64,000 nt of DNA, taken from the NCBI GenBank assembly GCA_024699125.1, contig JAILQE010000004.1, positions 1-64,000 of the forward strand. The letters are read 5' to 3'. The notes beneath the pieces are model-generated. The model was given only the letters and a program-made list of their open reading frames with translations. It made no database searches and was not told where the DNA came from. This document shows, piece after piece, positions 1 through 64,000 of this stretch (position 1 is the first letter of the stretch; each line of letters opens with the position of its first letter). Source of the DNA: Candidatus Saccharimonadota bacterium. Its GTDB lineage: Bacteria; Patescibacteriota; Saccharimonadia; Saccharimonadales; Saccharimonadaceae. A program made the position numbers and the translations under genes.

Positions 1-315
1 TTTGGCTTGGGTTGGAGGAACTTTATGTTTGCGAGCCAATGGACCCCCGGACGTCAGGGGGGTACATTCGTGGCAATTCTAGGTAGCCGGGCTTAAGACC
101 CCCAGTACTTTTGTCAAAAACAAAAAGAAAGGAGTCGGAGGATGGAAATAGAGTTTTACTTTATCTTCAGAATCAAACCTAAACATAAAAAGATAAACGT
201 TAGCCTAGAAGACTAACGTCTACCAAATTCCAACTTGCAGGTCCCTAGAGCCTGCGTTAATGTAAATATATCACACCTATGCTTATAAAACAATCCATGT
301 GCTACAATAGTACTA

Positions 316-1902
316 ATGAGTAAAATCACCAAATATTTGAACCAGCTCATCACTGGCAACGTCTACGATTCGCCAAAGATTCTGGATTTTTATTCTACCG
401 ATCGTTCGATTTTAAAAGTCATGCCAAAATTCGTGGCCGTGCCAGAATCCACCGACGATCTGCAAAAACTGCTCAAATTCTTCGACAAATTAACTGAAAG
501 AAACCTCAATATTCCAGTCGCAATTCGCGGCTCTGGCCTTGGCGAAATGGGCGGCGCACTGTCGTCTGGCGTAGTTATTTCTACCGAAAAACTCAACCAC
601 CTGATGGAAATCGACACCCGCGAAAAACTCGTGCGCGTGCAAGCCGGCATTACTTTGAAAGAACTCAACACCGCTTTGATGGTGAGTGGCCTAACTTTGC
701 CAATCAAGGCCAACGAAAACCGCACCATTGGCGGGTTGATCGCCGGTTTTCCAACTGATGACTTCGCCGGCAAATACGGCGGCATCATGAATTACGTTGA
801 ACGCGCCGAACTCGTACTCGCAAACGGCGAACGCATCCAAACCAACCGTGTTAGCAAAGCAACGATTAGCAAAAAGCTCGCCGACAAAAGCCTAGAAGGC
901 AACATTTATTACGGACTCAACAAAATCCTCGACGAAAATTCCGCTCTCGTTAGCAAATTACAGCAAAGCAACACTAGTGCCGCCGGCTATCCAACCATTG
1001 CACTCACCAGACGCCGCGACGCCATGAATTTGCTCCCAGCCTTCTTTGGTTCTGAAGGAACTCTAGGTGTAATTTCAGAGGTAATTTTGAAGGCCGTGCC
1101 AATCAAAAAGCAAACCGCCCGTGCCATTATTACTTTTCCAAAGCTAAGCCTTGCCACCAAGTTCCTCGAGCCAGTAGCTGCTCTTAAACCGCGCGAGCTC
1201 AATCTTTGCGACATCCGCATTTTGAAGGCTGCCGAAGAAAATGGCAAGACTATTTCGAGCATCACCAAGACTTTGGAGGAAGGCTTTGCGGTCTATGTAA
1301 GTTTCGACGAAAAAGTCAGCGCCAACTTCAAAAAGCTAACCGCACTCAGCAAAAACCTCGCCCGTTCTACTAAATTAATCACTGAAAACAACGAAAATTC
1401 CGCCCTCTTTGACGAGTACGAAAACTCAATTCTAAACTACTTGAATCTGCCAAAAAACGGCGAGTGCGTGCCGTTACTCACCGATTTCTATTTACCAAAT
1501 CACAACCTTCTATCCTTCCTCGAAGACCTAAAAACCCTCGAGAAAAAGCTCAAAATCGACCTGCCGCTCTTCGGTTCGTACGCCAACTCCAACTACAATA
1601 TCCGCCCAGTTTTGAATCCTATGAGCCTCGAGTTTAGCGACCAGGCTTTAGCTCTGCTCAAAGCCGGCACCTTCATCATCAACCGTGGCGGCGGCTCCAT
1701 CGTGGGCGGCACGCCAGAGGGAAGAGTCAAAGCCCTCGTCACCAACCCATCAATGCCAGAAGACGAAAAACTCTTTTATGCCCGCGTTAAGGATCTTTTC
1801 GACCCGCACCACATTTTGAACCCAGAAATCAAGCTTGGCACCAACCAAACTGCCACTGTGCGCTGTTTTCGCACTACCACTCAAGGTCAAATCGTGGTAT
1901 AA
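316..1902 (+). CDS. FAD-linked oxidase / glycolate oxidase-like FAD-binding dehydrogenase
   Basis: 528 aa ORF with FAD-binding type-4 motifs (AIRGSGLGEMGGALSSGVVIST, FFGSEGTLGVISEVILK) and C-terminal FDPHHILNPEIKL typical of the GlcD family; TACAAT box 7 nt upstream of ATG. Confidence 0.85.
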   Translation: MSKITKYLNQLITGNVYDSPKILDFYSTDRSILKVMPKFVAVPESTDDLQKLLKFFDKLTERNLNIPVAIRGSGLGEMGGALSSGVVISTEKLNHLMEIDTREKLVRVQAGITLKELNTALMVSGLTLPIKANENRTIGGLIAGFPTDDFAGKYGGIMNYVERAELVLANGERIQTNRVSKATISKKLADKSLEGNIYYGLNKILDENSALVSKLQQSNTSAAGYPTIALTRRRDAMNLLPAFFGSEGTLGVISEVILKAVPIKKQTARAIITFPKLSLATKFLEPVAALKPRELNLCDIRILKAAEENGKTISSITKTLEEGFAVYVSFDEKVSANFKKLTALSKNLARSTKLITENNENSALFDEYENSILNYLNLPKNGECVPLLTDFYLPNHNLLSFLEDLKTLEKKLKIDLPLFGSYANSNYNIRPVLNPMSLEFSDQALALLKAGTFIINRGGGSIVGGTPEGRVKALVTNPSMPEDEKLFYARVKDLFDPHHILNPEIKLGTNQTATVRCFRTTTQGQIVV

Positions 1903-1932
1903 TATCAAAAATTTATAGGAGAGTTATTTTTT

Positions 1933-3210
1933 ATGAAAACTACAGTCAAGAAACTGTCTGATACTCGCGTTGAAATCAAAGTCGTGCTAGATAGTAAAGA
2001 TTTGGAACCAGCCAAAAAACAAGCCCTCGAACGCTTGGCTAAGGAAGTCAAGGTTGAAGGCTTTAGACAAGGCAAAGTCCCAACCGACATCGCTGCTAAA
2101 TTTATTCCTGATAATGACCTCAACCGCGAAGCTGCCGACATCGCTGTTCGCTCCACCGTTATCGAAGCCTTTACCAAAAACGAAAAATCCCCACTCGTGA
2201 TTCCACGCGTTGAGATTACTAAATATGTACCAAACGAAACTCTCGAATACACCGCAACAGCCGACATTTTACCAGAGGTCAAACTCGGCGACTACAAAAA
2301 CCTCGGTGTCAAGCGCGAAAAAGTCGAAGTCAAAGAATCCGACGTCAAAGACGTTTTGAATAACATCGCAAAATCATTTGCCGAAAAGAAAGCCATCAAG
2401 CGCGCCGCTAAAGATACCGACGAAGTTATCATCGACTTTGTAGGCAAAAAAGACGGCAAAGCCTTCCCAGGCGGCTCCGCCAAAGATTACCACTTGGTGC
2501 TTGGTTCCAAAACCTTTATCCCTGGCTTTGAAGATGGCATCATCGGCCACGAACCTGGCGACAGTTTCAATCTTGACCTCACCTTCCCTAAAGACTACGG
2601 CGCCAAAGAACTCGCCGGCGTTAAAACCACTTTTGAAGTACTCCTGAAGCAAGTTAACGAAGTCGTAATGCCTGAAATCAACGATGACCTCGCCAAAAAA
2701 TGCGGCCCATTCAAGACCATCGCCGATCTTAAAGCTGACATCAAGAAAAACATCTCCGCCCAAAACGACCATCGTTTGGAAGAAAAATACAAAGACGCTC
2801 TTATCGAAGCCTTGGTAAAGAAATCCAAGATTTCTGCCCCAGAAATCCTCATCGACGACCAAATGCGCATGATTAAAGACGATATTACAAGAAACGCCGC
2901 TGCTCAAGGCATGAGCCTCGAAGATTACTTAAAGCAAGCCGGCGAAACAGAAGAATCTTGGGAGAAACAAGCTCGCACCATCGCCGAAGCCCGCGTTAAA
3001 GCCTCTCTTGCCCTCCAAGTTTTGGCCCGTGATCAAAAAATCACCGTCAAAGACGAAGTAGTTGAAGCCAAAATCGCCGAACTCCGCGAAATCTACAAAA
3101 AATCCCCAGAGGCCCTCAAAAACCTCAAGGATCCAAACGTCAAAATGGACATCAGAAACCGCTTGGTTATCGAAAAAACTATCGACTTTATCGTCAAAGC
3201 CCAAAAGTAA
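1933..3210 (+). CDS. tig: Trigger factor (ribosome-associated peptidyl-prolyl isomerase)
   Basis: N-terminal ribosome-binding signature VEGFRQGKVP, FKBP-like domain, C-terminal chaperone domain; SD AGGAGAG upstream. Confidence 0.93.
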   Translation: MKTTVKKLSDTRVEIKVVLDSKDLEPAKKQALERLAKEVKVEGFRQGKVPTDIAAKFIPDNDLNREAADIAVRSTVIEAFTKNEKSPLVIPRVEITKYVPNETLEYTATADILPEVKLGDYKNLGVKREKVEVKESDVKDVLNNIAKSFAEKKAIKRAAKDTDEVIIDFVGKKDGKAFPGGSAKDYHLVLGSKTFIPGFEDGIIGHEPGDSFNLDLTFPKDYGAKELAGVKTTFEVLLKQVNEVVMPEINDDLAKKCGPFKTIADLKADIKKNISAQNDHRLEEKYKDALIEALVKKSKISAPEILIDDQMRMIKDDITRNAAAQGMSLEDYLKQAGETEESWEKQARTIAEARVKASLALQVLARDQKITVKDEVVEAKIAELREIYKKSPEALKNLKDPNVKMDIRNRLVIEKTIDFIVKAQK

Positions 3211-3221
3211 AAAATTTGACA

Positions 3222-3262
3222 CAAAAAATCCCCACATCCGAAGATGCGGGGATTTTCGTTTT
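3222..3262. terminator. Bidirectional intrinsic terminator between tig and a convergent small gene
   Basis: AAAAAATCCCCACATCCGAAGATGCGGGGATTTTCGTTTTTT hairpin with flanking A/T runs. Confidence 0.8.
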
Positions 3263-3487
3263 TTAAGCGCCTCCGCCCAAGAACATGGCGGCGACAAGTA
3301 TAATTGCGAGAGGAAGCCAAAAGAAAATTACAGCGTCCACGCTGGGACCAATTTTCAAGGACTCCTCAAGCTCGTGCATAGCGTGCTCATGCGCATAGTT
3401 ACGCACAGGCGGCCACGCCTCCTCCTTTCTTCTTTCTTCCTCCTCCCTAACCTCAAGGATTTGGATATCCTTATACTCATCCGACAC
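3263..3487 (-). CDS. Small hypothetical protein, charged N-terminus and C-terminal TM segment
   Basis: ORF track starts at 3496; an internal GTG at 3487 is preceded by AGGAGGTGG; C-terminal hydrophobic segment AVIFFWLPLAIILVAAMFLGGGA. Confidence 0.6.
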   Translation of the reverse strand: MSDEYKDIQILEVREEEERRKEEAWPPVRNYAHEHAMHELEESLKIGPSVDAVIFFWLPLAIILVAAMFLGGGA

Positions 3488-3616
3488 AAAAACCACCTCC
3501 TAACTTCCATACAAAAAGTAGGCGCAAAAAAACGAAATTTCAGTTAATGTGCGCCCCCATACCTTTATTATAACATAAACGCTTTGAAAAGTCAATATGC
3601 GAAAGAGTTAAAGCGC

Positions 3617-3647
3617 AGAAAAGCCCTCAACCAGTGAGGGCTTTCAT
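3617..3647 (-). terminator. Intrinsic terminator for the small minus-strand gene
   Basis: AAAGCCCTCAACCAGTGAGGGCTTT hairpin just past the stop of 3652..3999. Confidence 0.6.
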
Positions 3648-3651
3648 GTTG

Positions 3652-3999
3652 CTAATAAAGCACTGACGGATTTGGCGTCGGGATAAAATATTTTAATCCC
3701 TTCTCATCCTCGACTTCGCAGACAATAACTTGAACCCGATGAAGATGTTCCTCACCATTCTCGTCGATAACGACAATATTGATGTACCAATCTCCGTCTG
3801 CCTGGTATGCAACCGCCGGCTCAAGTTCCGGCGTGGGCGTAGTTTCTAAAGCCGCCACAACATCGTTTTCTGGCAAATATCCATCAAGAGTTCCGCCATT
3901 CACGAGTGCGCAGATCCCGCAGACAATGAGTGCGATCGCGAGAAATGCAGTCAAAAGGAATAACAACGCGGCTCCACAGCCAATACGATCTTCTTCCAT
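3652..3999 (-). CDS. Small hypothetical single-TM protein
   Basis: ATG at 3999 (MEEDRIGCG...) preceded by GGAGGAGGT; hydrophobic segment LLFLLTAFLAIALIVCGICALV; upstream TTGACT..TATAAT on minus strand. Confidence 0.65.
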   Translation of the reverse strand: MEEDRIGCGAALLFLLTAFLAIALIVCGICALVNGGTLDGYLPENDVVAALETTPTPELEPAVAYQADGDWYINIVVIDENGEEHLHRVQVIVCEVEDEKGLKYFIPTPNPSVLY

Positions 4000-4180
4000 A
4001 GTAGAAACCTCCTCCACAAACTGACACGGGTGCAAAGCAACAAAGAAAAAAAGAACGCACCCCCATACTTATATTATAGCATAAACGCCTTAATTAGTCA
4101 AGATAAACCAGCCAGATTGCACCCCAAAATGCTTTTCTTTTCTATCAAAGTATGCTATAATCCATGAAAGAGTTTCATCT

Positions 4181-4212
4181 CGTTTATTATTGCTGTATCG
4201 ATAAACGGGGAA
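4181..4212 (+). promoter_or_regulatory. rpsL leader hairpin, candidate r-protein autoregulatory site
   Basis: CTCGTTTAT...ATAAACGGGG hairpin between the TGCTATAAT promoter near 4151 and the rpsL GTG. Confidence 0.4.
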
Positions 4213-4241
4213 AATATCAATTTAAATAAGGAATTTTAATT

Positions 4242-4655
4242 GTGCCAACAATTAATCAATTGATTCGCAAGCCTAGAAAAAGTGCTGCGAAGAAATCCAA
4301 AGCTCCAGCTCTTGGTTCCATCATCAATACTTTGAAAACCAAGCGCTACGAGAAAGACGCTCCACTCAAACGTGGTGTCTGTATCAAAGTTACTACCAAG
4401 ACTCCAAAGAAACCAAACTCCGCTATGCGTAAAGTCGCTCGTGTGCGTCTTACCAATGGCCAAGAAGTTTGGGCCTACATCGGTGGTGAAGGTCACAACC
4501 TCCAGGAGCACGCAGTCGTGCTCGTTCGCGGTGGTCGTGTGCCAGATCTTCCAGGTGTGCGTTATCACATCGTTCGTGGTACGCTCGATCTCCAAGGTGT
4601 TCAAGGTCGCAAACAAGGCCGTTCTAAATACGGTGCAAAAAAGGAGGATAAGTAA
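4242..4655 (+). CDS. rpsL: 30S ribosomal protein S12 (GTG start)
   Basis: [13 protein letters not shown]...[23 protein letters not shown]...[12 protein letters not shown]. Confidence 0.97.
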
Positions 4656-4657
4656 TT

Positions 4658-5137
4658 ATGCCACGCAAAACTACTAAATCCCTAGAGCGCAAAGTTTCAC
4701 CAGATCGCAAATATCAATCCATCTTGGTGCAACGCTTGATCAATAAATCTATGCTCGATGGCAAAAAACAAGCCGCAGAACGCGCTGTTTACGCCGCCAT
4801 CGAAGGCGCTGCCAAGAAACTTAAAAGCGAAAACCCAGTTGAGGTGCTTGAAAAAGCTATCGCCAACGTCAGCCCAGATTTCGAAGTTAAATCTCGCCGC
4901 GTAGGTGGTGCTAACTACCAGATTCCATTTCCAATCGCTGGTCACCGCCAACTTCACTTCGCCTTCTCTTGGCTCGTACAATCCGCCCGCGCTCGCGGCG
5001 GCATGCCATACGAAAAACGCCTCGAAGCCGAAATCGTTGACGCTTACAACGAAACCGGTGCCGCCTTCAAGAAAAAAGAAGACTGCCACCGCATGGCCGA
5101 AGCCAACCGTGCATTCGCACACTTCGCTCGCGGCTAA
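4658..5137 (+). CDS. rpsG: 30S ribosomal protein S7
   Basis: MPRKTTKSLERKVSPDRKYQSILVQRLINKSMLDGKKQ...VGGANYQIP, AFAHFARG end. Confidence 0.97.
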   Translation: MPRKTTKSLERKVSPDRKYQSILVQRLINKSMLDGKKQAAERAVYAAIEGAAKKLKSENPVEVLEKAIANVSPDFEVKSRRVGGANYQIPFPIAGHRQLHFAFSWLVQSARARGGMPYEKRLEAEIVDAYNETGAAFKKKEDCHRMAEANRAFAHFARG

Positions 5138-5148
5138 TCGCATTGATT

Positions 5149-5180
5149 ACAAAAAGAGCCTCTCGGGGCTCTTTTTGGTT
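5149..5180 (+). terminator. Intrinsic terminator after rpsG
   Basis: CAAAAAGAGCCTCTCGGGGCTCTTTTTGG. Confidence 0.85.
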
Positions 5181-5252
5181 TCGTACTCGAATCCGTAACC
5201 GTTGTATTTTTTATGTGGGTAATTCTAAATGTTTAAAAAAATTCTCTTAAAA

Positions 5253-5283
5253 ATGAAGAAAGCTCCCAGATGGGAGCTTTCTA
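5253..5283 (-). terminator. Intrinsic terminator of the small minus-strand gene
   Basis: AGAAAGCTCCCAGATGGGAGCTTTCT palindrome. Confidence 0.65.
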
Positions 5284-5302
5284 AGGTACGCGCAGGGAGT
5301 GA

Positions 5303-5461
5303 TTAATTGTCGGGAGTAGTATAAACAATATCCTCTCCGTCAAAGTCTTCGTCATCGTATTCATCGAAATCGGTAAAGTAATCACCGAAGAAGAAGTAAA
5401 TGACTGCAGCAATAGCTGCAATAATTGTGATGCTCCCTAAAACAAGTGCCAATTTTTTCAT
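5303..5461 (-). CDS. Small TM protein with acidic C-terminus
   Basis: MKKLALVLGSITIIAAIAAVIYFFFGDYFTDFDEYDDEDFDGEDIVYTTPDN; GGAGGT SD; TTGACT..TATAGT promoter on minus strand. Confidence 0.65.
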   Translation of the reverse strand: MKKLALVLGSITIIAAIAAVIYFFFGDYFTDFDEYDDEDFDGEDIVYTTPDN

Positions 5462-5585
5462 ACAACATACCTCCTGGGGTTTTTTCGGGCACCCCATAAC
5501 TATAGCACAAAACGGCACAAAAGTCAATGTAACATAAGCGTAAAGCTTGTGCTATAATAACCACAAGTACTTAAAGGAATCATTA

Positions 5586-6590
5586 ATGATAAAAGTTGCA
5601 ATCAATGGTTTTGGACGCATCGGTCGCTGCTCCCTCAAGATTTTGCTTGAGCGGCGCGACGCGCAAGTGGTCGCGATTAACGCCACCATGCCGCCAGAAA
5701 CTGTCGCTTACCTCTTAAAACACGACTCGGCCTACGGCACTTACGACAAAAAAGTGTCCTTTACCGACAAAGCCTTGATTGTAAACTCCCGCGAAATCTT
5801 TCTTATCAACGAGCGCGATCCGCTCAATTTGCCATGGAAAAAACTCGGCGTAGATGTAGTCTTAGAATGCACCGGCGCCTTCACAAAACCAGAAGAAGCC
5901 CGCGCCCACATTAAAGCCGGCGCCAAAAAAGTCGTGATTTCGGCCCCAGCCAAAGGCGAAGGTGCTAAAACCGTAGTTCTCGGCGTCAACGAAGAAGTCG
6001 TAGACAACACTGATGAAATTATCTCTAATGCATCCTGCACCACCAACTGTATCGCCCCAATTATGAAGGTGCTAGAAGATGAATACGGCATCGAAAAAGC
6101 CATGATGAGCACCGTGCATTCTTACACCAATTCGCAACGCATCCTTGATTCGCCAGCCAAAGACCTCCGCGAAGGCCGCACTGCCGCCGAAAATATCATC
6201 CCAACCACCACCGGCGCCTCAAAGGCCGCCGCGCTTACCATTCCTTCGCTCAAAGACAAATTCACCGGCCTCTCAATCCGCGTCCCTACCCCTGTAGTTT
6301 CACTAGCTGATATCACTGCGATTTTAAAATGCGACGTCACCAAAGAAGATTTACAAAAGCTCTTCCGCCGCATCGCCAAAGAGCCTTACTACGAGGGAAT
6401 CATTGGTGTTTCCGAAGAAGAACTCGTGTCCTCCGATTTTATCGGCGATTCACGCTCCTGCATCGTGGATTTGCCGCTGATTGATGTTGTGGGTGGAAAT
6501 ATGATAAAAATTGTCGCCTGGTACGACAACGAATGGGGTTATTCAAACCGCCTCGTTGAGCTGGCCGTCGACTTTGGAAAGGAAGTATAA
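5586..6590 (+). CDS. gap: Glyceraldehyde-3-phosphate dehydrogenase, type I
   Basis: MIKVAINGFGRIGR, SNASCTTNCIAP active site, WYDNEWGYSNR. Confidence 0.97.
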   Translation: MIKVAINGFGRIGRCSLKILLERRDAQVVAINATMPPETVAYLLKHDSAYGTYDKKVSFTDKALIVNSREIFLINERDPLNLPWKKLGVDVVLECTGAFTKPEEARAHIKAGAKKVVISAPAKGEGAKTVVLGVNEEVVDNTDEIISNASCTTNCIAPIMKVLEDEYGIEKAMMSTVHSYTNSQRILDSPAKDLREGRTAAENIIPTTTGASKAAALTIPSLKDKFTGLSIRVPTPVVSLADITAILKCDVTKEDLQKLFRRIAKEPYYEGIIGVSEEELVSSDFIGDSRSCIVDLPLIDVVGGNMIKIVAWYDNEWGYSNRLVELAVDFGKEV

Positions 6591-7039
6591 TGCAAATTTT
6601 TATCGGTTCCGATTACCGTGGCTTTGCCAAAAAACAAGTTATCATTGATTATTTAAGAGAGCTCGGCATCACCGTGACCGATCTTGGTGCTCACGAATAC
6701 AAAGAAGGTGACGATTTCAATGATCCAGCCATCGCCGTAGCTAAAGCCATTCTCAAAAACCCAGATTCCTATGGTATTTTGCTTTGCGGCTCCGCCCATG
6801 GTGTCACCATGCAAGCCAACCGCTTTACCGGCATCCGCGCCGCGCACTGCGACACTCCAGAGTCCGCCGTGCTAGCCCGCACTCACGAAAATTCCAACGT
6901 ACTTTGCCTTTCTGCCCAATTCAAATCTGATGAAGAAGTCAAAAATATCACCCGCACCTTCCTCGACACCGAGTTTGAAAACTTGGAACGCCGCATTCGC
7001 CGCATTAATCGCTTAGATGATAAAAGGGAGCTTCTATGA
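6590..7039 (+). CDS. rpiB: RpiB/LacA family sugar-phosphate isomerase (ribose-5-phosphate isomerase B)
   Basis: MQIFIGSDYRGFAKKQ..., GILLCGSAHGVTMQANRFTGIRAAHC. Confidence 0.9.
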   Translation: MQIFIGSDYRGFAKKQVIIDYLRELGITVTDLGAHEYKEGDDFNDPAIAVAKAILKNPDSYGILLCGSAHGVTMQANRFTGIRAAHCDTPESAVLARTHENSNVLCLSAQFKSDEEVKNITRTFLDTEFENLERRIRRINRLDDKRELL

Positions 7040-7692
7040 TCAAGACCGTCACATTAGTACCAACTTTGACGACCGACGACAAGCAGGTTTATCGCAATTT
7101 AGTCGAGACCTTTAATACTTTTACGCGTCGTGTTCAAATTGATGTTACTGACGACGAGTTCGCGCCAAATCGCACAATCGATATCACCAACGTTTGGTGG
7201 CCAAACGAATGGCAAGCCGATCTGCATTTCATGGCGCTTTATCCATCTAAATATATCGATACTATCATTCGCTTGCATCCATCGCTTTGTATTTTGCACG
7301 CCGAAGCCAACGAAGACCTTACCCCAACCTTTGCCAAACTCAAAGAAGCTGGCATCAAAACCGGTCTCGCGCTTTTACCACAAACCTATCCAGGCAACGT
7401 CAAACAATACCTTGAAACTATCGATCATGTTTTGATTTTTGCCGGCGACTTAGGCAAACAAGGCGCCACTGCCGACCTCATGCAAATGGAAAAAATCCCT
7501 CTCATTCGCGAACTCCGCCCGACCGTTGAAATCGGCTGGGATGGCGGAGCCAATATGAGCAATATCCGCGCGCTTTCACACGCCGGCATCGACGTTATCA
7601 ACGTAGGCGCCGCCATTTCTAAGTCTAACGATCCAGCCAACGCCTTCCGCACACTCAAAACCGAAATCGATAAAAACGGAGTGGTACTATAA
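7036..7692 (+). CDS. Divergent ribulose-phosphate 3-epimerase-like protein
   Basis: TIM-barrel family pattern (QIDVTDDEFAPNRT, DLHFMA, WDGGANMSNIRALSHAGIDVINVGAAI); several canonical residues changed. Confidence 0.7.
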   Translation: MIKTVTLVPTLTTDDKQVYRNLVETFNTFTRRVQIDVTDDEFAPNRTIDITNVWWPNEWQADLHFMALYPSKYIDTIIRLHPSLCILHAEANEDLTPTFAKLKEAGIKTGLALLPQTYPGNVKQYLETIDHVLIFAGDLGKQGATADLMQMEKIPLIRELRPTVEIGWDGGANMSNIRALSHAGIDVINVGAAISKSNDPANAFRTLKTEIDKNGVVL

Positions 7693-8654
7693 TGGCACGC
7701 ATCGTTACCGTTGGTCACGCTTTGCAAAGCATCTATTTAATCGATCGCAATAATTTTTCGGCTACCGAAATTGGTGGAGAAGCTCTCTTTACTAAGCTCC
7801 TCGCCGGCAGCACACTTGATGTAGAAAAAATCTCCTACGAGCTCGGTGGCAGCGGCATCAACACCGCCATCGAATTTGCTCGTCATGGCCATGAAACCAT
7901 TTTCCTTGGCAACGTCGCTCGTGATTCAGCCGGCGCTGCCATCATTAATCTTTTCAACCGCGAAAATATTGATGCTAGCTATACAAACGTCGTTAGCAAG
8001 AAAACCACCGGCACGTCCGTAATTTTGCTCGACCCAAAGAACGCTAAAAAAGTCACTTTAAAAAATGCCGGCGCCTCCGATAATTTCAGCGAGCTCGATC
8101 TAAGCGACTTAGAGCTCATCCAGCCAGACTGGCTTTATGTTTCTACATTAAATGGCGATATGCGCACTCTTCTAAAGCTCTTTGAAAAAGCAAAATCCCT
8201 TGGCGCCAAAATCATGTTTAACCCGGGGCCAAAAGAGCTGGCCGAAACCAAAAAACTCGTTGGGTTGCTCCAAGATGTAGATATTCTTTACGTCAACAAA
8301 ACCGAAGCCGCCAACATTGTACCAGGCGCAATTCTATCCGAACTTCTCGCACATCTACAAAACTACGTCCAAACCGTCATCATTACAGACGGCCAAATGG
8401 GCGGCATTGCTACCAACCACGAAGAAACCTACCGCTTTGGCATTTATGAAGACGTGCCAGTTAAAGACACCACCGGCTCGGGCGACGCCTTTGGCGCTGG
8501 CTTCCTCGCCCACTTTGCTGCCGGCAAATCATTCCGCACTTCGCTAGTTTATGCTTCCGCCAATGCTACTTCAAACGTTACTAAAATCGGTACCACACGC
8601 GGCGCCCTCACCGGAGTTGAGCCTTTGCACCCGATGCTAATTCAAAAACTATAA
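7692..8654 (+). CDS. PfkB-family carbohydrate/nucleoside kinase
   Basis: GGSGINTAIEFARHG and DTTGSGDAFGAGFLA signatures. Confidence 0.88.
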   Translation: MARIVTVGHALQSIYLIDRNNFSATEIGGEALFTKLLAGSTLDVEKISYELGGSGINTAIEFARHGHETIFLGNVARDSAGAAIINLFNRENIDASYTNVVSKKTTGTSVILLDPKNAKKVTLKNAGASDNFSELDLSDLELIQPDWLYVSTLNGDMRTLLKLFEKAKSLGAKIMFNPGPKELAETKKLVGLLQDVDILYVNKTEAANIVPGAILSELLAHLQNYVQTVIITDGQMGGIATNHEETYRFGIYEDVPVKDTTGSGDAFGAGFLAHFAAGKSFRTSLVYASANATSNVTKIGTTRGALTGVEPLHPMLIQKL

Positions 8655-8662
8655 GGAGAGAT

Positions 8663-9394
8663 ATGTTACCAAACGAAGCTGAAGTTCTACAAAGATTGTC
8701 TATTGCCGATATTGAACGTGCACAATCCTATGTCAAAGATTTGACCCGCGGTCTAGAAATTATCCGCACCTTCCCACAAGGCGTTACGGTTTTTGGTTCC
8801 GCCCGTTTACCACAAGACAACAAATACTGCATTATGGCCCGCAAGCTCGGCAACCTACTCGCTCAAAACGGCCACGCCGTGATTACTGGTGGCGGCCCAA
8901 GCATCATGGAAGCAGCCAGCCTCGGCGCCTACGAAATCGGTGGCCGCGCCATTGGTTTTAATATCACGCTTTTGCACGAACAAGTTCCAAACCCATACCT
9001 TACCGAATGTCTCACCTTTGAGCATTTCTTCGCCCGCAAAGTCATGCTTTCAATGGCGTCCAAAGTCTTCGTCTTCTTCCCAGGCGGCTTTGGCACCTTC
9101 GATGAGCTTTCTGATATTCTCGAAATCATGGTTGAAAAGAAAATGCCAATTATGCCAGTCTTCCTCATCGGTAAATCATATTGGCGCAACTACATCAAAA
9201 TGCTAGAAAAAGCCGTAGAATCCAAGCTCGCCGACAGAAAGAGCCTCAAAATCATCACCGTTACCGATGATGTTCGCGAAGTTGTAAAAGCCGCCAATAA
9301 AATCGGCCATCCAAAAGTATCAGAAAACTATTACGACGGTTTTAACGAAGCGCAAGCCCTTAAAAAGGCCGGCCAAACGGGAGCGAAGGGTTAG
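8663..9394 (+). CDS. LOG-family protein (Rossmann fold, TIGR00730-like)
   Basis: [41 protein letters not shown] motifs. Confidence 0.88.
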
Positions 9395-10637
9395 ACTCAG
9401 CAATTCGCATCAATTCATTATATTTGGCGATACGATCGGTTCTCGAAAGGGAACCGGTTTTGATTTGGCCAGCACCAAGACCAACGGCAAGGTGCGCAAT
9501 TGAAGTATCCTCGGTTTCACCAGAACGGTGCGAAATAATCGTGTTATAGCCAGCATTTTTGGCCATCATCACGGCGTCAATAGTTTCAGAAAGGGAACCA
9601 ATTTGATTAAACTTCACCAAAATCGCATTCGCCACACCTTCGTTGATGCCGCGAGATAATATCTCGGTATTAGTTACAAACAAATCATCGCCCACAATCT
9701 GTACTTTGGAGCCCAAACGCTCGGTTAAGATCTTCCAATTCGCCCAGTCATTTTCCGCTAAACCGTCTTCAATTGAGGCAATCGGGTATTCGTTTACTAG
9801 TTGCTCATACCAGGCAATCATTTCTTCGGCGGTTTTAACTTCACCACTGGTTTTAAGAACATATTTGCCATCCTGATAAAATTCGCTCGAAGCAATGTCG
9901 AAGCCAATCTTAATATCGTCACCAAATCTATAACCAGCAAGCTCGACGGCTTTTTTGATATGTTCGAGTGGCTCGGCGTTACCGCCCTTAACTTTTGGCG
10001 CATAACCGCCCTCATCGCCCACGGTTACAGTATAACCCTGCTCTTTCAAAACTTTCTTCAGTGCATGAAAGACCTCGGTACCCATACGAATCGCATCATA
10101 AATCGTGTTCGCACCGCACGGAATAATCATGTATTCCTGGAAGTCGGTAGCCCAGTCAGCATGTTCACCGCCATTCATTACATTCATCATCGGAAGTGGC
10201 AAAGACATTTGCCCAGTCGTACCAGCGAGCTCGGCCACATAATAATAAAATGGCACGCCCTTGGCTCGCGCCACGGCTTTTGCTACGGCAAGTGACACAG
10301 CAAGAATCGCATTGGCGCCAAGATTAGATTTATTTTTGGTACCATCCAGTGCGATCATCGCATTATCAATCTCGCGTTGATCGGCATTTTTGCCAATCAA
10401 AAGATCACGAATCTTAGTATTCACATTTTCAACTGCCTTAAGCACGCCTTTGCCACCATACTCGGCAGCACCATCGCGAAGCTCCAAAGCCTCGAGCGAA
10501 CCGGTGGATGCGCCAGACGGCACAATCGCGCGGCCAAAAGAACCATTATCAAGAAAAACATCTACTTCAACTGTAGGATTGCCACGCGAGTCTAAAACCT
10601 GGCGGGCTTTAAGATCTTTTATTTTAAAACTAACCAT
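9360..10637 (-). CDS. eno: Enolase
   Basis: [51 protein letters not shown] 10637 lies 6 nt after TGTTATAAT on the minus strand. Confidence 0.97.
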
Positions 10638-10711
10638 AAGCATATTATAACAAAATTTTTCACCAGGATGTGCTATTATAAAAGTAATAATAACTAAAAG
10701 GAGTTACTTTA

Positions 10712-12058
<1,347 letters not shown>

Positions 12059-12075
12059 TCTTTGACCGCTTCACG

Positions 12076-12110
12076 AAAATAGCCTCTCTTTACAGAGGCT
12101 ATTTTTTGTT
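12076..12110 (+). terminator. Intrinsic terminator abutting the uvrC promoter
   Basis: AAAATAGCCTCTCTTTACAGAGGCTATTTTTTG. Confidence 0.85.
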
Positions 12111-12123
12111 GTATAATATAAAT

Positions 12124-13470
12124 ATGGATGCTTTGCTAAAAGAAAAACTCAAAAAATTGCCGGCAAGCCCTGGCGTTTATTTTCATAAAGATAAAACCGG
12201 CGAAATTATCTATGTAGGCAAAGCCGCCGTGCTTAAAAACCGCGTGCGCCAATACTTCCAAAACACCAAGAAAGACCCAAAAACCGAGGCTTTAGTTACT
12301 GAAATCAACGACACAGATTGGATCGTAGTGGATACCGAAATGGACGCACTCTTTCTCGAGTCCGAAATGATTAAGCGCTACATGCCAAAATGGAATATTT
12401 TGCTTCGTGACGACAAAACCGTGTCTTATGTGCGCATTAATATGCAAGACGAAGTGCCGCACATCAGCTATACTCGCAACCCGATGGACGACAAGGCCAC
12501 TTATATCGGTCCTTTTTATGGCAAATCTGCCGTGGAAAAATCTGTAAGATTGCTCCGCCGCATTTTCCCGTATTATGACAAGCCATACAATGGCAAAAAG
12601 TCGCTAAATACTGATCTTGGCCTCACTCCTGGCATTGAAGTAGGCAAATGCACGCCAGAAGATTACAAGCGCAACCTGCGTAAAATGATTCGTTATCTCA
12701 AGGGCGAGCGTCAGAATCTTATCAAAGACCTCGAAAAAACCATGTACGACGAAGCCGGCAAAGGGAATTACGAACTGGCCGCCGAAGCTCGCGACCAACT
12801 CGCTGGGCTCAAAGAACTCCGCAGAAAAATCGTCTTCTCGGACAAAGAATTTTTGGATATTTCAAGCGACCAGGCCCTAAATCAGCTGCAATCGCTCCTA
12901 AAACTAGACCACCCGCCACGCCGCATCGAAGGCTACGACATTTCACACCAATCTGGCACCAACACGGTAGCCAGCATGGTGGTATTCATTAACGGTGCCT
13001 CTGCCCGCGACCAATACCGCAAGTTCAAAATCCGCACCAGCACCAGCGACGACCTCAAAAGCATGCACGAAGTCATCGAACGCCGCTTAAAACACACCGA
13101 GTGGGAATACCCAGATTTAATTATCCTAGATGGTGGCGTGACGCAAATCAACGCAGTTTTACCATTGCTTACACCACACAATATTCCAGTAGTCGGGCGC
13201 AACAAGTCCGGAGATCATTCTCGCAATGCGACAGTTAGATTGATAATTCCAGATATTTTGGTTCGAGGGACTTCCGGAGCGCGGCAGCGCGAGGATGAGT
13301 GCGCGAGCCCCGTGGCGACGGGCGCGAGCGACACGGCCCGAGAACCAAAGAGTCTGGAATTATCACCTAGTTCTCATATTTCGAAACTTATCGCCAGGAT
13401 AGACGAAGAGTCTCACAGATTCGCAATCAACTATCACACCCTTTTGAAACGCAAAAACCTCCTCAAGTAA
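12124..13470 (+). CDS. uvrC: Excinuclease ABC subunit C, short form with in-frame palindromic insertion
   Basis: GIY-YIG region LPASPGVYFHKDKTGEIIYVGKAAVLKNRVRQYF; UvrC RNase H-like domain EGYDISHQSGTNTVASMVVF...PDLIILDGGVTQINAV; RIDEESHRFAINYH; TATAAT 6 nt before ATG. Confidence 0.92.
   Translation: MDALLKEKLKKLPASPGVYFHKDKTGEIIYVGKAAVLKNRVRQYFQNTKKDPKTEALVTEINDTDWIVVDTEMDALFLESEMIKRYMPKWNILLRDDKTVSYVRINMQDEVPHISYTRNPMDDKATYIGPFYGKSAVEKSVRLLRRIFPYYDKPYNGKKSLNTDLGLTPGIEVGKCTPEDYKRNLRKMIRYLKGERQNLIKDLEKTMYDEAGKGNYELAAEARDQLAGLKELRRKIVFSDKEFLDISSDQALNQLQSLLKLDHPPRRIEGYDISHQSGTNTVASMVVFINGASARDQYRKFKIRTSTSDDLKSMHEVIERRLKHTEWEYPDLIILDGGVTQINAVLPLLTPHNIPVVGRNKSGDHSRNATVRLIIPDILVRGTSGARQREDECASPVATGASDTAREPKSLELSPSSHISKLIARIDEESHRFAINYHTLLKRKNLLK
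13241..13365. repeat. Palindromic element inserted in frame within uvrC
   Basis: Left arm TGATAATTCCAGATATTTTGGTTCGAGGG is imperfectly complementary to right arm CCCGAGAACCAAAGAGTCTGGAATTATCA; GC-rich core between. Confidence 0.75.
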
Positions 13471-13521
13471 CTTGCATTTTATGAGTTTTCAAACTATAAT
13501 GAATGTACATTAGGAGTTATT

Positions 13522-13749
13522 ATGCAAATTGGAAATTTCCTCGAAACAGTCACATTCATATCCGCTATCCTCACTATCTTATTGATTTTGCTTCAACAAC
13601 GCGGCGCTTCACTCGGCTCAGGCTCGGGTGGCTCTGGTGAGCTTTTCACCAAGCGTCGTGGTCTTGAAAAATCCATGTTTGTCACCACCATCTTTTTCGC
13701 TTGCGTATTCGTAATTTCAATTTTGGGACTATTATTAATTCCGGCATAA
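13522..13749 (+). CDS. secG: Preprotein translocase subunit SecG
   Basis: Two TM segments, ILLQQRGASLGSGSGGSGELFTKRRGLEK, small size. Confidence 0.85.
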   Translation: MQIGNFLETVTFISAILTILLILLQQRGASLGSGSGGSGELFTKRRGLEKSMFVTTIFFACVFVISILGLLLIPA

Positions 13750-13750
13750 T

Positions 13751-15478
13751 ATGAAAAATCCTCTTAAAAAGCGTGGGCAAAAAATCATCCGTCGTTTTTC
13801 GCGCACTGCCGACAAAGTTCAGGAAGAAGGCAAGGAACACATCAAACAAAATTTCGTGAAGCGCTTGTCGCGCATCGCGAATATTAAAATTTTGATCGTA
13901 GAATGGGTGCTTCTTGTTGCAGCCTTGATTCTTCTTGCTATTACACAGTCCGTTTGGTCTGGAAATTCCTACACTAAAAACACCTATGTGAGCGGTGGCA
14001 CTTACACCGAGGGGACGATTGGTAAAGTCGCGTCTCTGAACCCACTCTTTGCTACAACGAGCAGCGAAAAAACCTTGAGTCGCCTGCTATTTTCTACGCT
14101 TAGTACGATTGATTTTGCCGGCCAAACCGGTTTTGGACTTGCCAAAAACATCGTAGCAAAAGACGATGGCAAAGTTTGGACTGTAACCATTAAAGACAAT
14201 CTCAAATGGTCAGACGGCGAACCAATCACTAAAGAAGATGTTTATTTTACCGCTAGATTAATCCAGAACGCAGCCGTGAGCACAATTTATGATACTAACC
14301 TTGCCGGCGTGAAGGTTGAACTCGGCGAAAACGAAGTGGTATTTACTTTGCCAGCTGCCTATGCAGATTTCGTTTCAGCACTTAACTTCCCAATTTTGCC
14401 AGAGCATATTTTAAAGGATGCTGATCCTAAAACCATCGTCGAGCACGAGTTTTCTACCTCGCCAGTTACCTCTGGTGCTTTCACCGTGAACGCAATTCAA
14501 AATGCCAACACTGAAAAAGCTTTTTACCTTTCAGCTAACCCACATTATTATAAGGGCAAACCAATGTTAAACACCTTCGTGGTGCACACATACGCAGACA
14601 AAGCCAGTCTTATCAGTGCTATGAGCGCCGGTTCTATCACCGCTACCGCCGAGCTCTCCGCCATCGATGCCGAATCTGTTGATAGCAACAAGTTTTACAA
14701 AAAAGATTCCAGCATTAACTACGGTGTGTTTGCAATTTTGAACACCACCAGCAATAGCTTAAAAAATAAAGATTTGCGCACAGCTATCCGCCGGGGAATC
14801 GACGTCAATGAGCTACGCGCACTAGTGCCAAATACAACGCCGCTAGATTTTCCATTGCTTACCTCACAAATTCAACTCAATAAATATCCAGAAATTCCAG
14901 CACAAAATATCGAAGCCGCCAAAGCCAAAGTTGCCGAGCTTAAAGGCGAAGGGAAAATCATGCTTAACCTCGTAACTACGGATACCGGCTACCTACCAAT
15001 CTTGGCTGGCACCCTTACTCGCCAACTTCAAAACCTTGGGTTTGAGGTAAATCTCTCGATCGAGCCAGAAGGGCAAGACTTTATCACAAACACCATTCCA
15101 AAACGTAATTACGACATCTTGCTTTACGAAATTGAGCTCGGTGCCGATCCGGACCTTCTCACCTACTATCACTCTTCACAAGCCACCAGCTCTGGCCTTA
15201 ACCTTTCAAACTACACCAACTCACTCGTAGATGACGCATTACTCGCCGCCCGCGAAACCACCAACAAGGAACTCCGCACCAAGAAATATGAGACCTTCCT
15301 AGAATACTGGACCACAGATGTACCAGCAATTGGTATTTATCAGTCTAACCTAACATATTTCTACAATAAAAACGTCCGCACCTTCGAAAACGACGTTCGC
15401 TTGGTATCTCCAACCGATCGTTTCGTAGACGTCAGCTCATGGGCCGTAAACAAAGCCGATAAAAACCAAACTCCGTAG
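13751..15478 (+). CDS. ABC transporter substrate-binding protein, family 5 (peptide/nickel, OppA-like), N-terminal TM anchor
   Basis: LSRLLFSTLSTID..., VWTVTIKDNLKWSDGEPITKEDVYFTARLIQ, IRRGIDVNEL; hydrophobic anchor VLLVAALILLAITQSVW, no lipobox. Confidence 0.88.
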   Translation: MKNPLKKRGQKIIRRFSRTADKVQEEGKEHIKQNFVKRLSRIANIKILIVEWVLLVAALILLAITQSVWSGNSYTKNTYVSGGTYTEGTIGKVASLNPLFATTSSEKTLSRLLFSTLSTIDFAGQTGFGLAKNIVAKDDGKVWTVTIKDNLKWSDGEPITKEDVYFTARLIQNAAVSTIYDTNLAGVKVELGENEVVFTLPAAYADFVSALNFPILPEHILKDADPKTIVEHEFSTSPVTSGAFTVNAIQNANTEKAFYLSANPHYYKGKPMLNTFVVHTYADKASLISAMSAGSITATAELSAIDAESVDSNKFYKKDSSINYGVFAILNTTSNSLKNKDLRTAIRRGIDVNELRALVPNTTPLDFPLLTSQIQLNKYPEIPAQNIEAAKAKVAELKGEGKIMLNLVTTDTGYLPILAGTLTRQLQNLGFEVNLSIEPEGQDFITNTIPKRNYDILLYEIELGADPDLLTYYHSSQATSSGLNLSNYTNSLVDDALLAARETTNKELRTKKYETFLEYWTTDVPAIGIYQSNLTYFYNKNVRTFENDVRLVSPTDRFVDVSSWAVNKADKNQTP

Positions 15479-15526
15479 CGGCTAATTCTTTACTATTTTC
15501 GCCAATCTATGGTATAATAATGCCAT

Positions 15527-15617
15527 GCGCCTGTGGTGGAATTGGTAGACACGCTACCTTGAGGTGGTAGTGGCCAGATTCACGGCTGTGCTAGTTCGAG
15601 TCTAGTCAGGCGCACCA
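15527..15617 (+). tRNA. tRNA-Leu (GAG anticodon), encoded CCA
   Basis: GCGCCTG...CAGGCGC acceptor stem plus ACCA; anticodon arm CTACC-TTGAGGT-GGTAG; long variable arm; T-loop TTCGAGT; TATAAT 8 nt upstream. Confidence 0.93.
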
Positions 15618-15808
15618 AAAGAACAAAAAACAAGCCTGAATGGCTTATTTTTTTGTTCTTTTGACACATCTTGACTAGGCGCGAACGTTAGTTCGCCCGC
15701 CGTAGGAGCCGAGCAAAAAATGCAAGCTTGCTTGCAATTTTTGGAGTCGACGCCCGGCGGCTTATTTTTGTGAAACAAAAATAAGCGACTAGTCCAGGCG
15801 CACCAAAA
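15607..15808 (+). repeat. Direct repeat of tRNA-Leu 3' end (CAGGCGCACCAAAA) flanking a hairpin-rich segment
   Basis: Identical 14-mers at 15607-15620 and 15795-15808; hairpins between. Confidence 0.8.
15617..15664 (+). terminator. tRNA-Leu terminator-like hairpin
   Basis: AAAAGAACAAAAAACAAGCCTGAATGGCTTATTTTTTTGTTCTTTT. Confidence 0.7.
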
Positions 15809-15853
15809 AAGCATTTTCGTGATACAATTGAAATAAGTAATAAGAGAGTATTT

Positions 15854-16342
15854 ATGGGCAAAAATCTTTCAAAAAAACCTGTTCATAAAAAATGGTGGTT
15901 CTGGGCCATCATCGGAATAATATTAGCCTCTGCTATAGCATTATTGATCGTTCTTGTAGCTGTTCCGAAAAGCTCAAAACATTTCCAAGATGTCGGCCAC
16001 CAAGAATGGTATCTTGATGGGGAAGAACCATACGTTCTAATACTTGCAATCAGGAATCATTCTAGCATAGATAAACATACTTGCATTTATTTTGGAAATC
16101 TTGCCTACGATTTCGATAGCAATGCAGGGTGGTTTGATGATTCATTCTGCGACTATCCGAACTTTTTCTTCGGAAGTTATGAAACGAAAGGTGGAAAAAA
16201 GATACTGTCTATAAAGAAAGACGGAAAAACGGCAAGCTATTATTACAATGCAGATGATTCTGATTATAACCTTGTCGATTATACTTTTACTAATGATCCA
16301 GCGGGCGTACTAGACACATTCATAACCATAGACGAAGAATAG
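15854..16342 (+). CDS. Hypothetical single-TM protein
   Basis: N-terminal K-rich segment followed by WWFWAIIGIILASAIALLIVLVAV; extracytoplasmic domain. Confidence 0.65.
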   Translation: MGKNLSKKPVHKKWWFWAIIGIILASAIALLIVLVAVPKSSKHFQDVGHQEWYLDGEEPYVLILAIRNHSSIDKHTCIYFGNLAYDFDSNAGWFDDSFCDYPNFFFGSYETKGGKKILSIKKDGKTASYYYNADDSDYNLVDYTFTNDPAGVLDTFITIDEE

Positions 16343-16352
16343 GCAAACCAAT

Positions 16353-16988
16353 ATGACAAAAGCTCCCGCCGCAAAAGAAACCGAGTTAGATCAACAACAA
16401 AAACTCACCATCTTTATGCTAATTATTGTGCTGGCTGGCTTTTTTGGTTGGGCATGGGAGTTTCTCTTCGCCGAATCCAAAACCGGCTTCGACCGCCTCT
16501 ATGTTACTGGCGGCAACCTTTTGCCGTGGATTAATATCTATGCCTACGGCGCAGTTCTCATCTTAATTACCTGCACCAAACTTAGGAAGCACCCACTCCT
16601 AGTTTTTGCTGTGGGCGCCGTAGCGGCCGGCCTTCTAGAACTGCTCGCCGGCTGGCTAGTGTTTACGTTTGGTAATGGCACCCGTTATTGGGATTACACC
16701 GAGTCCTGGATTGGCGCTGGCAGCATCAACGGCTTCGTTTGCCCAGCTAGCGTTACAGCGTTCGGCCTAGGAGCCTTGGCACTCGTGTATTGCCTATTAC
16801 CACAGTGCACGAACCTAGTGAAGCGTGTGCCAAAAAAGACAATCCTTACCGTCGCGATTATTCTGTTCTCGGTCATCATCTTAGATGACGTAATCAATCT
16901 TACTCTCAAAAATCTCGGCCAGCCTGGCGCACCAGATTTTTATAGTTCACACGGCTGGACAAGGCTCGTGCCTGGACACAAAGACTAG
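16353..16988 (+). CDS. Multi-TM membrane protein resembling putative ABC-transporter type IV (CmpB-like) family
   Basis: GWAWEFLFAE...FGNGTRYWDYTESWIGAGSINGFVCPASVTAFGLGAL pattern. Confidence 0.65.
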   Translation: MTKAPAAKETELDQQQKLTIFMLIIVLAGFFGWAWEFLFAESKTGFDRLYVTGGNLLPWINIYAYGAVLILITCTKLRKHPLLVFAVGAVAAGLLELLAGWLVFTFGNGTRYWDYTESWIGAGSINGFVCPASVTAFGLGALALVYCLLPQCTNLVKRVPKKTILTVAIILFSVIILDDVINLTLKNLGQPGAPDFYSSHGWTRLVPGHKD

Positions 16989-17078
16989 CCGCCCCATCAT
17001 TGACTAAAACTCATTTCGTTATATAATTATAGAAGTTCTTTAAAATTTTTCTATGCCAAAAACTAAGGAGGTGGGAAA

Positions 17079-17768
17079 ATGGAGCAAACTATCCATTCGT
17101 TGAGGCAGCTTAACATTGATCGCGAAGCAAAGTCTTTCATTGAAAACAATCGTAATTGGTGGAGTTTTGCTGATGCGGTGGAAATGGCACGAAATCCACT
17201 CATTCGCGTGCAAAAGAGTGATAAGCTCTGGCGCCCTCAGCTGACAAAAGCTTTAAAAGAAGCTGGAATCATCAAGAAAGATGTGGACAAAAAAGATTTG
17301 TCTGTCTTTTATCTTTATGTCGCAGCATATATGGCACGCCGAACCTGGATGACAAATCACGACGAACTTTGGTCTAAGCTCGAAGATGAGTGTTACCAGA
17401 TTACGTGTGAAGGCTTGCCGGAAGGGACTTTCGAAAAAGTTGTCAAAGCTGTGCGCAGTGGCCTAAAAAATAAGCAAGCCATTGTCATTTTGACACGATA
17501 CGGATTCATAACTGAACGAATCTACAAGAGTTACAACGGGCTCAAGAGACAGCTTCCGGCAGGATACCAGTACAGCAGCGAATATCTTAAGGTTCTTGAG
17601 CAAGAAGCCCTGAAGGAACTGCAAGATATTCTTCCGCCCGTGTTTGAAAGAGTAGCCAAAGCCCACGAGCTAAGAAACAGGCATCATTGGTTTTATAACC
17701 GGGATGCAAAAGATATGGAGAATATCAGGCATGAGCTGCTCGAACAATACGGCATAACATTATTTTAA
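17079..17768 (+). CDS. Hypothetical soluble protein
   Basis: 229 aa ORF, strong SD AAGGAGGTGGG, followed by terminator. Confidence 0.7.
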   Translation: MEQTIHSLRQLNIDREAKSFIENNRNWWSFADAVEMARNPLIRVQKSDKLWRPQLTKALKEAGIIKKDVDKKDLSVFYLYVAAYMARRTWMTNHDELWSKLEDECYQITCEGLPEGTFEKVVKAVRSGLKNKQAIVILTRYGFITERIYKSYNGLKRQLPAGYQYSSEYLKVLEQEALKELQDILPPVFERVAKAHELRNRHHWFYNRDAKDMENIRHELLEQYGITLF

Positions 17769-17771
17769 ACA

Positions 17772-17801
17772 AACTCCCCGCTTTTTTAAGCGGGGTTTTT
17801 G
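17772..17801 (+). terminator. Intrinsic terminator
   Basis: ACTCCCCGCTTTTTTAAGCGGGGTTTTT. Confidence 0.8.
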
Positions 17802-17842
17802 CTATAAAGAATACCCCGCACCATCTGGTGCGGGGCGAGGTG

Positions 17843-18145
17843 TTAGGTTTTCTTAGGCGAGAAGAGCCAGCCTTCCTTCCTGCAATAATCGTACTGCATT
17901 TCAAAAATCCCATAATCATCACTATCTGCAGTGCGAAACCTACCCTTAATACGGACCTCATTTTCTTTTAAGTTCTTTGAGCTTACAACAATTGCAAGAA
18001 TGAAGCCAAAAATCTTTGTGTCGTTCTTGTGATGCCCACGAACAGTAAATTCAACTTCGTTATTGCTGATGAGTTCGCCCTTAGCTGGACCGTCTATAAT
18101 ACGACGGTTCTTACTCAAGAAACTAACTATAGTAGCAAGAGCCAT
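17843..18145 (-). CDS. Hypothetical small protein
   Basis: MALATIVSFLSKNRRII...; SD GGAGGTGG before ATG 18145; TTGACA..TATATT promoter. Confidence 0.6.
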   Translation of the reverse strand: MALATIVSFLSKNRRIIDGPAKGELISNNEVEFTVRGHHKNDTKIFGFILAIVVSSKNLKENEVRIKGRFRTADSDDYGIFEMQYDYCRKEGWLFSPKKT

Positions 18146-18360
18146 ATTACCACCTCCGAGCTGTAATGTACTTGCTAAACCGCAAGTTGGGATACGGTAT
18201 AATATACAACTAATTTGGCCGGTTGTCAACTCGGGCCATATAAGATAATAAGAAGGGTCAAAAAAACCTAAAAAAATGCTTAAAAACCCTTGACTTTGTT
18301 TTACGCTTATGTATAATTAGGGGTATAAAAGGTCATAAAAATAAAAAAGAAAGGTAAATT

Positions 18361-18948
18361 ATGTCCAAAAAATTAATCGCAGGACTTGGCACCGTAGCCG
18401 CTCTCGGCATCGCTGCTTTGCCACTCGCTGGTGTTTTTGCCGTTGATGATAGCGCTGAAACTATCGTCCGCGTCAACGTTCCAGAATCAGTGCAATGTCA
18501 ATCTGCTGGCACCGATACTGATTTTGTTTGGTTCGGCAACGTTGCTATCGGTGTTGACGCAGACGAAGCTTTGTCTGTAACTGGCTCAACTAACTCATCT
18601 AACGGTTTTACCATTACTGGTACAGCCACTAACATGGTAAGCGGTACTCTCGCTGACAAGACCCAACCAGACGTACGCGATAACGTCTTCACCGCTGACA
18701 CCTCCGATGCTAGCACGATTGGTTACAACAAGAAAACTGCAGGCGATGGTAAATGGTGGCTCACCACTACTGATAACAATGTCAGTATCTCAGAGTCAGA
18801 CAACACCATCACCTTGACCGGTGTTGCTAACAACGAACGTACTTTCAACATGACCGCAAACGTTCGCCCAGCCTACACAAACAAACCAGGCATTTATCAA
18901 GGCGAGATCAACTGGGTCTGCGCAGTCAATCCTGCTCAACAACCATAA
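18361..18948 (+). CDS. Secreted surface protein (signal peptide, beta-rich)
   Basis: MSKKLIAGLGTVAALGIAALPLAGVFAVDD signal peptide; extracellular composition. Confidence 0.75.
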   Translation: MSKKLIAGLGTVAALGIAALPLAGVFAVDDSAETIVRVNVPESVQCQSAGTDTDFVWFGNVAIGVDADEALSVTGSTNSSNGFTITGTATNMVSGTLADKTQPDVRDNVFTADTSDASTIGYNKKTAGDGKWWLTTTDNNVSISESDNTITLTGVANNERTFNMTANVRPAYTNKPGIYQGEINWVCAVNPAQQP

Positions 18949-18960
18949 GCATGGTTAATT

Positions 18961-18995
18961 AAAAAAATACCACCGCAAGGTGGTATTTTTTTGTC
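18961..18995 (+). terminator. Intrinsic terminator
   Basis: AAAAAAATACCACCGCAAGGTGGTATTTTTTTG. Confidence 0.85.
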
Positions 18996-19029
18996 GTCCT
19001 TGGTATAATAGTAAAAAATAAGGAGGTAA

Positions 19030-19959
19030 ATGAAAAAACTATTCCGGGCACTGGCTGTCGTATTTACATTTGTGGGTATTGCTACCATTTTTAGCGCAAA
19101 CGCGAGCGCTATCTCCGACACCGCCCCATACATCGGCATCACACCAGCTAAAGCTGCCATGGAGCTTCTCCCTGGCCAAACCTACACTGGTAGCTTTCAG
19201 GTTACGAACCCTGGCGAGGTGGATTTTAATTACACCATTTCTGTAATGCCATACAAAGTCTATGGCGAAGAATACGACAAACAAGATTTTGCCACCTATG
19301 ATACTCACTCCCTAATCACTGACTGGGTTACTTTCTCTTCGACCAGCGGCCACCTAGAGCCACATACGGCTAGTGATTATATTTTCTACACTATTACCGT
19401 ACCAAACGAGATTAAAATTTGTGGCCAATATGCTGCTATTGCCGCTACGGCCGCTCCTAAAGGCAACAGCGACTCCGGTATCGTTAACGTCACCAGTGCC
19501 GCTATGATTGTCTACGCCGCCATCGACAACTGTGACGCAGGACTCGCCGGTAACGTCCGCATCATCGAAAATAAAATCCCAACCTTCCTCCTGGCCCCAC
19601 CGCTCACCACTACCTCACTCGTCGAAAACAATAGTAATATCCATATCGACGCCACTTATACTTTGCAAGTCTACTCATTCTTCACCGGAGAAGAAGTCTA
19701 CTCCAACGAAGAGCAACCAATGACCTCTATTGTCATGCCAGAAACCAACCGTTTCAAGGCTCAAACTTGGGAAAACACCCCAATCCTCGGCATTTATAGG
19801 GTACGCCAAACCATCAAGGTCTACGACCAGGAATCCGTGGAAGAAAAAATCGTTATCATCTGCCCACTTTGGCTAATTGTGCTCGTATTGTTCGCTATTA
19901 TAATGACCATTTTGTGGCTCAGATCCCGCGCCAAAAATCGCGCTAAAAAAACGAGTTAA
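19030..19959 (+). CDS. DUF916/WxL-associated-like surface protein, C-terminal TM
   Basis: Signal peptide, ITPAKAAMELLPGQTYTGSFQVTNPGEVDFNYTISVMPY, GQYAAIAATAA, C-terminal TM plus RSRAKNRAKK. Confidence 0.65.
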   Translation: MKKLFRALAVVFTFVGIATIFSANASAISDTAPYIGITPAKAAMELLPGQTYTGSFQVTNPGEVDFNYTISVMPYKVYGEEYDKQDFATYDTHSLITDWVTFSSTSGHLEPHTASDYIFYTITVPNEIKICGQYAAIAATAAPKGNSDSGIVNVTSAAMIVYAAIDNCDAGLAGNVRIIENKIPTFLLAPPLTTTSLVENNSNIHIDATYTLQVYSFFTGEEVYSNEEQPMTSIVMPETNRFKAQTWENTPILGIYRVRQTIKVYDQESVEEKIVIICPLWLIVLVLFAIIMTILWLRSRAKNRAKKTS

Positions 19960-19988
19960 TGCTATAATAGAGTTAATAAAGGAGGCTA

Positions 19989-20999
19989 ATGAAAAAGATT
20001 CTAACAAAAGTATTAGGCTTGGCGGCTTTAGTAGCGCTTGGTCTAACCTTCGGCCAAGCTGGAGTTTACGCCGAAGAGGAAACTACCGGTGTTGATACCT
20101 CTGGTACCAGCATCAGCATCACCCCAGTATCAAACGTAATTTCACTCAGTGCTAACAGCACTTATGACTACACCTTCAAGGTTACCAACGGTGGCGACAC
20201 CGATATGCGCTTTGAGGTTTATGCTGCGCCATATTCCTATACCTTCGTAGAAGAAGAAGACGAATATAAACTTGGCTTTTCAAAGGAAAACAGCTACACT
20301 CAAATCACCCGCTGGATTTCCTTCAAGAATGTTGATGGCAACTTCGTAGAACGCCCAGTCTTTAGCGCCGGCCCAGGCGAAACCGTAGAAGTAGCTTACC
20401 GCATTGTTACCCCAGCTGATATGCCAGGTGGTGGCCAATATGCCGTGCTCTTTGCCCACACTCTTTCTAATACTACCGGTGGTAGCGGTATCAAAACCGA
20501 AGCCAGCCCAGGCCTCGTAGTCTATGGCCGCGCTTCTGGCGAAACCCGCAAAAAAGCCACCATTTCTGATCTTAAAATCGAAAAAGAATACACCCGCACT
20601 AAAGGTGGCAAAGAAGAAAGCGTCAAACACATTAATGCCTCAGCCAAAATCAAAAACGATGGTAACGTAGATTTCACCGCCCTTGGCATCCTCAAAGTAG
20701 AAAGCATCTTTGGCTTTGGCGGTTCATATGAAACTGAAACCGGCGATGCCGCCATTTCAATTATCCCAGAAACCGAGCTCACCCTTAAAGATGAGTGGGA
20801 AGGCACCCCATGGTTTGGCTTCTTTAAAGTCACCTGGACCGTGCAAGCAGCCGGCCAAATCGAGACGATCGAAAGCGTCGTAGTCTTAATCCCAGCCACT
20901 GTAATAATTATCGCAATTGTGGTCTTGACAGCATTAGCATTTTGGATTATAATCCTAGTCAGGAAGCGTAAGGCTCGCCGTTCTAAATACATCGTTTAG
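19989..20999 (+). CDS. DUF916-like surface protein, C-terminal TM (paralogue)
   Basis: SITPVSNVISLSANSTYDYTFKVTNGGDTDMRFEVYAAPYSY...YTQITRWISF...GGQYAVLFA; TM plus RKRKARR. Confidence 0.7.
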   Translation: MKKILTKVLGLAALVALGLTFGQAGVYAEEETTGVDTSGTSISITPVSNVISLSANSTYDYTFKVTNGGDTDMRFEVYAAPYSYTFVEEEDEYKLGFSKENSYTQITRWISFKNVDGNFVERPVFSAGPGETVEVAYRIVTPADMPGGGQYAVLFAHTLSNTTGGSGIKTEASPGLVVYGRASGETRKKATISDLKIEKEYTRTKGGKEESVKHINASAKIKNDGNVDFTALGILKVESIFGFGGSYETETGDAAISIIPETELTLKDEWEGTPWFGFFKVTWTVQAAGQIETIESVVVLIPATVIIIAIVVLTALAFWIIILVRKRKARRSKYIV

Positions 21000-21073
21000 A
21001 ACGAATAGACCATTGCGAGTGGTCGCCTTACAAAGCCAAAACAAAAACATCAAAATAAACAAGAGTGTAGAGT

Positions 21074-22615
21074 ATGAAAAAAATACATCGAAGGGTATTT
21101 GGCCTACTTGGTCTAGCGATTGTTGTGGCTCTCACAGTATTCGCGGCTATTATGCCAACCCCAAACGCCTCCGCTGCTGACGGCACCATTCTTAGGGTGC
21201 GCGTTATCGGCGATGTACCAAACGTAACCATCACAGATGGACCGACTTCTGTTGTCCCAAGTGCGCCAACCCCAATTGTCACCACGCCAGACCAGTCGTT
21301 TACCTATATCAATGAAAAAGTTGATCACGTGGTTGTCACTCTTCACTACGAAGACCCAGATGGGCATACTTCAGATTACACCTTGGATGATTATTATATT
21401 AACTATGTAGCCGACGGCAAAACCATCGATCTTAATCTTGATAACTATGGCTATGGCACCTACACCGTTACGGTATCTGGTGATGGCCAATATGGCTACG
21501 ATGAAGACACGATCTCATTTATCTATGTTCCGGTAAGAATCGACGCTGAGCAGCCAGCTATCGATGAAGACCCGGTGGCTGATTATTTCTATGACGCCAG
21601 CAAAACCGACCACGCCGTTCTAAACGTCTACACTGATGACGGCACTCTTATTTCTACACTCGCAAACATTCCTGTTACTATCGGCAACTTCACCAGCACC
21701 CTGCCATTCGAGGCCAACGGCATGGAAGAAGGCTGGTATAAAGTTGAAATTGTTACCTACGATGACCACAATGACGTAATCGCAACCGCCATTGACCGCT
21801 TCTACTATGATTTGTCCGGCGGCGTGCCAACCCCAACCGAGGTAGACATTGAAGCCGAGCAACCAGCTATCGATGAAGATCCAATCGCCACTTATGACTA
21901 CGACGCTTCGATCACGGATCACGCAATTTTGAATGTGTATGACGATGACGGCAATTTGATCACTGTACTTTCGAACATCCCAGTTACAATTGGCGAATAC
22001 ACTACCACCTTGCCATTTGGCGAGAACAACATGGAAGAAGGCTGGTACAGAGTTGAGATTATCACTTATGACGATCAGGGCAACGTACTTGGCACCGATA
22101 TCGACCGCTTCTTCTACGACCTTTCTGGCGGCGAACCAGCCCCAACCAAGGTTGAAATCGACGCTGAACAACCGGCAATCGACGAAGACCCAGTCGCTAC
22201 CTATGAATATAACGCTTCTATCACGGACCACGCAATTTTGAATGTCTACGACGATGACGGTAATTTAATCACGGTCCTTTCAAATATCCCAGTTACAATC
22301 GGTGAATTCACTACCACCTTACCATTTGGCGAAAACGGCATGGAAAAGGGTTACTACAGAGTAGAAATCATCACCTACGACGAAAACGGTAACGAACTCG
22401 GCAGAGACATCGATCGCTTCTACTACAATCTATCAAAAGTTACCCCAGAACCAAAACCAGATGACGAAGATGTTCCAGATGTACCAAATACCGGTCTCTT
22501 TACCAATCTCAACATCTCCCGTGCAGACTATGTAACTACTGGCCTTATCGTCTTCTTCGCCTCGGCCGTGTTTGCCTTAGTCTACATTGCAAGAAAAGGC
22601 AGCAAACGCCGCTAA
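21074..22615 (+). CDS. Cell-surface protein with three ~103-aa repeats and PNTG-type C-terminal sorting-like signal
   Basis: Signal peptide; three AEQPAIDEDP...IDRFYYDLSGG repeats; VPNTGLF...TTGLIVFFASAVFALVYIARKGSKRR. Confidence 0.85.
   Translation: MKKIHRRVFGLLGLAIVVALTVFAAIMPTPNASAADGTILRVRVIGDVPNVTITDGPTSVVPSAPTPIVTTPDQSFTYINEKVDHVVVTLHYEDPDGHTSDYTLDDYYINYVADGKTIDLNLDNYGYGTYTVTVSGDGQYGYDEDTISFIYVPVRIDAEQPAIDEDPVADYFYDASKTDHAVLNVYTDDGTLISTLANIPVTIGNFTSTLPFEANGMEEGWYKVEIVTYDDHNDVIATAIDRFYYDLSGGVPTPTEVDIEAEQPAIDEDPIATYDYDASITDHAILNVYDDDGNLITVLSNIPVTIGEYTTTLPFGENNMEEGWYRVEIITYDDQGNVLGTDIDRFFYDLSGGEPAPTKVEIDAEQPAIDEDPVATYEYNASITDHAILNVYDDDGNLITVLSNIPVTIGEFTTTLPFGENGMEKGYYRVEIITYDENGNELGRDIDRFYYNLSKVTPEPKPDDEDVPDVPNTGLFTNLNISRADYVTTGLIVFFASAVFALVYIARKGSKRR
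21542..22468 (+). repeat. Three tandem 309-nt coding repeats
   Basis: Repeat starts near 21542, 21851 and 22160 with high protein identity. Confidence 0.9.
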
Positions 22616-22629
22616 ACTTTGACTTAAAA

Positions 22630-22665
22630 CGGGCGCACCAAACTGCGAGGGCGCCCGTTTTTTGT
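22630..22665 (+). terminator. Intrinsic terminator after surface-protein cluster
   Basis: ACGGGCGCACCAAACTGCGAGGGCGCCCGTTTTTTG. Confidence 0.75.
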
Positions 22666-22723
22666 TTTTTCTAGAAGGGAACCACCAAAAAACCGGCTCC
22701 CCCGGCCGGTTTGGTGATACAGA

Positions 22724-23053
22724 TTATTCGTTAGCCTTGGCTTTCTTCTCGGCTTCTTTGGCGGCTTTTTTAGCCTTATTCTCGAGGGCATCCTTGAGAG
22801 CTTTGGCTTTTTCGGCACGAGCTTTGAAGCGATCCACACGACCTTCAGTATCGATGATTTTTTCTTCACCGGTAAAGAATGGGTGGGAAGCTGAGGAAAT
22901 TTGAACTTTTACCAATGGATATTCTTTGCCATCGGTCCACTTAATGGTATCTTCGCTTTTGGCCGTAGATTTGGTCAAGAACGAAAAGTTCGCAGTTTCG
23001 TCTGAAAAGACGACGTAGCGATAATCTTTAGGTTGTAATTCTTTTTTGCTCAT
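22724..23053 (-). CDS. rpmE2: 50S ribosomal protein L31, type B-like
   Basis: YRYVVFSDETANFSFLTKSTA...VKVQISSASHPFFTGEEKIIDTEGRVDRFKAR; TGGTATAAT upstream. Confidence 0.9.
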   Translation of the reverse strand: MSKKELQPKDYRYVVFSDETANFSFLTKSTAKSEDTIKWTDGKEYPLVKVQISSASHPFFTGEEKIIDTEGRVDRFKARAEKAKALKDALENKAKKAAKEAEKKAKANE

Positions 23054-23097
23054 AGCTGCAAAACATTATACCAGAGATTGCAGAAAAAGTAAACAAT

Positions 23098-23425
23098 TAA
23101 AAAGAGGGAGTAACGCTTGGCGTCACTCCCTCGAAACGGGGGGAGAAAAAATGAATATCTGATCGGCTGTGGGGCAGCCGGGGATTGTCGCCCGGGGTTG
23201 CCCCCGGGGTTAGAAGGATAAACCTTATGAATAACCAGCCGAAGCTGGGGGCCGACAAGGTCCCGGGAGCGTTGCCGCTCCCGGATATATTGAAACCGTA
23301 ACAACGGATAATTCTCGCGGACGGCCAATGAGTGGCCGTCCTAGAGGCATTACCAAATGAAGCGTTACGGAAAGTCACCGAAAGGAGGGGGAGGACACGC
23401 ACAGCGTGCGCCTCCCCCGCTATGA
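23098..23425 (-). ncRNA. Candidate structured RNA / hairpin array ending in an intrinsic terminator
   Basis: At least seven consecutive small hairpins (e.g. GGACGGCCACTCATTGGCCGTCC, CCGGGAGCGGCAACGCTCCCGG, CCAGCTTCGGCTGG, CGGCTGCCCCACAGCCG), then CGAGGGAGTGACGCCAAGCGTTACTCCCTCTTTTT on minus strand. Confidence 0.55.
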
Positions 23426-23441
23426 AAAAACCTACATGGGC

Positions 23442-23681
23442 TCATTCTACCTGCGCACCGTTATGATACATATCAAATGCGGTGCCCATCGCAGGGTCAG
23501 TGATGTCTACTTTAGAAACATTCTTATGAGTAGGCATCTCCGTCTTCTCTTCTTCCTTCTTTTCATTTTTTACAGGCACGGTCACCGGACCGTAAGCGTA
23601 GCTAAGGGGCTGAATCCCCATTTCTACGTCTAATTCATGAATGAATTGAACCTGCTCCTCGTGAAAATTGCGAACCTTTGC
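23442..23681 (-). CDS. Hypothetical small protein
   Basis: MAKVRNFHEEQVQFIHELDVEMG...; SD GGAGGACAC; TTGACA-17-TATAAT promoter. Confidence 0.65.
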   Translation of the reverse strand, partial: AKVRNFHEEQVQFIHELDVEMGIQPLSYAYGPVTVPVKNEKKEEEKTEMPTHKNVSKVDITDPAMGTAFDMYHNGAQVE

Positions 23682-23838
23682 CATATTGTGTCCTCCTTTG
23701 AGAATTTGATCTGGCAACAATAGTTACTCTCCTTATTATACACCAAATAAGCATAATTGTCAAGAGTTGGCAGGGAAAATCCTTGCATTTATAGATAAAG
23801 TGTGCTACACTATTAGAGTTATTAAATTAATGAAACAG

Positions 23839-23882
23839 CTATGGGAGGTTTCCTGCTCGCATCGCGAGGCAAATGCCCATAG
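23839..23882 (+). promoter_or_regulatory. rpsB leader hairpin, candidate S2 autoregulatory element
   Basis: CTATGGG...GCTCGCATCGCGAGGC...CCCATAG interrupted stem in rpsB 5' leader. Confidence 0.55.
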
Positions 23883-23903
23883 TATAAGGAAAGGAAATCA
23901 TAT

Positions 23904-24590
23904 ATGACCGTAAGTGTCGATATGAAGGCTTTGCTCGAAGCTGGTGCCCATTTTGGCCACAAAACGAGCCGCTGGCATCCAAAAATGGCCCCTTACATCC
24001 ACAGTAAGCGCCAAGATGCCCATATTATTAACCTCGAGAAAACCGTAGAAGGTCTCGAAAACGCTTTGCCAAAAATCACCGAAATCGTGAAAAATGGCAA
24101 AAAGGTCCTCTTTGTAGGTACCAAAAAACAGATGAAAGACACCGTTAAGGCTGCCGCTGAATCTGTTGATATGCCTTACGTTACCGTACGCTGGGTTGGT
24201 GGTACTCTCACTAACGTCGAAACCGTTAACCGCCAAATCAAAAAAGTAAAAGACCTCGAGCGCCGTATGGCCTCTGGCGAACTCGAAAATCGCTATTCTA
24301 AGCTCGAAGTTCAACGCTACCAAGAGGAAATCGACCTCTTGAACGAACGCTACGGCGGCATCAAAGAGATGAACGAGCAACCAGCCGCTATCATCGTAGT
24401 TGACGCCATCGAAGACAAGAACGCTATCAAAGAAGCTAACGGTCTTCACATCCCTGTATTTGCAATCACCGACACCAACGTCGATCCAACCAACATCGAC
24501 TACGTGATTCCAGCAAACGACGATGCTCTTAAGGCTGTTAAACTCATCCTTGACTACTTCGTCGAAGCTATCAAAGAAGGTAAAAAATAA
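23904..24590 (+). CDS. rpsB: 30S ribosomal protein S2
   Basis: LLEAGAHFGHKTSRWHPKMAPYI, VDAIEDKNAIKEANGLHIPVFAITDTNVDP. Confidence 0.97.
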   Translation: MTVSVDMKALLEAGAHFGHKTSRWHPKMAPYIHSKRQDAHIINLEKTVEGLENALPKITEIVKNGKKVLFVGTKKQMKDTVKAAAESVDMPYVTVRWVGGTLTNVETVNRQIKKVKDLERRMASGELENRYSKLEVQRYQEEIDLLNERYGGIKEMNEQPAAIIVVDAIEDKNAIKEANGLHIPVFAITDTNVDPTNIDYVIPANDDALKAVKLILDYFVEAIKEGKK

Positions 24591-24602
24591 TTAGGAGGCA
24601 AA

Positions 24603-25193
24603 ATGGCTGAAATTTCCATTGAACAAATCAAAAAACTTAAAGAGCTCTCTGGTGTTGGCTTGACCGACGCTAAAAACGCTCTCGTTGAAGCCGATGGCGA
24701 CTTTGACAAAGCCCTCGACGCCATGCGCAAAAAAGGCTTGACCAAAGCCGAGAAGCGCGGCGATCGCGAAACCCGCGAAGGTCTCGTCGAATCTTACATT
24801 CACGACGGCCGCCTCGGCGCCATCGTCGAAGTTAACTGCGAAACTTCTTTCGTAGCTAAAACCGATGAATTCAAAACTTTGGCTCACCAAATCGCTATGC
24901 AAATTGCCTCTATGAACCCACTTTACGTGAGCGAAGCAGACATCCCAGAAGATGTTAAAGAAGCCAAAATGAAAGAGCTCGAAGCCAACTTCAAAGGTCC
25001 AGAAAACATGAAAGCTCAAATCCTCGAAGGCCAAGCTAAAAAAGCTTTTGCCGACAAGGTTTTGATGAACCAACCATATATCTTGGACGATACCAAAACT
25101 GTTGAGCAATTCATCAAGGAAGCTATTGCTAAGACTGGTGAAAACATCACCGTTCGCCAATTCAAGCGCATTGAGCTTGGTGTTACTGAATAA
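24603..25193 (+). CDS. tsf: Elongation factor Ts
   Basis: IKKLKELSGVGLTDAKNALVEADGDFDKAL, EVNCETSFVAKTDEF. Confidence 0.96.
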   Translation: MAEISIEQIKKLKELSGVGLTDAKNALVEADGDFDKALDAMRKKGLTKAEKRGDRETREGLVESYIHDGRLGAIVEVNCETSFVAKTDEFKTLAHQIAMQIASMNPLYVSEADIPEDVKEAKMKELEANFKGPENMKAQILEGQAKKAFADKVLMNQPYILDDTKTVEQFIKEAIAKTGENITVRQFKRIELGVTE

Positions 25194-25197
25194 TCTA

Positions 25198-25380
25198 GCA
25201 AGCACCAGTAATTAGTTGAACTAGACTTATAAACTTGTTAAAAACACAGCAATAAGCCGAAATTCAAAAAGCAAAATTGAACCCTCCTCTGGAGGGTTCT
25301 TGCTTTTTTCATTCGGTATTGCTGTATTTTTAACGTTTATAAATCTGGTAAAAGTTCAACTAATTACCGGTGCTTGCCAT
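25198..25380. repeat. Giant hairpin (183 nt) downstream of tsf with terminator-like core
   Basis: AGCAAGCACCAGTAATTAGTTGAACT pairs with AGTTCAACTAATTACCGGTGCTTGCC; inner TTATAAACTTGTTAAAAACACAGCAATA pairs with TATTGCTGTATTTTTAACGTTTATAA; core GAACCCTCCTCTGGAGGGTTC. Confidence 0.85.
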
Positions 25381-25423
25381 ATCTGTCATTTACCCCAAAC
25401 TCATTGACTTAATTTGATTGCAC

Positions 25424-25460
25424 ATTGAAAAAGGCACGTCAAAAGCGTGTCCTTTTTCTT
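25424..25460. terminator. Terminator-like hairpin
   Basis: GAAAAAGGCACGTCAAAAGCGTGTCCTTTTTC. Confidence 0.6.
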
Positions 25461-25487
25461 GTCTCAAAATAGGTCCTTGTGAGGGGA

Positions 25488-25684
25488 TTATAACTGAGCT
25501 CTGGCGGGGAGGGGGTTAACTGGTGAACATTCTGAGCGAACCGGTTTTTTACAGCATTTCCGGACAAAAAACTACGCGGCGTCAGCCGCATTTGTAGTTT
25601 TTTGTTCCGCGAAATGTTGTGAAAAATAAAACCGCGCGAGCGAAGCGTTCGCAAGCTAACCCCCTCCCCACCAGAGTTTATGAT
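25488..25684. repeat. Giant imperfect palindrome (~197 nt) upstream of frr
   Basis: CTCTGGCGGGGAGGGGGTTAAC pairs with GCTAACCCCCTCCCCACCAGAG; inner ACAAAAAACTAC / GTAGTTTTTTGT; core GCGGCGTCAGCCGC. Confidence 0.8.
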
Positions 25685-25708
25685 ATAATTAGGTTATAAG
25701 GAGTTATT

Positions 25709-26254
25709 ATGTTCGATACTAATGAAGACAAGAAAAAAATGACCGCCGTGGTCGACCGCTTCAAAGAAGAAATGAAGAAGGTTCGCACTGGCCGCGCTCA
25801 TCCTGATATGTTAAGCAGCATCAAGGCCGAGGTTTATGGCCAATTTATGCCACTAAACCAAGTCGCCAACGTCACCGCTGCCGATGGCACACTTCTCGTG
25901 ATTACCCCATTTGACCCATCCACTATCCAAGCCATCGCTGCTGCCATCCGTAACGACCAATCACTTGGCCTTAACCCTGCCGATGATGGCCGCGTAATTC
26001 GCGTGCCAATTCCGCCACTCACCGAGGAACGCCGCAAGGAAATCGTTAAAACCGCTTCCTCTAAGGTTGAAGAGGCCAAAGTTGCTATCCGTAACATCCG
26101 TGAAGATGCTCGCAAAGCTATCAAAATCGCTACCGAGCTCTCTGAAGATATCAAGAAGCGCGCCGAAAAAGAAATCGACGACATTACCAAGGAATTCTCT
26201 GATAAAATCGACGCTGAGTTCAAGCTCAAGTCCGATGAAATCATGAAAATTTAG
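25709..26254 (+). CDS. frr: Ribosome recycling factor
   Basis: VDRFKEEMKKVRTGRAHPDMLSSIKAEVYGQFMPLNQVANV; RVPIPPLTEERRKEIVK. Confidence 0.96.
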   Translation: MFDTNEDKKKMTAVVDRFKEEMKKVRTGRAHPDMLSSIKAEVYGQFMPLNQVANVTAADGTLLVITPFDPSTIQAIAAAIRNDQSLGLNPADDGRVIRVPIPPLTEERRKEIVKTASSKVEEAKVAIRNIREDARKAIKIATELSEDIKKRAEKEIDDITKEFSDKIDAEFKLKSDEIMKI

Positions 26255-26257
26255 TTT

Positions 26258-26935
26258 ATGGAAGAAACGATTAAACACATCGGCATTATCGCCGATGGCA
26301 ACCGCCGTTGGGCTCGCGAACGCGGGCTGCCAACCCTCGAGGGGCACAAAAAAGGCCTCGATGCCGTCGAGAACCTGATTGAGGCTGCTAACGAAAAACA
26401 GATTCCTTATCTTTCGTTTTATCTTTTTAGTACCGAAAACTGGAACCGCTCCAAAGAAGAAGTTTCATATCTCATGAAGCTTTTGTCTGATCGCATTGGC
26501 TCACTCGCCAAAAAAATGAAGAAAAACAACATCCGTCTCTTGGTGCTTGGCGCCCGTGAGCCGGTAAAACCAGCTCTACTTAAAAAACTCGATAACGCCG
26601 TGGCTCTTACCAGAGATTGTACCGGCACCACCGTGGGATTTTGTTTCAACTACGGCGGCAAGCAGGAAATTGCCGACGCCGTGAACGCCGCTATTGCAAG
26701 CGGCGAAGAAATCACGCCAGAAACCATCGAAAACCACTTGTACGCCCCAGAAATTCCAGCCTGCGACCTCATCGTCCGTACCAGCGGCGAACAGCGTTTG
26801 TCCGGCTACATGCTTTGGCGTTCATCTTATGCCGAGCTTCTATTTGAACCAAAATATTTCCCAGCCCTAGACGGCTCCGACCTCGACAGATTCATTAATG
26901 AATTCAAAAATCGCCAAAGACGCTTTGGTAAATAA
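26258..26935 (+). CDS. uppS: Isoprenyl (undecaprenyl) diphosphate synthase
   Basis: HIGIIADGNRRWARERGLPTLEGHKKG; FYLFSTENWNRSKEEV; DLIVRTSGEQRLSGYMLWRSSYAELLF. Confidence 0.95.
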   Translation: MEETIKHIGIIADGNRRWARERGLPTLEGHKKGLDAVENLIEAANEKQIPYLSFYLFSTENWNRSKEEVSYLMKLLSDRIGSLAKKMKKNNIRLLVLGAREPVKPALLKKLDNAVALTRDCTGTTVGFCFNYGGKQEIADAVNAAIASGEEITPETIENHLYAPEIPACDLIVRTSGEQRLSGYMLWRSSYAELLFEPKYFPALDGSDLDRFINEFKNRQRRFGK

Positions 26936-26950
26936 TGCTATAATAAACTT

Positions 26951-28147
26951 ATGGATATTTTTGTTGGAGTTATTGTTGGTCTTTTAGTCCTAATGCTCCT
27001 CGTGACCGCACACGAGTTTGGTCATTTTATTGCTGCCCGCCGAAACGGCGTCAACGTACTCGAATTTGGTATCTGTTTTCCACCACGTCTTGCCGCCTGG
27101 GTAAGAGACCCAAAAACCAAAAAATGGCACCGCTTGCCAAAATCTGAGTGGAAAAAGCCACAAAAAGGCCTGATTTTTAGCCTTAATCTTTTGCCGGTGG
27201 GTGGTTTTTGCCAGATGGATGGCGAATCCGCCAGCGACACGCGCGACCATACTTTTGGCAAAGCCAGTTTTTGGAAGAAAACCAAAATCCTCTTTGCTGG
27301 CGTCGCCATGAACTGGCTAGCTTCCATCGTAATTCTCACGATTTTGGCCTGGACCGGCATGCCAACCTTTATCGAAAACCAATTCACAATCGAGCCAGAC
27401 ACGCGCCACAACAACGAACCAGTAGTGATTGAAAGCGTGCTAGACGATTCGCCGGCCGCCAAGGCTGAGCTAAAAAATGGCGACAAAATTTTACAAATTA
27501 ACGACACTGTCATCGTCACCCCAACCGACGTCAACACATTTAACCAAGCGCACGCCGGGGAAGAAGTCACCTACAAAATTGATCGTGACGGCGAAAAAAT
27601 TGAGTTCAAAATCACTTTAAATCCTAGCGGACAAACTCCGCTACTTGGCGTAGCAATGTCTGCCAAACAATCGCTTAGCTACTCTAGCTGGTCCGCGCCA
27701 ATCGTGGGTGTAGGGCTCACCGCCCAACTCACCGGCGAAACTTTCAAGGGCGTAGGACAGCTCATCGGTAATCTGTTTTCGGGCGTTTTTAACCAATTCA
27801 GCTTCAGCGACGCAGACCGCGAAGCCGGCCGCGCCGCTTTGTCTGACGCTTCAGACCAAGTCTCCGGCCCAGTTGGCATCATCGGCCAAATCTTCCCAAC
27901 CTTCACCTCGGCCGGCGCCACCAACGTCGCCTTCCTGGCTGCCCTCATCTCGATTTCGCTTGCCTGCATGAATGTCATTCCTATCCCTGCTCTCGATGGC
28001 GGCCGCTGGCTCCTCATCGCCATCTTTAAACTCCGCAAAAAGGAACTTAGCAAGGAAACTGAAGAAAAAATCGTGGCTCGCGCCTTCCTCTTCCTATTAA
28101 TTTTGCTCGTCCTTATCACCGTTTTAGATATTAAGAGGTTCTTCTAA
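26951..28147 (+). CDS. rseP: RseP-family site-2 metalloprotease with PDZ domain
   Basis: VTAHEFGHFIAARRNGV (HExxH), PDZ-like segment, NVIPIPALDGGRWL. Confidence 0.92.
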   Translation: MDIFVGVIVGLLVLMLLVTAHEFGHFIAARRNGVNVLEFGICFPPRLAAWVRDPKTKKWHRLPKSEWKKPQKGLIFSLNLLPVGGFCQMDGESASDTRDHTFGKASFWKKTKILFAGVAMNWLASIVILTILAWTGMPTFIENQFTIEPDTRHNNEPVVIESVLDDSPAAKAELKNGDKILQINDTVIVTPTDVNTFNQAHAGEEVTYKIDRDGEKIEFKITLNPSGQTPLLGVAMSAKQSLSYSSWSAPIVGVGLTAQLTGETFKGVGQLIGNLFSGVFNQFSFSDADREAGRAALSDASDQVSGPVGIIGQIFPTFTSAGATNVAFLAALISISLACMNVIPIPALDGGRWLLIAIFKLRKKELSKETEEKIVARAFLFLLILLVLITVLDIKRFF

Positions 28148-28908
28148 TGAAAAAATTGCTAGAAAAATTTGAGAACTTCCGGAAAAAGCACCCAGTGCCG
28201 AAAAAACTCCGCACGCCACTCGCAATTTTGTCGCTGCTTTTGTGGGTAGCCATCGCCTCAATCGGCGCGCAATATCTTGTGGGTTACCTCTTGCTTTGGA
28301 CGATCGGCGTCGACAGGTTAGGTATCAATACGTTCAACGTGCTTTACCAAGTCATATCCTACGCCGTGACGCTTTTCCTAGTAATTTACGTGCCATACAA
28401 AATCTCCAAAAAAGGCAAAACCACGCGCGAGGAAATCGGTCTCAAAGGCTGGCCAACCTGGACAGACATCTGGCTTTCACCACTCGGCTTTATTGCCGCA
28501 ACACTAATTGCCATGGCTCTCGCCGCATTATTCAGCCTCTTCCCATGGTTTAATGCTGATGAAGCCCAAAACATCGGCTATACCACCTTGCTTTACGGCA
28601 GCGACCGCATCTTCTCGTTTATCGCCACCGCCATCATCGCGCCAATCGTTGAGGAAATCGTGTTCCGCGGCTGGCTCTACGGCAAAATCCGCTCCCGCCT
28701 CAACATGTTCGCCTCGATCTTTATCGTATCGCTACTATTTGGCCTCGTGCACATGCAATGGAACGTAGGCGTCAACGTGTTTGCTACTTCCATCGTGTTG
28801 TGCGCCCTGCGCGAAATGACCGGCACCATCTATTCCGGCATCCTAGTCCATATCATCAAGAACGGTATAGCGTTTTGTCTAGTTTACATAATGGGCATTG
28901 GCTTATAA
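28147..28908 (+). CDS. CPBP-family intramembrane metalloprotease
   Basis: APIVEEIVFRGWLYGKIRSRL, LFGLVHMQWN, multiple TMs. Confidence 0.88.
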   Translation: MKKLLEKFENFRKKHPVPKKLRTPLAILSLLLWVAIASIGAQYLVGYLLLWTIGVDRLGINTFNVLYQVISYAVTLFLVIYVPYKISKKGKTTREEIGLKGWPTWTDIWLSPLGFIAATLIAMALAALFSLFPWFNADEAQNIGYTTLLYGSDRIFSFIATAIIAPIVEEIVFRGWLYGKIRSRLNMFASIFIVSLLFGLVHMQWNVGVNVFATSIVLCALREMTGTIYSGILVHIIKNGIAFCLVYIMGIGL

Positions 28909-29024
28909 GGGCCGCTAAACCACTATTTTTGAGGACCATAAAGACTTGGCCAGAGCGGCCCGCTCGCCGAAGGCGTAGCGAAGCGCCTGCGTGTCCTCAA
29001 GAATAGTGGTTTAGCGGCCCTTTA
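28905..29024. repeat. Long hairpin with ~31-nt near-perfect arms and GC-rich core (copy A of shared-core family)
   Basis: TAAGGGCCGCTAAACCACTATTTTTGAGGAC pairs with GTCCTCAAGAATAGTGGTTTAGCGGCCCTTTA; core CATAAAGACTTGGCC...GCCTGCGT. Confidence 0.9.
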
Positions 29025-29040
29025 TGATATAATGTACATT

Positions 29041-30276
29041 ATGAGACTATCTAAATCGTTTATCAAAACCTTGCGCGATGCGCCAAAAGACGAAACCGCG
29101 AGATCTGCCGGTTATTTGATTCGCGCGGGTTATATTTATAAAGAAATGGCTGGCGTTTATGACTATTTGCCACTCGGGCTTAAAGTTATCGAAAACATCA
29201 AAGCCATCATTCGCGACGAAATCAACAAAATTGGCGGCCAAGAAGTTTTGATGTCCGCTTTGCAAAATCCAGAACTCTGGCAAAAAACCGATCGTTGGGA
29301 CGACCAAAAAGTTGATATTTGGTTTAAAACCGAGCTCTCCGCCGGCGGCGAACTAGGCCTCGCCCCAACTCACGAAGAGCCAATCACGAACCTCGTTAAA
29401 ACCTACGTCAAAAGCTACAAAGATTTACCTTTGGCTGTTTACCAGTTCCAAACCAAGTTTAGAAACGAGCTTCGCGCCAAGTCTGGCATCATGCGCACCC
29501 GCGAATTTATCATGAAGGACCTCTATAGCTTCCATACTTCAGAAGAAGATTTGGACCGTTATTACCACGAAGTTGAAGGCGCCTACGCCCGCATTTATGA
29601 CCGCCTCGGCCTCGGCGACGACACCTACGAAACCTTTGCCTCTGGTGGCGTTTTCTCCAAATATTCTCACGAATATCAAACCTTTATCCCAGTAGGTGAA
29701 GACACAGTCTACTACAATGCAGATCGCTCCAAAGTTTTGAATGAAGAAGTTTTGCAAGATGACGTCCTTGCTGATCTTGGCGTCAAAAGAGAAGAGCTCG
29801 AGAGCACCCGCGCCGCCGAAGTGGGCAACATCTTTAAGTTGAAATTCAAATATTCTGAGCCTTTGGGCCTAAAAATCTCTAGCAAAAACAACGAGATGCA
29901 AAACGTCTATATGGGCTGCTACGGTATTGGCGTATCCCGCGTGATGGGCGTGATTGCCGAAAAATTCTGCGATGACAAAGGCCTCGTCTGGCCAGCCAGC
30001 ATCGCTCCATTTAAGTGCTACCTCATCGCCATTGGCGACGAAGGCACCAAACTTGCCGAGCAAATCTATGCCGCACACGAAAACGACATCATCTTTGACG
30101 ACCGCGCCGCCCGCCCAGGCGAAAAATTCGCCGACGCCGACCTCATGGGTATCCCATACCGCGTCGTTATCTCTGATAAAACCCTGAGCGAAAACGCTAT
30201 CGAAGTCACCAACCGCAAAACTGGCGAATCTAAATTGGTCCCAGCTTCTGAGCTTGAAAAGTTATTGACAGATTAG
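29041..30276 (+). CDS. proS: Prolyl-tRNA synthetase, short form
   Basis: RAGYIYKEMAGVYDYLPLGLKVIENI, LAPTHEEPIT, FRNELRAKSGIMRTREFIMKDLYSFH, GCYGIGVSRVMGVI; ~412 aa. Confidence 0.93.
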   Translation: MRLSKSFIKTLRDAPKDETARSAGYLIRAGYIYKEMAGVYDYLPLGLKVIENIKAIIRDEINKIGGQEVLMSALQNPELWQKTDRWDDQKVDIWFKTELSAGGELGLAPTHEEPITNLVKTYVKSYKDLPLAVYQFQTKFRNELRAKSGIMRTREFIMKDLYSFHTSEEDLDRYYHEVEGAYARIYDRLGLGDDTYETFASGGVFSKYSHEYQTFIPVGEDTVYYNADRSKVLNEEVLQDDVLADLGVKREELESTRAAEVGNIFKLKFKYSEPLGLKISSKNNEMQNVYMGCYGIGVSRVMGVIAEKFCDDKGLVWPASIAPFKCYLIAIGDEGTKLAEQIYAAHENDIIFDDRAARPGEKFADADLMGIPYRVVISDKTLSENAIEVTNRKTGESKLVPASELEKLLTD

Positions 30277-30318
30277 TCGTTTTCCTTTAAACTTTATACT
30301 GTTAACTGTGGAGTAACC

Positions 30319-30765
30319 ATGATTAAGAAGAGTATTAATCTTACTGCTGAAGGTAAAAAAGAACTCGAAAAAGAGCTTGATGATTTAATTAAAGGCCGCC
30401 CAGCCATCGCCGAGCGCATTGCTACGGCGCGTGCTTTTGGCGATCTTTCTGAAAATGAAGAGTATAGCTCAGCCCGTAACGAGCAAAAAATTGCCGAAGG
30501 CCGCATTCTTGAGATTCAAGAAATTTTGAAAAATGCCAACATTATCAAGGGCAGCAAAGGCGACAAAGTGATGCTTGGTACCACCGTCGTGCTTGATATG
30601 GGTGGTCGCAAAACCGAATACACCCTCGTTGGCCCAACCGAAGCTAACCCCCTAGAAGGGAAGATCAGTAACGAATCACCAATCGGCAAGGCCGTCTTTG
30701 GTCGCAAAGCCAAAGAATCCTTTGATTTCAACGGCAAAACCGTCAAAATCCTCGAAATCAAATAA
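30319..30765 (+). CDS. greA: Transcription elongation factor GreA
   Basis: LTAEGKKELEKELDDLIKGRPAIAERIATARAFGDLSENEEYSSARNEQ; ESPIGKAVFGRK. Confidence 0.95.
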   Translation: MIKKSINLTAEGKKELEKELDDLIKGRPAIAERIATARAFGDLSENEEYSSARNEQKIAEGRILEIQEILKNANIIKGSKGDKVMLGTTVVLDMGGRKTEYTLVGPTEANPLEGKISNESPIGKAVFGRKAKESFDFNGKTVKILEIK

Positions 30766-30778
30766 TTTTAGAAAAAAT

Positions 30779-30813
30779 TAAAGGCCGCGTAAAATGCACG
30801 CGGCCTTTTTGGG
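30779..30813. terminator. Intrinsic terminator
   Basis: AAAGGCCGCGTAAAATGCACGCGGCCTTTTT. Confidence 0.8.
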
Positions 30814-31194
30814 CTAAGTTTCTGTTAAAACAAATAAGATTAACCCAAGCAGGAGCAGAACTCCTGTTAACATAGCGAAGAGGGCTACCGTCCTGACAAA
30901 TGTCAGGGCGACAACGACGGGTGAAACGCAGAATACTGGAGCCGCCAGCATTCCCAGGAAAACAACCACAAATAAGGTTGCAGCCGTCTTCCAAAGCTTG
31001 TCGTCAGTAGATCCGAAGTACATAATCGCCGAAACCAAAGCTTCAACAGCGCTGATTACGTAAATCGTGATCATTACTGTGCGATTATTATCCTCCAGGC
31101 GCCACCCAAGTTTCGAAGAGCTTGCCACCAGGCAAGCAACAACTGCCACAAATGAAAGTAGAGACAACCCCTGTCTCTTCACTTTTCCTTTCAT
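30814..31194 (-). CDS. Small multi-TM hypothetical protein
   Basis: ATG 31194 (MKGKVKRQGLSLLSFVAVVACLV...) with GGAGGT SD; several hydrophobic segments. Confidence 0.6.
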   Translation of the reverse strand: MKGKVKRQGLSLLSFVAVVACLVASSSKLGWRLEDNNRTVMITIYVISAVEALVSAIMYFGSTDDKLWKTAATLFVVVFLGMLAAPVFCVSPVVVALTFVRTVALFAMLTGVLLLLGLILFVLTET

Positions 31195-31287
31195 AGGATA
31201 CCTCCTCCTCTCCAAGTGCAAAGCACATCGACCCCTGTAGGGCAACAACATACTACTCTATAAATATAGCATAAATTCAATAAAAAA

Positions 31288-31321
31288 TCAAGGCCGCGAA
31301 ACTACGCGGCCTTTATTTGAG
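31288..31321 (-). terminator. Intrinsic terminator
   Basis: AAGGCCGCGAAACTACGCGGCCTT. Confidence 0.65.
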
Positions 31322-31328
31322 AAGGAGG

Positions 31329-31742
31329 TTACACAGAGACAAAAATTACATAAGGAACCCATAGAACTATCGTCCAAACAATGCAAGCTTTTAAAGTGAA
31401 GCTCGCCACCCGATTAAACAGGGCTTTCTCATTTTTCTTATTTTTAGCAAACTTGAGACTAATGAGAAAATAGACGACGCATAAAACGGTAGGCACAAGT
31501 AAAACCCAAAGCAAATCTTTAAAGTTAGCCATCGCAAACGGCAACAATGTCCCAGTCGCGATAAATAACGCCGCAACAACATAGGCCGGCTTGACTTTGT
31601 TGTAGATTTTCTCCGGAGACGGATACTTTCCGTACTTATGCTTTGTGTTGAGCTTCTTGTAGGACCAATGATGCAAATACCACAAATACAAAATTACGCA
31701 AACCAACCAAACAACAAAAACCACTCTTTCAACAGTATTCAT
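31329..31742 (-). CDS. Small multi-TM hypothetical protein
   Basis: ATG 31742 (MNTVERVVFVVWLVCVILYLWYLHHWSYKK...) with GGAGGT SD. Confidence 0.6.
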   Translation of the reverse strand: MNTVERVVFVVWLVCVILYLWYLHHWSYKKLNTKHKYGKYPSPEKIYNKVKPAYVVAALFIATGTLLPFAMANFKDLLWVLLVPTVLCVVYFLISLKFAKNKKNEKALFNRVASFTLKACIVWTIVLWVPYVIFVSV

Positions 31743-31821
31743 GCTACACCTCCTAAAACAATGTGTTAAACTACAGCCCTTCTCCCTGTAATTATGGCAC
31801 AAAACAGGGATAAATACAACC

Positions 31822-31852
31822 ATCAAAAAGCCACGTCCGAAGACGTGGCTCG
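31822..31852 (-). terminator. Intrinsic terminator
   Basis: AAAAAGCCACGTCCGAAGACGTGGCT. Confidence 0.6.
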
Positions 31853-31856
31853 AGGC

Positions 31857-32357
31857 CTATGCGGTCTCTTTGGCGGCTTTCACTCCCATCTCTACAAGGA
31901 TACCAACTGCCGATACCACCATAATCAGTATCAGCCCTTTACCAAGAGAGATGAAGTAAGCATTGGGCATTAAAAGCCCAATCGCTAATCCCTCCGTAAA
32001 AGCCATGATAGCGCCCGCATGGTTCTTTGCATCGTAATGGACATCGCTCAGGATAACGTCGCAAAAGAGCCCGAAAAACTGGCAAAACGGAATCATGACT
32101 AGCACTACCATCGACACGTGGTGCGCCGGGCTAAAGTCCACAACATACTCCGGAAAATAGCCTATACCCATCGCCGTTACAAGAGGCAGAATGGAAACGG
32201 CAATGTCGCAAAGCTTTAGCGCAATGCTTTCACCGATATCGCCGTTCATTCCAGACATTTCAAGCATATCGCCGATCCTACGCGTACCGATAAGATAAAT
32301 GCCGAAAAACAGCATACAAACAACAATGACCATAGCAACAGTAATAGCAATATACAT
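31857..32357 (-). CDS. Multi-TM hypothetical protein
   Basis: ATG 32357 (MYIAITVAMVIVVCMLFFGIYLIGTRRIG...) with GGAGGG SD; TTGACA-17-TATAAT on minus strand. Confidence 0.6.
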   Translation of the reverse strand: MYIAITVAMVIVVCMLFFGIYLIGTRRIGDMLEMSGMNGDIGESIALKLCDIAVSILPLVTAMGIGYFPEYVVDFSPAHHVSMVVLVMIPFCQFFGLFCDVILSDVHYDAKNHAGAIMAFTEGLAIGLLMPNAYFISLGKGLILIMVVSAVGILVEMGVKAAKETA

Positions 32358-32520
32358 ACGTCCCTCCTTGCGGGTCCCCCGCCGTAATATGCTTGCGAAC
32401 TTGCCCCCCTGTGGGGCAGTCCTACATCTATCTATAATTATAGCACAGATTGCTATTTTTGTCAAGGTTAAGCGTCTTGATGAGATTGCCAATCTGCGCC
32501 TTTTATGTTAAAATCGCCTT

Positions 32521-33966
32521 ATGTTATTAGAAGACTATCGCAACGAAAGACTCAAAAAACTTGAAGAGATCAAAGCTCGCGGCATCGATCCGTATCCAGC
32601 TAAATCTTTTCGCAACACCAAAATTTCCGACATCATCGACCATTTTGATGAAAAAGCCGGCCAAGAAGTTATCGTGGCTGGGCGCATTGTCGCTATCCGT
32701 TCTTTCGGCAAACTAGTCTTTCTAAAAATCCGCGATTACTTTGGTGAAGTCCAAATCTTCATGAAGGCTGTCGACGAGCAGCCAGAAGGCCTCTTTGGCG
32801 CAAAAGATGTGCGCCTGCTTGATACTGGCGACTTTATTGAAGCGAAGGGAATCGTAGATAAATCCCAAACTGGCGAAATCTCCGTTTTTGCAAACTTCGT
32901 ACGCCTACTGACTAAATCACTTCGTCCACTTCCTGAGCAATTCACCAACAAGGAAGAGCGCTACCGCCGCCGCTACGTCGACATGAACGTCAACCGCGAG
33001 GTACGTGACCGCTTGGTGCGCCGCTCCAAATTCTGGCAAGCCACGCGCGATTTCATGAACGCCCACGGCTTTATTGAGGTCAACGTACCAGTGCTCGAGC
33101 ATACCACCGGTGGTGCCGACGCTACGCCATTCGTCACCCATATCAACGCCTACGACGAAGATTTGTATCTTCGCATTTCCCACGAGTTGCCATTGAAACG
33201 CCTACTTGGTGGTGGCTTTGAAAAAGTCTACGACATTGGCCCACGCTTCCGCAACGAAGGCGTCGACGACGAGCATTTGCCAGAGCACATCGCCTTTGAA
33301 TCTTACGCCGCCTACGATAACTACGAAGACGGTATCAAACTTTACGAAGAAATGATCAAATACGTCGCCAAAGAAACTTGGGGCACGCTCAAATTCCACG
33401 TTAGTGGTTTTGATATCGATCTCGAAGGCGAATGGCCACGCGTCAAATATTCCGACCTTTTGAAAGAAAAATATAATGTTGACGTCTTTAATCCAGACCG
33501 CGCACAACTGCTCCAAATCCTGAAAGACAACGGCGTAGAAGTAAAAGAAGGTGTTTCAACCAGTCGCCTTATCGACGACGTTTGGAAACTCATCCGCAAA
33601 ACTTCCGCTGGCCCATACTGGCTCGTGGAAGAGCCGTTAGCTTTAAGCCCACTTGCTAAAGTTTCACCAGAAAACCCACTCGTTACTGAGCGCTTCCATC
33701 CAATCATTGCCGGTACCGAAATGGGCAACGGCTATTCAGAGCTTAATGATCCTTTGGATCAACTTAACCGCTTCAAAGAACAACAAGCCGCGCGCGACGC
33801 CGGCGACGACGAAGCTCAAATGCTCGACCAAGACTTTGTCGAGATGCTTGAATATGGTATGCCACCAGCCTGTGGTTGGGGCAATAGCGAACGTAACTTC
33901 TGGTTGCTAGAGGGTGTGCCTGGCCGTGAAGCCGTACCATTCCCGACCATGAAAGAAAAAGAATAA
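32521..33966 (+). CDS. lysS: Lysyl-tRNA synthetase, class II
   Basis: RIVAIRSFGKLVFLKIRD, YRRRYVDMNVN, HEPN-independent class II motifs FRNEGVDDEHLPE, GTEMGNGYSELNDPLDQ. Confidence 0.93.
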   Translation: MLLEDYRNERLKKLEEIKARGIDPYPAKSFRNTKISDIIDHFDEKAGQEVIVAGRIVAIRSFGKLVFLKIRDYFGEVQIFMKAVDEQPEGLFGAKDVRLLDTGDFIEAKGIVDKSQTGEISVFANFVRLLTKSLRPLPEQFTNKEERYRRRYVDMNVNREVRDRLVRRSKFWQATRDFMNAHGFIEVNVPVLEHTTGGADATPFVTHINAYDEDLYLRISHELPLKRLLGGGFEKVYDIGPRFRNEGVDDEHLPEHIAFESYAAYDNYEDGIKLYEEMIKYVAKETWGTLKFHVSGFDIDLEGEWPRVKYSDLLKEKYNVDVFNPDRAQLLQILKDNGVEVKEGVSTSRLIDDVWKLIRKTSAGPYWLVEEPLALSPLAKVSPENPLVTERFHPIIAGTEMGNGYSELNDPLDQLNRFKEQQAARDAGDDEAQMLDQDFVEMLEYGMPPACGWGNSERNFWLLEGVPGREAVPFPTMKEKE

Positions 33967-33969
33967 TCG

Positions 33970-35964
33970 GTGGCAAAATTTGAACTAGTTTCTAAGTATA
34001 AACCTACCGGCGACCAGCCGGAGGCTATTAAGGCTCTCACAAAGGGCCTAGAAGCTGGTGTCAAAGAACAAACCTTGCTTGGTGTTACGGGCTCAGGCAA
34101 AACCTTCACCATGGCCAATATTATTAAGAATATCGGCAAACCAACTTTAGTTCTGGCGCACAACAAAACCTTGGCCGCCCAGCTTTATTCCGAGTTTCGT
34201 GAATTCTTTCCAAAAAACGAAGTTCACTACTTTGTGAGCTATTTTGATTACTACCAGCCAGAAGCCTACATTGCTTCAACCGATACCTACATCGAAAAGG
34301 ATTCCGCCATCAATGACGAAATCGACCGCTTGCGCCACGCTGCTACCGAGGCTTTGTTAACTAGGGACGACGTGATTATCGTGGCGTCCGTATCCTGTAT
34401 TTATGGCATTGGTTCACCGGCTCACTACACCGAAATGTCGCTGCCACTTTGGCAAACCGAATCCGGCTGGACTGACGCCGACAAAAAACCGATCACCCAG
34501 GATGCCTTCGTACGCCGCTTAATCAACATGCAATATCACCGCAACGATCTCGCCTTTGAACGCGGTAATTTTCGCGTAATGGGCGACACTATCGACCTTT
34601 TCCCGGCCAACGGTGAATTCGCCTACCGCTTTGAATTTGGTTTTGATACGCTCGAAACCGTAAAGATTGTCGATCCGTTAACATTTGATGTGCGCGAAAC
34701 GCCAAATCATATTCACATCTTCCCAAACACCCACTACGCCACGCCAAAAGAACAGCTAGACAATGCTTTAGTTGCCATTCAAAAAGAATATGAAGAGCGC
34801 GTAAAGTTCTTTGAGAAACATCACAAATACCTCGAAGAACAACGCCTCACTCAGCGCACCAAATACGACCTCGAAATGCTAGAAAGCACCGGTTTTGTAA
34901 AGGGAATTGAAAACTATTCGCGCCACCTAGAAGGCCGCAAAGCTGGCGAGCCACCATATACTTTGCTCGACTTCTTCCCGAAAGACTTCTTACTTATCGT
35001 AGACGAATCGCACATGACCTTGCCACAAGTACGCGGCATGTATAATGGCGACCACGCTAGAAAAGAAGTACTCGTAGAATACGGTTTCCGCTTGCCAAGC
35101 GCGCTCGACAACCGCCCACTCACCTACGGCGAATTCCAAAGTAAAATCAACCAAGCAATTTATGTTTCCGCAACTCCTGGCGATTACGAACTTGAGCATA
35201 CGCCGAAGCCAGTTGAGCAAGTGATTCGCCCAACCGGCCTGCTTGATCCAGAAATTGAAGTTCGCGCCACCGATGGCCAAATTGATAATTTGATAGAAGA
35301 AATCGACCAACGCATCGCCAAAAAGCAACGCGTACTTGTAACCACGCTAACAAAGCGCATGGCCGAAGATTTAACCGACCACTTTAAGGAACGTGGTCTG
35401 AAAGTGGCCTACATTCATTCCGATATCGACACTTTGGAACGTAGCGACATCCTGCGCGACCTCCGCGCTGGCGTCTACGACGTGCTTGTGGGTATCAACC
35501 TACTTCGTGAAGGTCTAGATCTTCCAGAAGTTTCGCTCGTCGCAATTTTGGATGCCGACAAAGAAGGTTTCCTGCGTTCTGAGTCCGCTCTCATCCAAAC
35601 CATTGGCCGTGCCGCCCGCCATGTTGAAGGCAAAGTTATCATGTATGCCGACCACATTACCGAAAGTATGGAGCACGCCATTGAAGAAACCAACCGCCGC
35701 CGCGCCATCCAAAAGGAATATAACTTCGTTCATCACATCACCCCAACTTCCGTCGAGAAGGAAATTAGCATGGGGCTTCGCGCCATCATTCCAGAAAAGA
35801 TGAAGGAAGATAAACTAGACCTCAAGAAAGTTCCACAAGAAGAATTGCCAAAACTTATTAAAGAGCTCACCAGCCAAATGCAACTGGCCGCCGCCAACCT
35901 CGAATTCGAGAAGGCCGCCACCATCCGTGACGAAATCGAAAAGATTAAAGAATTCCTAAAATAA
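33970..35964 (+). CDS. uvrB: Excinuclease ABC subunit B (GTG start)
   Basis: LLGVTGSGKTFTMANII, VHYFVSYFDYYQPEAYI, INLLREGLDLPEVSLVAILDADKEGFLRSE. Confidence 0.97.
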   Translation: MAKFELVSKYKPTGDQPEAIKALTKGLEAGVKEQTLLGVTGSGKTFTMANIIKNIGKPTLVLAHNKTLAAQLYSEFREFFPKNEVHYFVSYFDYYQPEAYIASTDTYIEKDSAINDEIDRLRHAATEALLTRDDVIIVASVSCIYGIGSPAHYTEMSLPLWQTESGWTDADKKPITQDAFVRRLINMQYHRNDLAFERGNFRVMGDTIDLFPANGEFAYRFEFGFDTLETVKIVDPLTFDVRETPNHIHIFPNTHYATPKEQLDNALVAIQKEYEERVKFFEKHHKYLEEQRLTQRTKYDLEMLESTGFVKGIENYSRHLEGRKAGEPPYTLLDFFPKDFLLIVDESHMTLPQVRGMYNGDHARKEVLVEYGFRLPSALDNRPLTYGEFQSKINQAIYVSATPGDYELEHTPKPVEQVIRPTGLLDPEIEVRATDGQIDNLIEEIDQRIAKKQRVLVTTLTKRMAEDLTDHFKERGLKVAYIHSDIDTLERSDILRDLRAGVYDVLVGINLLREGLDLPEVSLVAILDADKEGFLRSESALIQTIGRAARHVEGKVIMYADHITESMEHAIEETNRRRAIQKEYNFVHHITPTSVEKEISMGLRAIIPEKMKEDKLDLKKVPQEELPKLIKELTSQMQLAAANLEFEKAATIRDEIEKIKEFLK

Positions 35965-35980
35965 TGCTATAATTATAAGC

Positions 35981-36922
35981 ATGAACGGGATGGGCATCAC
36001 TGATATCGAAACCTTATCCAAGATTCAGAGGCGCGTGCGTGCATGCGACTATCTTTCTGTTGCCCAACTTTATCTAAAAGACAACTTTATATTGGAGCGC
36101 CCGCTCACGACGGACGATATCAAACCACGCCTACTTGGCCACTGGGGCACCTGTCACGGCATTAACGTAGCCTACGCCAACCTCAAAGAAAATTTTAAAA
36201 ACGATCCGAATTTTTCCTTTATCTTAGGGCCTGGCCATGGCTTTCCAGCACTCCAAGCTAACCTGTTTTATGATGGCGACCTCTTAAAAGTCGACGAAAA
36301 AGCCACCATAAACTACGACGGCCTAGCCTACATTTGCAAAAACTTTTCTTGGCCAGACGGCTTTCCGTCCCACGCTAGCCCATTCACGCCGGGCGTCATC
36401 ACTGAGGGCGGGGAGCTAGGCTACGCCCTAGCCAACGCCTACGGCGCTGCACTTGGCCACCCAGAAAAAACCATCGCCGTGCTGATTGGCGACGGCGAAC
36501 TTGAGACCGCCACCGCACTTGATTCATTGAACCTCAAAAACATCCTAGGAGGCAGAAACAACGGCAAAATCCTGCCAATTTTACACCTCAACGGCTACAA
36601 AATTTCTGCTCCGACCATTTACGCGCGCAAATCCGAGCGGGAGCTAAACGAACTAATTCGTGGCTTTGGTTTTGATCCAATCTTGATCTACAAAGACACG
36701 CCAGAAGCCTTCCAAAACGCTCTCGCCGTAAATTCCAAAGCTCCATTCTTCATCTTGAAGACCGAAAAAGGCGCCACCGGCCCAAATCGTTATCACATGG
36801 CACATCAAATCCCATTAAAGAAAGTCAAAACCGACGAAACAGAACTAAAATCCCTCGAGGACTGGCTAAAATCTTACAATTTTGCCGAGCTTTTCGATAA
36901 AGAAAAGGGGTTCTATGAGTAA
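35981..36922 (+). CDS. Phosphoketolase N-terminal half (XFP_N-like, TPP domain)
   Basis: LLGHWGTCHGINVAYANL, GPGHGFPALQANLFYDG, GGELGYALANAYGAALG, IGDGELETATALDSL, PILHLNGYKISAPT. Confidence 0.9.
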   Translation: MNGMGITDIETLSKIQRRVRACDYLSVAQLYLKDNFILERPLTTDDIKPRLLGHWGTCHGINVAYANLKENFKNDPNFSFILGPGHGFPALQANLFYDGDLLKVDEKATINYDGLAYICKNFSWPDGFPSHASPFTPGVITEGGELGYALANAYGAALGHPEKTIAVLIGDGELETATALDSLNLKNILGGRNNGKILPILHLNGYKISAPTIYARKSERELNELIRGFGFDPILIYKDTPEAFQNALAVNSKAPFFILKTEKGATGPNRYHMAHQIPLKKVKTDETELKSLEDWLKSYNFAELFDKEKGFYE

Positions 36923-38123
36923 CGTCGTAATGGATTTTTTGAAGTCTCATAACAGGGAAAAATCGGAGAAAACCCAGGCGCCTGAATTATTCTCGCCGGC
37001 CATCGAACTTGGCAAATTACTCGCCAAAAGAATGCAAGAAGACCCACATTTTTACTTGTTCTCACCAGATGAAACCACATCCAACAAGCTCGACGCGGTT
37101 TTTGACGTAGAAAAACGCGCTTGGAGCCTGCCAATCGCTAAATGGGACCTTCCGGAATCCGACAATGGCCGCATTATCGAAATGCTTTCCGAAAACGTCC
37201 TGTTCTCGGTGATGACCGGCCACATTCTAAATGGCGAGCAAGCCATGATGACGAGCTACGAGGCTTTCTTCCCGGTGATTACATCACAACTCTTGCAACA
37301 AATGAAATTCTTTAAGCAATGCAACGCCACTAGCTGGCGCAAGAAATATCCAGCTATCAATCTGCTTTCAACTTCCACCTGCTGGCGCCAGGATCACAAC
37401 GGCTTTACGCACCAATCTCCAGCATTAATCTCTACCTTGCTCGCCGTGCCGTCTAATCTCGCCAACTGTCTATTTCCAGTAGACGACATTGCCGCGCGCG
37501 AAGCCTTTTACTTTATGCTCAATACCAGAAATGTTGTAAATCTTACAACATTTAATAAGATAGACGAGCCACGTTTTCTCGATAAAGAAACTGGCGGACT
37601 AAACTTCCATACAGGCGGAGCCAGCATCTTCGAATCCGTTTCTGATGACGATCCAGATTTTGTGTTTGTGGGTGTCGGCGACTTGGTGTCCAAAGAAGCT
37701 ATCGAAGCTATCAATATTTTGCGTCGCGATTTACCAGAATATAAATATCGCTTCGTGAACGTAAACGCACTTTCGTATCGCTCCATTGGCACCACTAACG
37801 CGAAGCTCACAAAAGAGCAATTCGAAAAACTCTTTACCAAAGACCGGCCAATTATTGCCAACTTCCACGGCTATCCAGAAACCTTTGAAACCATTCTCGA
37901 AAACTACACCTATCGCGGCCGCGTACGCGTGCATGGCTTCGTAGAAGAAGGTTCCACCACCACGCCATTCGAAATGTTGCGCCGAAACGTTGCGTCGCGC
38001 TACGACCTTGCTATCGACGTAGCCACCGTCCTAAAACGCACTGACCTCGTCGAAAAATACCAAGAGACTTTGAAGCAAAATCACGAGCACGCTATCCAAT
38101 TTGGCGAAGATTTGATAAAATAG
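36915..38123 (+). CDS. Phosphoketolase C-terminal half
   Basis: STCWRQDHNGFTHQSPALI plus C-terminal XFP-like region; ATG 36915 overlaps upstream stop (ATGAGTAA), SD AAGGGG. Confidence 0.88.
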   Translation: MSNVVMDFLKSHNREKSEKTQAPELFSPAIELGKLLAKRMQEDPHFYLFSPDETTSNKLDAVFDVEKRAWSLPIAKWDLPESDNGRIIEMLSENVLFSVMTGHILNGEQAMMTSYEAFFPVITSQLLQQMKFFKQCNATSWRKKYPAINLLSTSTCWRQDHNGFTHQSPALISTLLAVPSNLANCLFPVDDIAAREAFYFMLNTRNVVNLTTFNKIDEPRFLDKETGGLNFHTGGASIFESVSDDDPDFVFVGVGDLVSKEAIEAINILRRDLPEYKYRFVNVNALSYRSIGTTNAKLTKEQFEKLFTKDRPIIANFHGYPETFETILENYTYRGRVRVHGFVEEGSTTTPFEMLRRNVASRYDLAIDVATVLKRTDLVEKYQETLKQNHEHAIQFGEDLIK

Positions 38124-38130
38124 CCCCATT

Positions 38131-38955
38131 ATGGAATTATTTATTTTAATTATCGTTTTGGCGATTTTTGCTGAAACCACATTTTTAATTATTACCAACA
38201 AAAAACCACTCATCGCCGAAGCGCGCCGCAAAATCTATGTCGACACCTCGGCCTTGATCGACGGTCGCATTCTAAATATTGCCAAGACTGGCTTTATTAG
38301 TGACGATCTCATCATTTTAAAAAGCGTTCTAAAAGAATTGCAGCTTCTTGCCGACGGCAAAGACAGCGCTAAGCGTGCCCGCGCTCGTGCCGGGTTAGAC
38401 CTCGTGAATGAGCTAGAGCGCATCGTGCATTTTAACGTTGAAATCGTCGATGATGGCGATGCCAACGTCAAAGTAGACGAGCAACTCTTAAAGTATGCCA
38501 AGGCTAATCACGGTGCCATTTTGACGCTTGATTTTAACCTTATCAAAGTTGCTACCGCCGAAAAAATTACCACATTAAACGTCAATGATTTAGCACTTTC
38601 GCTCCGCAATGAGTTTTTGCCGGGCGAAAAAATCACTCTCAAAATCACCGACAAAGGTGCCAACAAAGGCCAGGGAATTGGTCACTTACCAGACGGCACC
38701 ATGGTAGTCGTAGATAACGCCGCCACAAAAATCGGCGAAAGTCTTTTGGTGGAATTTGTTAAGTTCCACGAGACTTCCGCCGGTAAAATGATCTTTGCGA
38801 AGATTCTAACTACTCAGTCTTCTTCTCGTCCTTCTGCTCGTCTTTATCCTCAGACTCAGAAGACTTCTCAGGTTCAGTCGGCTTCTCCGGCTCCTCGACA
38901 GGCGTCAAGGTCATCGAGGAATCCGCTACGTAACCGTACTCGTCAGAAATCGTAA
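38131..38955 (+). CDS. Membrane-anchored PIN-TRAM domain protein (YacL-like)
   Basis: N-terminal TM, YVDTSALIDGRILNIAKTGF, ILTLDFNLIKVA, TRAM-like GQGIGHLPDGTMVVVDNA; S/R-rich tail antisense to PBP gene. Confidence 0.85.
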   Translation: MELFILIIVLAIFAETTFLIITNKKPLIAEARRKIYVDTSALIDGRILNIAKTGFISDDLIILKSVLKELQLLADGKDSAKRARARAGLDLVNELERIVHFNVEIVDDGDANVKVDEQLLKYAKANHGAILTLDFNLIKVATAEKITTLNVNDLALSLRNEFLPGEKITLKITDKGANKGQGIGHLPDGTMVVVDNAATKIGESLLVEFVKFHETSAGKMIFAKILTTQSSSRPSARLYPQTQKTSQVQSASPAPRQASRSSRNPLRNRTRQKS

Positions 38956-41629
38956 TCTTCACATTCTTTTCTTTGCCGGTTACCGTATAACCCGTAATCT
39001 CACCGTTAGCTGCGATAGAAATTGCAGAATAATCGGTGCCATCAACTGTTAAAGTATAACCCTTAATTGCCTGGCTACCTTTTACAATCGTGGCATAGAA
39101 TTTGCCACCAGAACTTGAAATAGATACAGCCGGAGCTACGTAATCACAAGTATCCGATACTTCATGATTATAAGGCGCATCAACCTTGAAAGTCTCTTTC
39201 TTAGATACAGGGTCAACCACCTTTGTCACTTCGATTTCAATCTTAAAAGCGGCCGGAGTACATTCAGCGGCAAGCAATTTATTGTACTTGTTAAACGTCT
39301 TGGTTTCCTTAGAAACGCCAGAGTTTTTATCAGCATTGTACCAGCTTGGCCAAATATCAGTGATACCATTTACTGTCAAAGTCTTGATACCGGCTGGAAC
39401 TGCTGGTTGGTCGCCATAGTGCCACTTACCATCTGGTTCGTAGACTTCCTTATGAACACGTTCCATGTAAGTACCAGCTGTCTTAGCTGCAACTTCGTGC
39501 GTACTACTCGCGATGCCAGAACCATCGTGGTTACCGTTCCAAACGAAGGTAGAGATGGCAGTAGAGAAGCTCTCCATCATAGAGTCCTTGGTCACATTGG
39601 AGCTAGCAGTAGTGGTAGTACCAGTTTTAGTACCGGTCCATACGCCAGGTACCACGAAACCCGAACCGTTCCATGGGCGAGCGCCGCGATCGCCTAAGAC
39701 ATTCATGAGAAGGTAGGCAATTTGTGGGTCGATTACTTGGGTGGCTGGAGCATCTTGCCATGATTCGATAATGTCACCAGAAGAGTTTTTAACTTCAAGA
39801 ACATAGGCAATGTCTTTATAGGCGCCGCCACGTACAAGGGAAGCATAGGCGTTGGCGTGCTCAACCATCTTTACGCCACAACCTGAACCAATTGCGATCG
39901 AAAGGCCATAGGTGGCTTCAGTGTCTGCACAATAAGCCTTGTCACCAAGAGCATGAGCAATCTCGAGTGAGTTCCCGATGCCATTAATATATAGAGCTTT
40001 TACAGCTGCAATATTGAGGGAATTACCGAGTGAACGACGAATCGTAATATCACCAGCAAAAGTCCTAGAATAGTTAGCAAGTGAACAAGCGCCTCTATAA
40101 CCAGCACAATAAATCGAGTCAATGTTTTCATCACGAAGAATTGTACCAGGGCCATAGTTAATACCTTCACGTTGCATAAAGAGTGGAGCGTAATCAAGAA
40201 TTGGCTTGATCGTAGAGCCTGGCTCAATTGATGAGTCTACCGTTACGTTTTGCTCACCATAGGTTGGGTTATTGAAATCAATCGAACCGACCATCGCAAT
40301 CACTTGGGCGGTTTCAACATCCAACGAAACGAGAGCGAGGTTATCGCTGCGGTTCATGTAAGTAATACCGGCGCCAACAGCAATTGCGTCTTCAGCGATC
40401 TTTTGAGCACGCGTATCGAGCGTGGTAGTAATTGTCCAACCACCAGCGCGCATCGTTGAGATACCGTATTTTTCCTCGAGCTGTTTGCGCACTTCAAGCA
40501 CAAAATGAGGAGCAATCATATCAGAATATTGGCTAGCTTCTGGTTTAATCGTGTCAAGAATTGGCACTTCCTTAGCCTCATCAGCTTTCTCTTGGCTGAT
40601 GTAGCCCATTTGAGCCATCACGTCGAGAGTTTTGTGTTGACGCTCAAGCAAGGCTTCGTTACCGTAAGTATTGTATGGGTTAAGCACACCTGGGTTGTTT
40701 GGAATTGAAGCAAGAAGCGCAGATTCAGCCAAAGTCAAATCTTTAGCAGACTTGCCAAAGTAGGTTTGTGCAGCAGACTCTACACCGTTACGGCGACCAC
40801 CATAAGGCGACTGGTTGAGATACATAGTAATAATCTGCTCTTTATCATACATACGCTCAAGCTCAATTGAAAGAATCAACTCTTTGATTTTACGAGCAAG
40901 ACCACCACGGCTTTCACTTGCGGCTTCATCCGAGAAGTAAACCTGCTTGATAAGCTGCTGAGTCAGTGTAGAACCGCCTTGCACGCCGCTACCAGAAAGA
41001 GTAGAAAAGGTTGCACGGATTAAGGCGAGAAAATCAACGCCAGCGTGATTATAGAAGTTTCTATCCTCGATAGCCACAGTTGCCCAGCGCATATAATCGC
41101 TAATCTCGGAACCGTCAACCACGAGACGATAATCTTCGCTACCAGTATCTTTCCAGAGCACAACACCGTTGCGGTCGAGATAAGTGTTAACTGTTTCAGA
41201 AATAGTCATCTCATCGAGGCGGATTTCATCAAGATCTTTCTTGTAATACAAGAATAGACCACCGATAAAGATAACGAGAAGTAGAAAACAAGCCGCAAAA
41301 AACTTTAGAATGGCTTTTTGGCCACGCCAAGAAAACCACCATTTAAATACACGTTTTGGATGGAGTCTAGCAAAGAAGCGTTTGACCGGTTCTTTAGGGA
41401 GAGATGCCAAATCCTCGGCCTTGCGACGTGCCTCGGCGTCTTTCTTTGCTTTGTGTCTATAAACTAGACTAGAATAAAGACCTTTTTTGCTCCCGGTTTT
41501 CTTCTCTTTAGGAGCGCTTGTCTTTTTCTCAGCTTTAACCTTGCTCAGGCTAAGCTTGTCCTGCTTTTTATCAGTTTTTTTAGCGTCTTTTTTAGACGGC
41601 AAAATAACTTCCGACTTTTTTCTACTCAT
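38810..41629 (-). CDS. Class A penicillin-binding protein (PBP1A-type transglycosylase/transpeptidase)
   Basis: Single TM, AIEDRNFYNHAGVDFLALIRA, QGGSTLTQQLIKQ, SSIEPGSTIKPILDYAP (SxxK), KTGTTT; charged C-terminal tail. Confidence 0.95.
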   Translation of the reverse strand: MSRKKSEVILPSKKDAKKTDKKQDKLSLSKVKAEKKTSAPKEKKTGSKKGLYSSLVYRHKAKKDAEARRKAEDLASLPKEPVKRFFARLHPKRVFKWWFSWRGQKAILKFFAACFLLLVIFIGGLFLYYKKDLDEIRLDEMTISETVNTYLDRNGVVLWKDTGSEDYRLVVDGSEISDYMRWATVAIEDRNFYNHAGVDFLALIRATFSTLSGSGVQGGSTLTQQLIKQVYFSDEAASESRGGLARKIKELILSIELERMYDKEQIITMYLNQSPYGGRRNGVESAAQTYFGKSAKDLTLAESALLASIPNNPGVLNPYNTYGNEALLERQHKTLDVMAQMGYISQEKADEAKEVPILDTIKPEASQYSDMIAPHFVLEVRKQLEEKYGISTMRAGGWTITTTLDTRAQKIAEDAIAVGAGITYMNRSDNLALVSLDVETAQVIAMVGSIDFNNPTYGEQNVTVDSSIEPGSTIKPILDYAPLFMQREGINYGPGTILRDENIDSIYCAGYRGACSLANYSRTFAGDITIRRSLGNSLNIAAVKALYINGIGNSLEIAHALGDKAYCADTEATYGLSIAIGSGCGVKMVEHANAYASLVRGGAYKDIAYVLEVKNSSGDIIESWQDAPATQVIDPQIAYLLMNVLGDRGARPWNGSGFVVPGVWTGTKTGTTTTASSNVTKDSMMESFSTAISTFVWNGNHDGSGIASSTHEVAAKTAGTYMERVHKEVYEPDGKWHYGDQPAVPAGIKTLTVNGITDIWPSWYNADKNSGVSKETKTFNKYNKLLAAECTPAAFKIEIEVTKVVDPVSKKETFKVDAPYNHEVSDTCDYVAPAVSISSSGGKFYATIVKGSQAIKGYTLTVDGTDYSAISIAANGEITGYTVTGKEKNVKITISDEYGYVADSSMTLTPVEEPEKPTEPEKSSESEDKDEQKDEKKTE

Positions 41630-41742
41630 GCACTAATTATACCATTATTATTATAATAATTAAAACTCTTGACAATCAAAACCATAAGGGTTATAATGCA
41701 AAATATACAAGGTCATATACAAAAATAAACAAGGAAATTTTT

Positions 41743-42591
41743 ATGAAAAAGAGTCTTGGCCTCAAAATTTGTGCCGGCCTTTTGGCGGTACCAATTTTAG
41801 GCACATTCTGCCGCGGCGCGTTCGCGACAACTAATAGCATTCTTAAGGTGGGTAACGAGGATATTTACACCGCAAATGGTAAAGAATCTAACAACGACGA
41901 AACCGCAACTTACGATGCTACTACCAAAACCCTCACCCTTAAGAAATATCAGGGTAAAGCAATTGATACCGATATTGCTTCTCTCACTATCAAAGTTGCT
42001 GAAGCAAGCACCATCACCGATACGGTAAAATCAATCCATTCTACTGGTAACCTTATCGTTACTGGCGAAAAACTCACCGTTTCAAATGGTATCGACACAG
42101 AAGGTGGTTTCACCCTCGATTCTGGTAATGTTGATCTTGGCGCAACTGATTTGACCGCCAAAGGCACCATCAAAATCAATGGTACCATCAAGGCCGGTTC
42201 CATCAGCCTTACCGCTGAATCCCCAGCCAAAGCCAAAATCATGTTTGACGCAAAAGCTGATGTGACTGTCTCTAAAGACATCACCGCAAATTACACCACC
42301 AAAATCACTACAAAAGGCATCGAGCTCAACAAAGTTTGTGCTAATGCTCAAATCATCAACCTTGAAGAATCTGGTAAAAGCACCGCTTCTACTACTGTAT
42401 TCTCAAGCGATGGCAAAGTTGGTGTAACCAAAGGTGTAAAAATTGCAAGCTCAGTTTGCGACACCAAGACCGACACCAAAACTAATGACAAAGAAAACCC
42501 AGACACTGCTGATAGCATCTACTTCTACGTAGCAGCTTTGGTAGCTTCGTCCGCTATCCTAGTCTACAGGCGCCGTCTTGCTAAGCATTAA
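41743..42591 (+). CDS. Secreted, probably sortase-anchored surface protein (NPDTA motif, TM, basic tail)
   Basis: Signal peptide MKKSLGLKICAGLLAVPILGTFCRGAFA; C-terminus ENPDTADSIYFYVAALVASSAILVYRRRLAKH. Confidence 0.78.
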   Translation: MKKSLGLKICAGLLAVPILGTFCRGAFATTNSILKVGNEDIYTANGKESNNDETATYDATTKTLTLKKYQGKAIDTDIASLTIKVAEASTITDTVKSIHSTGNLIVTGEKLTVSNGIDTEGGFTLDSGNVDLGATDLTAKGTIKINGTIKAGSISLTAESPAKAKIMFDAKADVTVSKDITANYTTKITTKGIELNKVCANAQIINLEESGKSTASTTVFSSDGKVGVTKGVKIASSVCDTKTDTKTNDKENPDTADSIYFYVAALVASSAILVYRRRLAKH

Positions 42592-43543
42592 TTCCTATAA
42601 ACCGGATAAAAAAGTCACGAGAGCCACTAGCTCTCGTGGCTTTTTAAAAGCCAATAACAAAAAGAAAACTACCTCAAAAAAATTCGACATTAAAAGTGAC
42701 CCACGCGTTATCATGCGCGGCATCATCTATACCTTGACCTCCGTAGTATTAATCTTTTGTATTTGTTTTTCTGCCTACAACATTATCAAATGGCGTGCCG
42801 AGAACGAACTAGCAGACGAACAAATCCGCGAGATTCAAGCCGAAACCGTAATCGTAGAGGTGGAACCCGAGCCAGAGCCAGAACCAAAGCCGGAACCAAT
42901 TGTTAAACCAAAAGAAGGAGCCGATGTAGCAATTTCCAGTACTGATCCATATTGGGAATTATCAAAAATCCCACTAATTAGCGTTGATTTAACCAGTTCA
43001 ATCGCCAAAAACCAAGACGTCGCCGGTTGGGTTCAAGTACCAGGAACCAATATTAATTACCCATTCGTACATACCAACAATAATGAGTACTATTTGCGTC
43101 ACTCTTTGAATCATACCTGGAATTCTGCTGGCTGGGTTTTTCTTGATGCCAGCAACAACACCAACCTCACAGACCAAAACCAAATTCTTTATGCACATGG
43201 TAGGCTCGATGGCTCAATGTTTGGCTCACTCGTGAATGTACTGTCAAAAAACTGGCAGGAAAAGACCGAAAATCATGTCGTCAAAATCTCCACTCGCGAT
43301 TCAAACTCACTTTGGCAAGTGTTTAGCGTTTACCGCATCCCAGTAACTAGCGATTACCTTGTCACGCATTTCGACAGCGACGAAGCCTTTGACGAATTCT
43401 TGCAAAAGATCAGCGCCCGCAGCATTTACGACTTTCAAACTAATGTTCACGCCAGCGACAAAGTCATTACACTCTCCACGTGTATAGGAACTACTGAGCG
43501 CGCCGTGTTGCACGCCAAACTCATTAAAATCGCCCAAAAATAA
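42578..43543 (+). CDS. Sortase, class B-like (start uncertain)
   Basis: TM followed by VAGWVQVPGTNINYPFVHTNNNEYYLRHS, ILYAHGRLDGSMFGSL (His), ITLSTCIGTTERAVLHAKL (Cys, Arg); track start is TTG, first ATG downstream is near 42713. Confidence 0.82.
   Translation: MLSINSYKPDKKVTRATSSRGFLKANNKKKTTSKKFDIKSDPRVIMRGIIYTLTSVVLIFCICFSAYNIIKWRAENELADEQIREIQAETVIVEVEPEPEPEPKPEPIVKPKEGADVAISSTDPYWELSKIPLISVDLTSSIAKNQDVAGWVQVPGTNINYPFVHTNNNEYYLRHSLNHTWNSAGWVFLDASNNTNLTDQNQILYAHGRLDGSMFGSLVNVLSKNWQEKTENHVVKISTRDSNSLWQVFSVYRIPVTSDYLVTHFDSDEAFDEFLQKISARSIYDFQTNVHASDKVITLSTCIGTTERAVLHAKLIKIAQK
42608..42646. terminator. Terminator-like hairpin between surface protein and sortase
   Basis: AAAAAAGTCACGAGAGCCACTAGCTCTCGTGGCTTTTT. 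Confidence 0.8.
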
Positions 43544-43566
43544 TTTAAGTATGTATAATAATTTAT

Positions 43567-45207
43567 ATGAAACGTTTGCGTTTTAAATCTGTTGTGGCTC
43601 TGGCCAATTCCAAATTATCGGTAAAATCTGCCGCCATCGTGCTAGCTAGTTCTACTTTGATTTCCGCTCTGCTCGGGCTCTTTCGCGATCGTCTTCTCAA
43701 CTCTTACTATCTTGGTACTTATCCAACCGGTATCGATGCCTACACGGCTGCCTTTACTATTCCAGACTTCATGTTTTTCATTTTGACATCCGGCGCCCTC
43801 GCCGTATCATTTATTCCGGTATTTAACCAGCGTCTGGCTAGTGGCAATAAAAAATCTGCCTGGGAACTTTCATCCAGCTTGCTTAATCTACTAGCGCTCG
43901 TTACCTTAGTGGCTAGCGTTTTAATTATGATTTTTGCTGATCCTTTGATCCGCTACATTGTAAGCCCTGGTCTCGATGAATCCGGCATGTCACTTGCCAT
44001 TAATATGACCCGCGTAATCGCCTTAAACCCATTCTTATTCTCAATTGCAACCGTTTTAACCTCAATTCAGCAAGCCGTAGGGCGCTTCGTGTTTTATGCC
44101 TTCGCGCCGGCTATTTATAATATCGGCATCATGATCGGTATCGTCTGCTTTACGGACGGCATCAATATCTTTGGAATTCAACTCTTTGAAGGCGGCATCA
44201 TGGGCGTTGCACTCGGCGTAATCCTAGGTGCCATTCTGCAATTAATCGTGTCGCTGATTGGTCTCTTTGGTCTTGGGTTTGATTATGAATTCAAAATCCG
44301 CTGGAAAAACCAAGGTTTTCGCTCGATTTTAAAACTTTTGCCAGCTCGTTCTTTGGACCAGGGAATTGATTACGTCAACTCCATCGTCAACACTAACCTT
44401 TCATCACGCATGGGGGCTGGCGCCGTACGTTCATTCAACCAGGCCTCAGCCTTGCATCAAATGCCAGTTAACTTGATCGGTGTGGCGATTTCTACCGCCT
44501 TCTTCCCGAAGCTCACCGAAGAGCTCGGCCAGGGCGACGAAGAGGAGTTTATGAATACCTTCAGGAAAGCTCTGCGCACCATCGTGTGGATTTCGCTACC
44601 GGTGGCTGTCATCGTGTTCTTTGCGCGTGGCTACGTAGTTAGCTTTGTCAGTAACATCGGCAACAACACTAGTAATGGCACTATTGCAAGCGTGCTAGGT
44701 GCACTCGTGCTCGCGATTTTTGCTCGTTCTGTATTTCATATTGCTTCACGCGGGTTCTATGCCTACCAAGACACCAAAACACCATTCATCGTCTCAATTA
44801 TCGCTATCGGGCTCACTATGCTACTTTCAGTGCTATTCTTTAAGCTCGGTTATGGCGTAGATGGGCTTGGTTTTGCCCAAAGTATCGGCGCCATCGTCGA
44901 AATTATCATTTTGCTCATAGCTTTGGAACGCCGCTCACGTCGCAAACTATTCAATAAAGCCTTCTGGAAATCATTTAGTCGCATGGCAATCGCCACCGCT
45001 ATCGCCGGCTGCGTCGCCTTCTCGCTTACCAAATTCATTCCTTTGATGGCTACCGATAACTCACTTCTCATCACGATTCCAAAATTCCTGCTCATCGCCA
45101 GCCTTTCGATTGTTTCTTATGTTATCGCCAGTTTCTTCCTCAATCTTGAAGAAGCCAAACCATTCATCAATTACATCAAACGAATCCTCTTTAAAAACCT
45201 CAAATAA
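43567..45207 (+). CDS. murJ: Lipid II flippase MurJ
   Basis: MviN-type: LGLFRDRLLNSYYLG, FTIPDFMFFILTSGALAVSFIPVF, multi-TM. Confidence 0.9.
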   Translation: MKRLRFKSVVALANSKLSVKSAAIVLASSTLISALLGLFRDRLLNSYYLGTYPTGIDAYTAAFTIPDFMFFILTSGALAVSFIPVFNQRLASGNKKSAWELSSSLLNLLALVTLVASVLIMIFADPLIRYIVSPGLDESGMSLAINMTRVIALNPFLFSIATVLTSIQQAVGRFVFYAFAPAIYNIGIMIGIVCFTDGINIFGIQLFEGGIMGVALGVILGAILQLIVSLIGLFGLGFDYEFKIRWKNQGFRSILKLLPARSLDQGIDYVNSIVNTNLSSRMGAGAVRSFNQASALHQMPVNLIGVAISTAFFPKLTEELGQGDEEEFMNTFRKALRTIVWISLPVAVIVFFARGYVVSFVSNIGNNTSNGTIASVLGALVLAIFARSVFHIASRGFYAYQDTKTPFIVSIIAIGLTMLLSVLFFKLGYGVDGLGFAQSIGAIVEIIILLIALERRSRRKLFNKAFWKSFSRMAIATAIAGCVAFSLTKFIPLMATDNSLLITIPKFLLIASLSIVSYVIASFFLNLEEAKPFINYIKRILFKNLK

Positions 45208-45224
45208 ATGGTATAATATTACGC

Positions 45225-45512
45225 ATGGAAATAACTCGCGAGGACTTAAAACATTTAGCTGACTTGTCTAATTTTTCGTTACCAGAAGAAGAAATGGACT
45301 CTTTACAGAACGACCTAGACGGCATCGTTAAATATATTTCTGAGCTCAGCGAACTTAATACGGATGGCGTAGAGCCAACCTATCAAGTTTTTGAGATGGA
45401 CAACGTTTGGCGTGATGACGAAATTAAAGCTCAGGATGCCAACCGCGAGGAATTACTGGATTTAACCGTAGAAGAAAAAGAAAATCAAATTAAAGTTCCA
45501 AAGGTGCTCTAA
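45225..45512 (+). CDS. gatC: Asp/Glu-tRNA amidotransferase subunit C
   Basis: ITREDLKHLADLSNFSLPEEE...ELNTDGVEPTYQV. Confidence 0.9.
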   Translation: MEITREDLKHLADLSNFSLPEEEMDSLQNDLDGIVKYISELSELNTDGVEPTYQVFEMDNVWRDDEIKAQDANREELLDLTVEEKENQIKVPKVL

Positions 45513-46882
45513 TGAAAATTGCTAACAAAAACGTTACCGCCACAATGCTTGTAAATGACGCCCTTAAGAAGGCTGAGTTTTTCAAGGATTACAATATCTT
45601 TACTTCGCTCTATAAAGACGCCGCTTTAAAGAAAGCCGCCGAAATCGATGAGAAGATTAAAAACGGTGAACCAGTTGGCCGCCTAGCTGGTGTACCTTTT
45701 GCCGCCAAGGATAACTTCCTCGTAAAAGACACAATCACTACCGCTTCGGCTCACATTTTGGAACCATTTAAAGCGCCAATTACTTCTACCGTAGTTGAAC
45801 AACTCGGAAAAGAAGGTGCAATCATGATCGGCAAGGTCAACCTAGACGCTTTTGCCCACGGTTCCTCTACCGAAAACTCTTACTTTGGTCCAACTCTGAA
45901 CGCTTTTGATAAAACCCGTGTAGCTGGCGGTTCATCCGGTGGCTCTGCCGTAGCCGTCGCACTTGATGTCGTAGAATTTGCTACCGGCTCCGATACCGGT
46001 GGTTCAATTCGCCAGCCAGCCTCGTTTAACGGCGTTTATGGCCTCAAACCAACCTACGGCGCCACTTCACGCTATGGCGTAGTTTCGATGGCTAGCTCGC
46101 TCGACGTTAACGGTTTCTTCACTAAAACTCCAGAAGATATGGACCTCCTCATGTCTATCTGCGCCCACCGCGATGAAAAAGATCTTACCACGTTGCCAGA
46201 TTTCTATGAAGAAACTTCAGCCAAACCAGTTAAAACCGTCGGCGTCGTCAAAGATTTTGATAATGACGCCGTAGATCCAGAAATTCGCGCCGCCCTGAAG
46301 GCAAAATGTGAAGAATTAAAGAAAAAAGGCATTGATATCATTGAGCTTGATATGCCAACCTTAAAATACGCCTTGGCCGTGTATTACATTATTCAGCCAG
46401 CCGAAGTCGCCAGCAACCTTAGCCGCTACGACGGCATTCGCTATGGCTTCCGTTCTGAGAATTCTACCAATTTGGACGATCTTTATGGCAACACTAGAAA
46501 TGAAGGCTTCATGAAAGAGAACAAGCGCCGCATTATGATCGGCAACTTCGTGTTAAGTTCTGGTTTTTATGATGCATATTTCTTGAAAGCCGCCAAAGCC
46601 CGCACACTTTTGATCGAAGAATATAAAAAAGCCTTCGAAAAATGCGACGTAATTTTGGCACCAGTTTCACCAAACCCAGCCTTTAAGCTCGGCGAAAAGG
46701 TCAACGACCCAGTCGCTATGTACATGGAAGATATTATGTCCGTTTCAATTAACCTCGCCGGCATTCCTGGCCTTGCTATTCCAGCCGGCAAAACCGAGAG
46801 CGGCCTGCCAATCGGCCTCCAGGTACTTGGCCCACGCCGCAGCGACAAAACAATCATTAAATTCGCGGAGGAGATTAAGTAA
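45512..46882 (+). CDS. gatA: Asp/Glu-tRNA amidotransferase subunit A
   Basis: AVKDN-like AAKDNFLVKDTITTASA, VAGGSSGGSAVAVALDVVEFATGSDTGGSIRQPASFNGVYGLKPTYG. Confidence 0.96.
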   Translation: MKIANKNVTATMLVNDALKKAEFFKDYNIFTSLYKDAALKKAAEIDEKIKNGEPVGRLAGVPFAAKDNFLVKDTITTASAHILEPFKAPITSTVVEQLGKEGAIMIGKVNLDAFAHGSSTENSYFGPTLNAFDKTRVAGGSSGGSAVAVALDVVEFATGSDTGGSIRQPASFNGVYGLKPTYGATSRYGVVSMASSLDVNGFFTKTPEDMDLLMSICAHRDEKDLTTLPDFYEETSAKPVKTVGVVKDFDNDAVDPEIRAALKAKCEELKKKGIDIIELDMPTLKYALAVYYIIQPAEVASNLSRYDGIRYGFRSENSTNLDDLYGNTRNEGFMKENKRRIMIGNFVLSSGFYDAYFLKAAKARTLLIEEYKKAFEKCDVILAPVSPNPAFKLGEKVNDPVAMYMEDIMSVSINLAGIPGLAIPAGKTESGLPIGLQVLGPRRSDKTIIKFAEEIK

Positions 46883-47301
46883 TGGACGGTGGCTTAATTA
46901 CTTTTATCGTGGCAATCATTATTGTGGGTGCTTTGATTTTTGTAGCAATCTTGCTCACCGGCAAGCGCAACTATCATCTTAATACTGAATTTTATCAGTC
47001 TAAATTCCTCGCGATCGAGAGCCGTTTGCAAAAAGAAAACTCAGCCAGTTACACTCTCTCGATTATTGAAGCCGACAAGCTGCTCGACAAAGCCTTGATG
47101 GAAGTAGGTCTCGCTGGCAAAACTATGGGTGACCGCCTCAAAAAATCCAACGGCCGTTTTTCAGACATTAATGCTGTGTGGCGCGTCCACAAACTTCGCA
47201 ACGCTGTCGCTCATGACGCTGATACCGAAATTACATTCGTACAGGCCAAAAATGCCATCGCGATTTATAAACAAGCCTTAAAAGATTTAGGAGCTATCTA
47301 A
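46882..47301 (+). CDS. Membrane-anchored HEPN-like small protein inserted between gatA and gatB
   Basis: N-terminal TM LITFIVAIIIVGALIFVAILL; IIEADKLLDKALMEVGLAGKTMGDRLKK...VWRVHKLRNAVAHDA with R-x4-H. Confidence 0.75.
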   Translation: MDGGLITFIVAIIIVGALIFVAILLTGKRNYHLNTEFYQSKFLAIESRLQKENSASYTLSIIEADKLLDKALMEVGLAGKTMGDRLKKSNGRFSDINAVWRVHKLRNAVAHDADTEITFVQAKNAIAIYKQALKDLGAI

Positions 47302-48719
47302 TGAAATATATTCCAACTATCGGTATTGAATGCCACGTTCAGCTCTGCACCAAAACTAAGCTCTTTTCTGAGGTAGATAACGACGCTCGCGGCAAGGAGC
47401 CAAACTCCTGCGTTTCGCCAGTTGATTACGCTTTGCCTGGTATGTTGCCACGCTTAAACGGGGAAGCAGTTAAGTTTGCTGTTCGCGCTGGCCACGCTAT
47501 GAACTGCGCCATCAACCCAAAATCTCGTTTTGATCGCAAACATTATTTTTACCCAGATTCACCAAAAGGCTACCAGATTACTCAGTTCTTCCACCCAATT
47601 ATTGGTGAAGGCTTTGTTGAACTTCCAAGCGGTACCAAAATCCGCATCGAGCACGCTCACCTTGAAGGCGACGCCGGTAAATTGACCCACTTTAGCAATT
47701 ATTCACTTGTTGATTTAAACCGCGTTGATACGCCGCTTATCGAAATTGTCTCCATGCCAGACATCCACTCGGCTGCTGACGCTCGCGATTACGCCAAAGA
47801 GTTGTGGCGCTTGATGACTTTTGCCAAGGTTACCTACGGCGACCTATATAACGGCAACATGCGCTTTGACGTAAACGTTTCGATCGCACCAGAAGGCGCC
47901 GATAAACTCGGCACCCGCACCGAAACCAAGAACCTGAACTCTTTCCGCTCAATCGAGCGCGCAGTGGAATACGAAATCAAACGCCAAACCAAATTACTTG
48001 AAGCTGGCGAAACCATCCGCCAAGAAACCCGCGGTTGGAACGACGCCACTGGCGAATCCACCCCGCAGCGCTCCAAGGAAGAGGCCAAAGACTACCGCTA
48101 TATGCCAGAGCCAGACTTACCACCGCTTAATCTTTCTGAAGAATTCATCAGTGCTGCGCTCGAAAACTTCCCAATGATGCCAAGCGACTATCGCAAGATG
48201 CTCGGCAGCATTGTTCCAGATGCCACACTCGAAGTTTTGCTCGACTACCCTAAGCTTATGGAAAAACTCAGCGAACTAAAAGAAAACACCGCAGCTTTGA
48301 AGCGCATTTCAAATCTCTTTTCTTCCGTACTTCTAGCCGAAGAGAACTTTAGCTTACTTAACGACGAGCTTCCATCCAAGCAACAATTGCTTGACCTAGC
48401 CGAAATGCTCGACAAAAACGAGCTCAGCTCTACCGGTGGTAAAGAAGTATTTATTAAATTCTTTGATCCAGAAATGCATTTTAAAGCTACCCGCGAAATT
48501 GCCAAAGAACTTGGCGTAGTCCAGGAAAACGACCTCGGCGCACTCGAAGCCATCGTAGATGCGGTCCTTGCAAAACCAGAAACTCAAAAAGCCCAGGAAG
48601 ATTATAAAAACGGGGAACAAAAGGTGATCGGCTTCCTCGTTGGTCAAGTTATGAAAGAATCCCACGGCAAAGCTAACCCATCCGCCGTACAGGAAATCTT
48701 AAGAAAGAAACTAGCTTAA
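47301..48719 (+). CDS. gatB: Asp/Glu-tRNA amidotransferase subunit B
   Basis: IGIECHVQLCTKTKLFS, RFDRKHYFYPDSPKGYQITQF, KDYRYMPEPDLPPL. Confidence 0.96.
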   Translation: MKYIPTIGIECHVQLCTKTKLFSEVDNDARGKEPNSCVSPVDYALPGMLPRLNGEAVKFAVRAGHAMNCAINPKSRFDRKHYFYPDSPKGYQITQFFHPIIGEGFVELPSGTKIRIEHAHLEGDAGKLTHFSNYSLVDLNRVDTPLIEIVSMPDIHSAADARDYAKELWRLMTFAKVTYGDLYNGNMRFDVNVSIAPEGADKLGTRTETKNLNSFRSIERAVEYEIKRQTKLLEAGETIRQETRGWNDATGESTPQRSKEEAKDYRYMPEPDLPPLNLSEEFISAALENFPMMPSDYRKMLGSIVPDATLEVLLDYPKLMEKLSELKENTAALKRISNLFSSVLLAEENFSLLNDELPSKQQLLDLAEMLDKNELSSTGGKEVFIKFFDPEMHFKATREIAKELGVVQENDLGALEAIVDAVLAKPETQKAQEDYKNGEQKVIGFLVGQVMKESHGKANPSAVQEILRKKLA

Positions 48720-49171
48720 TGCTCGTATCGATCATCCTCACACTGCTTATCGCCATGGTGCCAGTTATCGAGCTTCGTGGCGCTATTCCTTTTGGTGTCG
48801 CGCACGGTCTTGCGCCTCTGTTATCAGCAGGGCTCGCTATCATCGGCAATCTACTACCAATCCCATTTTTGCTACTTTTAGTTCCAAAAGTTTTTGACTT
48901 TTTGCGCGATAAAAAGCTCACCAAAAAAATGATCACCTGGCTTGAAGCCAAAGCCGATAAAAACAAGAAAACCGTCGACAAATACGGCTGGCTCGGGCTC
49001 ATCATCCTGGTCGCTATTCCACTTCCTGGCACTGGCGCCTGGACTGGCGCGCTCGTTTCAAGCTGTTTCAAGATGAAATTCTGGCCATCAGTTCTCGCCA
49101 TTATCATCGGCGTTTTGATCGCCGGCGCCATCGTGCTTGGCCTCACCTACGGATTCACGGCCGTTCTCTAA
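48719..49171 (+). CDS. Small multidrug export-like membrane protein
   Basis: MVPVIELRGAIPFGVAHGL, KYGWLGLIILVAIPLPGTGAWTGALVS. Confidence 0.82.
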   Translation: MLVSIILTLLIAMVPVIELRGAIPFGVAHGLAPLLSAGLAIIGNLLPIPFLLLLVPKVFDFLRDKKLTKKMITWLEAKADKNKKTVDKYGWLGLIILVAIPLPGTGAWTGALVSSCFKMKFWPSVLAIIIGVLIAGAIVLGLTYGFTAVL

Positions 49172-49261
49172 AATACCCCTACACAACTCTAAAAAAATGT
49201 GCTAAAATTAAAAGCGTCTATTTTTTAATGTAAAAATCACTAATATTAAATAAGGAAAAAT

Positions 49262-51361
49262 ATGGCCACCGAAATTAAAGACCTATCCAAATTCCGCAAT
49301 ATTGGTATTATTGCCCATATTGATGCCGGAAAAACCACTACTTCCGAGGCGATTCTTTATCGCACCGGTCTCAAACACAAAATTGACCTCGTGAAAGGCG
49401 ACACCGGCGGTGCAACCACCGACTGGATGGAGCAGGAAAAAGAGCGCGGTATTACGATTACCTCCGCTGCTGTGACTGCTACCTGGAAAGGTCACAAAAT
49501 TAACATTATCGATACCCCGGGCCACATCGACTTTACCGCAGAGGTGGAACGCTCCCTTCGCGTGCTCGATGGTGCTGTCGTGGTCTTCGATGGTAAGATG
49601 GGCGTAGAAGCTCAGTCTGAAACTGTTTGGCGCCAAGCTACCAAATACGGCGTGCCTCGTATCTGCTTCGTCAACAAAATTAACCAAATCGGTGGTGATT
49701 TTTACAAATCTCTTGATTCTATTCACAAACGTCTTTCCAAAAATGCCGTGGCTATTCATCTTCCAATCGGCTTCGAAAAAGACATCTGCGGCGTTGTCGA
49801 CCTTATCGACATGAAAGCTTACACTTACAAAGATTACGCTGACCACGAGCTTACCGTTGGCGAAATTCCAGCCGACATGGTTGAAAAAGCTAAGAACGCT
49901 CGTTCTATCCTCGTTGAAGAAGCCGTCCAAGCCGACGAAGCTTTGATGGAAAAATACTTCAACCAGGGTGAAGATTCTATCTCTGAAGTTGAACTCAAAG
50001 CTGCCCTTAGAAAACGCGTTATCGATGGCGACTTCTACCTAGTTACCGGCGGTGATGGCCGTGGTGTGATCGTTGAGAAAGTCCTCGACCTTATCACCGA
50101 CTATCTCCCATCCCCACTTGATCGTGACCAAGGCCAAACCTTTGGTACCGATCCAAAGACTGGCGACCAAATCGTTCGCAAAGCTGATGACAAAGAGCCT
50201 CTTACCGCTCTCGCCTTCAAGATTGCAACCGATCCATTCGTAGGTAAATTGATCTTCATCCGCGTTTACGCTGGTAAACTCAAATCTGGCGACACCATCA
50301 TGAACGCTACTACCGGCAACAAAGAACGCGTCGGTCGTATCGTCCGTATGTTCGCTGATAAACGTGAAGATATCTCCGAAATCGCTGCCGGCGATATCGC
50401 CGCCGTGGTTGGTCTCAAAGAGTGTACTACTGGTACCACCCTTTGTGATCCAGCTCACCCAATTCACCTTGAATCTATCGAATTCCCAGATCCACCAGTA
50501 TCTATCGCTGTCGAGCCAAAGACCAAAGCCGACCAAGAGAAAATGGGCATCGGTCTCTCTAAGATGGCTGAGGAAGATCCAACCTTCCGCGTCCACACTG
50601 ATGAAGAAACCGGCCAAACCATTATTTCCGGTATGGGCGAGCTTCACCTCGAGATTATTATCGACCGCTTGAAACGTGAACACGGCGTCGAAGCTAACAC
50701 TGGCGCCCCACAAGTTGCTTACCGTGAAACCATTCGCGGCACTGCCGAAGCACAAGGTAAACACATTAAGCAATCTGGTGGTCGTGGTCAATATGGTGAC
50801 GTTTGGATCAAGTTTGAGCCAAATGAACCAGGCAAAGGCTTCGAATTTATCGATATGATTAAGGGTGGCGTGGTTCCTCAGGAATACCGCAAACCAGTTC
50901 AAAAAGGTGTCGAAGACACCCTCGCTGGTGGTGTTATCGCTGGCTACCCAGTAGTAGACGTCAAAGCTACCCTCTATGATGGTTCTTACCACGATGTCGA
51001 CTCCTCCGAGCTCGCCTTCACCTTGGCTGGTGCCCTTGCAACTCGCGAAGGTATTAAGAAAGCTAACCCAGTGCTCCTCGAGCCTGTGATGAAGATGGAA
51101 ATTACCACCCCAGAAGAATTCATGGGTGACGTAATTGGCGATATCAACGCTCGCCGTGGTCGCGTCGACGAAATGGAAGATTTGAACGGTGGCGCCAAGC
51201 TCATCAAAGCCTTCTGCCCACTCGCTAACCTCTTTGGTTACACCGGTGACCTTCGTGGTATGTCCCAAGGCCGTGCCGCTTCTTCGATGGAGCTCTACGG
51301 TTACGAGGAAGTTCCACCAAACGTAGCTCAAGAAATCATCGAGAAGAGAAACTCTAAATAG
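49262..51361 (+). CDS. fusA: Elongation factor G
   Basis: [64 protein letters not shown]. Confidence 0.98.
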
Positions 51362-51368
51362 TCTCTAA

Positions 51369-51399
51369 CAAAAATCCGGCTAGATTAGCCGGATTTTTG
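51369..51399 (+). terminator. Intrinsic terminator after fusA
   Basis: AAAATCCGGCTAGATTAGCCGGATTTTTGG. Confidence 0.85.
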
Positions 51400-51412
51400 G
51401 TTTAAAAGGGAA

Positions 51413-52492
51413 TTAACCTTGGAATTGTAGACTGCCCTTAGCGATGGCTGCTTTGTGAACTTCTTCGTATTCTTTCTTGTAGTCACGTGACAAGTCCATA
51501 ACATCTTTGTAGCCTTTATCTTTTTGCTTCATCTCGGCAACTTTGGCATGAAACTTGTTTGCAAATTCTTCCGAGCCGACTTCGCAGCCCAAAACCTCGG
51601 TTACCTTATCAACCATAACCATCTTGATGGCACTAAGTTTATCGCGATATTCACTCTTTTTGGCTTTCTTACCACCAATTGCAGCTATTTGCATATTGAT
51701 TTCAATCAAGAACTCCGTAGCAATCATAAATTCAAGATCACTATTCGGGTTGCAACCAACGACCTGCCCATCTCGATCCAAAATGATGTCATTAGTCATC
51801 TCCTTGAATGATTCATTAGAGAGCGCAAGCACAAAATGTGGCGCTTTTTTCTCTGTAAAACGCTGCTTGCCTCGACGGCAGAAAACAATTTCTTGCCGCC
51901 ATGGCTCAAAATCTTTCATAGAGCTGAAGGCTCCGTTGGCACCGCTTTCGAATTTTTTCACAACGTGCTTATTGATCTCATCGTGATTTGCATCGTTTTT
52001 CAGAGCAGCTACATCGATTGAACAAGTAATCCAATCTTTCCCACTTTTGATACCATAAATAATATCCGTAGCGCGCTTTTCGTCATCATAAGTTGAGGCC
52101 CAAATTGCATAAGACCCATTGTTTTTAAGAAGACTGGTTGGCCTACCTTCGCCACCGAGAAACATCGTCATAAGGGGCTCGGATGCCTTTTGAAAAACAT
52201 CCGTTCTGTCGTTGCTGTAGTCCTGGACAGATTGCTTAGAGGTTACGGCATACTCACACCTCTCAATAAAATCATTGCTATATCCATAAGTATTCTTGTA
52301 TTCTTTTAATTGGATGCGTGGCACGTTTTTGATAACAGTCTTGGCTTTTTCTACGAGGTCATCGCGTCCGCCCTCGTTGTTTGAGGTATCTTCTTTAAAA
52401 GTAGCGTCCATTGACTTTTCAGCCCTGTTTCTAAGAGTATCTGTTTGTTTTGGGGTTTCTGGATTAAGCTTGCCTGTTAGTTTTTCCTTCAT
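51413..52492 (-). CDS. Hypothetical soluble protein
   Basis: 359 aa ORF with no recognised motifs; preceded by SD AAGGAGAC. Confidence 0.7.
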   Translation of the reverse strand: MKEKLTGKLNPETPKQTDTLRNRAEKSMDATFKEDTSNNEGGRDDLVEKAKTVIKNVPRIQLKEYKNTYGYSNDFIERCEYAVTSKQSVQDYSNDRTDVFQKASEPLMTMFLGGEGRPTSLLKNNGSYAIWASTYDDEKRATDIIYGIKSGKDWITCSIDVAALKNDANHDEINKHVVKKFESGANGAFSSMKDFEPWRQEIVFCRRGKQRFTEKKAPHFVLALSNESFKEMTNDIILDRDGQVVGCNPNSDLEFMIATEFLIEINMQIAAIGGKKAKKSEYRDKLSAIKMVMVDKVTEVLGCEVGSEEFANKFHAKVAEMKQKDKGYKDVMDLSRDYKKEYEEVHKAAIAKGSLQFQG

Positions 52493-52566
52493 TCTGGGTC
52501 TCCTTACTAGTATTTTAGCACAAAAAAATCGAGGCCCTATTGCTAGGACCTCGAAAGGTGCTAAGT

Positions 52567-52875
52567 CTAGGAGAATAACTCCTGGATGTTCTTAATCAGA
52601 ACGCTTTCCATATATTTTACGCGTTCCTTTTGGAAGACCGGGTTATGGTAGACACGAATTTCTCCCCAGGGGAGACGACTTAAATCATGTCCCGAGCAAA
52701 GACCCAAACGACGATAGTTAATCAGCTCGCTTTCGATTTCACCCTCCTTCTTACTATCGAAAGAACCAAGCTTAAAATAATAGATCGTCTCCCCGTTATG
52801 GGGTCTTTCGACCTGGACCTTCATGAATTTCCGACCCTTCCCAGATCGGCACAACAACCGTTTAAATGCTCCCAT
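52567..52875 (-). CDS. Hypothetical small protein
   Basis: SD GGAGGTGTGAC before ATG; TTGACA..TATAAT promoter on minus strand. Confidence 0.65.
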   Translation of the reverse strand: MGAFKRLLCRSGKGRKFMKVQVERPHNGETIYYFKLGSFDSKKEGEIESELINYRRLGLCSGHDLSRLPWGEIRVYHNPVFQKERVKYMESVLIKNIQELFS

Positions 52876-52975
52876 GTCACACCTCCTTCCTTTTCGTAAA
52901 CATGGGTCAAAAAGCTGTTCTGCATGTAATTATAGCATAAATACTTTGAAATGTCAATAATATAATCTTTTTCTA

Positions 52976-53003
52976 TTGCATATTTCAAGATAAATGTTAT
53001 AAT
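52976..53003 (+). promoter_or_regulatory. Sigma70-like extended -10 promoter for candidate ncRNA 1
   Basis: TTGCAT, 16-nt spacer, TGTTATAAT. Confidence 0.7.
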
Positions 53004-53010
53004 GGTCTCG

Positions 53011-53225
53011 TGATGTAAGTGGGTGTGCGAAAATTACATATTGCGGCGACCTTTAGACGCCAGAGAACGGCTGTGGACAGTCATCTCGTTTATCTATTGG
53101 AGGGGGCGCATTAGTCCTCTAAACCTAATATTTAGGTAAATCTTCTAAAACACCGGGGAGGCAGACCCCACAACATTGCAAAATCATTCTGCTAAGCAAT
53201 ACAAAACATCCACTTACATCTAGTA
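53011..53225 (+). ncRNA. Candidate multi-branched structured ncRNA upstream of tuf
   Basis: Closing stem GATGTAAGTGG / CCACTTACATC; internal hairpins GGCGACCTTTAGACGCC, GGCTGTGGACAGTC, GGAGG..CCTC, ACCTAATATTTAGGT, GGGGAGGCAGACCCC, ATTGC..GCAAT; no convincing ORF. Confidence 0.7.
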
Positions 53226-53313
53226 CATCGGCGACCATCTGCGTCGCGGTAACATCTATACACCCCTGGCCCCTGCGGTCAGGGGTAACTTAATGGTAAA
53301 AACATAAAAGGTA

Positions 53314-53342
53314 TTGCAATTTTTTTGAAATTGTGCTATAAT
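53314..53342 (+). promoter_or_regulatory. Sigma70-like promoter for candidate ncRNA 2
   Basis: TTGCAA, 17-nt spacer, TGCTATAAT. Confidence 0.75.
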
Positions 53343-53349
53343 AATATAA

Positions 53350-53499
53350 GCACCTTATCACAGATATTTTGACCCCCGAACAAGCAGCCACCCCCCTTAG
53401 AGCTGATACAAAAACTTTTGCTTGTTTGCTTGTTCGGATTTATATAAAACTACTTGGCCAGTAGTCGGGGAGTCTCTTTGCGGACTCCCCATTTTTTTT
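53350..53499 (+). ncRNA. Second candidate small RNA with own promoter and terminator
   Basis: CCGAACAAGCA / TGCTTGTTCGG stem, ACTACTTGGCCAGTAGT hairpin, terminator GGGGAGTCTCTTTGCGGACTCCCCATTTTTTTT; no ORF. Confidence 0.65.
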
Positions 53500-53621
53500 C
53501 CCAGATTTTTTTGCTTTTAGCTCTTTACAATCTTTAAAAAATAGTCTAAAATAATATAGTAGAGTTTTGGAGCTGGTTTTTATTAGCGCTCCAAACATAA
53601 TATAAATTAAAAGGAGAAAGA

Positions 53622-54806
53622 ATGGCAAATTTTGACCGTTCCAAGCCACATATCAATGTTGGTACCATGGGTCACGTCGACCATGGTAAAACCACTTTAA
53701 CTGCTGCTATCACCACAGTTCTTAGCCGCAGACTTCCATCCGACGTTAACAAACCAGTCGCTTACGACCAAATCGATAACGCTCCAGAAGAGAAAGCTCG
53801 TGGTATCACCATCGCTACCTCTCACCAAGAGTACGAATCTGAAAAACGCCACTACGCTCACGTCGATATGCCAGGCCACGCCGATTACATCAAGAACATG
53901 ATTACCGGTGCCGCCCAAGTCGATGGTGCAATTCTCGTAGTTGCAGCTAACGATGGCCCGTTGCCACAAACTCGTGAGCACGTACTTCTCGCTCACCAGG
54001 TGAACGTGCCAAAAATCATCGTCTTCCTCAACAAAATGGATCTCGCTGACCCAGAACTCGTTGAGCTCGTAGAGATGGATGTTCGTGACCTTCTTAACAA
54101 ATACGGTTATGATGGTGACAACGCTCCAATCATCAAAGGTTCTGCAACCAAAGCCCTCGAAGGCGACAAGGAAGCCGAAGATGCTATCATGGAACTCGTT
54201 CACGCTATGGACGAATACTTCGATATCCCAGAACACGATCTCGACAAACCATTCTTGATGCCAGTTGAAGACGTCTTCTCAATCAAAGGCCGTGGTACTG
54301 TTGCTACCGGTCGTATCGAGCAAGGTGTTGTCAAACTCAACGACGAAGTTGAAATCGTTGGTCTTCGTGACACTCAAAAATCCGTTGTTACCGGTATCGA
54401 AGCCTTCCACAAGACTCTCGACCAAGGTCAAGCTGGCGATAACGCTGGTCTTCTCCTCCGCGGTATTGAACGTGAACAAATCGAACGTGGCCAAGTGATC
54501 GCCAAACCAGGCACCATCACCCCACACACCGAATTTGAAGCTCAGGTTTACATCCTTAAGAAAGAGGAAGGTGGCCGCCACACTCCATTCTCAAAGGGTT
54601 ACAAACCACAATTCTACTTCCGCACCACCGATGTTACCGGTGAAGTTGAGCTCCCAGCTGACAAAGAAATCGTCATGCCTGGCGACCAAGTCACCTTCAA
54701 CGTCAAACTTCTTGCCCCAGTCGCTATGAACAACAACGACCGCTTCGCTATCCGCGAAGGTGGCAAGACCGTTGGTTCTGGTGTTATCACCAAAGTTATC
54801 AAATAA
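53622..54806 (+). CDS. tuf: Elongation factor Tu
   Basis: [74 protein letters not shown]. Confidence 0.98.
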
Positions 54807-54823
54807 TAATTGCTAACTTACAA

Positions 54824-54853
54824 AAAAATCTCCCTTCGGGGAGATTTTTTGTG
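54824..54853 (+). terminator. Intrinsic terminator after tuf
   Basis: AAAAATCTCCCTTCGGGGAGATTTTTTG. Confidence 0.88.
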
Positions 54854-54927
54854 CTTTGCACCAAATTGACGAGAAGGCCAAATTATGCTAAAATAATAAT
54901 ACTATACTTAGAAAGGGGGTACTTAGT

Positions 54928-55563
54928 ATGGAGTACCTAGCATATCTAATTCTCGCCTGGCTCTTCTGGCCTGGTCTTTTTATTATTATCGCGGCCATCT
55001 TCGAGTCCCGGATACCACCGCTGTGGACATACCAAGCGAGAGCATTCTTGCCCGGAGAATTCACTATCGCGATAATGTTCCTGGCGTTCCTTCAGGATGC
55101 CGGCTGGAAATGGTCGAAACTTCTCCCGAAGCTCGACTGGAGCCTAGCTATATCCCTACTCTGTCTCGCCGTCGCCTTTTGGAGGCAAAGAGACGACTGG
55201 AGTTACTACATGGATCCGACGAAGAGCTGTCTGACAAGCAGGCGTTCAGTTATGAGTCCAAGTAAATGGGCCCATGACATTGTTGGTTACTACCTGACAA
55301 TCCCGCTCGTTGCGATAAACGGGGTCCGTTTATTCTCCCATTGGAACAAATTGGCCTGGTTATTCCTGGTGGCACTGTTCTTCTACGGTGTTGTTCTAGC
55401 ATGGGATATCGTGCACCCAGCGTCAAGCGAGGACGCATATGCCAGACAACCAGATGACTGGCAGCCCATATGGAAAGCTGACGAGTTCACGTGGACACGT
55501 AAGCAGTGGCATCGCCGCATCTGGAACAAAAAGCACATTAAAATAGAAAACACCAGCCCTTAA
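54928..55563 (+). CDS. Hypothetical multi-TM membrane protein
   Basis: SD AAAGGGGG before ATG; hydrophobic segments WLFWPGLFIIIAAIF, LAWLFLVALFFYGVVLAW. Confidence 0.65.
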   Translation: MEYLAYLILAWLFWPGLFIIIAAIFESRIPPLWTYQARAFLPGEFTIAIMFLAFLQDAGWKWSKLLPKLDWSLAISLLCLAVAFWRQRDDWSYYMDPTKSCLTSRRSVMSPSKWAHDIVGYYLTIPLVAINGVRLFSHWNKLAWLFLVALFFYGVVLAWDIVHPASSEDAYARQPDDWQPIWKADEFTWTRKQWHRRIWNKKHIKIENTSP

Positions 55564-55578
55564 GGCTGGTTTTTTCTT
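55549..55578 (+). terminator. Intrinsic terminator
   Basis: AACACCAGCCCTTAAGGCTGGTTTTTTC. Confidence 0.8.
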
Positions 55579-55581
55579 GGC

Positions 55582-56511
55582 TTAAAACAATTTTCGATTG
55601 CGACGTTTTTTAATAAATGAAACAATACCAACCACCACCACAATCAATGCGAGCACTATCACAACCAATATCGGTAGAGGCAAAATCAAAATTACTTTAG
55701 TCATCACCACCTCCGTTTTACCGTCAACCTCAACCGTATAATCCGCCACAAAAAGGCCAAGATACGGCGTCTCTTCCCAAATATTTTCAATCGTACGCGA
55801 CGAACCAGGCAACAGGGAAGCACCAGTAACCTTGTTGTACACTTCGCGCCCCAATAAAGTTTTTATCACCAGGGTCCCCTTAACATCAGAATCGATATTG
55901 CCATTATTTGTTATCTTAATACCGGCATAAATGGCAGTTTTATCATCTCTTACGCCCTTTTCGAGATAAGACTCGGCTACATCAAATTCGCGCACCGTTT
56001 CGCCACCATTTACATGCGCATAAATCAGCATCCCCACGCGCGAAGACGACGAAATCACAGCGTCACCGCCAGAATTCTCGCTCTCTGTAAAAATCACCGC
56101 ATATTGCCCGCCATCCGGGATACTTTCCGGCACCAAAACTCTAAAATTCACTTCGCGTTTAGCGCACGGCGCCACCCTGATCTCGAGAGTATCCACCACG
56201 CCGCCACTGGCGTCTAGAAACTTAATCCAGCGACTAATCTGAGTGTATGTAGTTTCGCTTTCAAAATCTTTTTTGTTTTCGTCATCAGAATAAGGAGCGG
56301 CATAAATCTTGAAGACTGTCTCTTTATTTGCCTGATTTTGCACCGTAAATGAGTCATCAATACGTGAATTTCCGCCCTCAATTGTAAGATTCTTTGAGAT
56401 CGGATTGACTAAAACACCAGCGCCGGCACCACATTCTTCGGCCAAGGCCACCTTACCACCACAAAAACCCGCCACCAAAACAAGAAGCAGACCTGCCAAT
56501 ATCTTTTTCAT
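55582..56511 (-). CDS. DUF916-like surface protein with C-terminal TM (paralogue of 19030 and 19989 genes)
   Basis: Signal peptide MKKILAGLLLVLVAGFCGGKVALA; VNPISKNLTIEGGNSRIDDSFTVQNQ...YAAPYSD...TYTQISRWIKFLD...GGQYAVIF; TM plus KKRRNRK; TATAAT 6 nt before ATG 56511. Confidence 0.72.
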   Translation of the reverse strand: MKKILAGLLLVLVAGFCGGKVALAEECGAGAGVLVNPISKNLTIEGGNSRIDDSFTVQNQANKETVFKIYAAPYSDDENKKDFESETTYTQISRWIKFLDASGGVVDTLEIRVAPCAKREVNFRVLVPESIPDGGQYAVIFTESENSGGDAVISSSSRVGMLIYAHVNGGETVREFDVAESYLEKGVRDDKTAIYAGIKITNNGNIDSDVKGTLVIKTLLGREVYNKVTGASLLPGSSRTIENIWEETPYLGLFVADYTVEVDGKTEVVMTKVILILPLPILVVIVLALIVVVVGIVSFIKKRRNRKLF

Positions 56512-56565
56512 ATCCCTATTATACACGAATCGCATGAAAAAGGGGTCCCGTAGGACCCCGTAGGC

Positions 56566-56931
56566 TTAAAAAACACCTAGCTTGCTGAATACCGCACATG
56601 CGATTGCGAGAGCAATCACGGCTATGAAGAAGATCTTCCAGCCTAAGCCAAAGTATTCAGACTGCGTATCTTTTGCGAAGGATTCAAACCCTTCTTGATA
56701 CTGCTCAGCCTGAATGGCCTTAACTTCGGCCCGATGCTGTTTCTTCTTCTCGCGCGACTCCGTAATCTCCGGCAATACTTCATCGTCGTTATCCACGACA
56801 TGGTGGTTACGTGCTGCTTCGCCGTTCGGTAATACCAAGTTACTAGTCCTTCCGGACTCCTTCTTTTCGCCAGCTATCGTCCAACCAGGGTAGACAAGAA
56901 TTGACGATTCTTTATTGTTCTCTTTTGCCAT
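56566..56931 (-). CDS. Hypothetical protein with C-terminal TM anchor
   Basis: C-terminal IFFIAVIALAIACAVFSKLGVF; SD AGGGGGTG. Confidence 0.65.
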   Translation of the reverse strand: MAKENNKESSILVYPGWTIAGEKKESGRTSNLVLPNGEAARNHHVVDNDDEVLPEITESREKKKQHRAEVKAIQAEQYQEGFESFAKDTQSEYFGLGWKIFFIAVIALAIACAVFSKLGVF

Positions 56932-57127
56932 GCTTAGGCACCCCCTTGTTTGTATTTTTGTGAATCATATTATACCACAAATTGCATAAAATTTCCACCC
57001 CATCTTGATTTTTCCGATAAAATTTGCTATAATTAGAAGATAAACTAATATTAATCATCTATTCTCAAAAACTTATCGACGGATCATCTAAGAATTCATC
57101 TGAGGTTATGAGAAAAGAAAGGAAAAC

Positions 57128-57466
57128 ATGGCTGAAGCCAAAAAAGCTGCCCCAAAAGCAGAAGGACTCAAAATCCGCATCCGCTTAAAAGCCTATGACC
57201 ACCGTGTCATCGACCAAAGCACCAAACAAATCGTAGATACCGCTATCCGCACCGGCGCCTCCGTATCTGGCCCAGTGCCTCTACCAACCAAGCGTTCTAC
57301 CTTTACCGTAGTTAAATCCCCACATGTCTACAAGACCGGTGGTGAAGCTTTCGAAATGAAAGTCCACAAACGCTTGATCGACATCAACAACGCCACCCCA
57401 AAAACCATCGAGAGCCTTCAAAATCTCTCTTTGCCTGCTGGCGTCGATGCCGAAATCAAAATGTAA
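57128..57466 (+). CDS. rpsJ: 30S ribosomal protein S10
   Basis: [55 protein letters not shown]. Confidence 0.97.
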
Positions 57467-57477
57467 TAAAACTACAT

Positions 57478-57507
57478 CAAAGAGCCCTTAACCGGGCTCT
57501 TTTTTGT
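57478..57507 (+). terminator. Intrinsic terminator fused to the downstream promoter
   Basis: AAGAGCCCTTAACCGGGCTCTTTTTT directly followed by TGTGCTATAAT. Confidence 0.85.
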
Positions 57508-57521
57508 GCTATAATATTTTT

Positions 57522-58793
57522 ATGAAATTAATCGCTAAATTAAAGAAGCGTTTTTACTTTGTTGCTGCAAAATACTTCCGACACTTCGCAAAACGCTCCC
57601 TAAAACGCTGGAATCCCCGCATTATCGCTATTACTGGCTCCGCTGGCAAAACCACCATGCTTCACATCGCCGAGCACGAACTAAACGGCAAAGCCCACTA
57701 TTCGCACGACGCAAACTCGGCCTTTGGTGTCTCTTTTGATATCCTAGGCATCAAGGGAATTAAAGGCTCTAAATCCCGCTGGATTTATCTAATTCTCGCC
57801 GCCCCTATCAAATCGCTCTATTATAAGCATAAAGAGCCATTTTACGTCGTTGAAATCGATGGCGAGCGCCCACACGAGACCGAATTTCTCGCCACTTGGC
57901 TCAAACCAGAGGTCACCATCTGGGTGTCCATCGGTTTATCTCATGCTGTTCAGTTTGAAAACGAAGTCGAATCCGGTCACTTTAAGAACCTCGCTTCTGC
58001 CATTACCGCCGAGTTCGCTACTCTCCCTCAAAACACCCAAAAATTAGTCTATATTGACTCCGAGCAACCTCTAATGCGTGAAGCTACTAAAGATATCAAA
58101 GCCAAGGTAGTCGCTTTCAAAAAATCTGACCTCAAGAAGTACGTTGTCTACCCAAATCACACCGATTTTACCTACGGCAGCACCACCTTCCACTTTAACC
58201 ACCCACAGCCACGTGAGATCGCTTATCAGTTGTTGGTAGCTCAAGATCTCATGCGCTATCTCAAGATGCCATTTAACCCAGATTTCTCCGACCTCGATAT
58301 GCCACCAGGCCGCAGCAATTATCTCCGTGGTAAAAAGGGAATCAACATTATCGATAGCAGTTATAATGCCCACATTATCTCTGTTGCATCCATTCTAGAT
58401 ATGGTCAGGCGCTTGCATGCCGAAGAAAAATGGCTAATTATTGGCGACATTGTTGACCAGGGTTCCATCGAGGGCGACGAGCACCAAAAACTCGCCGAAT
58501 TAATTGCCGATGCCAAACCAGACAACATTATTTTGGTTGGTCGCCGCACCAAAAAATACACCGCGCCTCGTCTTAAAGAGCTTGGCTATTCTGCCCACAC
58601 CACTCTCGACCCACGTAAAGCCCTCGAATACATCGAGAAACACACCACTGGCAAAGAAACCCTGATTTTTAAGGGTAGCCAATATCTCGAGTGGATCATC
58701 GAGAAACTCCTCGAAGATCCAGCTGATGCCGATAAGCTCTGCCGCCGCGAAAAAGCCGCTGTGGCTCGCCGCAAGAAATGGGGGCTAGACTAA
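57522..58793 (+). CDS. Mur ligase family protein (MurF-like)
   Basis: IIAITGSAGKTTMLHIAEHELNGKAHYSHDANSAFGV, IIDSSYNAHIISVASILDMVRRL, GDIVDQGSIEGDEHQKLAELI. Confidence 0.85.
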   Translation: MKLIAKLKKRFYFVAAKYFRHFAKRSLKRWNPRIIAITGSAGKTTMLHIAEHELNGKAHYSHDANSAFGVSFDILGIKGIKGSKSRWIYLILAAPIKSLYYKHKEPFYVVEIDGERPHETEFLATWLKPEVTIWVSIGLSHAVQFENEVESGHFKNLASAITAEFATLPQNTQKLVYIDSEQPLMREATKDIKAKVVAFKKSDLKKYVVYPNHTDFTYGSTTFHFNHPQPREIAYQLLVAQDLMRYLKMPFNPDFSDLDMPPGRSNYLRGKKGINIIDSSYNAHIISVASILDMVRRLHAEEKWLIIGDIVDQGSIEGDEHQKLAELIADAKPDNIILVGRRTKKYTAPRLKELGYSAHTTLDPRKALEYIEKHTTGKETLIFKGSQYLEWIIEKLLEDPADADKLCRREKAAVARRKKWGLD

Positions 58794-58794
58794 C

Positions 58795-59472
58795 ATGCCA
58801 ACTCTCTATATCATCCACGGGTGGACTTACACTGTCGAACCATGGGCAAAAACCATCGCCCTGCTCGAAAAGCACGGTCTTAAGGTTAAAATGTTGCACG
58901 TTCCTGGCCTCACCGAGCCTTCCGAAAAGGTCTGGTCCATCGAAGATTACGTCAAATGGGCCAACCAAAGTATCCCAGATGGGGCTATCGCACTTGGTCA
59001 TTCTAATGGCGGCCGCATCCTCTTAAATCTTTGCGCCAAAAACCCGAAAAAACTAAAGAGTTTGATCCTTCTTAGCGCCGCTGGTATTTACGAGCCATCC
59101 AAGAGAAAATCCCTAGTCAAGGCGATGGCCAAAATCGGTCACCCACTTAAAAAAGTACCGTTGATTAGCAAGGTATTTCACCGCCTTACCGGCTCTACCG
59201 ACTATGCTCGCGCCCCTAAAAACATGCAAACTACCCTCGAAAACATGCTAAAATCCGACCAAACCCTAAATATCGAGGCTGTCACCACTAAAACCCGCAT
59301 TTTATGGGGCAAAAAAGACACCATCACCCCACCGCGCCACGCCGAAAAAATGGCCAGCCGCTTACCAAATGCAAATTTGCAACTCTTTGATAACTGGACT
59401 CACGCTCCATACATTTCTCATCCAGAAGAGCTCGCCAAAGCCATTTTAACTACCTATAAGGAGCTTATGTAA
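58795..59472 (+). CDS. Alpha/beta hydrolase
   Basis: LYIIHGWTYTVEPWAKTIALLEKHG, IALGHSNGGRILLNLC (GxSxGG), ILWGKKDTITPPRHAEKMA. Confidence 0.88.
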   Translation: MPTLYIIHGWTYTVEPWAKTIALLEKHGLKVKMLHVPGLTEPSEKVWSIEDYVKWANQSIPDGAIALGHSNGGRILLNLCAKNPKKLKSLILLSAAGIYEPSKRKSLVKAMAKIGHPLKKVPLISKVFHRLTGSTDYARAPKNMQTTLENMLKSDQTLNIEAVTTKTRILWGKKDTITPPRHAEKMASRLPNANLQLFDNWTHAPYISHPEELAKAILTTYKELM

Positions 59473-60554
59473 TGGGATATTGCTTCCTTGGCCAAGCCGC
59501 TCACTACTCCCGCCGCGAACGCCTGGCTCATACTTTTGCCGTAGGCCGCAAAAAGGATGCTAAAAACCTTACCGACTACCTTGAAAAACGTTACTCCGGC
59601 ACCGCCATTTTAACTAAAAACGGCCGCTCCGCTCTCTGTTTGGCGCTCAAAAACTTTCTACCTAAAGGTTCTGAAGTGATTGCAAACGGCTTCACTTGCT
59701 ACGCCGTCTACGAAGCCGTCAAAACTGCCGGCATGACACCTGTTTTTGCCGACATTAATAAGGAAGATCTCAACTTCACCATCGAGAGCATCAAAAAGGT
59801 GCTCACCAAAAACACTAAAGCCATTATCATTCAAAACACCTTAGGCAACCCGGTCAATATCGTGGCTATCGAGAAGTTTGCCAAAGACAACGGCCTAATG
59901 ATTATTGAAGACCTCGCACACTGCGCCGGCCTCAAATATGCCGATGGCCGCGAAGCTGGCACCGTCGGTGCCGCCACCATATTATCGTTTGGCAAAGATA
60001 AATCTATCGATACTATTTCGGGTGGCGCTCTGATTGTCCGCACCCCTGTTGAAACGCCAATTGCAGCGCCTAGCAAAGCTCCGAAATTTGCCGATACTTT
60101 TCGTACCCGTTTTTATCCCTTGATCGCCGGTATCTCCCGCGGCTTGCAACACATTAAGCTCGGCGGCCCATGGCTAAAAATCATGCTAAAACTCCATTTT
60201 ATTGAACGATCCGCCGATAACAAGCTCGACCTCACCCGCCATCCAAACCGTTTTGCCGCCAAACTCGCCCTAAGGCAGTTGCAATCAGCTAACAAAATGC
60301 CGCTCCGCAAGTTCGCTCTTGTAAATAACCGTGAAGAACTCTTAAAGAAACTCAAAAAGCAAGGCTTCTTCTTTGACGGCTTTTGGTACGAACGTCCAAT
60401 CTCCCCAGAACGCTACTATAAAAAGGTAAAATTCAACGAATCTGCCTGCCCGGTAGCCACCGAGGTCGCCGCCTCTATTATCAACATCCCAACCCATTAC
60501 TCTAGCGAAAAACTCCAACCAGCAATTAAACTTATTAAGGAATACACAAGATGA
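59472..60554 (+). CDS. DegT/DnrJ/EryC1-type PLP-dependent aminotransferase-like protein
   Basis: SALCLALKNFLPKGSEVIANGFTCYAVYEAVKTAGMTPVFADI, IIEDLAHCAGL, ILSFGKDKSID (PLP Lys). Confidence 0.85.
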   Translation: MGYCFLGQAAHYSRRERLAHTFAVGRKKDAKNLTDYLEKRYSGTAILTKNGRSALCLALKNFLPKGSEVIANGFTCYAVYEAVKTAGMTPVFADINKEDLNFTIESIKKVLTKNTKAIIIQNTLGNPVNIVAIEKFAKDNGLMIIEDLAHCAGLKYADGREAGTVGAATILSFGKDKSIDTISGGALIVRTPVETPIAAPSKAPKFADTFRTRFYPLIAGISRGLQHIKLGGPWLKIMLKLHFIERSADNKLDLTRHPNRFAAKLALRQLQSANKMPLRKFALVNNREELLKKLKKQGFFFDGFWYERPISPERYYKKVKFNESACPVATEVAASIINIPTHYSSEKLQPAIKLIKEYTR

Positions 60555-61525
60555 ACTGGGCTAAAACTTGCGCCAAATATCCTGAAGCAAACTTTTATCA
60601 ATCGCCAAACTGGGCCAAAGTCAACGAACTTATCGGCGACAAAACCATCACGAAAGACCTCATGAATGACGGCCTAGTACTCGCCATCGTTAGAAACGCC
60701 AAACGCGGTCGCTATCTTGAAATCCCTTGCGGCCCAATCATCGACTGGAAAAATAAAGCCGCCATCAAAGAGGCCTTCGCCGAAATCACCAAGATCGCCA
60801 AAGAAAACCGCTGCGTTTTTGTGCGCCTCCGTCCACAACTCCTCGCCACCCCAGAGAATTTGAAACTTCTAAAGTCTCTCGACCTTCGCCCATCTCCAAT
60901 GCATCTGGCTGCTGAACACACTGTTATTATTGATCTTACAAAAACCGAAGAAGAACTCCTCGCCGACATGCGCCGCCAAACCCGCTACGAAGTAAAACAG
61001 GCCGCCAAGCAGGGAATCATACTCGAAAAAAGTAACTCCGAAGAATTGTTCAAAGAATTCCACGCCGTGCAGCTCGAAACCGCCAAGCGCAAAGGCTTTA
61101 TTCCGCCAAAACTCGAAAACCTACTTGCCGAACGCGAAGCCTTTGGCGACGACGCTTTGATTTATGTCGCTTATAGCGCTGAACACGAACCAATCGCCTA
61201 CGGCCTCATCTTAAAAGACCTCAACGAGGCCGAATATTACGAAGCCGCATCAACCGATCTCAACCGCCGTCTGCCTGGTGCCTACGCCTTGATTTGGGAA
61301 GTCGTAAAAGATCTTAAAAAGACCGACATCAAGCGCTTCAACCTTTACGGCATCGCCCCACCAAACCAGCCACACCACCGTTATGCTGGTGTTACTACCT
61401 TTAAGACCGGCTTTACCAGCGAAAAAACCGAATACGTTCCGGCTCACGACCTCGTGATTTCCAAAGTTAAATATCTAAAAAACCTGGTGGTCGAAACCGC
61501 CCGCCGCAAAAAGAGGCACCTATGA
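60551..61525 (+). CDS. FemAB-family (peptidoglycan bridge) aminoacyltransferase 1
   Basis: FYQSPNWAKVNELIG, RGRYLEIPCGPIIDW, MRRQTRYEVKQAAKQGIILEKS, YGIAPPNQPHHRYAGVTTFKTGF. Confidence 0.88.
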   Translation: MNWAKTCAKYPEANFYQSPNWAKVNELIGDKTITKDLMNDGLVLAIVRNAKRGRYLEIPCGPIIDWKNKAAIKEAFAEITKIAKENRCVFVRLRPQLLATPENLKLLKSLDLRPSPMHLAAEHTVIIDLTKTEEELLADMRRQTRYEVKQAAKQGIILEKSNSEELFKEFHAVQLETAKRKGFIPPKLENLLAEREAFGDDALIYVAYSAEHEPIAYGLILKDLNEAEYYEAASTDLNRRLPGAYALIWEVVKDLKKTDIKRFNLYGIAPPNQPHHRYAGVTTFKTGFTSEKTEYVPAHDLVISKVKYLKNLVVETARRKKRHL

Positions 61526-62541
61526 ACATAATTGACGCAACCGATCGCAAAACTTGGGATAATTTTATCACCTCGCACGAAGAGTCTAACTTTTTGCAAT
61601 CCTGGGACTTTTACGAATTTCATATCGCCCGCGGTAAAAAAGTTGTTCGCCGCCTCGCCGTCGATGATGAGGGCAAAATCCTCGGTGCCTACGCCGGCGT
61701 AGTCGAAACCGCCAAACGCGGCCGCTATTTGGCCATTGCCGGTGGCCCAATTTTGGACTGGACGAACAAAAAACTTGTTCAAGCAATTTTTGGCGATATC
61801 AAAAAAGCTGGGCAAAATGAAAAATGTGTATTCGTACGTGTCCGCCCACAACTCGAACTCTCTGATAAATCATTGAAACTCATGCAAAGCCTCGGCCTTA
61901 AGAAGGCCCCAATGTATCTCTCGGTAGAATACGCCGGTATCCTGGATATCTCTAAATCCGAAGAAGAGATTTTGGCTGGCGCCTCACAAGGTTTCCGTCG
62001 CAAACTCCGCAAAGCCGAAAAAGCCGGCATCACCGTCGAAACTTCCACCGATCCAAAAATCGTCAAAACCTTCTACGAAATCGAAGTTAAGCACGCCAAG
62101 CGCCAGAAGTTTGTCGCCTTCTCAGAAAGCTTCCTCACCAAACAATTTACCGCTTTTGCCGAAAACGGCGAAGCCATTATGTATACCGCCAAACTAGGGA
62201 AGGACATCCTGGCCCAGAACTTCATGATCTTCTACGGCGACGAAGCCTCCTATCACTACGGCACTTCTACTGATCTTGGTACCAAGTATTCCGCCGCTCC
62301 ACTTTTGCACTTAAAGGCCATGGAAGAGGCCAGAAACCGCGGCATCAAGCGCTACAACTTGTGGGGAATTGTCGGCACCGACGAAACCAAACACCGTTTC
62401 TACGGCGTCTCCGAATTCAAACGTAGCTTCGGCTGTACAGAACTAAAATACACCCCTGCCCACGACCTTATATTAAATAAACCAAAATACCTCTTGAATA
62501 AAACGGTTGAGGATATTAGAAAACATCTTCGCCACGTATAG
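61522..62541 (+). CDS. FemAB-family aminoacyltransferase 2
   Basis: NFLQSWDFYEFHIARG, RGRYLAIAGGPILDW, FRRKLRKAEKAGITVETS, YNLWGIVGTDETKHRFYGVSEFKRSFG. Confidence 0.88.
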   Translation: MNIIDATDRKTWDNFITSHEESNFLQSWDFYEFHIARGKKVVRRLAVDDEGKILGAYAGVVETAKRGRYLAIAGGPILDWTNKKLVQAIFGDIKKAGQNEKCVFVRVRPQLELSDKSLKLMQSLGLKKAPMYLSVEYAGILDISKSEEEILAGASQGFRRKLRKAEKAGITVETSTDPKIVKTFYEIEVKHAKRQKFVAFSESFLTKQFTAFAENGEAIMYTAKLGKDILAQNFMIFYGDEASYHYGTSTDLGTKYSAAPLLHLKAMEEARNRGIKRYNLWGIVGTDETKHRFYGVSEFKRSFGCTELKYTPAHDLILNKPKYLLNKTVEDIRKHLRHV

Positions 62542-62634
62542 AAGGGAAACCATCAAATAGTTTTTTCTCGGACCATAAGCTTGGGCGAGCGCCCTGGAGC
62601 GTGTCCGAGAAAAAAGCTATTTGATGGTCTCTTT
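62541..62634. repeat. Long hairpin with shared core (copy B), also terminator-like
   Basis: GGGAAACCATCAAATAGTTTTTTCTCGGAC pairs with GTCCGAGAAAAAAGCTATTTGATGGTCTC; core CATAAGCTTGGGCGAGCGCCCTGGAGCGT. Confidence 0.9.
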
Positions 62635-62692
62635 TTTATATGTGGTTAAAATGTGTTATAATAACCTTAAGCATTTTAATCAAGGAAATATT

Positions 62693-63316
62693 ATGGCTCA
62701 TATCAATAGAAGATTCATCGACAGGCATTGGCTTGTATTTATATTCAGAGGCGCACTCGCGCTGGTGTTTGGTTGGTTCGCGCTCTTTAAAGGCGACATG
62801 TCCAACCTCCCACTAATTTTCTCGTTCATTAGCGTCTATCTTCTTTCGATTGGTATTATCGATTCTGCCGGCGCGCTTTACAATTCCAACAAAAAACACG
62901 GTTGGGTAAATTCCATTGTTGACGCTGCCATCGATATCATCGCTGCCCTCGTCTTGATTTTCCTTGCTAACAACGAACTCGTATTCCAACTTATCGTTAT
63001 CTCGATTTACACCTGTATCTCGGGCCTCATCGATATCTTCCACGGTTTCATTTCCACCACCGATCCAACCGACCGCTTCATCCGCATTCTTGCCGGCTGC
63101 TGTGGCTGTATTATGAGCTTCGTAATCCTTAACGCTGGCAACTTTGAATTGCCTACCTTCATCCGCTTCTTCGGTGTTTATGCTATCATCGTCGGTATCA
63201 CCAGCATGATTTACGGCGTCCACAACAGAGCTCAAATCACTGAAGATTCTACCGCCAGAAAAGAAGCCATCAAGAAATCCGCCAAAAAGCGCGTTGCTTC
63301 TAAAAAAGCTAAATAA
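62693..63316 (+). CDS. HdeD/DUF308-like multi-TM membrane protein
   Basis: HWLVFIFRGALALVFGWFALF, repeated TM pairs, GLIDIFHGF; SD AAGGAA. Confidence 0.75.
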   Translation: MAHINRRFIDRHWLVFIFRGALALVFGWFALFKGDMSNLPLIFSFISVYLLSIGIIDSAGALYNSNKKHGWVNSIVDAAIDIIAALVLIFLANNELVFQLIVISIYTCISGLIDIFHGFISTTDPTDRFIRILAGCCGCIMSFVILNAGNFELPTFIRFFGVYAIIVGITSMIYGVHNRAQITEDSTARKEAIKKSAKKRVASKKAK

Positions 63317-63348
63317 GTGTTATAATTAAGTCTCAAAGGAGACAAATA

Positions 63349-64000
63349 ATGAATTATAAAGCCCCAAAGAAGGCTATCATTACCGACGCTGGTTTTGCTA
63401 GCCGTTACTTGCCTATCACTAAGACTATCCCAAAGGCTATGATTCCAATTGGCGCCAAACCAGTCATGCAATACTGCGTTGAAGAGTGTGCCAAAGCTGG
63501 CATCGAAGAAATTATCATCGTTGCCACACCAAACTCTAAATCTAAAGAAATCTACGAAGATTTCTTCCACAACCCAGCCGACAACGTACGTACCTTGCTC
63601 GAAAAACAGGGCAAAGCCAAACGCTTTGAGCCAGTTAAAGAAATCTTGGATTTCCCAAAAATCACCGTCATCGAACAAGATCCAACTTTGCCTTATGGCA
63701 ACGGTTCACCAGTAGCCTCAGCTCGCAAATTCATTAACGACGACGAAGCCTTCTTTGTGCTTTACTCAGACGATATGGTATTTGGCAATTCCGCCATTAA
63801 AGATTTGCTTGACGCCTTTAATGAGCACCCAGATGCCACCGCCATCATCGCTGGCCAACTCGTGCCACATGAAGAAATCAAGAAATATGCTTCTATTGAC
63901 TACGATAAAGAAACTTCTGTGCTTCGTGGCTTGGTTGAAAAACCAAATCCAGAAGATGCCGCATCGGACCTCGCTTCCTACGGCCGTTATCTTTTAACTC
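63349..64000 (+). CDS. galU: UTP-glucose-1-phosphate uridylyltransferase-like nucleotidyltransferase (partial, runs off window)
   Basis: MNYKAPKKAIITDAGFASRYLPITKTIPKAMIPIGAKPVMQYCVEECAKAGIEEIIIV...LYSDDMVFG...LVEKPNPE; SD AAAGGAG; no stop before window end, so absent from the ORF track. Confidence 0.8.
   Translation, partial: MNYKAPKKAIITDAGFASRYLPITKTIPKAMIPIGAKPVMQYCVEECAKAGIEEIIIVATPNSKSKEIYEDFFHNPADNVRTLLEKQGKAKRFEPVKEILDFPKITVIEQDPTLPYGNGSPVASARKFINDDEAFFVLYSDDMVFGNSAIKDLLDAFNEHPDATAIIAGQLVPHEEIKKYASIDYDKETSVLRGLVEKPNPEDAASDLASYGRYLLT

Follow-up and report, generated by a model that had tools for sequence, protein, structure and literature searches.

Palindromic repeats of about 100-150 nt that carry no transposase gene, the Rickettsia palindromic elements (RPE), are placed by the published accounts in intergenic DNA, in functional RNAs, and in protein genes, which are left undisrupted (PMC4316617, PMC10969869, PMC2229807). 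Bacterial MITEs such as Correia, ERIC, and RUP are described as short, non-autonomous, dispersed, and hairpin-forming, and some are fused in frame to genes (PMC2229807). Repetitive hairpin-forming elements, both intergenic and in frame within genes, are also reported from the compact genomes of sponge mitochondria (PMC2800124). Searches of the open literature returned no palindromic elements described in the phylum to which the Saccharibacteria belong. The genomes of Saccharibacteria, which live on other bacteria, are very small. To our knowledge, the means by which short palindromes lacking a transposase move has been debated ever since the first accounts of the Rickettsia elements.

The window analyzed here is a stretch of 64,000 nt from a Saccharibacteria genome of 765 kb (98.8% complete), and it contains, behind tRNA-Leu(GAG), a member of a family of small DNA elements that form hairpins, encode no protein, and had not been listed before. 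In behavior the family may be likened most closely to the RPE, selfish hairpins, here with the addition of tRNA-templated arms; the likeness is one of description and no membership is claimed. As in RPE, the 188-nt unit is palindromic, is present in many copies (5 in this genome, 395 matches to a covariance model), and has no mobility gene, and inserts in protein genes (QueA, TrmD, Der, and others) keep the frame open. It differs from RPE in being found in another phylum, Saccharibacteria rather than Rickettsia, in a set arrangement behind tRNAs, where the forward and inverted arms are specific to the tRNA, a feature that the available portions of the RPE accounts do not describe, and in a conserved internal-loop core in place of a simple long stem. 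Like MITEs, the element is short, dispersed, hairpin-forming, and found in frame within genes; unlike MITEs, it showed neither conserved terminal inverted repeats nor a short fixed target duplication, no cognate IS was found, and its repeat is about 19 nt long and different at every tRNA. The sponge elements are organellar, and copies of an adjacent tRNA, which are present here, are not described in the accessible part of that source (PMC2800124). Despite the tiny genomes of its hosts, this hairpin element has spread through one Saccharibacteria family, reaching many kinds of tRNA and the conserved genes QueA, TrmD, and Der. Because the target-specific arms record each insertion, and there are hundreds of copies in many genomes, the mechanism can be tested by comparison.

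Structure of the unit downstream of tRNA-Leu(GAG)

The tRNA-Leu(GAG) gene is intact (15527-15617, + strand; ARAGORN; Rfam RF00005, 51.5 bits) and is the source of the copied arms; its T-arm lies at 15590-15606 and the 3' strand of its acceptor stem, with CCA, at 15607-15617. In Rfam scans at both gathering and permissive thresholds, the tRNA was the only match above the gathering score, the others being weak sub-threshold matches at chance level. The tRNA is followed on the same strand by the whole 188-nt unit (15618-15805), with a direct repeat at both ends. The initial annotation had reported CAGGCGCACCAAAA at 15607-15620 and again at 15795-15808, and both copies were found there; the repeat extends to 19 nt at 89% identity, with a start spacing of 188.

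A perfect terminator-like hairpin (15616-15663, no strand assigned) starts inside the CCA. It is an inverted repeat with 15 of 15 pairs, the arms of which (15616-15630 and 15649-15663) are 100% complementary; the terminator scan matched it on both strands, and its position is shared with the related copies. The R arm (15672-15686, + strand) is an inverted copy of the T-arm, TGACTAGGCGCGAAC versus GTTCGAGTCTAGTCA in the tRNA (87%). It is joined by hairpin P2 (GCGAAC-GTTA-GTTCGC, 15681-15696, + strand), which was seen in several folds and in which the 3' strand, TAGTTCG (15689-15695), repeats tRNA positions 15592-15598 in direct orientation. The inverted T-arm copy and the partial direct copy TAGTTCG were absent from the initial annotation, and because of them the duplication can be said to span the T-arm plus the 3' end.

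Beyond P2 is P3 (15697-15760, + strand), which consists of the conserved core, GTAGGAGCCGAG...GAGTCGACGCCC (15702-15755, + strand), and a closing stem (15697-15701/15756-15760). Covariance model R1 matched the window at 15692-15765 with 74.6 bits and an E-value of 4.6e-19, which is rough, as are all E-values of this model, and the window copy (L001) is in the model's own alignment. Hairpin P4 (GCTTATTTTTGT-GAA-ACAAAAATAAGC, 15760-15786, + strand) is an inverted repeat with 12 of 12 pairs, and in relatives it is a consensus hairpin showing two-sided changes. The last part, F2 (15787-15808, + strand), is a direct repeat comprising a second copy of the T-stem 3' strand, the acceptor 3' strand, and CCA. 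An outer stem, P1, could be formed by CTAGTC (15789-15794) pairing with GACTAG (15673-15678). The GACTAG-type T-arm remnant that had been noted near the second copy was present at 15787-15792 and also at 15673-15678, and the intervening hairpins, the terminator-like one and the others (15681-15696, 15714-15743, and 15760-15786), were likewise all found where the initial annotation put them.

The predicted fold of 15600-15830 had a z of -7.3, which was equalled by 0 of 200 shuffles, and the second copy scored 11, versus a maximum of 8 among 100 shuffles. Chance is therefore ruled out as the origin of the fold and the second copy.

Distribution of the core

When the interior of the segment was queried without the tRNA, DNA search alone gave matches in 46 of 147 genus genomes. 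Model R1, which was built from a 66-sequence alignment and has 74 positions and 19 pairs, gave 395 hits, which were spread over 85 of the 99 genus genomes scanned. Copies numbered 0-20 per genome over these 99 genomes (1-20 if positive; median 3), counts drawn mostly from metagenome assemblies, in which short repeats at contig ends are perhaps miscounted. Two-sided compensatory change was seen in 16 of the 19 model pairs, and paired alignment cells amounted to 94.6%, versus 72% when shuffled and 38-50% when slid. Invariance of the loop bases is due in part to the search pattern by which the copies were collected; the stem covariation does not derive from it.

That pattern, GTAGGAGNCGA-N18-46-GAGNCGACGCCC, gave at least 119 stretches in named genomes; among the matches listed, nearly all were from Saccharibacteria, and the named records were rumen and gut Candidatus Saccharibacteria. 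Those in Frankia, Agromyces, Rubrobacter, Chloroflexi, and others were attributed to chance and set aside. A class-wide draw placed the core in 54 of 195 genomes and 9 of 96 genera, all within one family, and every structurally convincing copy among the matches listed and the class-wide genomes was in rumen/gut-type Saccharibacteria.

The genome from which the window was taken has five copies, at Leu-GAG (in the window), Tyr-GTA, Ala-CGC, Asn-GTT, and Pro-TGG, and each of the five immediately follows its tRNA on the tRNA strand. The initial annotation had proposed a minimal non-coding element inserted at a tRNA and a search for the segment beside other tRNA genes; its presence at these 5 tRNAs and at many more in related genomes bears this proposal out.

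Position behind tRNAs and origin of the arms

Among the 124 pattern matches listed, 64 lay within 150 nt 3' of a same-strand tRNA, 1 lay 5' of a tRNA, and 0 were on the opposite strand; many of the remaining matches were close to contig ends or within genes. Of 44 top-scoring loci of the model, 37 followed a same-strand tRNA at a distance of no more than 150 nt, a proportion that reflects the making of the model mainly from such copies, so that top scores favor them. One relative (L066) carries its core 3' of tRNA-Cys but on the opposite strand, and the same-strand rule is therefore not absolute.

The set of tRNA-linked elements extracted numbered 74 and spanned 28 anticodon types. In most of them 71-89 nt separate the CCA from the core, with exceptions from 2 to 96. 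The order of the unit was the tRNA, the terminator-like hairpin, about 8-11 nt of unrelated sequence that stands opposite the acceptor strand, R, and a short loop, followed by a copy of the T-stem 5' strand with TTC[GA], P3, P4, and the copy of the T-stem 3' strand, acceptor 3' strand, and CCA. The core, coming after TTC[GA], thus occupies the T-loop of a supernumerary tRNA 3' end.

The arms of the tRNA-linked copies are specific to the local tRNA. Over 69 copies, the mean match to the own tRNA was 8.5 for the R arm, versus a permutation maximum of 6.1, and 13.9 for the F2 arm, versus a permutation maximum of 6.7 (0 of 1000 permutations for each), and F2 was specific for its own tRNA in 63 of the 69. 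The T-loop base, G or A, could be scored in 65 copies, and in all 65 it was the base of the local tRNA (60+5; p = 1e-7).

Units were found in tandem at some loci, for example L126 and L153, with a spacing of 182 nt. At four loci (L046, L047, L062, and L074) there were second or third copies of the tRNA end with a terminator of their own, as if units duplicate in tandem. At four others (L040, L048, L060, and L102) the terminator hairpins of the tRNAs were enlarged by a further repeated palindrome, GCCGGCATCTCGGCC...CTTGCTCGCTC...GCGCTTCGCAAGAAGAAAAGACCAATCTGCCGGC.

Insertions in protein genes and at other sites

Copies in frame were found in QueA, TrmD, and Der, and the products aligned to solved homologs with a clean gap at the insert (272-339 in QueA, 175-253 in TrmD, and 168-223 in Der). 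Other in-frame copies were in genes that were read, putatively, as RecX, DagK, ValS, PheT, a methyltransferase, and a P-type ATPase. The intragenic copies were in both orientations, roughly half of them antisense, and the frames stay open; a self-splicing intron, which would be expected in sense orientation, was rejected because of this mixed orientation. Copies were also present in a CIRCE-like promoter (L073 and L175) and in an apparent 23S rRNA leader (L183).

Empty QueA alleles were found in relatives, and other alleles had unrelated hairpin inserts at the same loop. The empty alleles place both arms inside the insertion, so the host gene was rejected as the source of the inverted arms in intragenic copies, and host-derived arms are claimed for the tRNA copies only. 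The QueA loop just before RIVALGTT is a hotspot, with different in-frame hairpin inserts between genomes and none in others (L257, L263, L264, L272, L274, L279, and L280). A ValS-like protein (L138, 1400-4618) had further in-frame repeat peptides, SEGVRSAAAREVAPAAHGDGPAGRAPKI and ENNTFETVRDN, each present twice, which suggests other families of protein-coding palindromic inserts in that genome.

Search for a mobilizing enzyme

REP elements with RAYT, the resemblance of which to the present element we take to be a hairpin with 5' GTAG, were rejected as a model, since a Y1 (HUH) transposase was detected in only 3 of 99 genus genomes, though 85 of the 99 carry the core. The Y1 match in this genome is a truncated, internally deleted IS200-like sequence at the end of the contig from which the window comes (G000:C7:80376-80450, L190). 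RVT_1 was present in 60 of the 99 genus genomes, all reverse transcriptase classes pooled, and showed no correlation with copy number (rho 0.13, p 0.19); it was absent from this genome, and at this pooled level it lends no support to a reverse transcriptase as driver. A search for an integrase elsewhere, as the initial annotation had advised, yielded as the sole tyrosine recombinase detected in this genome an Xer-type protein, encoded apart from the unit, which scored below the XerD equivalog cut-off and above that of the XerA/integron-integrase model. No integrase accompanies the unit, and the Y1, RVT_1, and recombinase searches found no mobilizing enzyme.

Mobility of the core and alternative explanations

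The core is dispersed and structurally conserved, and in one genome it has passed by copying from one tRNA locus to another. In assembly JAFVBG, the cores at Gln-CTG (L104) and Arg-CCG (L165) are 99% identical over 90 nt and their arms differ, each matching its own tRNA, which indicates that the core moves; this was the one near-identical pair seen within a genome. The reading we prefer, to which we assign a probability of about 0.7, is that the segment is a small, non-coding, palindromic mobile element, selfish and protein-less, which spreads as a structured core (P3 plus P4). Its insertion is tolerated because an intact tRNA remains upstream.

We infer that duplication came first and the core second. 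A fold-back or template switch at the tRNA 3' hairpin would make a forward-inverted-forward duplication, such as core-less relatives carry. A trans-acting factor would then copy the core, as a hairpin-forming single strand, into the duplicated tRNA end at its T-loop, and the copies that survive would be those that spare host genes, either in frame or beside an intact tRNA. More tentatively, the family may represent a class of protein-less mobile element in ultra-reduced symbiotic bacteria, which would enter a tRNA locus framed by fresh forward and inverted copies of the T-arm, have the target sequence copied into its own outer stems, and be mobile as structured RNA or single-stranded DNA by way of a trans factor.

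The main rival to a selfish element, which we consider unlikely, is a structured RNA that is useful to the host and co-transcribed with the tRNAs. Its R arm would pair with the T-arm strand of the tRNA or with the second copy, tuning folding, 3' processing, or termination. Such a role would fit the strict same-strand position and near-fixed spacing, 75-90 nt, behind 28 anticodon types, the arms that are kept complementary and tRNA-specific, the strong stem covariation, and the minimum-free-energy fold, in which the 5' acceptor strand of the tRNA is able to pair with the distal copy. G-U pairs exceeded A-C mismatches on the tRNA strand (45 vs 16; 27 vs 16, p 0.13, when one position was removed), which also points to RNA, but this bias is too weak to decide between RNA and DNA. 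However, the terminator-like hairpin stands ahead of the core, and the core also occurs in promoters, in an apparent rRNA leader, and, facing either way, within protein genes. Copy number varies from 0 to 20 per genome, and presence at any given tRNA is patchy. Comparison of the tRNA-Leu(GAG) locus between genomes, another check proposed in the initial annotation, gave a mixed picture, with the core in about 6 of 29 readable loci (diverged in L011), a bare copy of the tRNA end in about 9, and neither in the rest.

A purely local origin of the tRNA 3' duplication, by replication errors (template switching at hairpins) and with no mobile element involved, is improbable. Core-less forward-inverted-forward duplications do exist at tRNA-Leu(GAG), some of them in tandem; at six loci (L016, L018, L024, L031, L036, and L037) the tRNA 3' end is duplicated one to several times downstream, and the core-less copies form small hairpins, GACTCG-loop-CGAGTC (TAGTCAGGCGCACCA). 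However, local copying cannot give rise to a core of 74 positions shared by unrelated loci and tRNAs, and a near-identical core at two tRNAs of one genome also speaks against it. Template switching is contradicted for the core-bearing copies; it is likely the first step in formation of the element.

The other half of the two-way interpretation in the initial annotation, an att-like scar, fared less well than the inserted non-coding element. That the repeat is the attL/attR scar of a phage or integrative element that has lost its body is very improbable. The tRNA 3' end is indeed present as a direct repeat, and real serine-recombinase islands use tRNA-Leu(GAG) in relatives, but one core family occurs with 28 anticodon types, the repeat differing from one to the next, the inverted T-arm copy is foreign to att sites, and the sole tyrosine recombinase detected in the genome is the Xer-type protein encoded elsewhere. 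One of these islands, in genome G083, is 9.7 kb long (L192, G083:C9:62000-78000, 3500-13270), encodes a 544-aa large serine recombinase with Resolvase, Recombinase, and zinc-ribbon domains, and lies between tRNA-Leu(GAG) and the hairpin plus core. In G138, a near relative of G083, the tRNA and the element are unseparated. The element was thus in place before the island arrived and cannot be a scar left by it. A phage source was also unsupported, as 50,697 phage records matched the tRNA alone and not the element, and the 2 pattern matches in 2.9 million viral contigs read as unrelated GC-rich sequence without flanking hairpins.

The remnant of a degenerate tandem tRNA-Leu gene, which the initial annotation had named as the finding that would overturn its proposal, is hardly credible: it would account for the T-loop, T-stem 3' strand, acceptor 3' strand, and CCA in the second copy, but the D-arm, anticodon arm, and 5' acceptor strand are missing, the interior is the dispersed core, the same layout is found at many tRNAs, and the independent copies of the segment next to many other tRNAs refute it.

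Two further observations concern the surroundings of the element. Recombinase-like ends similar to that of the G083 island seem to follow tRNA-Leu(GAG) in three genomes (G018, G009, and G026) and, in G061, to come after the element. Upstream in the window, an ORF at 10712-12058 encodes a membrane anchor followed by long aspartate runs (DDDDDDD repeats).

Follow-up and report, generated by a model that had tools for sequence, protein, structure and literature searches.

A hairpin tip shared among palindromic elements with site-specific stems in Saccharibacteria and Bifidobacterium

Two long hairpins stand out in the 64,000-nucleotide stretch of a Saccharibacteria genome (765,546 bases in 13 contigs) that we call the window, and they raise the question of how two stems of unrelated sequence came to carry the same tip. 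Hairpin A (28907-29022) separates proS from a gene for a CPBP/Rce1-like protease; hairpin B (about 62550-62627) is flanked by a FemAB gene and a DUF308 gene. The paired arms of hairpin A (28907-28936 and 28993-29022, 30 nt each) are 97% complementary, and its predicted folding energy is −75.6 kcal/mol, compared with −36.8 ± 3.8 kcal/mol for dinucleotide shuffles (z = −10.2); for hairpin B the corresponding z is −8.5. Inverted repeats with arms of at least 18 nt occur four times in the real window and not once in ten Markov-random windows. Both tip cores start with GGACCATAA..CTTGG and finish with G(C)GTGTCC, giving a shared core, GGACCATAAGCTTGG...GTGTCC, that is 37 nt long in its standard form and 64 nt in hairpin A; GGACC stands at 28933 in A and 62570 in B, and GTGTCC closes at 28996 and 62606, respectively. 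The initial annotation had described two hairpins with unrelated arms and the same core ends, and the sequence reads as it was written there; the arm length of 31 nt that it gave for hairpin A becomes 30-31 nt, depending on where the edge is placed. We consider it probable that hairpins A and B are copies of small, non-autonomous mobile palindromic elements whose spreading, heritable part is the hairpin tip.

Table 1. Palindromic features of the window discussed in the text.
Feature	Position	Strand	Remarks
In-frame hairpin element in uvrC, second core family	13241..13365	-	Arms 13241-13269 / 13337-13365
Ordinary terminator tip after tsf, arms about 85 bp	25180..25382	+	Sister species differ in arm segments and tip
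Nested palindrome between tsf and frr	25499..25676	+	Core 89-92% kept in G175 and G193; arms different
Hairpin A left arm	28907..28932	+	Left edge falls in the CPBP/Rce1-like protease stop codon
Hairpin A tip core, 64-nt variant (AAAGACTTGG type)	28933..28996	+	Additional small hairpin in tip
Hairpin A right arm	28997..29022	+	End lies just upstream of the proS -10 box
Hairpin B left arm	62550..62569	+	Pairing extends outward to 62541
Hairpin B tip core, standard 37-nt	62570..62606	+	Exact inversion in G193; other core type in G175
Hairpin B right arm	62607..62627	+	One-nucleotide bulge relative to left arm

How widely does this tip occur? The window genome holds four exact-type copies by pattern search and seven by a covariance model comprising the core and 10 bp of arm; the covariation score observed for core and arms was reached by 0 of 500 shuffles. 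Pattern search found copies in about a third of 35 sampled congeners; the 24 further families sampled from the order yielded none, and its matches in two genomes (G001 and G026) are unlike real elements. With the covariance model, 78 of 118 congeners were positive, with as many as 30 copies in a single genome. When GTDB species genomes were scanned for the exact pattern, at least 118 stretches matched, at least 113 of them from Saccharibacteria and at least 5 from Bifidobacterium; the named core carriers among the matches listed are Saccharibacteria MAGs, chiefly from the ruminant gut, and 'Candidatus Nanosyncoccus alces'. Three Bifidobacterium genomes carry 24, 13 and 21 copies, with near-perfect arms of 24-30 bp. 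The initial annotation had proposed a spreading repeat family with unique arms and a conserved core, to be examined by scanning the genome and its relatives with a covariance model built from the cores. Because the genome, genus and GTDB scans yield hundreds of further copies, the hairpins of the window are not isolated cases, and this proposal is strongly supported. A search of the open-access literature turned up no account of elements like these for either Saccharibacteria or Bifidobacterium.

Scans for the core returned 0 matches in viral_contigs and 0 in plasmid records. The lone 'phage' match, MT837054.1 (L415), filed as 'Bacteriophage sp.', is unannotated and contains MurJ, protein-kinase and thioredoxin-reductase-like genes; it looks like Bifidobacterium chromosome filed under the wrong label. 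We therefore rejected a phage or plasmid carrier. The idea that the arms serve as CRISPR-like guides against phages was also set aside, as 18 Bifidobacterium arms had no match in phages, in 25-nt queries of limited power.

The arms behave differently from the cores. Among copies that share a Saccharibacteria genome, arms are about 40% identical at any core identity: pairs of copies with cores at least 97% identical have arms that are 43% identical (core-arm correlation 0.09), and one genome (G109) contains sets of three and four copies with identical cores and unrelated arms. Although arms are unrelated between copies of one genome, the two arms of each copy are nearly perfectly self-complementary. 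No arm termini were common to the Saccharibacteria copies compared, and no direct repeats were seen at the junctions inspected by eye. A weak arm consensus is found beside the core, T-rich in Saccharibacteria and RTATGYGTTGC in Bifidobacterium. In the latter genus, gapped alignment gives an arm identity of 60% for the 93 within-genome pairs whose cores match at 94% or more, compared with 59% for all pairs; arms of paralogues resemble one another more than shuffles do (0.45 versus 0.30), the ends GGA ... GGTCAA are weakly kept, and orthologous copies have most of their arms in common between species. The Bifidobacterium pta-ackA gap has the same core with unrelated arms in several species, and a short terminator or almost nothing in others.

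Individual Bifidobacterium loci record further rearrangements. Between pta and ackA of G240 (L344), adjacent sequence, copied in inverted orientation, has taken the place of part of the core, likely by a single template-switch event. At L399-L401, the core tip, enclosed by arms of more than 30 bp, is interrupted by more palindromic DNA, an arrangement kept in three species; at L385, by comparison, most of the nested element is deleted and part of its left arm is left.

Copies also lie inside genes. We found 37 coding copies, defined as 37-nt cores in long open frames, distributed over dozens of unrelated genes in either orientation, and the two core frames that contain stops are used in 0 of the 37. 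Judged by protein sequence, the invaded genes include tsaD, queA, lysS, ileS, gyrA, uvrA, uvrB, ligA, priA, metK, tgt and others, with tsaD and uvrC the only identities confirmed against family models. The core encodes at least three different peptides, set by strand and frame, and in both lysS and uvrB the same site is occupied in different species by inserts of opposite orientation. In tsaD, three in-frame hot spots have received many different hairpin inserts from several core families; in a TsaD structure predicted from a shallow alignment, the fold is intact and the inserts appear as low-confidence loops. The core of the uvrC element in the window (Table 1) resembles inserts found at 30 further loci, among them tsaD in other species, and the predicted insert peptides, DHKLGRTALSVS and similar, would be carried by TsaD, UvrC and other proteins. 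A third core family of roughly 120 nt, GGACTTGAA...ACGTCATACGC, is present as two inserts in the single tsaD gene of G078 (L143), with closely similar cores and unrelated outer arms.

Orthologues of the invaded genes have no pre-existing palindrome at the sites of in-gene copies. At one tsaD site, distant species have elements alike in both arms and core, beyond the similarity of the flanking gene; arms can thus also travel with the core or be inherited, and some elements either moved by allele transfer or were retained over long periods, with losses. A hairpin-free tsaD locus (L132) contains left-arm-like sequence, which is only suggestive as a trace of inverted flank duplication.

Single sites can be followed through time in two sister genomes, G175 and G193, whose 4-fold sites diverge from those of the window genome by 24% and 22%, respectively. 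The hairpin A orthologue has the same core in G175, and in G193 has homologous arms around an inverted core of the short type. Hairpin B has homologous arms in both relatives, around a core that in G193 is the reverse complement at 37 of 37 positions and in G175 has been exchanged for another type. Elsewhere the core is exchanged in G175 (L004), inverted and of another type in G193 (L305), or unchanged (L069), and it is inverted between retained arms at L316/L387 of Bifidobacterium. At the nested palindrome 25499-25676, both arms have been replaced jointly: they are unrelated in all three species (17-45% identity, no better than shuffled), and each species' arm pair is self-complementary despite the replacement. 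Because these arms were wholly replaced in the same sister-species pair in which the arms of hairpin A are 96% identical, change in the arms is punctuated.

Large arms are not confined to this core. The window also contains giant arms around an ordinary terminator tip (25180-25382; z = −13.9) where more distant relatives have only a short terminator, indicating that arm growth is not specific to the hairpin core. Thus, when the initial annotation set the hairpins apart from ordinary terminators, it was right about the core, but the same genome also builds such arms on a terminator tip. Its suggestion that elements are copied with duplication of flanking DNA found no such footing, as orthologous empty intergenic sites in relatives hold neither arm and no matching stem, and an element already in place can have its arms rewritten. 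Holding neither arm, the empty sites support neither simple fold-back copying of a single flank nor simple inverted duplication of the flank at insertion. The genomes compared offer no single recent insertion paired with an intact empty site in a same-species strain.

We then asked whether the elements might be ordinary MITE- or RPE-like remnants, in which the whole palindrome is mobile and the arms simply drift faster, with compensating changes, around a constrained tip. The gradual arm change among Bifidobacterium orthologues, with 14 double compensated pairs, is what such drift would produce; the weakly conserved ends in that genus and the tsaD elements that keep arms and core at a common site point the same way, and Rickettsia palindromic elements (RPE) provide a precedent for in-frame insertion (PMC10969869). 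However, arm identity does not rise with core identity, cores have been swapped between retained arms, and the arms of 25499-25676 were replaced at 22-24% neutral divergence while those of hairpin A stayed nearly intact. We regard this explanation as a serious one that is nonetheless rather doubtful.

Alternatively, the core could itself be mobile and insert at the tips of palindromes already in place, whether terminators or older elements. Some IS elements target REP loops, and insertion of this kind would fit the nested palindromes at 25499-25676 and L399-L401, the exchange of the hairpin B core on retained arms, and the giant-armed ordinary terminator in the same genome. Because it calls for a stem at the site beforehand, it is unlikely in light of the orthologues of in-gene copies, which have no prior palindrome, and of the empty intergenic sites, which have no matching stem.

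Movement of REP/REPIN repeats by RAYT (Y1) transposases would be in keeping with short palindromes, clustered at L322, L324 and L382 in alternating orientation, but is very improbable here: only 4 of 116 congeners, and none of the high-copy genomes, have a Y1_Tnp (PF01797) match above cut-off, which refutes a RAYT/Y1 transposase as the general mover. We give equally little credence to an immobile, functional structured RNA or terminator with a regulatory tip under selection, which would explain a conserved and covarying tip, the many intergenic copies and the T run after hairpin B, but not presence and absence that vary between close species, translated copies in dozens of unrelated genes in both orientations, or a core that flips freely. 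The terminator traits of a G+C-rich stem and a T run at gene 3' ends fit hairpin B and not hairpin A, and are impossible for in-gene copies. An Rfam scan of the window recovered only a tRNA at gathering thresholds, with no family above cut-off for the hairpins; below threshold, these drew only generic hairpin microRNA models, far under the cut-off.

How, then, would a mobile element with a heritable tip come to recur with a unique pair of arms at each site, in frame within genes, and in both orientations? The data show directly that the core recurs, that arms are unique, that insertion is in frame and that cores invert; we infer a moving enzyme and an arm-making step. The core may move as a folded single-stranded hairpin, or strand switching may copy it into other hairpin tips. 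At a given site, DNA synthesis that folds back or switches templates as it passes through the tip would make or re-make matching arms and flip the core, with template switching keeping arms matched and cores flipping, and fold-back synthesis from a broken or stalled hairpin supplying new arms. Template switching accounts for homogenization and inversion, but does not alone account for the origin of wholly new arm sequence. Long palindromes are normally cut (SbcCD). In-gene copies would be expected to survive only where they leave the reading frame open and add their 25-60 residues to a loop on the protein surface.

A stronger form of this reading, which we put forward tentatively, is that the mobile unit is the hairpin tip alone, spreading without its stem between hairpins, genes and phyla while each site makes, and time and again remakes, a perfectly matching stem of its own by fold-back DNA synthesis. 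If so, the genus would be engaged in continuous palindrome building, enlarging terminators and writing loops into essential proteins. To our knowledge, the spread of a tip on one-off stems matches no described DNA repeat. Mobile repeats are defined by what is copied, and here a 37-nt tip is copied while the stem is new, an outcome that the usual models of transposition do not predict. The sister-species series, in which tips are flipped, swapped or kept as stems change, makes the birth, growth and rewriting of palindromes directly testable. In-frame insertion into essential genes of a reduced episymbiont genome provides raw material for new protein loops. That Bifidobacterium has the identical tip indicates that a candidate-phylum bacterium and Actinobacteria have exchanged it, either directly or via a third lineage.

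These elements can be compared with several known systems. Like MITEs, they are short, non-autonomous, hairpin-forming and multi-copy; MITEs, however, have terminal inverted repeats in common and direct target duplications (PMC10969869). Neither conserved terminal inverted repeats nor direct target duplications were found here, where the conserved part is internal, at the tip, and the inverted arms are variable. With REP/REPIN repeats they share a palindromic, intergenic character and, in some cases, clustering in alternating orientation, but they differ in the absence of a RAYT from high-copy genomes, the lack of a fixed stem sequence and the many coding copies.

Template switching by DNA polymerase homogenizes arms and inverts the spacer between inverted repeats (PMC8604942) and reportedly creates and maintains hairpins (PMC8794818). 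Arm homogenization and spacer inversion are also seen here; known cases, though, involve a few bases or short spacers. In the present elements, a dispersed repeat of 37-180 nt occupies the spacer position, and replacement extends to entire arms of 20-24 bp.

RPE are small palindromic repeats of several families that occur in many copies, in frame in unrelated genes, in reduced genomes (PMC10969869), and the present elements likewise lie in frame in unrelated protein genes, as the coding copies and the tsaD hot spots attest. An RPE, however, is about 150 bp long with a conserved encoded peptide, whereas here the tip alone is conserved and the arms are copy-specific; in addition, cores invert and swap while the arms around them are retained, and members of the family occur in two phyla. 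Because whole-palindrome conservation and a conserved peptide were not found, the arms being unconserved and the peptides several, we do not claim RPE membership. By analogy, they appear to behave like RPE within genes, the closest system in behavior, and like quasipalindromes at the DNA level. What we rate as novel relative to known repeats is that the heritable part is the tip only.

Follow-up and report, generated by a model that had tools for sequence, protein, structure and literature searches.

Directly behind the stop codon of a FemAB-family gene stands an unusually long hairpin, hairpin B, whose core recurs in a second hairpin, hairpin A, some distance upstream. Both lie in the window, by which we mean the whole 64,000-nt stretch of Saccharibacteria DNA analysed here. 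What kind of sequence keeps its centre while its arms differ, and is its position behind a gene a sign of transcription termination or of something else? The features on which the argument draws first are the following.

62546..62631, + strand: hairpin B, the palindromic element in full (B type, with a GCTTGG core), delimited by the covariance model R2
62550..62569, + strand: left arm of hairpin B, locus-specific, pairing with the right arm
62570..62606, + strand: conserved tip of hairpin B, GGACCATAAGCTTGGGCGAGCGCCCTGGAGCGTGTCC, placed by the core consensus of 58 copies
62607..62631, + strand: right arm of hairpin B, with one bulged base (the bulge is on the other arm in L128, the CAMZAW01 ortholog)
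62631..62636, + strand: T-run directly 3' of the stem, a possible terminator tail seen in the sequence
61522..62541, + strand: upstream gene, FemAB family (Pfam PF02388, E 5e-38), with hairpin B directly behind its stop codon
62693..63316, + strand: downstream gene, DUF308 (Pfam PF03729, E 6.7e-8)
62635-62662: promoter-like site between hairpin B and the DUF308 gene, predicted in the sequence
28907..29022, + strand: hairpin A, the second window copy (A type, AGACTTGG core, longer tip), found by R2, pattern and fold
28933..28996, + strand: core of hairpin A, from the pattern match and the shuffling comparison

Two hairpins with one core

The letters of hairpin B given in the preliminary description proved exact throughout (left arm 62550-62573, loop 62574-62602, right arm 62603-62627), and the hairpin does begin at the stop of the upstream gene (TAG, 62539-62541) and end in a T-run, with six T's at about 62631-62636, just past the stem. 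Folded as RNA in a stretch of 100 nt, it reaches -51.6 kcal/mol (z -8.5), and 0 of 200 shuffled sequences were as stable; for hairpin A the corresponding values are -76.8 kcal/mol and z -9.9. No other inverted repeat of the window comes near these two in length. Hairpin A, which lay outside the training set, matched R2 with 46.7 bits (E 4.8e-10), and the 86.1 bits of hairpin B in the same window search (E 1.2e-20) follow by construction, because B is among the 58 sequences in the model. An Rfam search of the window returned no family above its gathering score for the hairpins, the sole match being a tRNA, and a simple terminator scan, which permits loops of 3-8 bases only, did not call hairpin B. 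Other strong hairpins in the window, at 15616-15663, 18961-18992, 42609-42645 and 51369-51399, are without the core and resemble ordinary terminators or palindromes that arose by chance.

It had been proposed that A and B share a core, a claim that would fall if the likeness lay within chance expectation under shuffling. We ran this comparison and obtained a score of 37.6 for the shared core as against 12.1 ± 4.1 after dinucleotide shuffling, a value that none of 2000 shuffles reached; when the closing 4 bp were fixed and the loop alone was shuffled, 14 of 2000 did. The likeness is therefore not due to chance, which is ruled out by the shuffling together with the recurrence of the core across the genus. 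The arms of A and B are mutually unrelated, as had also been claimed, with 467 of 2000 shuffles scoring as well, and within the window's genome the pattern GGACCATAAN{18,48}GCGTGTCC matches A and B and nothing else.

A dispersed family that enters protein-coding genes

Hairpin B belongs to a family of dispersed palindromic elements in Saccharibacteria that seems not to have been described before. Its assignment to a family of hairpins with a shared core and different arms stands, the family being far larger than two. An element measures about 65-110 nt and consists of a conserved tip of ~37 nt (GGACCATAAGCTTGGsCGArCGsCCTTGAGyGTGTCC) and two complementary arms of ~13-28 bp. We tabulated 83 distinct copies, 81 of which have complementary arms at the chosen threshold, and built R2 from 58 of the copies; all genomes compared are metagenome-assembled. 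At E<=1e-4 the model returned 432 candidate matches, the weak ones among which may include unrelated hairpins, in 63 of 99 genomes of the genus and up to 29 in a single genome. The richest were G239 (29 copies), G275 (20), G062 (20) and G263 (19), and the genome of the window holds seven. At E<=1e-8 matches occurred in 4 of the 61 genera of the taxonomic family. The pattern GGACCATAAN{1,6}TTGG, present mostly as GGACCATAAGCTTGG or GGACCATAAAGACTTGG, was found in 31 of the 99 genus genomes, as against a handful of matches for the reversed control pattern. When the pattern GGACCATAAGCTTGGSCGARCGSCC was sought in 84,980 species genomes, all 62 exact matches fell in Candidatus Saccharibacteria, to which the family is thus confined as far as tested; where the matching assemblies carried a source in their titles, it was the rumen or gut of goat, sheep, cattle, yak, buffalo or deer. 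Short pattern matches from outside the genus (L003-L006, L012-L014), and a further one within it (L011), were not counted as family members: those that were folded gave no hairpin, and the cores of the remainder are unlike the family. The search of viral contigs for the core gave no match, which speaks against phage as the vehicle.

Two side observations concern the make-up of individual loci. At L144 two copies lie 78 nt apart on the minus strand (at 2678 and 2756) with near-identical arms, possibly a local duplication. A second palindrome family, with a tip around CCCGTNACGACGGGC and CCGTNACGACGGGC-like, occurs at L137, L141 and L170; ValRS, GyrA and a methyltransferase carry it in frame, in part at loops that the present family also occupies.

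Y1 transposases move REP elements, and an element that is small, palindromic, non-autonomous and dispersed could in the same way be a REP/REPIN-like sequence moved by a RAYT (Y1, TnpA_REP) transposase acting on the hairpin. A short Y1_Tnp fragment does occur close to where the window's contig ends (contig 7, 80376-80450), beyond the window itself. However, a profile search for the Y1 transposase (PF01797) across the 99 genus genomes found the domain in three and in none of the copy-rich genomes G239, G275, G062 and G263, and REPs are as a rule extragenic while the present element is often intragenic. The PF01797 distribution disfavours this mode of movement, which we regard as highly improbable. 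With Y1 as the candidate sought in these 99 genomes, no mobilising enzyme was found.

What the preliminary description missed is the main point, namely that the element invades protein-coding genes. The family is dispersed and multi-copy, is present or absent at orthologous sites and has in-frame copies in housekeeping genes. By a simple ORF caller, 31 of 74 classified copies (about 40%) lie within ORFs, 19 in sense and 12 in antisense orientation, and seven further copies were unclear; the intergenic copies are distributed over 18 tandem, 16 convergent and 9 divergent gene pairs. Sense copies are read in one constant frame, (S)EDHKLGRAPLSVSE, containing DHKLGRAPLSVS, and antisense copies mostly read SDTLKAVRPSLWS. 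In conserved proteins the insert amounts to roughly 21-26 residues (for example ...SSSEDHKLGRAPLSVSEED...), and IleRS, LigA, LysRS, UvrB, MetK, Tgt, TsaD and QueA match their NCBIfam models over the full length apart from it. Three further hosts, recognised from the sequence by eye, we take to be GyrA, ValRS and TlyA. Comparison of filled with empty alleles showed a gain of 23 aa in LysRS of G246 (L058) over the allele of L130 (G233), of 25 aa in LigA of G204 over L142, and of 26 aa in MetK of G263 over an allele reading 'GKLELHINP'. Two such loops are empty in the window genome:

32758..32811, + strand: lysS (lysine--tRNA ligase) loop, empty allele; filled in G246 (L058)
34453..34500, + strand: uvrB loop, empty allele; filled in G263 (L072)

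The inserts sit in loops that vary in length in the protein alignments, and several of these loops are occupied in other species by the element turned round or in a different frame (UvrB L163, LysRS L015, QueA L008). Among the loop inserts that do not at first sight resemble the element, some are the same element in other frames (LysRS L015, UvrB L130, QueA L008) and others belong to the second palindrome family (L137, L141, L170). G263 has a single MetK match, in which the frame of the insert is open, and the insert is predicted as an unstructured coil flanked by a helix and a strand, in an AlphaFold model whose overall quality (mean pLDDT 54.9) is too low for the insert to be placed. The same MetK loop holds other things elsewhere. 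In G237 (L095) it contains an AT-rich insert of a different type, with repeated AATTCGTCCGAATT palindromes, and the loop seems to be a general insertion hot spot; in G062 (L087) the allele resembles one arm without the tip and the other arm, and could be a partial deletion or a pre-insertion state.

The placement of the copies bears on the suggestion that hairpin B has been co-opted as a terminator. Its position behind a stop codon and in front of the T's and the promoter-like site agrees with that suggestion, and the ~40% of copies within ORFs do not. A broader form of the idea holds that A and B are ordinary strong intrinsic terminators sharing a tip, which may be bound by a protein, and that the whole family is a selected terminator or RNA-processing element. 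Several observations speak for it: A, B and the copies on contigs 6 and 11 of the window genome start right behind stop codons, B is followed by a T-run with the promoter-like site downstream, tandem and convergent gene pairs outnumber divergent ones among the intergenic copies, and at mismatched arm positions of these copies G-T is favoured over A-C (48:22, p=0.0025). The copies in frame in conserved enzymes speak against it, as termination there would be harmful, and termination is therefore not what the family is. Coding copies, moreover, have no G-T bias (16:20) and still keep complementary arms, and a terminator role leaves the sequence of the tip and its presence or absence at orthologous sites unexplained. 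A pure terminator reading is thus disfavoured by the in-frame copies, and we consider the broader idea unlikely. The G-T excess fits some RNA-level selection, for termination or processing, on intergenic arms and none on coding copies; it is a hint, because the copies are not independent. As judged from sequence context, a secondary terminator role of intergenic copies is possible.

Arms that change together and a tip that turns

The arms differ between copies yet covary, and the orientation of the tip reverses between orthologous sites. The alignment of 58 copies shows almost no variation in the tip (columns 29-57) and has variable arms, whose information content falls to ~0.1 bit at several positions of the outer arms. 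Of the 28 arm pairs, 24 were changed on both sides, and cells with double changes numbered 461 as against 195 ± 11.5 after shuffling. The covariation score of the arms was 0.480, compared with 0.182 ± 0.009 for shuffled arms and at most 0.218 when the arms were slid by 1-3 columns, and Watson-Crick pairing at offsets 6-17 ranged from 0.73 to 0.95 for a copy's own arms and from 0.25 to 0.62 between arms of different copies. Changes of this kind can be followed at single sites: at the site of hairpin B one C-G arm pair is now T-A on both sides in the relative CAMZAW01, and between the arms of hairpin A and L157 12 positions carry double changes and three a single one, whereas other orthologous pairs mostly have few double changes. 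Selection for a hairpin could likewise produce such covariation.

The statement that the arms match only each other holds for A against B and fails for the family at large, since the inner arms share a weak consensus across copies (AAATACCTCTTTTGA/GAAAAAGAGGTATTT), from which it follows that the arms descend from a common source. It fails for B itself as well, whose arms resemble those of the contig 12 copy (L179) in the same genome.

Two intergenic sites were found both filled and empty. The CAMZAW01 copy L155 is absent from contig 6 of the window genome, where the flanks are ~90% identical and ~106 nt are missing, and the contig 13 copy of the window genome is absent in JAFZBJ01 (L156), with flanks of ~91% identity enclosing 14 instead of 145 nt. 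Neither empty site contains either arm; tip and arms therefore arrive, or leave, together. No clear target-site duplication is visible at these two sites, the flanks of which have diverged by ~10%, and part of the 'empty' alleles could be later deletions.

These sites bear on another account of the arms, in which only the ~37-nt tip is mobile and the arms are copied from the flanking DNA at insertion, by fold-back synthesis primed by the tip. Such synthesis would explain why nearly every locus has arms of its own and why these match each other almost perfectly, and the MetK allele of G062, apparently a single arm, might be read in its favour. The empty sites, however, hold neither arm (L155 against the window genome, contig 13 against L156), the net gain of 21-26 aa in genes equals the tip plus both arms, and neither the consensus of the inner arms nor the resemblance of B's arms to the contig 12 copy would be expected. 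Fold-back synthesis is disfavoured by the empty sites, and we judge it very unlikely.

Among nine orthologous comparisons the tip was reversed in four (A/L157, B/L128, L043/L160 and L118/L068, also L136) and had the same orientation in five (L015/L077, L043/L057, L074/L180, L150/L167 and the contig 12 copy). In B/L128 the bulged base sits on the opposite arm, and therefore the inner arms were inverted along with the tip. Separately, the contig 12 copy (G000, 40087-40171; L179/L185), together with ~250 nt of surrounding sequence, is nearly identical to contig 30 of G332 (L230) between flanks of 87-89% identity. The shared stretch appears to include a tRNA gene, and the near-identity suggests a recent recombination or transfer.

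A probable mobile coding palindrome and its known counterparts

We conclude, with a probability of roughly 0.8, that hairpin B is a copy of a non-autonomous mobile palindromic element whose arms change in concert and whose tip inverts after insertion. The element would insert as a whole hairpin, tip and arms together, and insertions would be tolerated where they are harmless, in gaps just 3' of stop codons and in variable protein loops, since the tip is open in one sense frame and in its antisense frames. Extrusion as a hairpin or cruciform may then let one arm be rewritten from the other, through quasipalindrome template switching or arm-arm conversion, and the arms would drift in concert after insertion because each can be restored in this way. 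Recombination between the arms would invert the tip, and intergenic copies may secondarily act as transcription terminators. We infer the arm-correction and inversion mechanism from its end products. Going further, the element might be a self-maintaining coding palindrome in which the arms rewrite each other, the tip flips, the host protein alternates between DHKLGRAPLSVS and DTLKAVRPSLWS inserts and the spread is hairpin-based and RAYT-free. We put this forward tentatively, as a possibility we would still bet against; if it holds, one and the same essential protein would switch between two insert peptides in the course of evolution.

Among known repeats, REP/REPIN-RAYT systems are likewise small, dispersed, non-autonomous palindromes (PMC3116915, PMC2817692, PMC3733652); unlike them, the Saccharibacteria element has copy-rich genomes without a Y1 transposase, and intragenic copies are common. 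MITEs such as Correia/NEMIS, ERIC and RUP (PMC2229807) share a size of about 100 bp, hairpin formation, non-autonomy and, sometimes, ORFs. Typical MITEs, however, have conserved terminal inverted repeats, whereas here the centre is conserved and the ends are least conserved, with ~0.1 bit in the outer arms. The coding palindromes of nematomorph mitochondria, as set out in PMC6649704, resemble the element in being long inverted repeats in functional genes with locus-specific complementary arms, and template switching is proposed for them there; they differ in belonging to animal mitochondria, and the excerpted text describes no shared tip or dispersed family.

Closest to our family among known kinds are the protein-coding palindromic elements of Rickettsia and Wolbachia. 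PMC2229807 and PMC3767692 describe such elements in these two genera and report them in Methanocaldococcus jannaschii; the WPE and M. jannaschii repeats thus resemble ours as protein-coding palindromic repeats of prokaryotes, in other organisms. The Rickettsia elements (RPE; Ogata et al. 2000, 2002) are, according to these two papers, small palindromes found both between genes and in frame, tolerated as peptide inserts and often carried by orthologs at the same locus. The Saccharibacteria family is of this general kind: palindromic, multi-copy and dispersed, with intergenic and in-frame copies and empty orthologs. We know of no transposase for either. The two differ in that every exact core match of our family lies in Saccharibacteria, outside the Rickettsiales and in another phylum, and no sequence relation was noted, without a formal comparison. 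RPEs are 100-150 bp long and, according to PMC6649704, lose the identity of their repeats over time, while the Saccharibacteria arms drift in concert and stay complementary. Furthermore, the conserved part of the Saccharibacteria element is a short central tip, which inverts at orthologous sites.

This is, to our knowledge, the first family of protein-coding palindromic elements in Saccharibacteria; a search of open-licence papers for palindromic repeats in Saccharibacteria or Patescibacteria gave nothing relevant, which is weak evidence of novelty. In practical terms, the inserts in LigA, UvrB, MetK and tRNA synthetases of Saccharibacteria MAGs should be annotated as mobile DNA and not as new domains. 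With hundreds of copies, filled and empty alleles and orthologs at many stages of divergence, both the movement of the element and the upkeep of its arms are testable by comparative genomics. Protein-coding palindromes were earlier presented as something peculiar to Rickettsia and Wolbachia. That a lineage unrelated to these, yet likewise reduced and dependent on hosts, has such a family in abundance suggests that coding palindromes recur among reduced genomes and are no rickettsial oddity.
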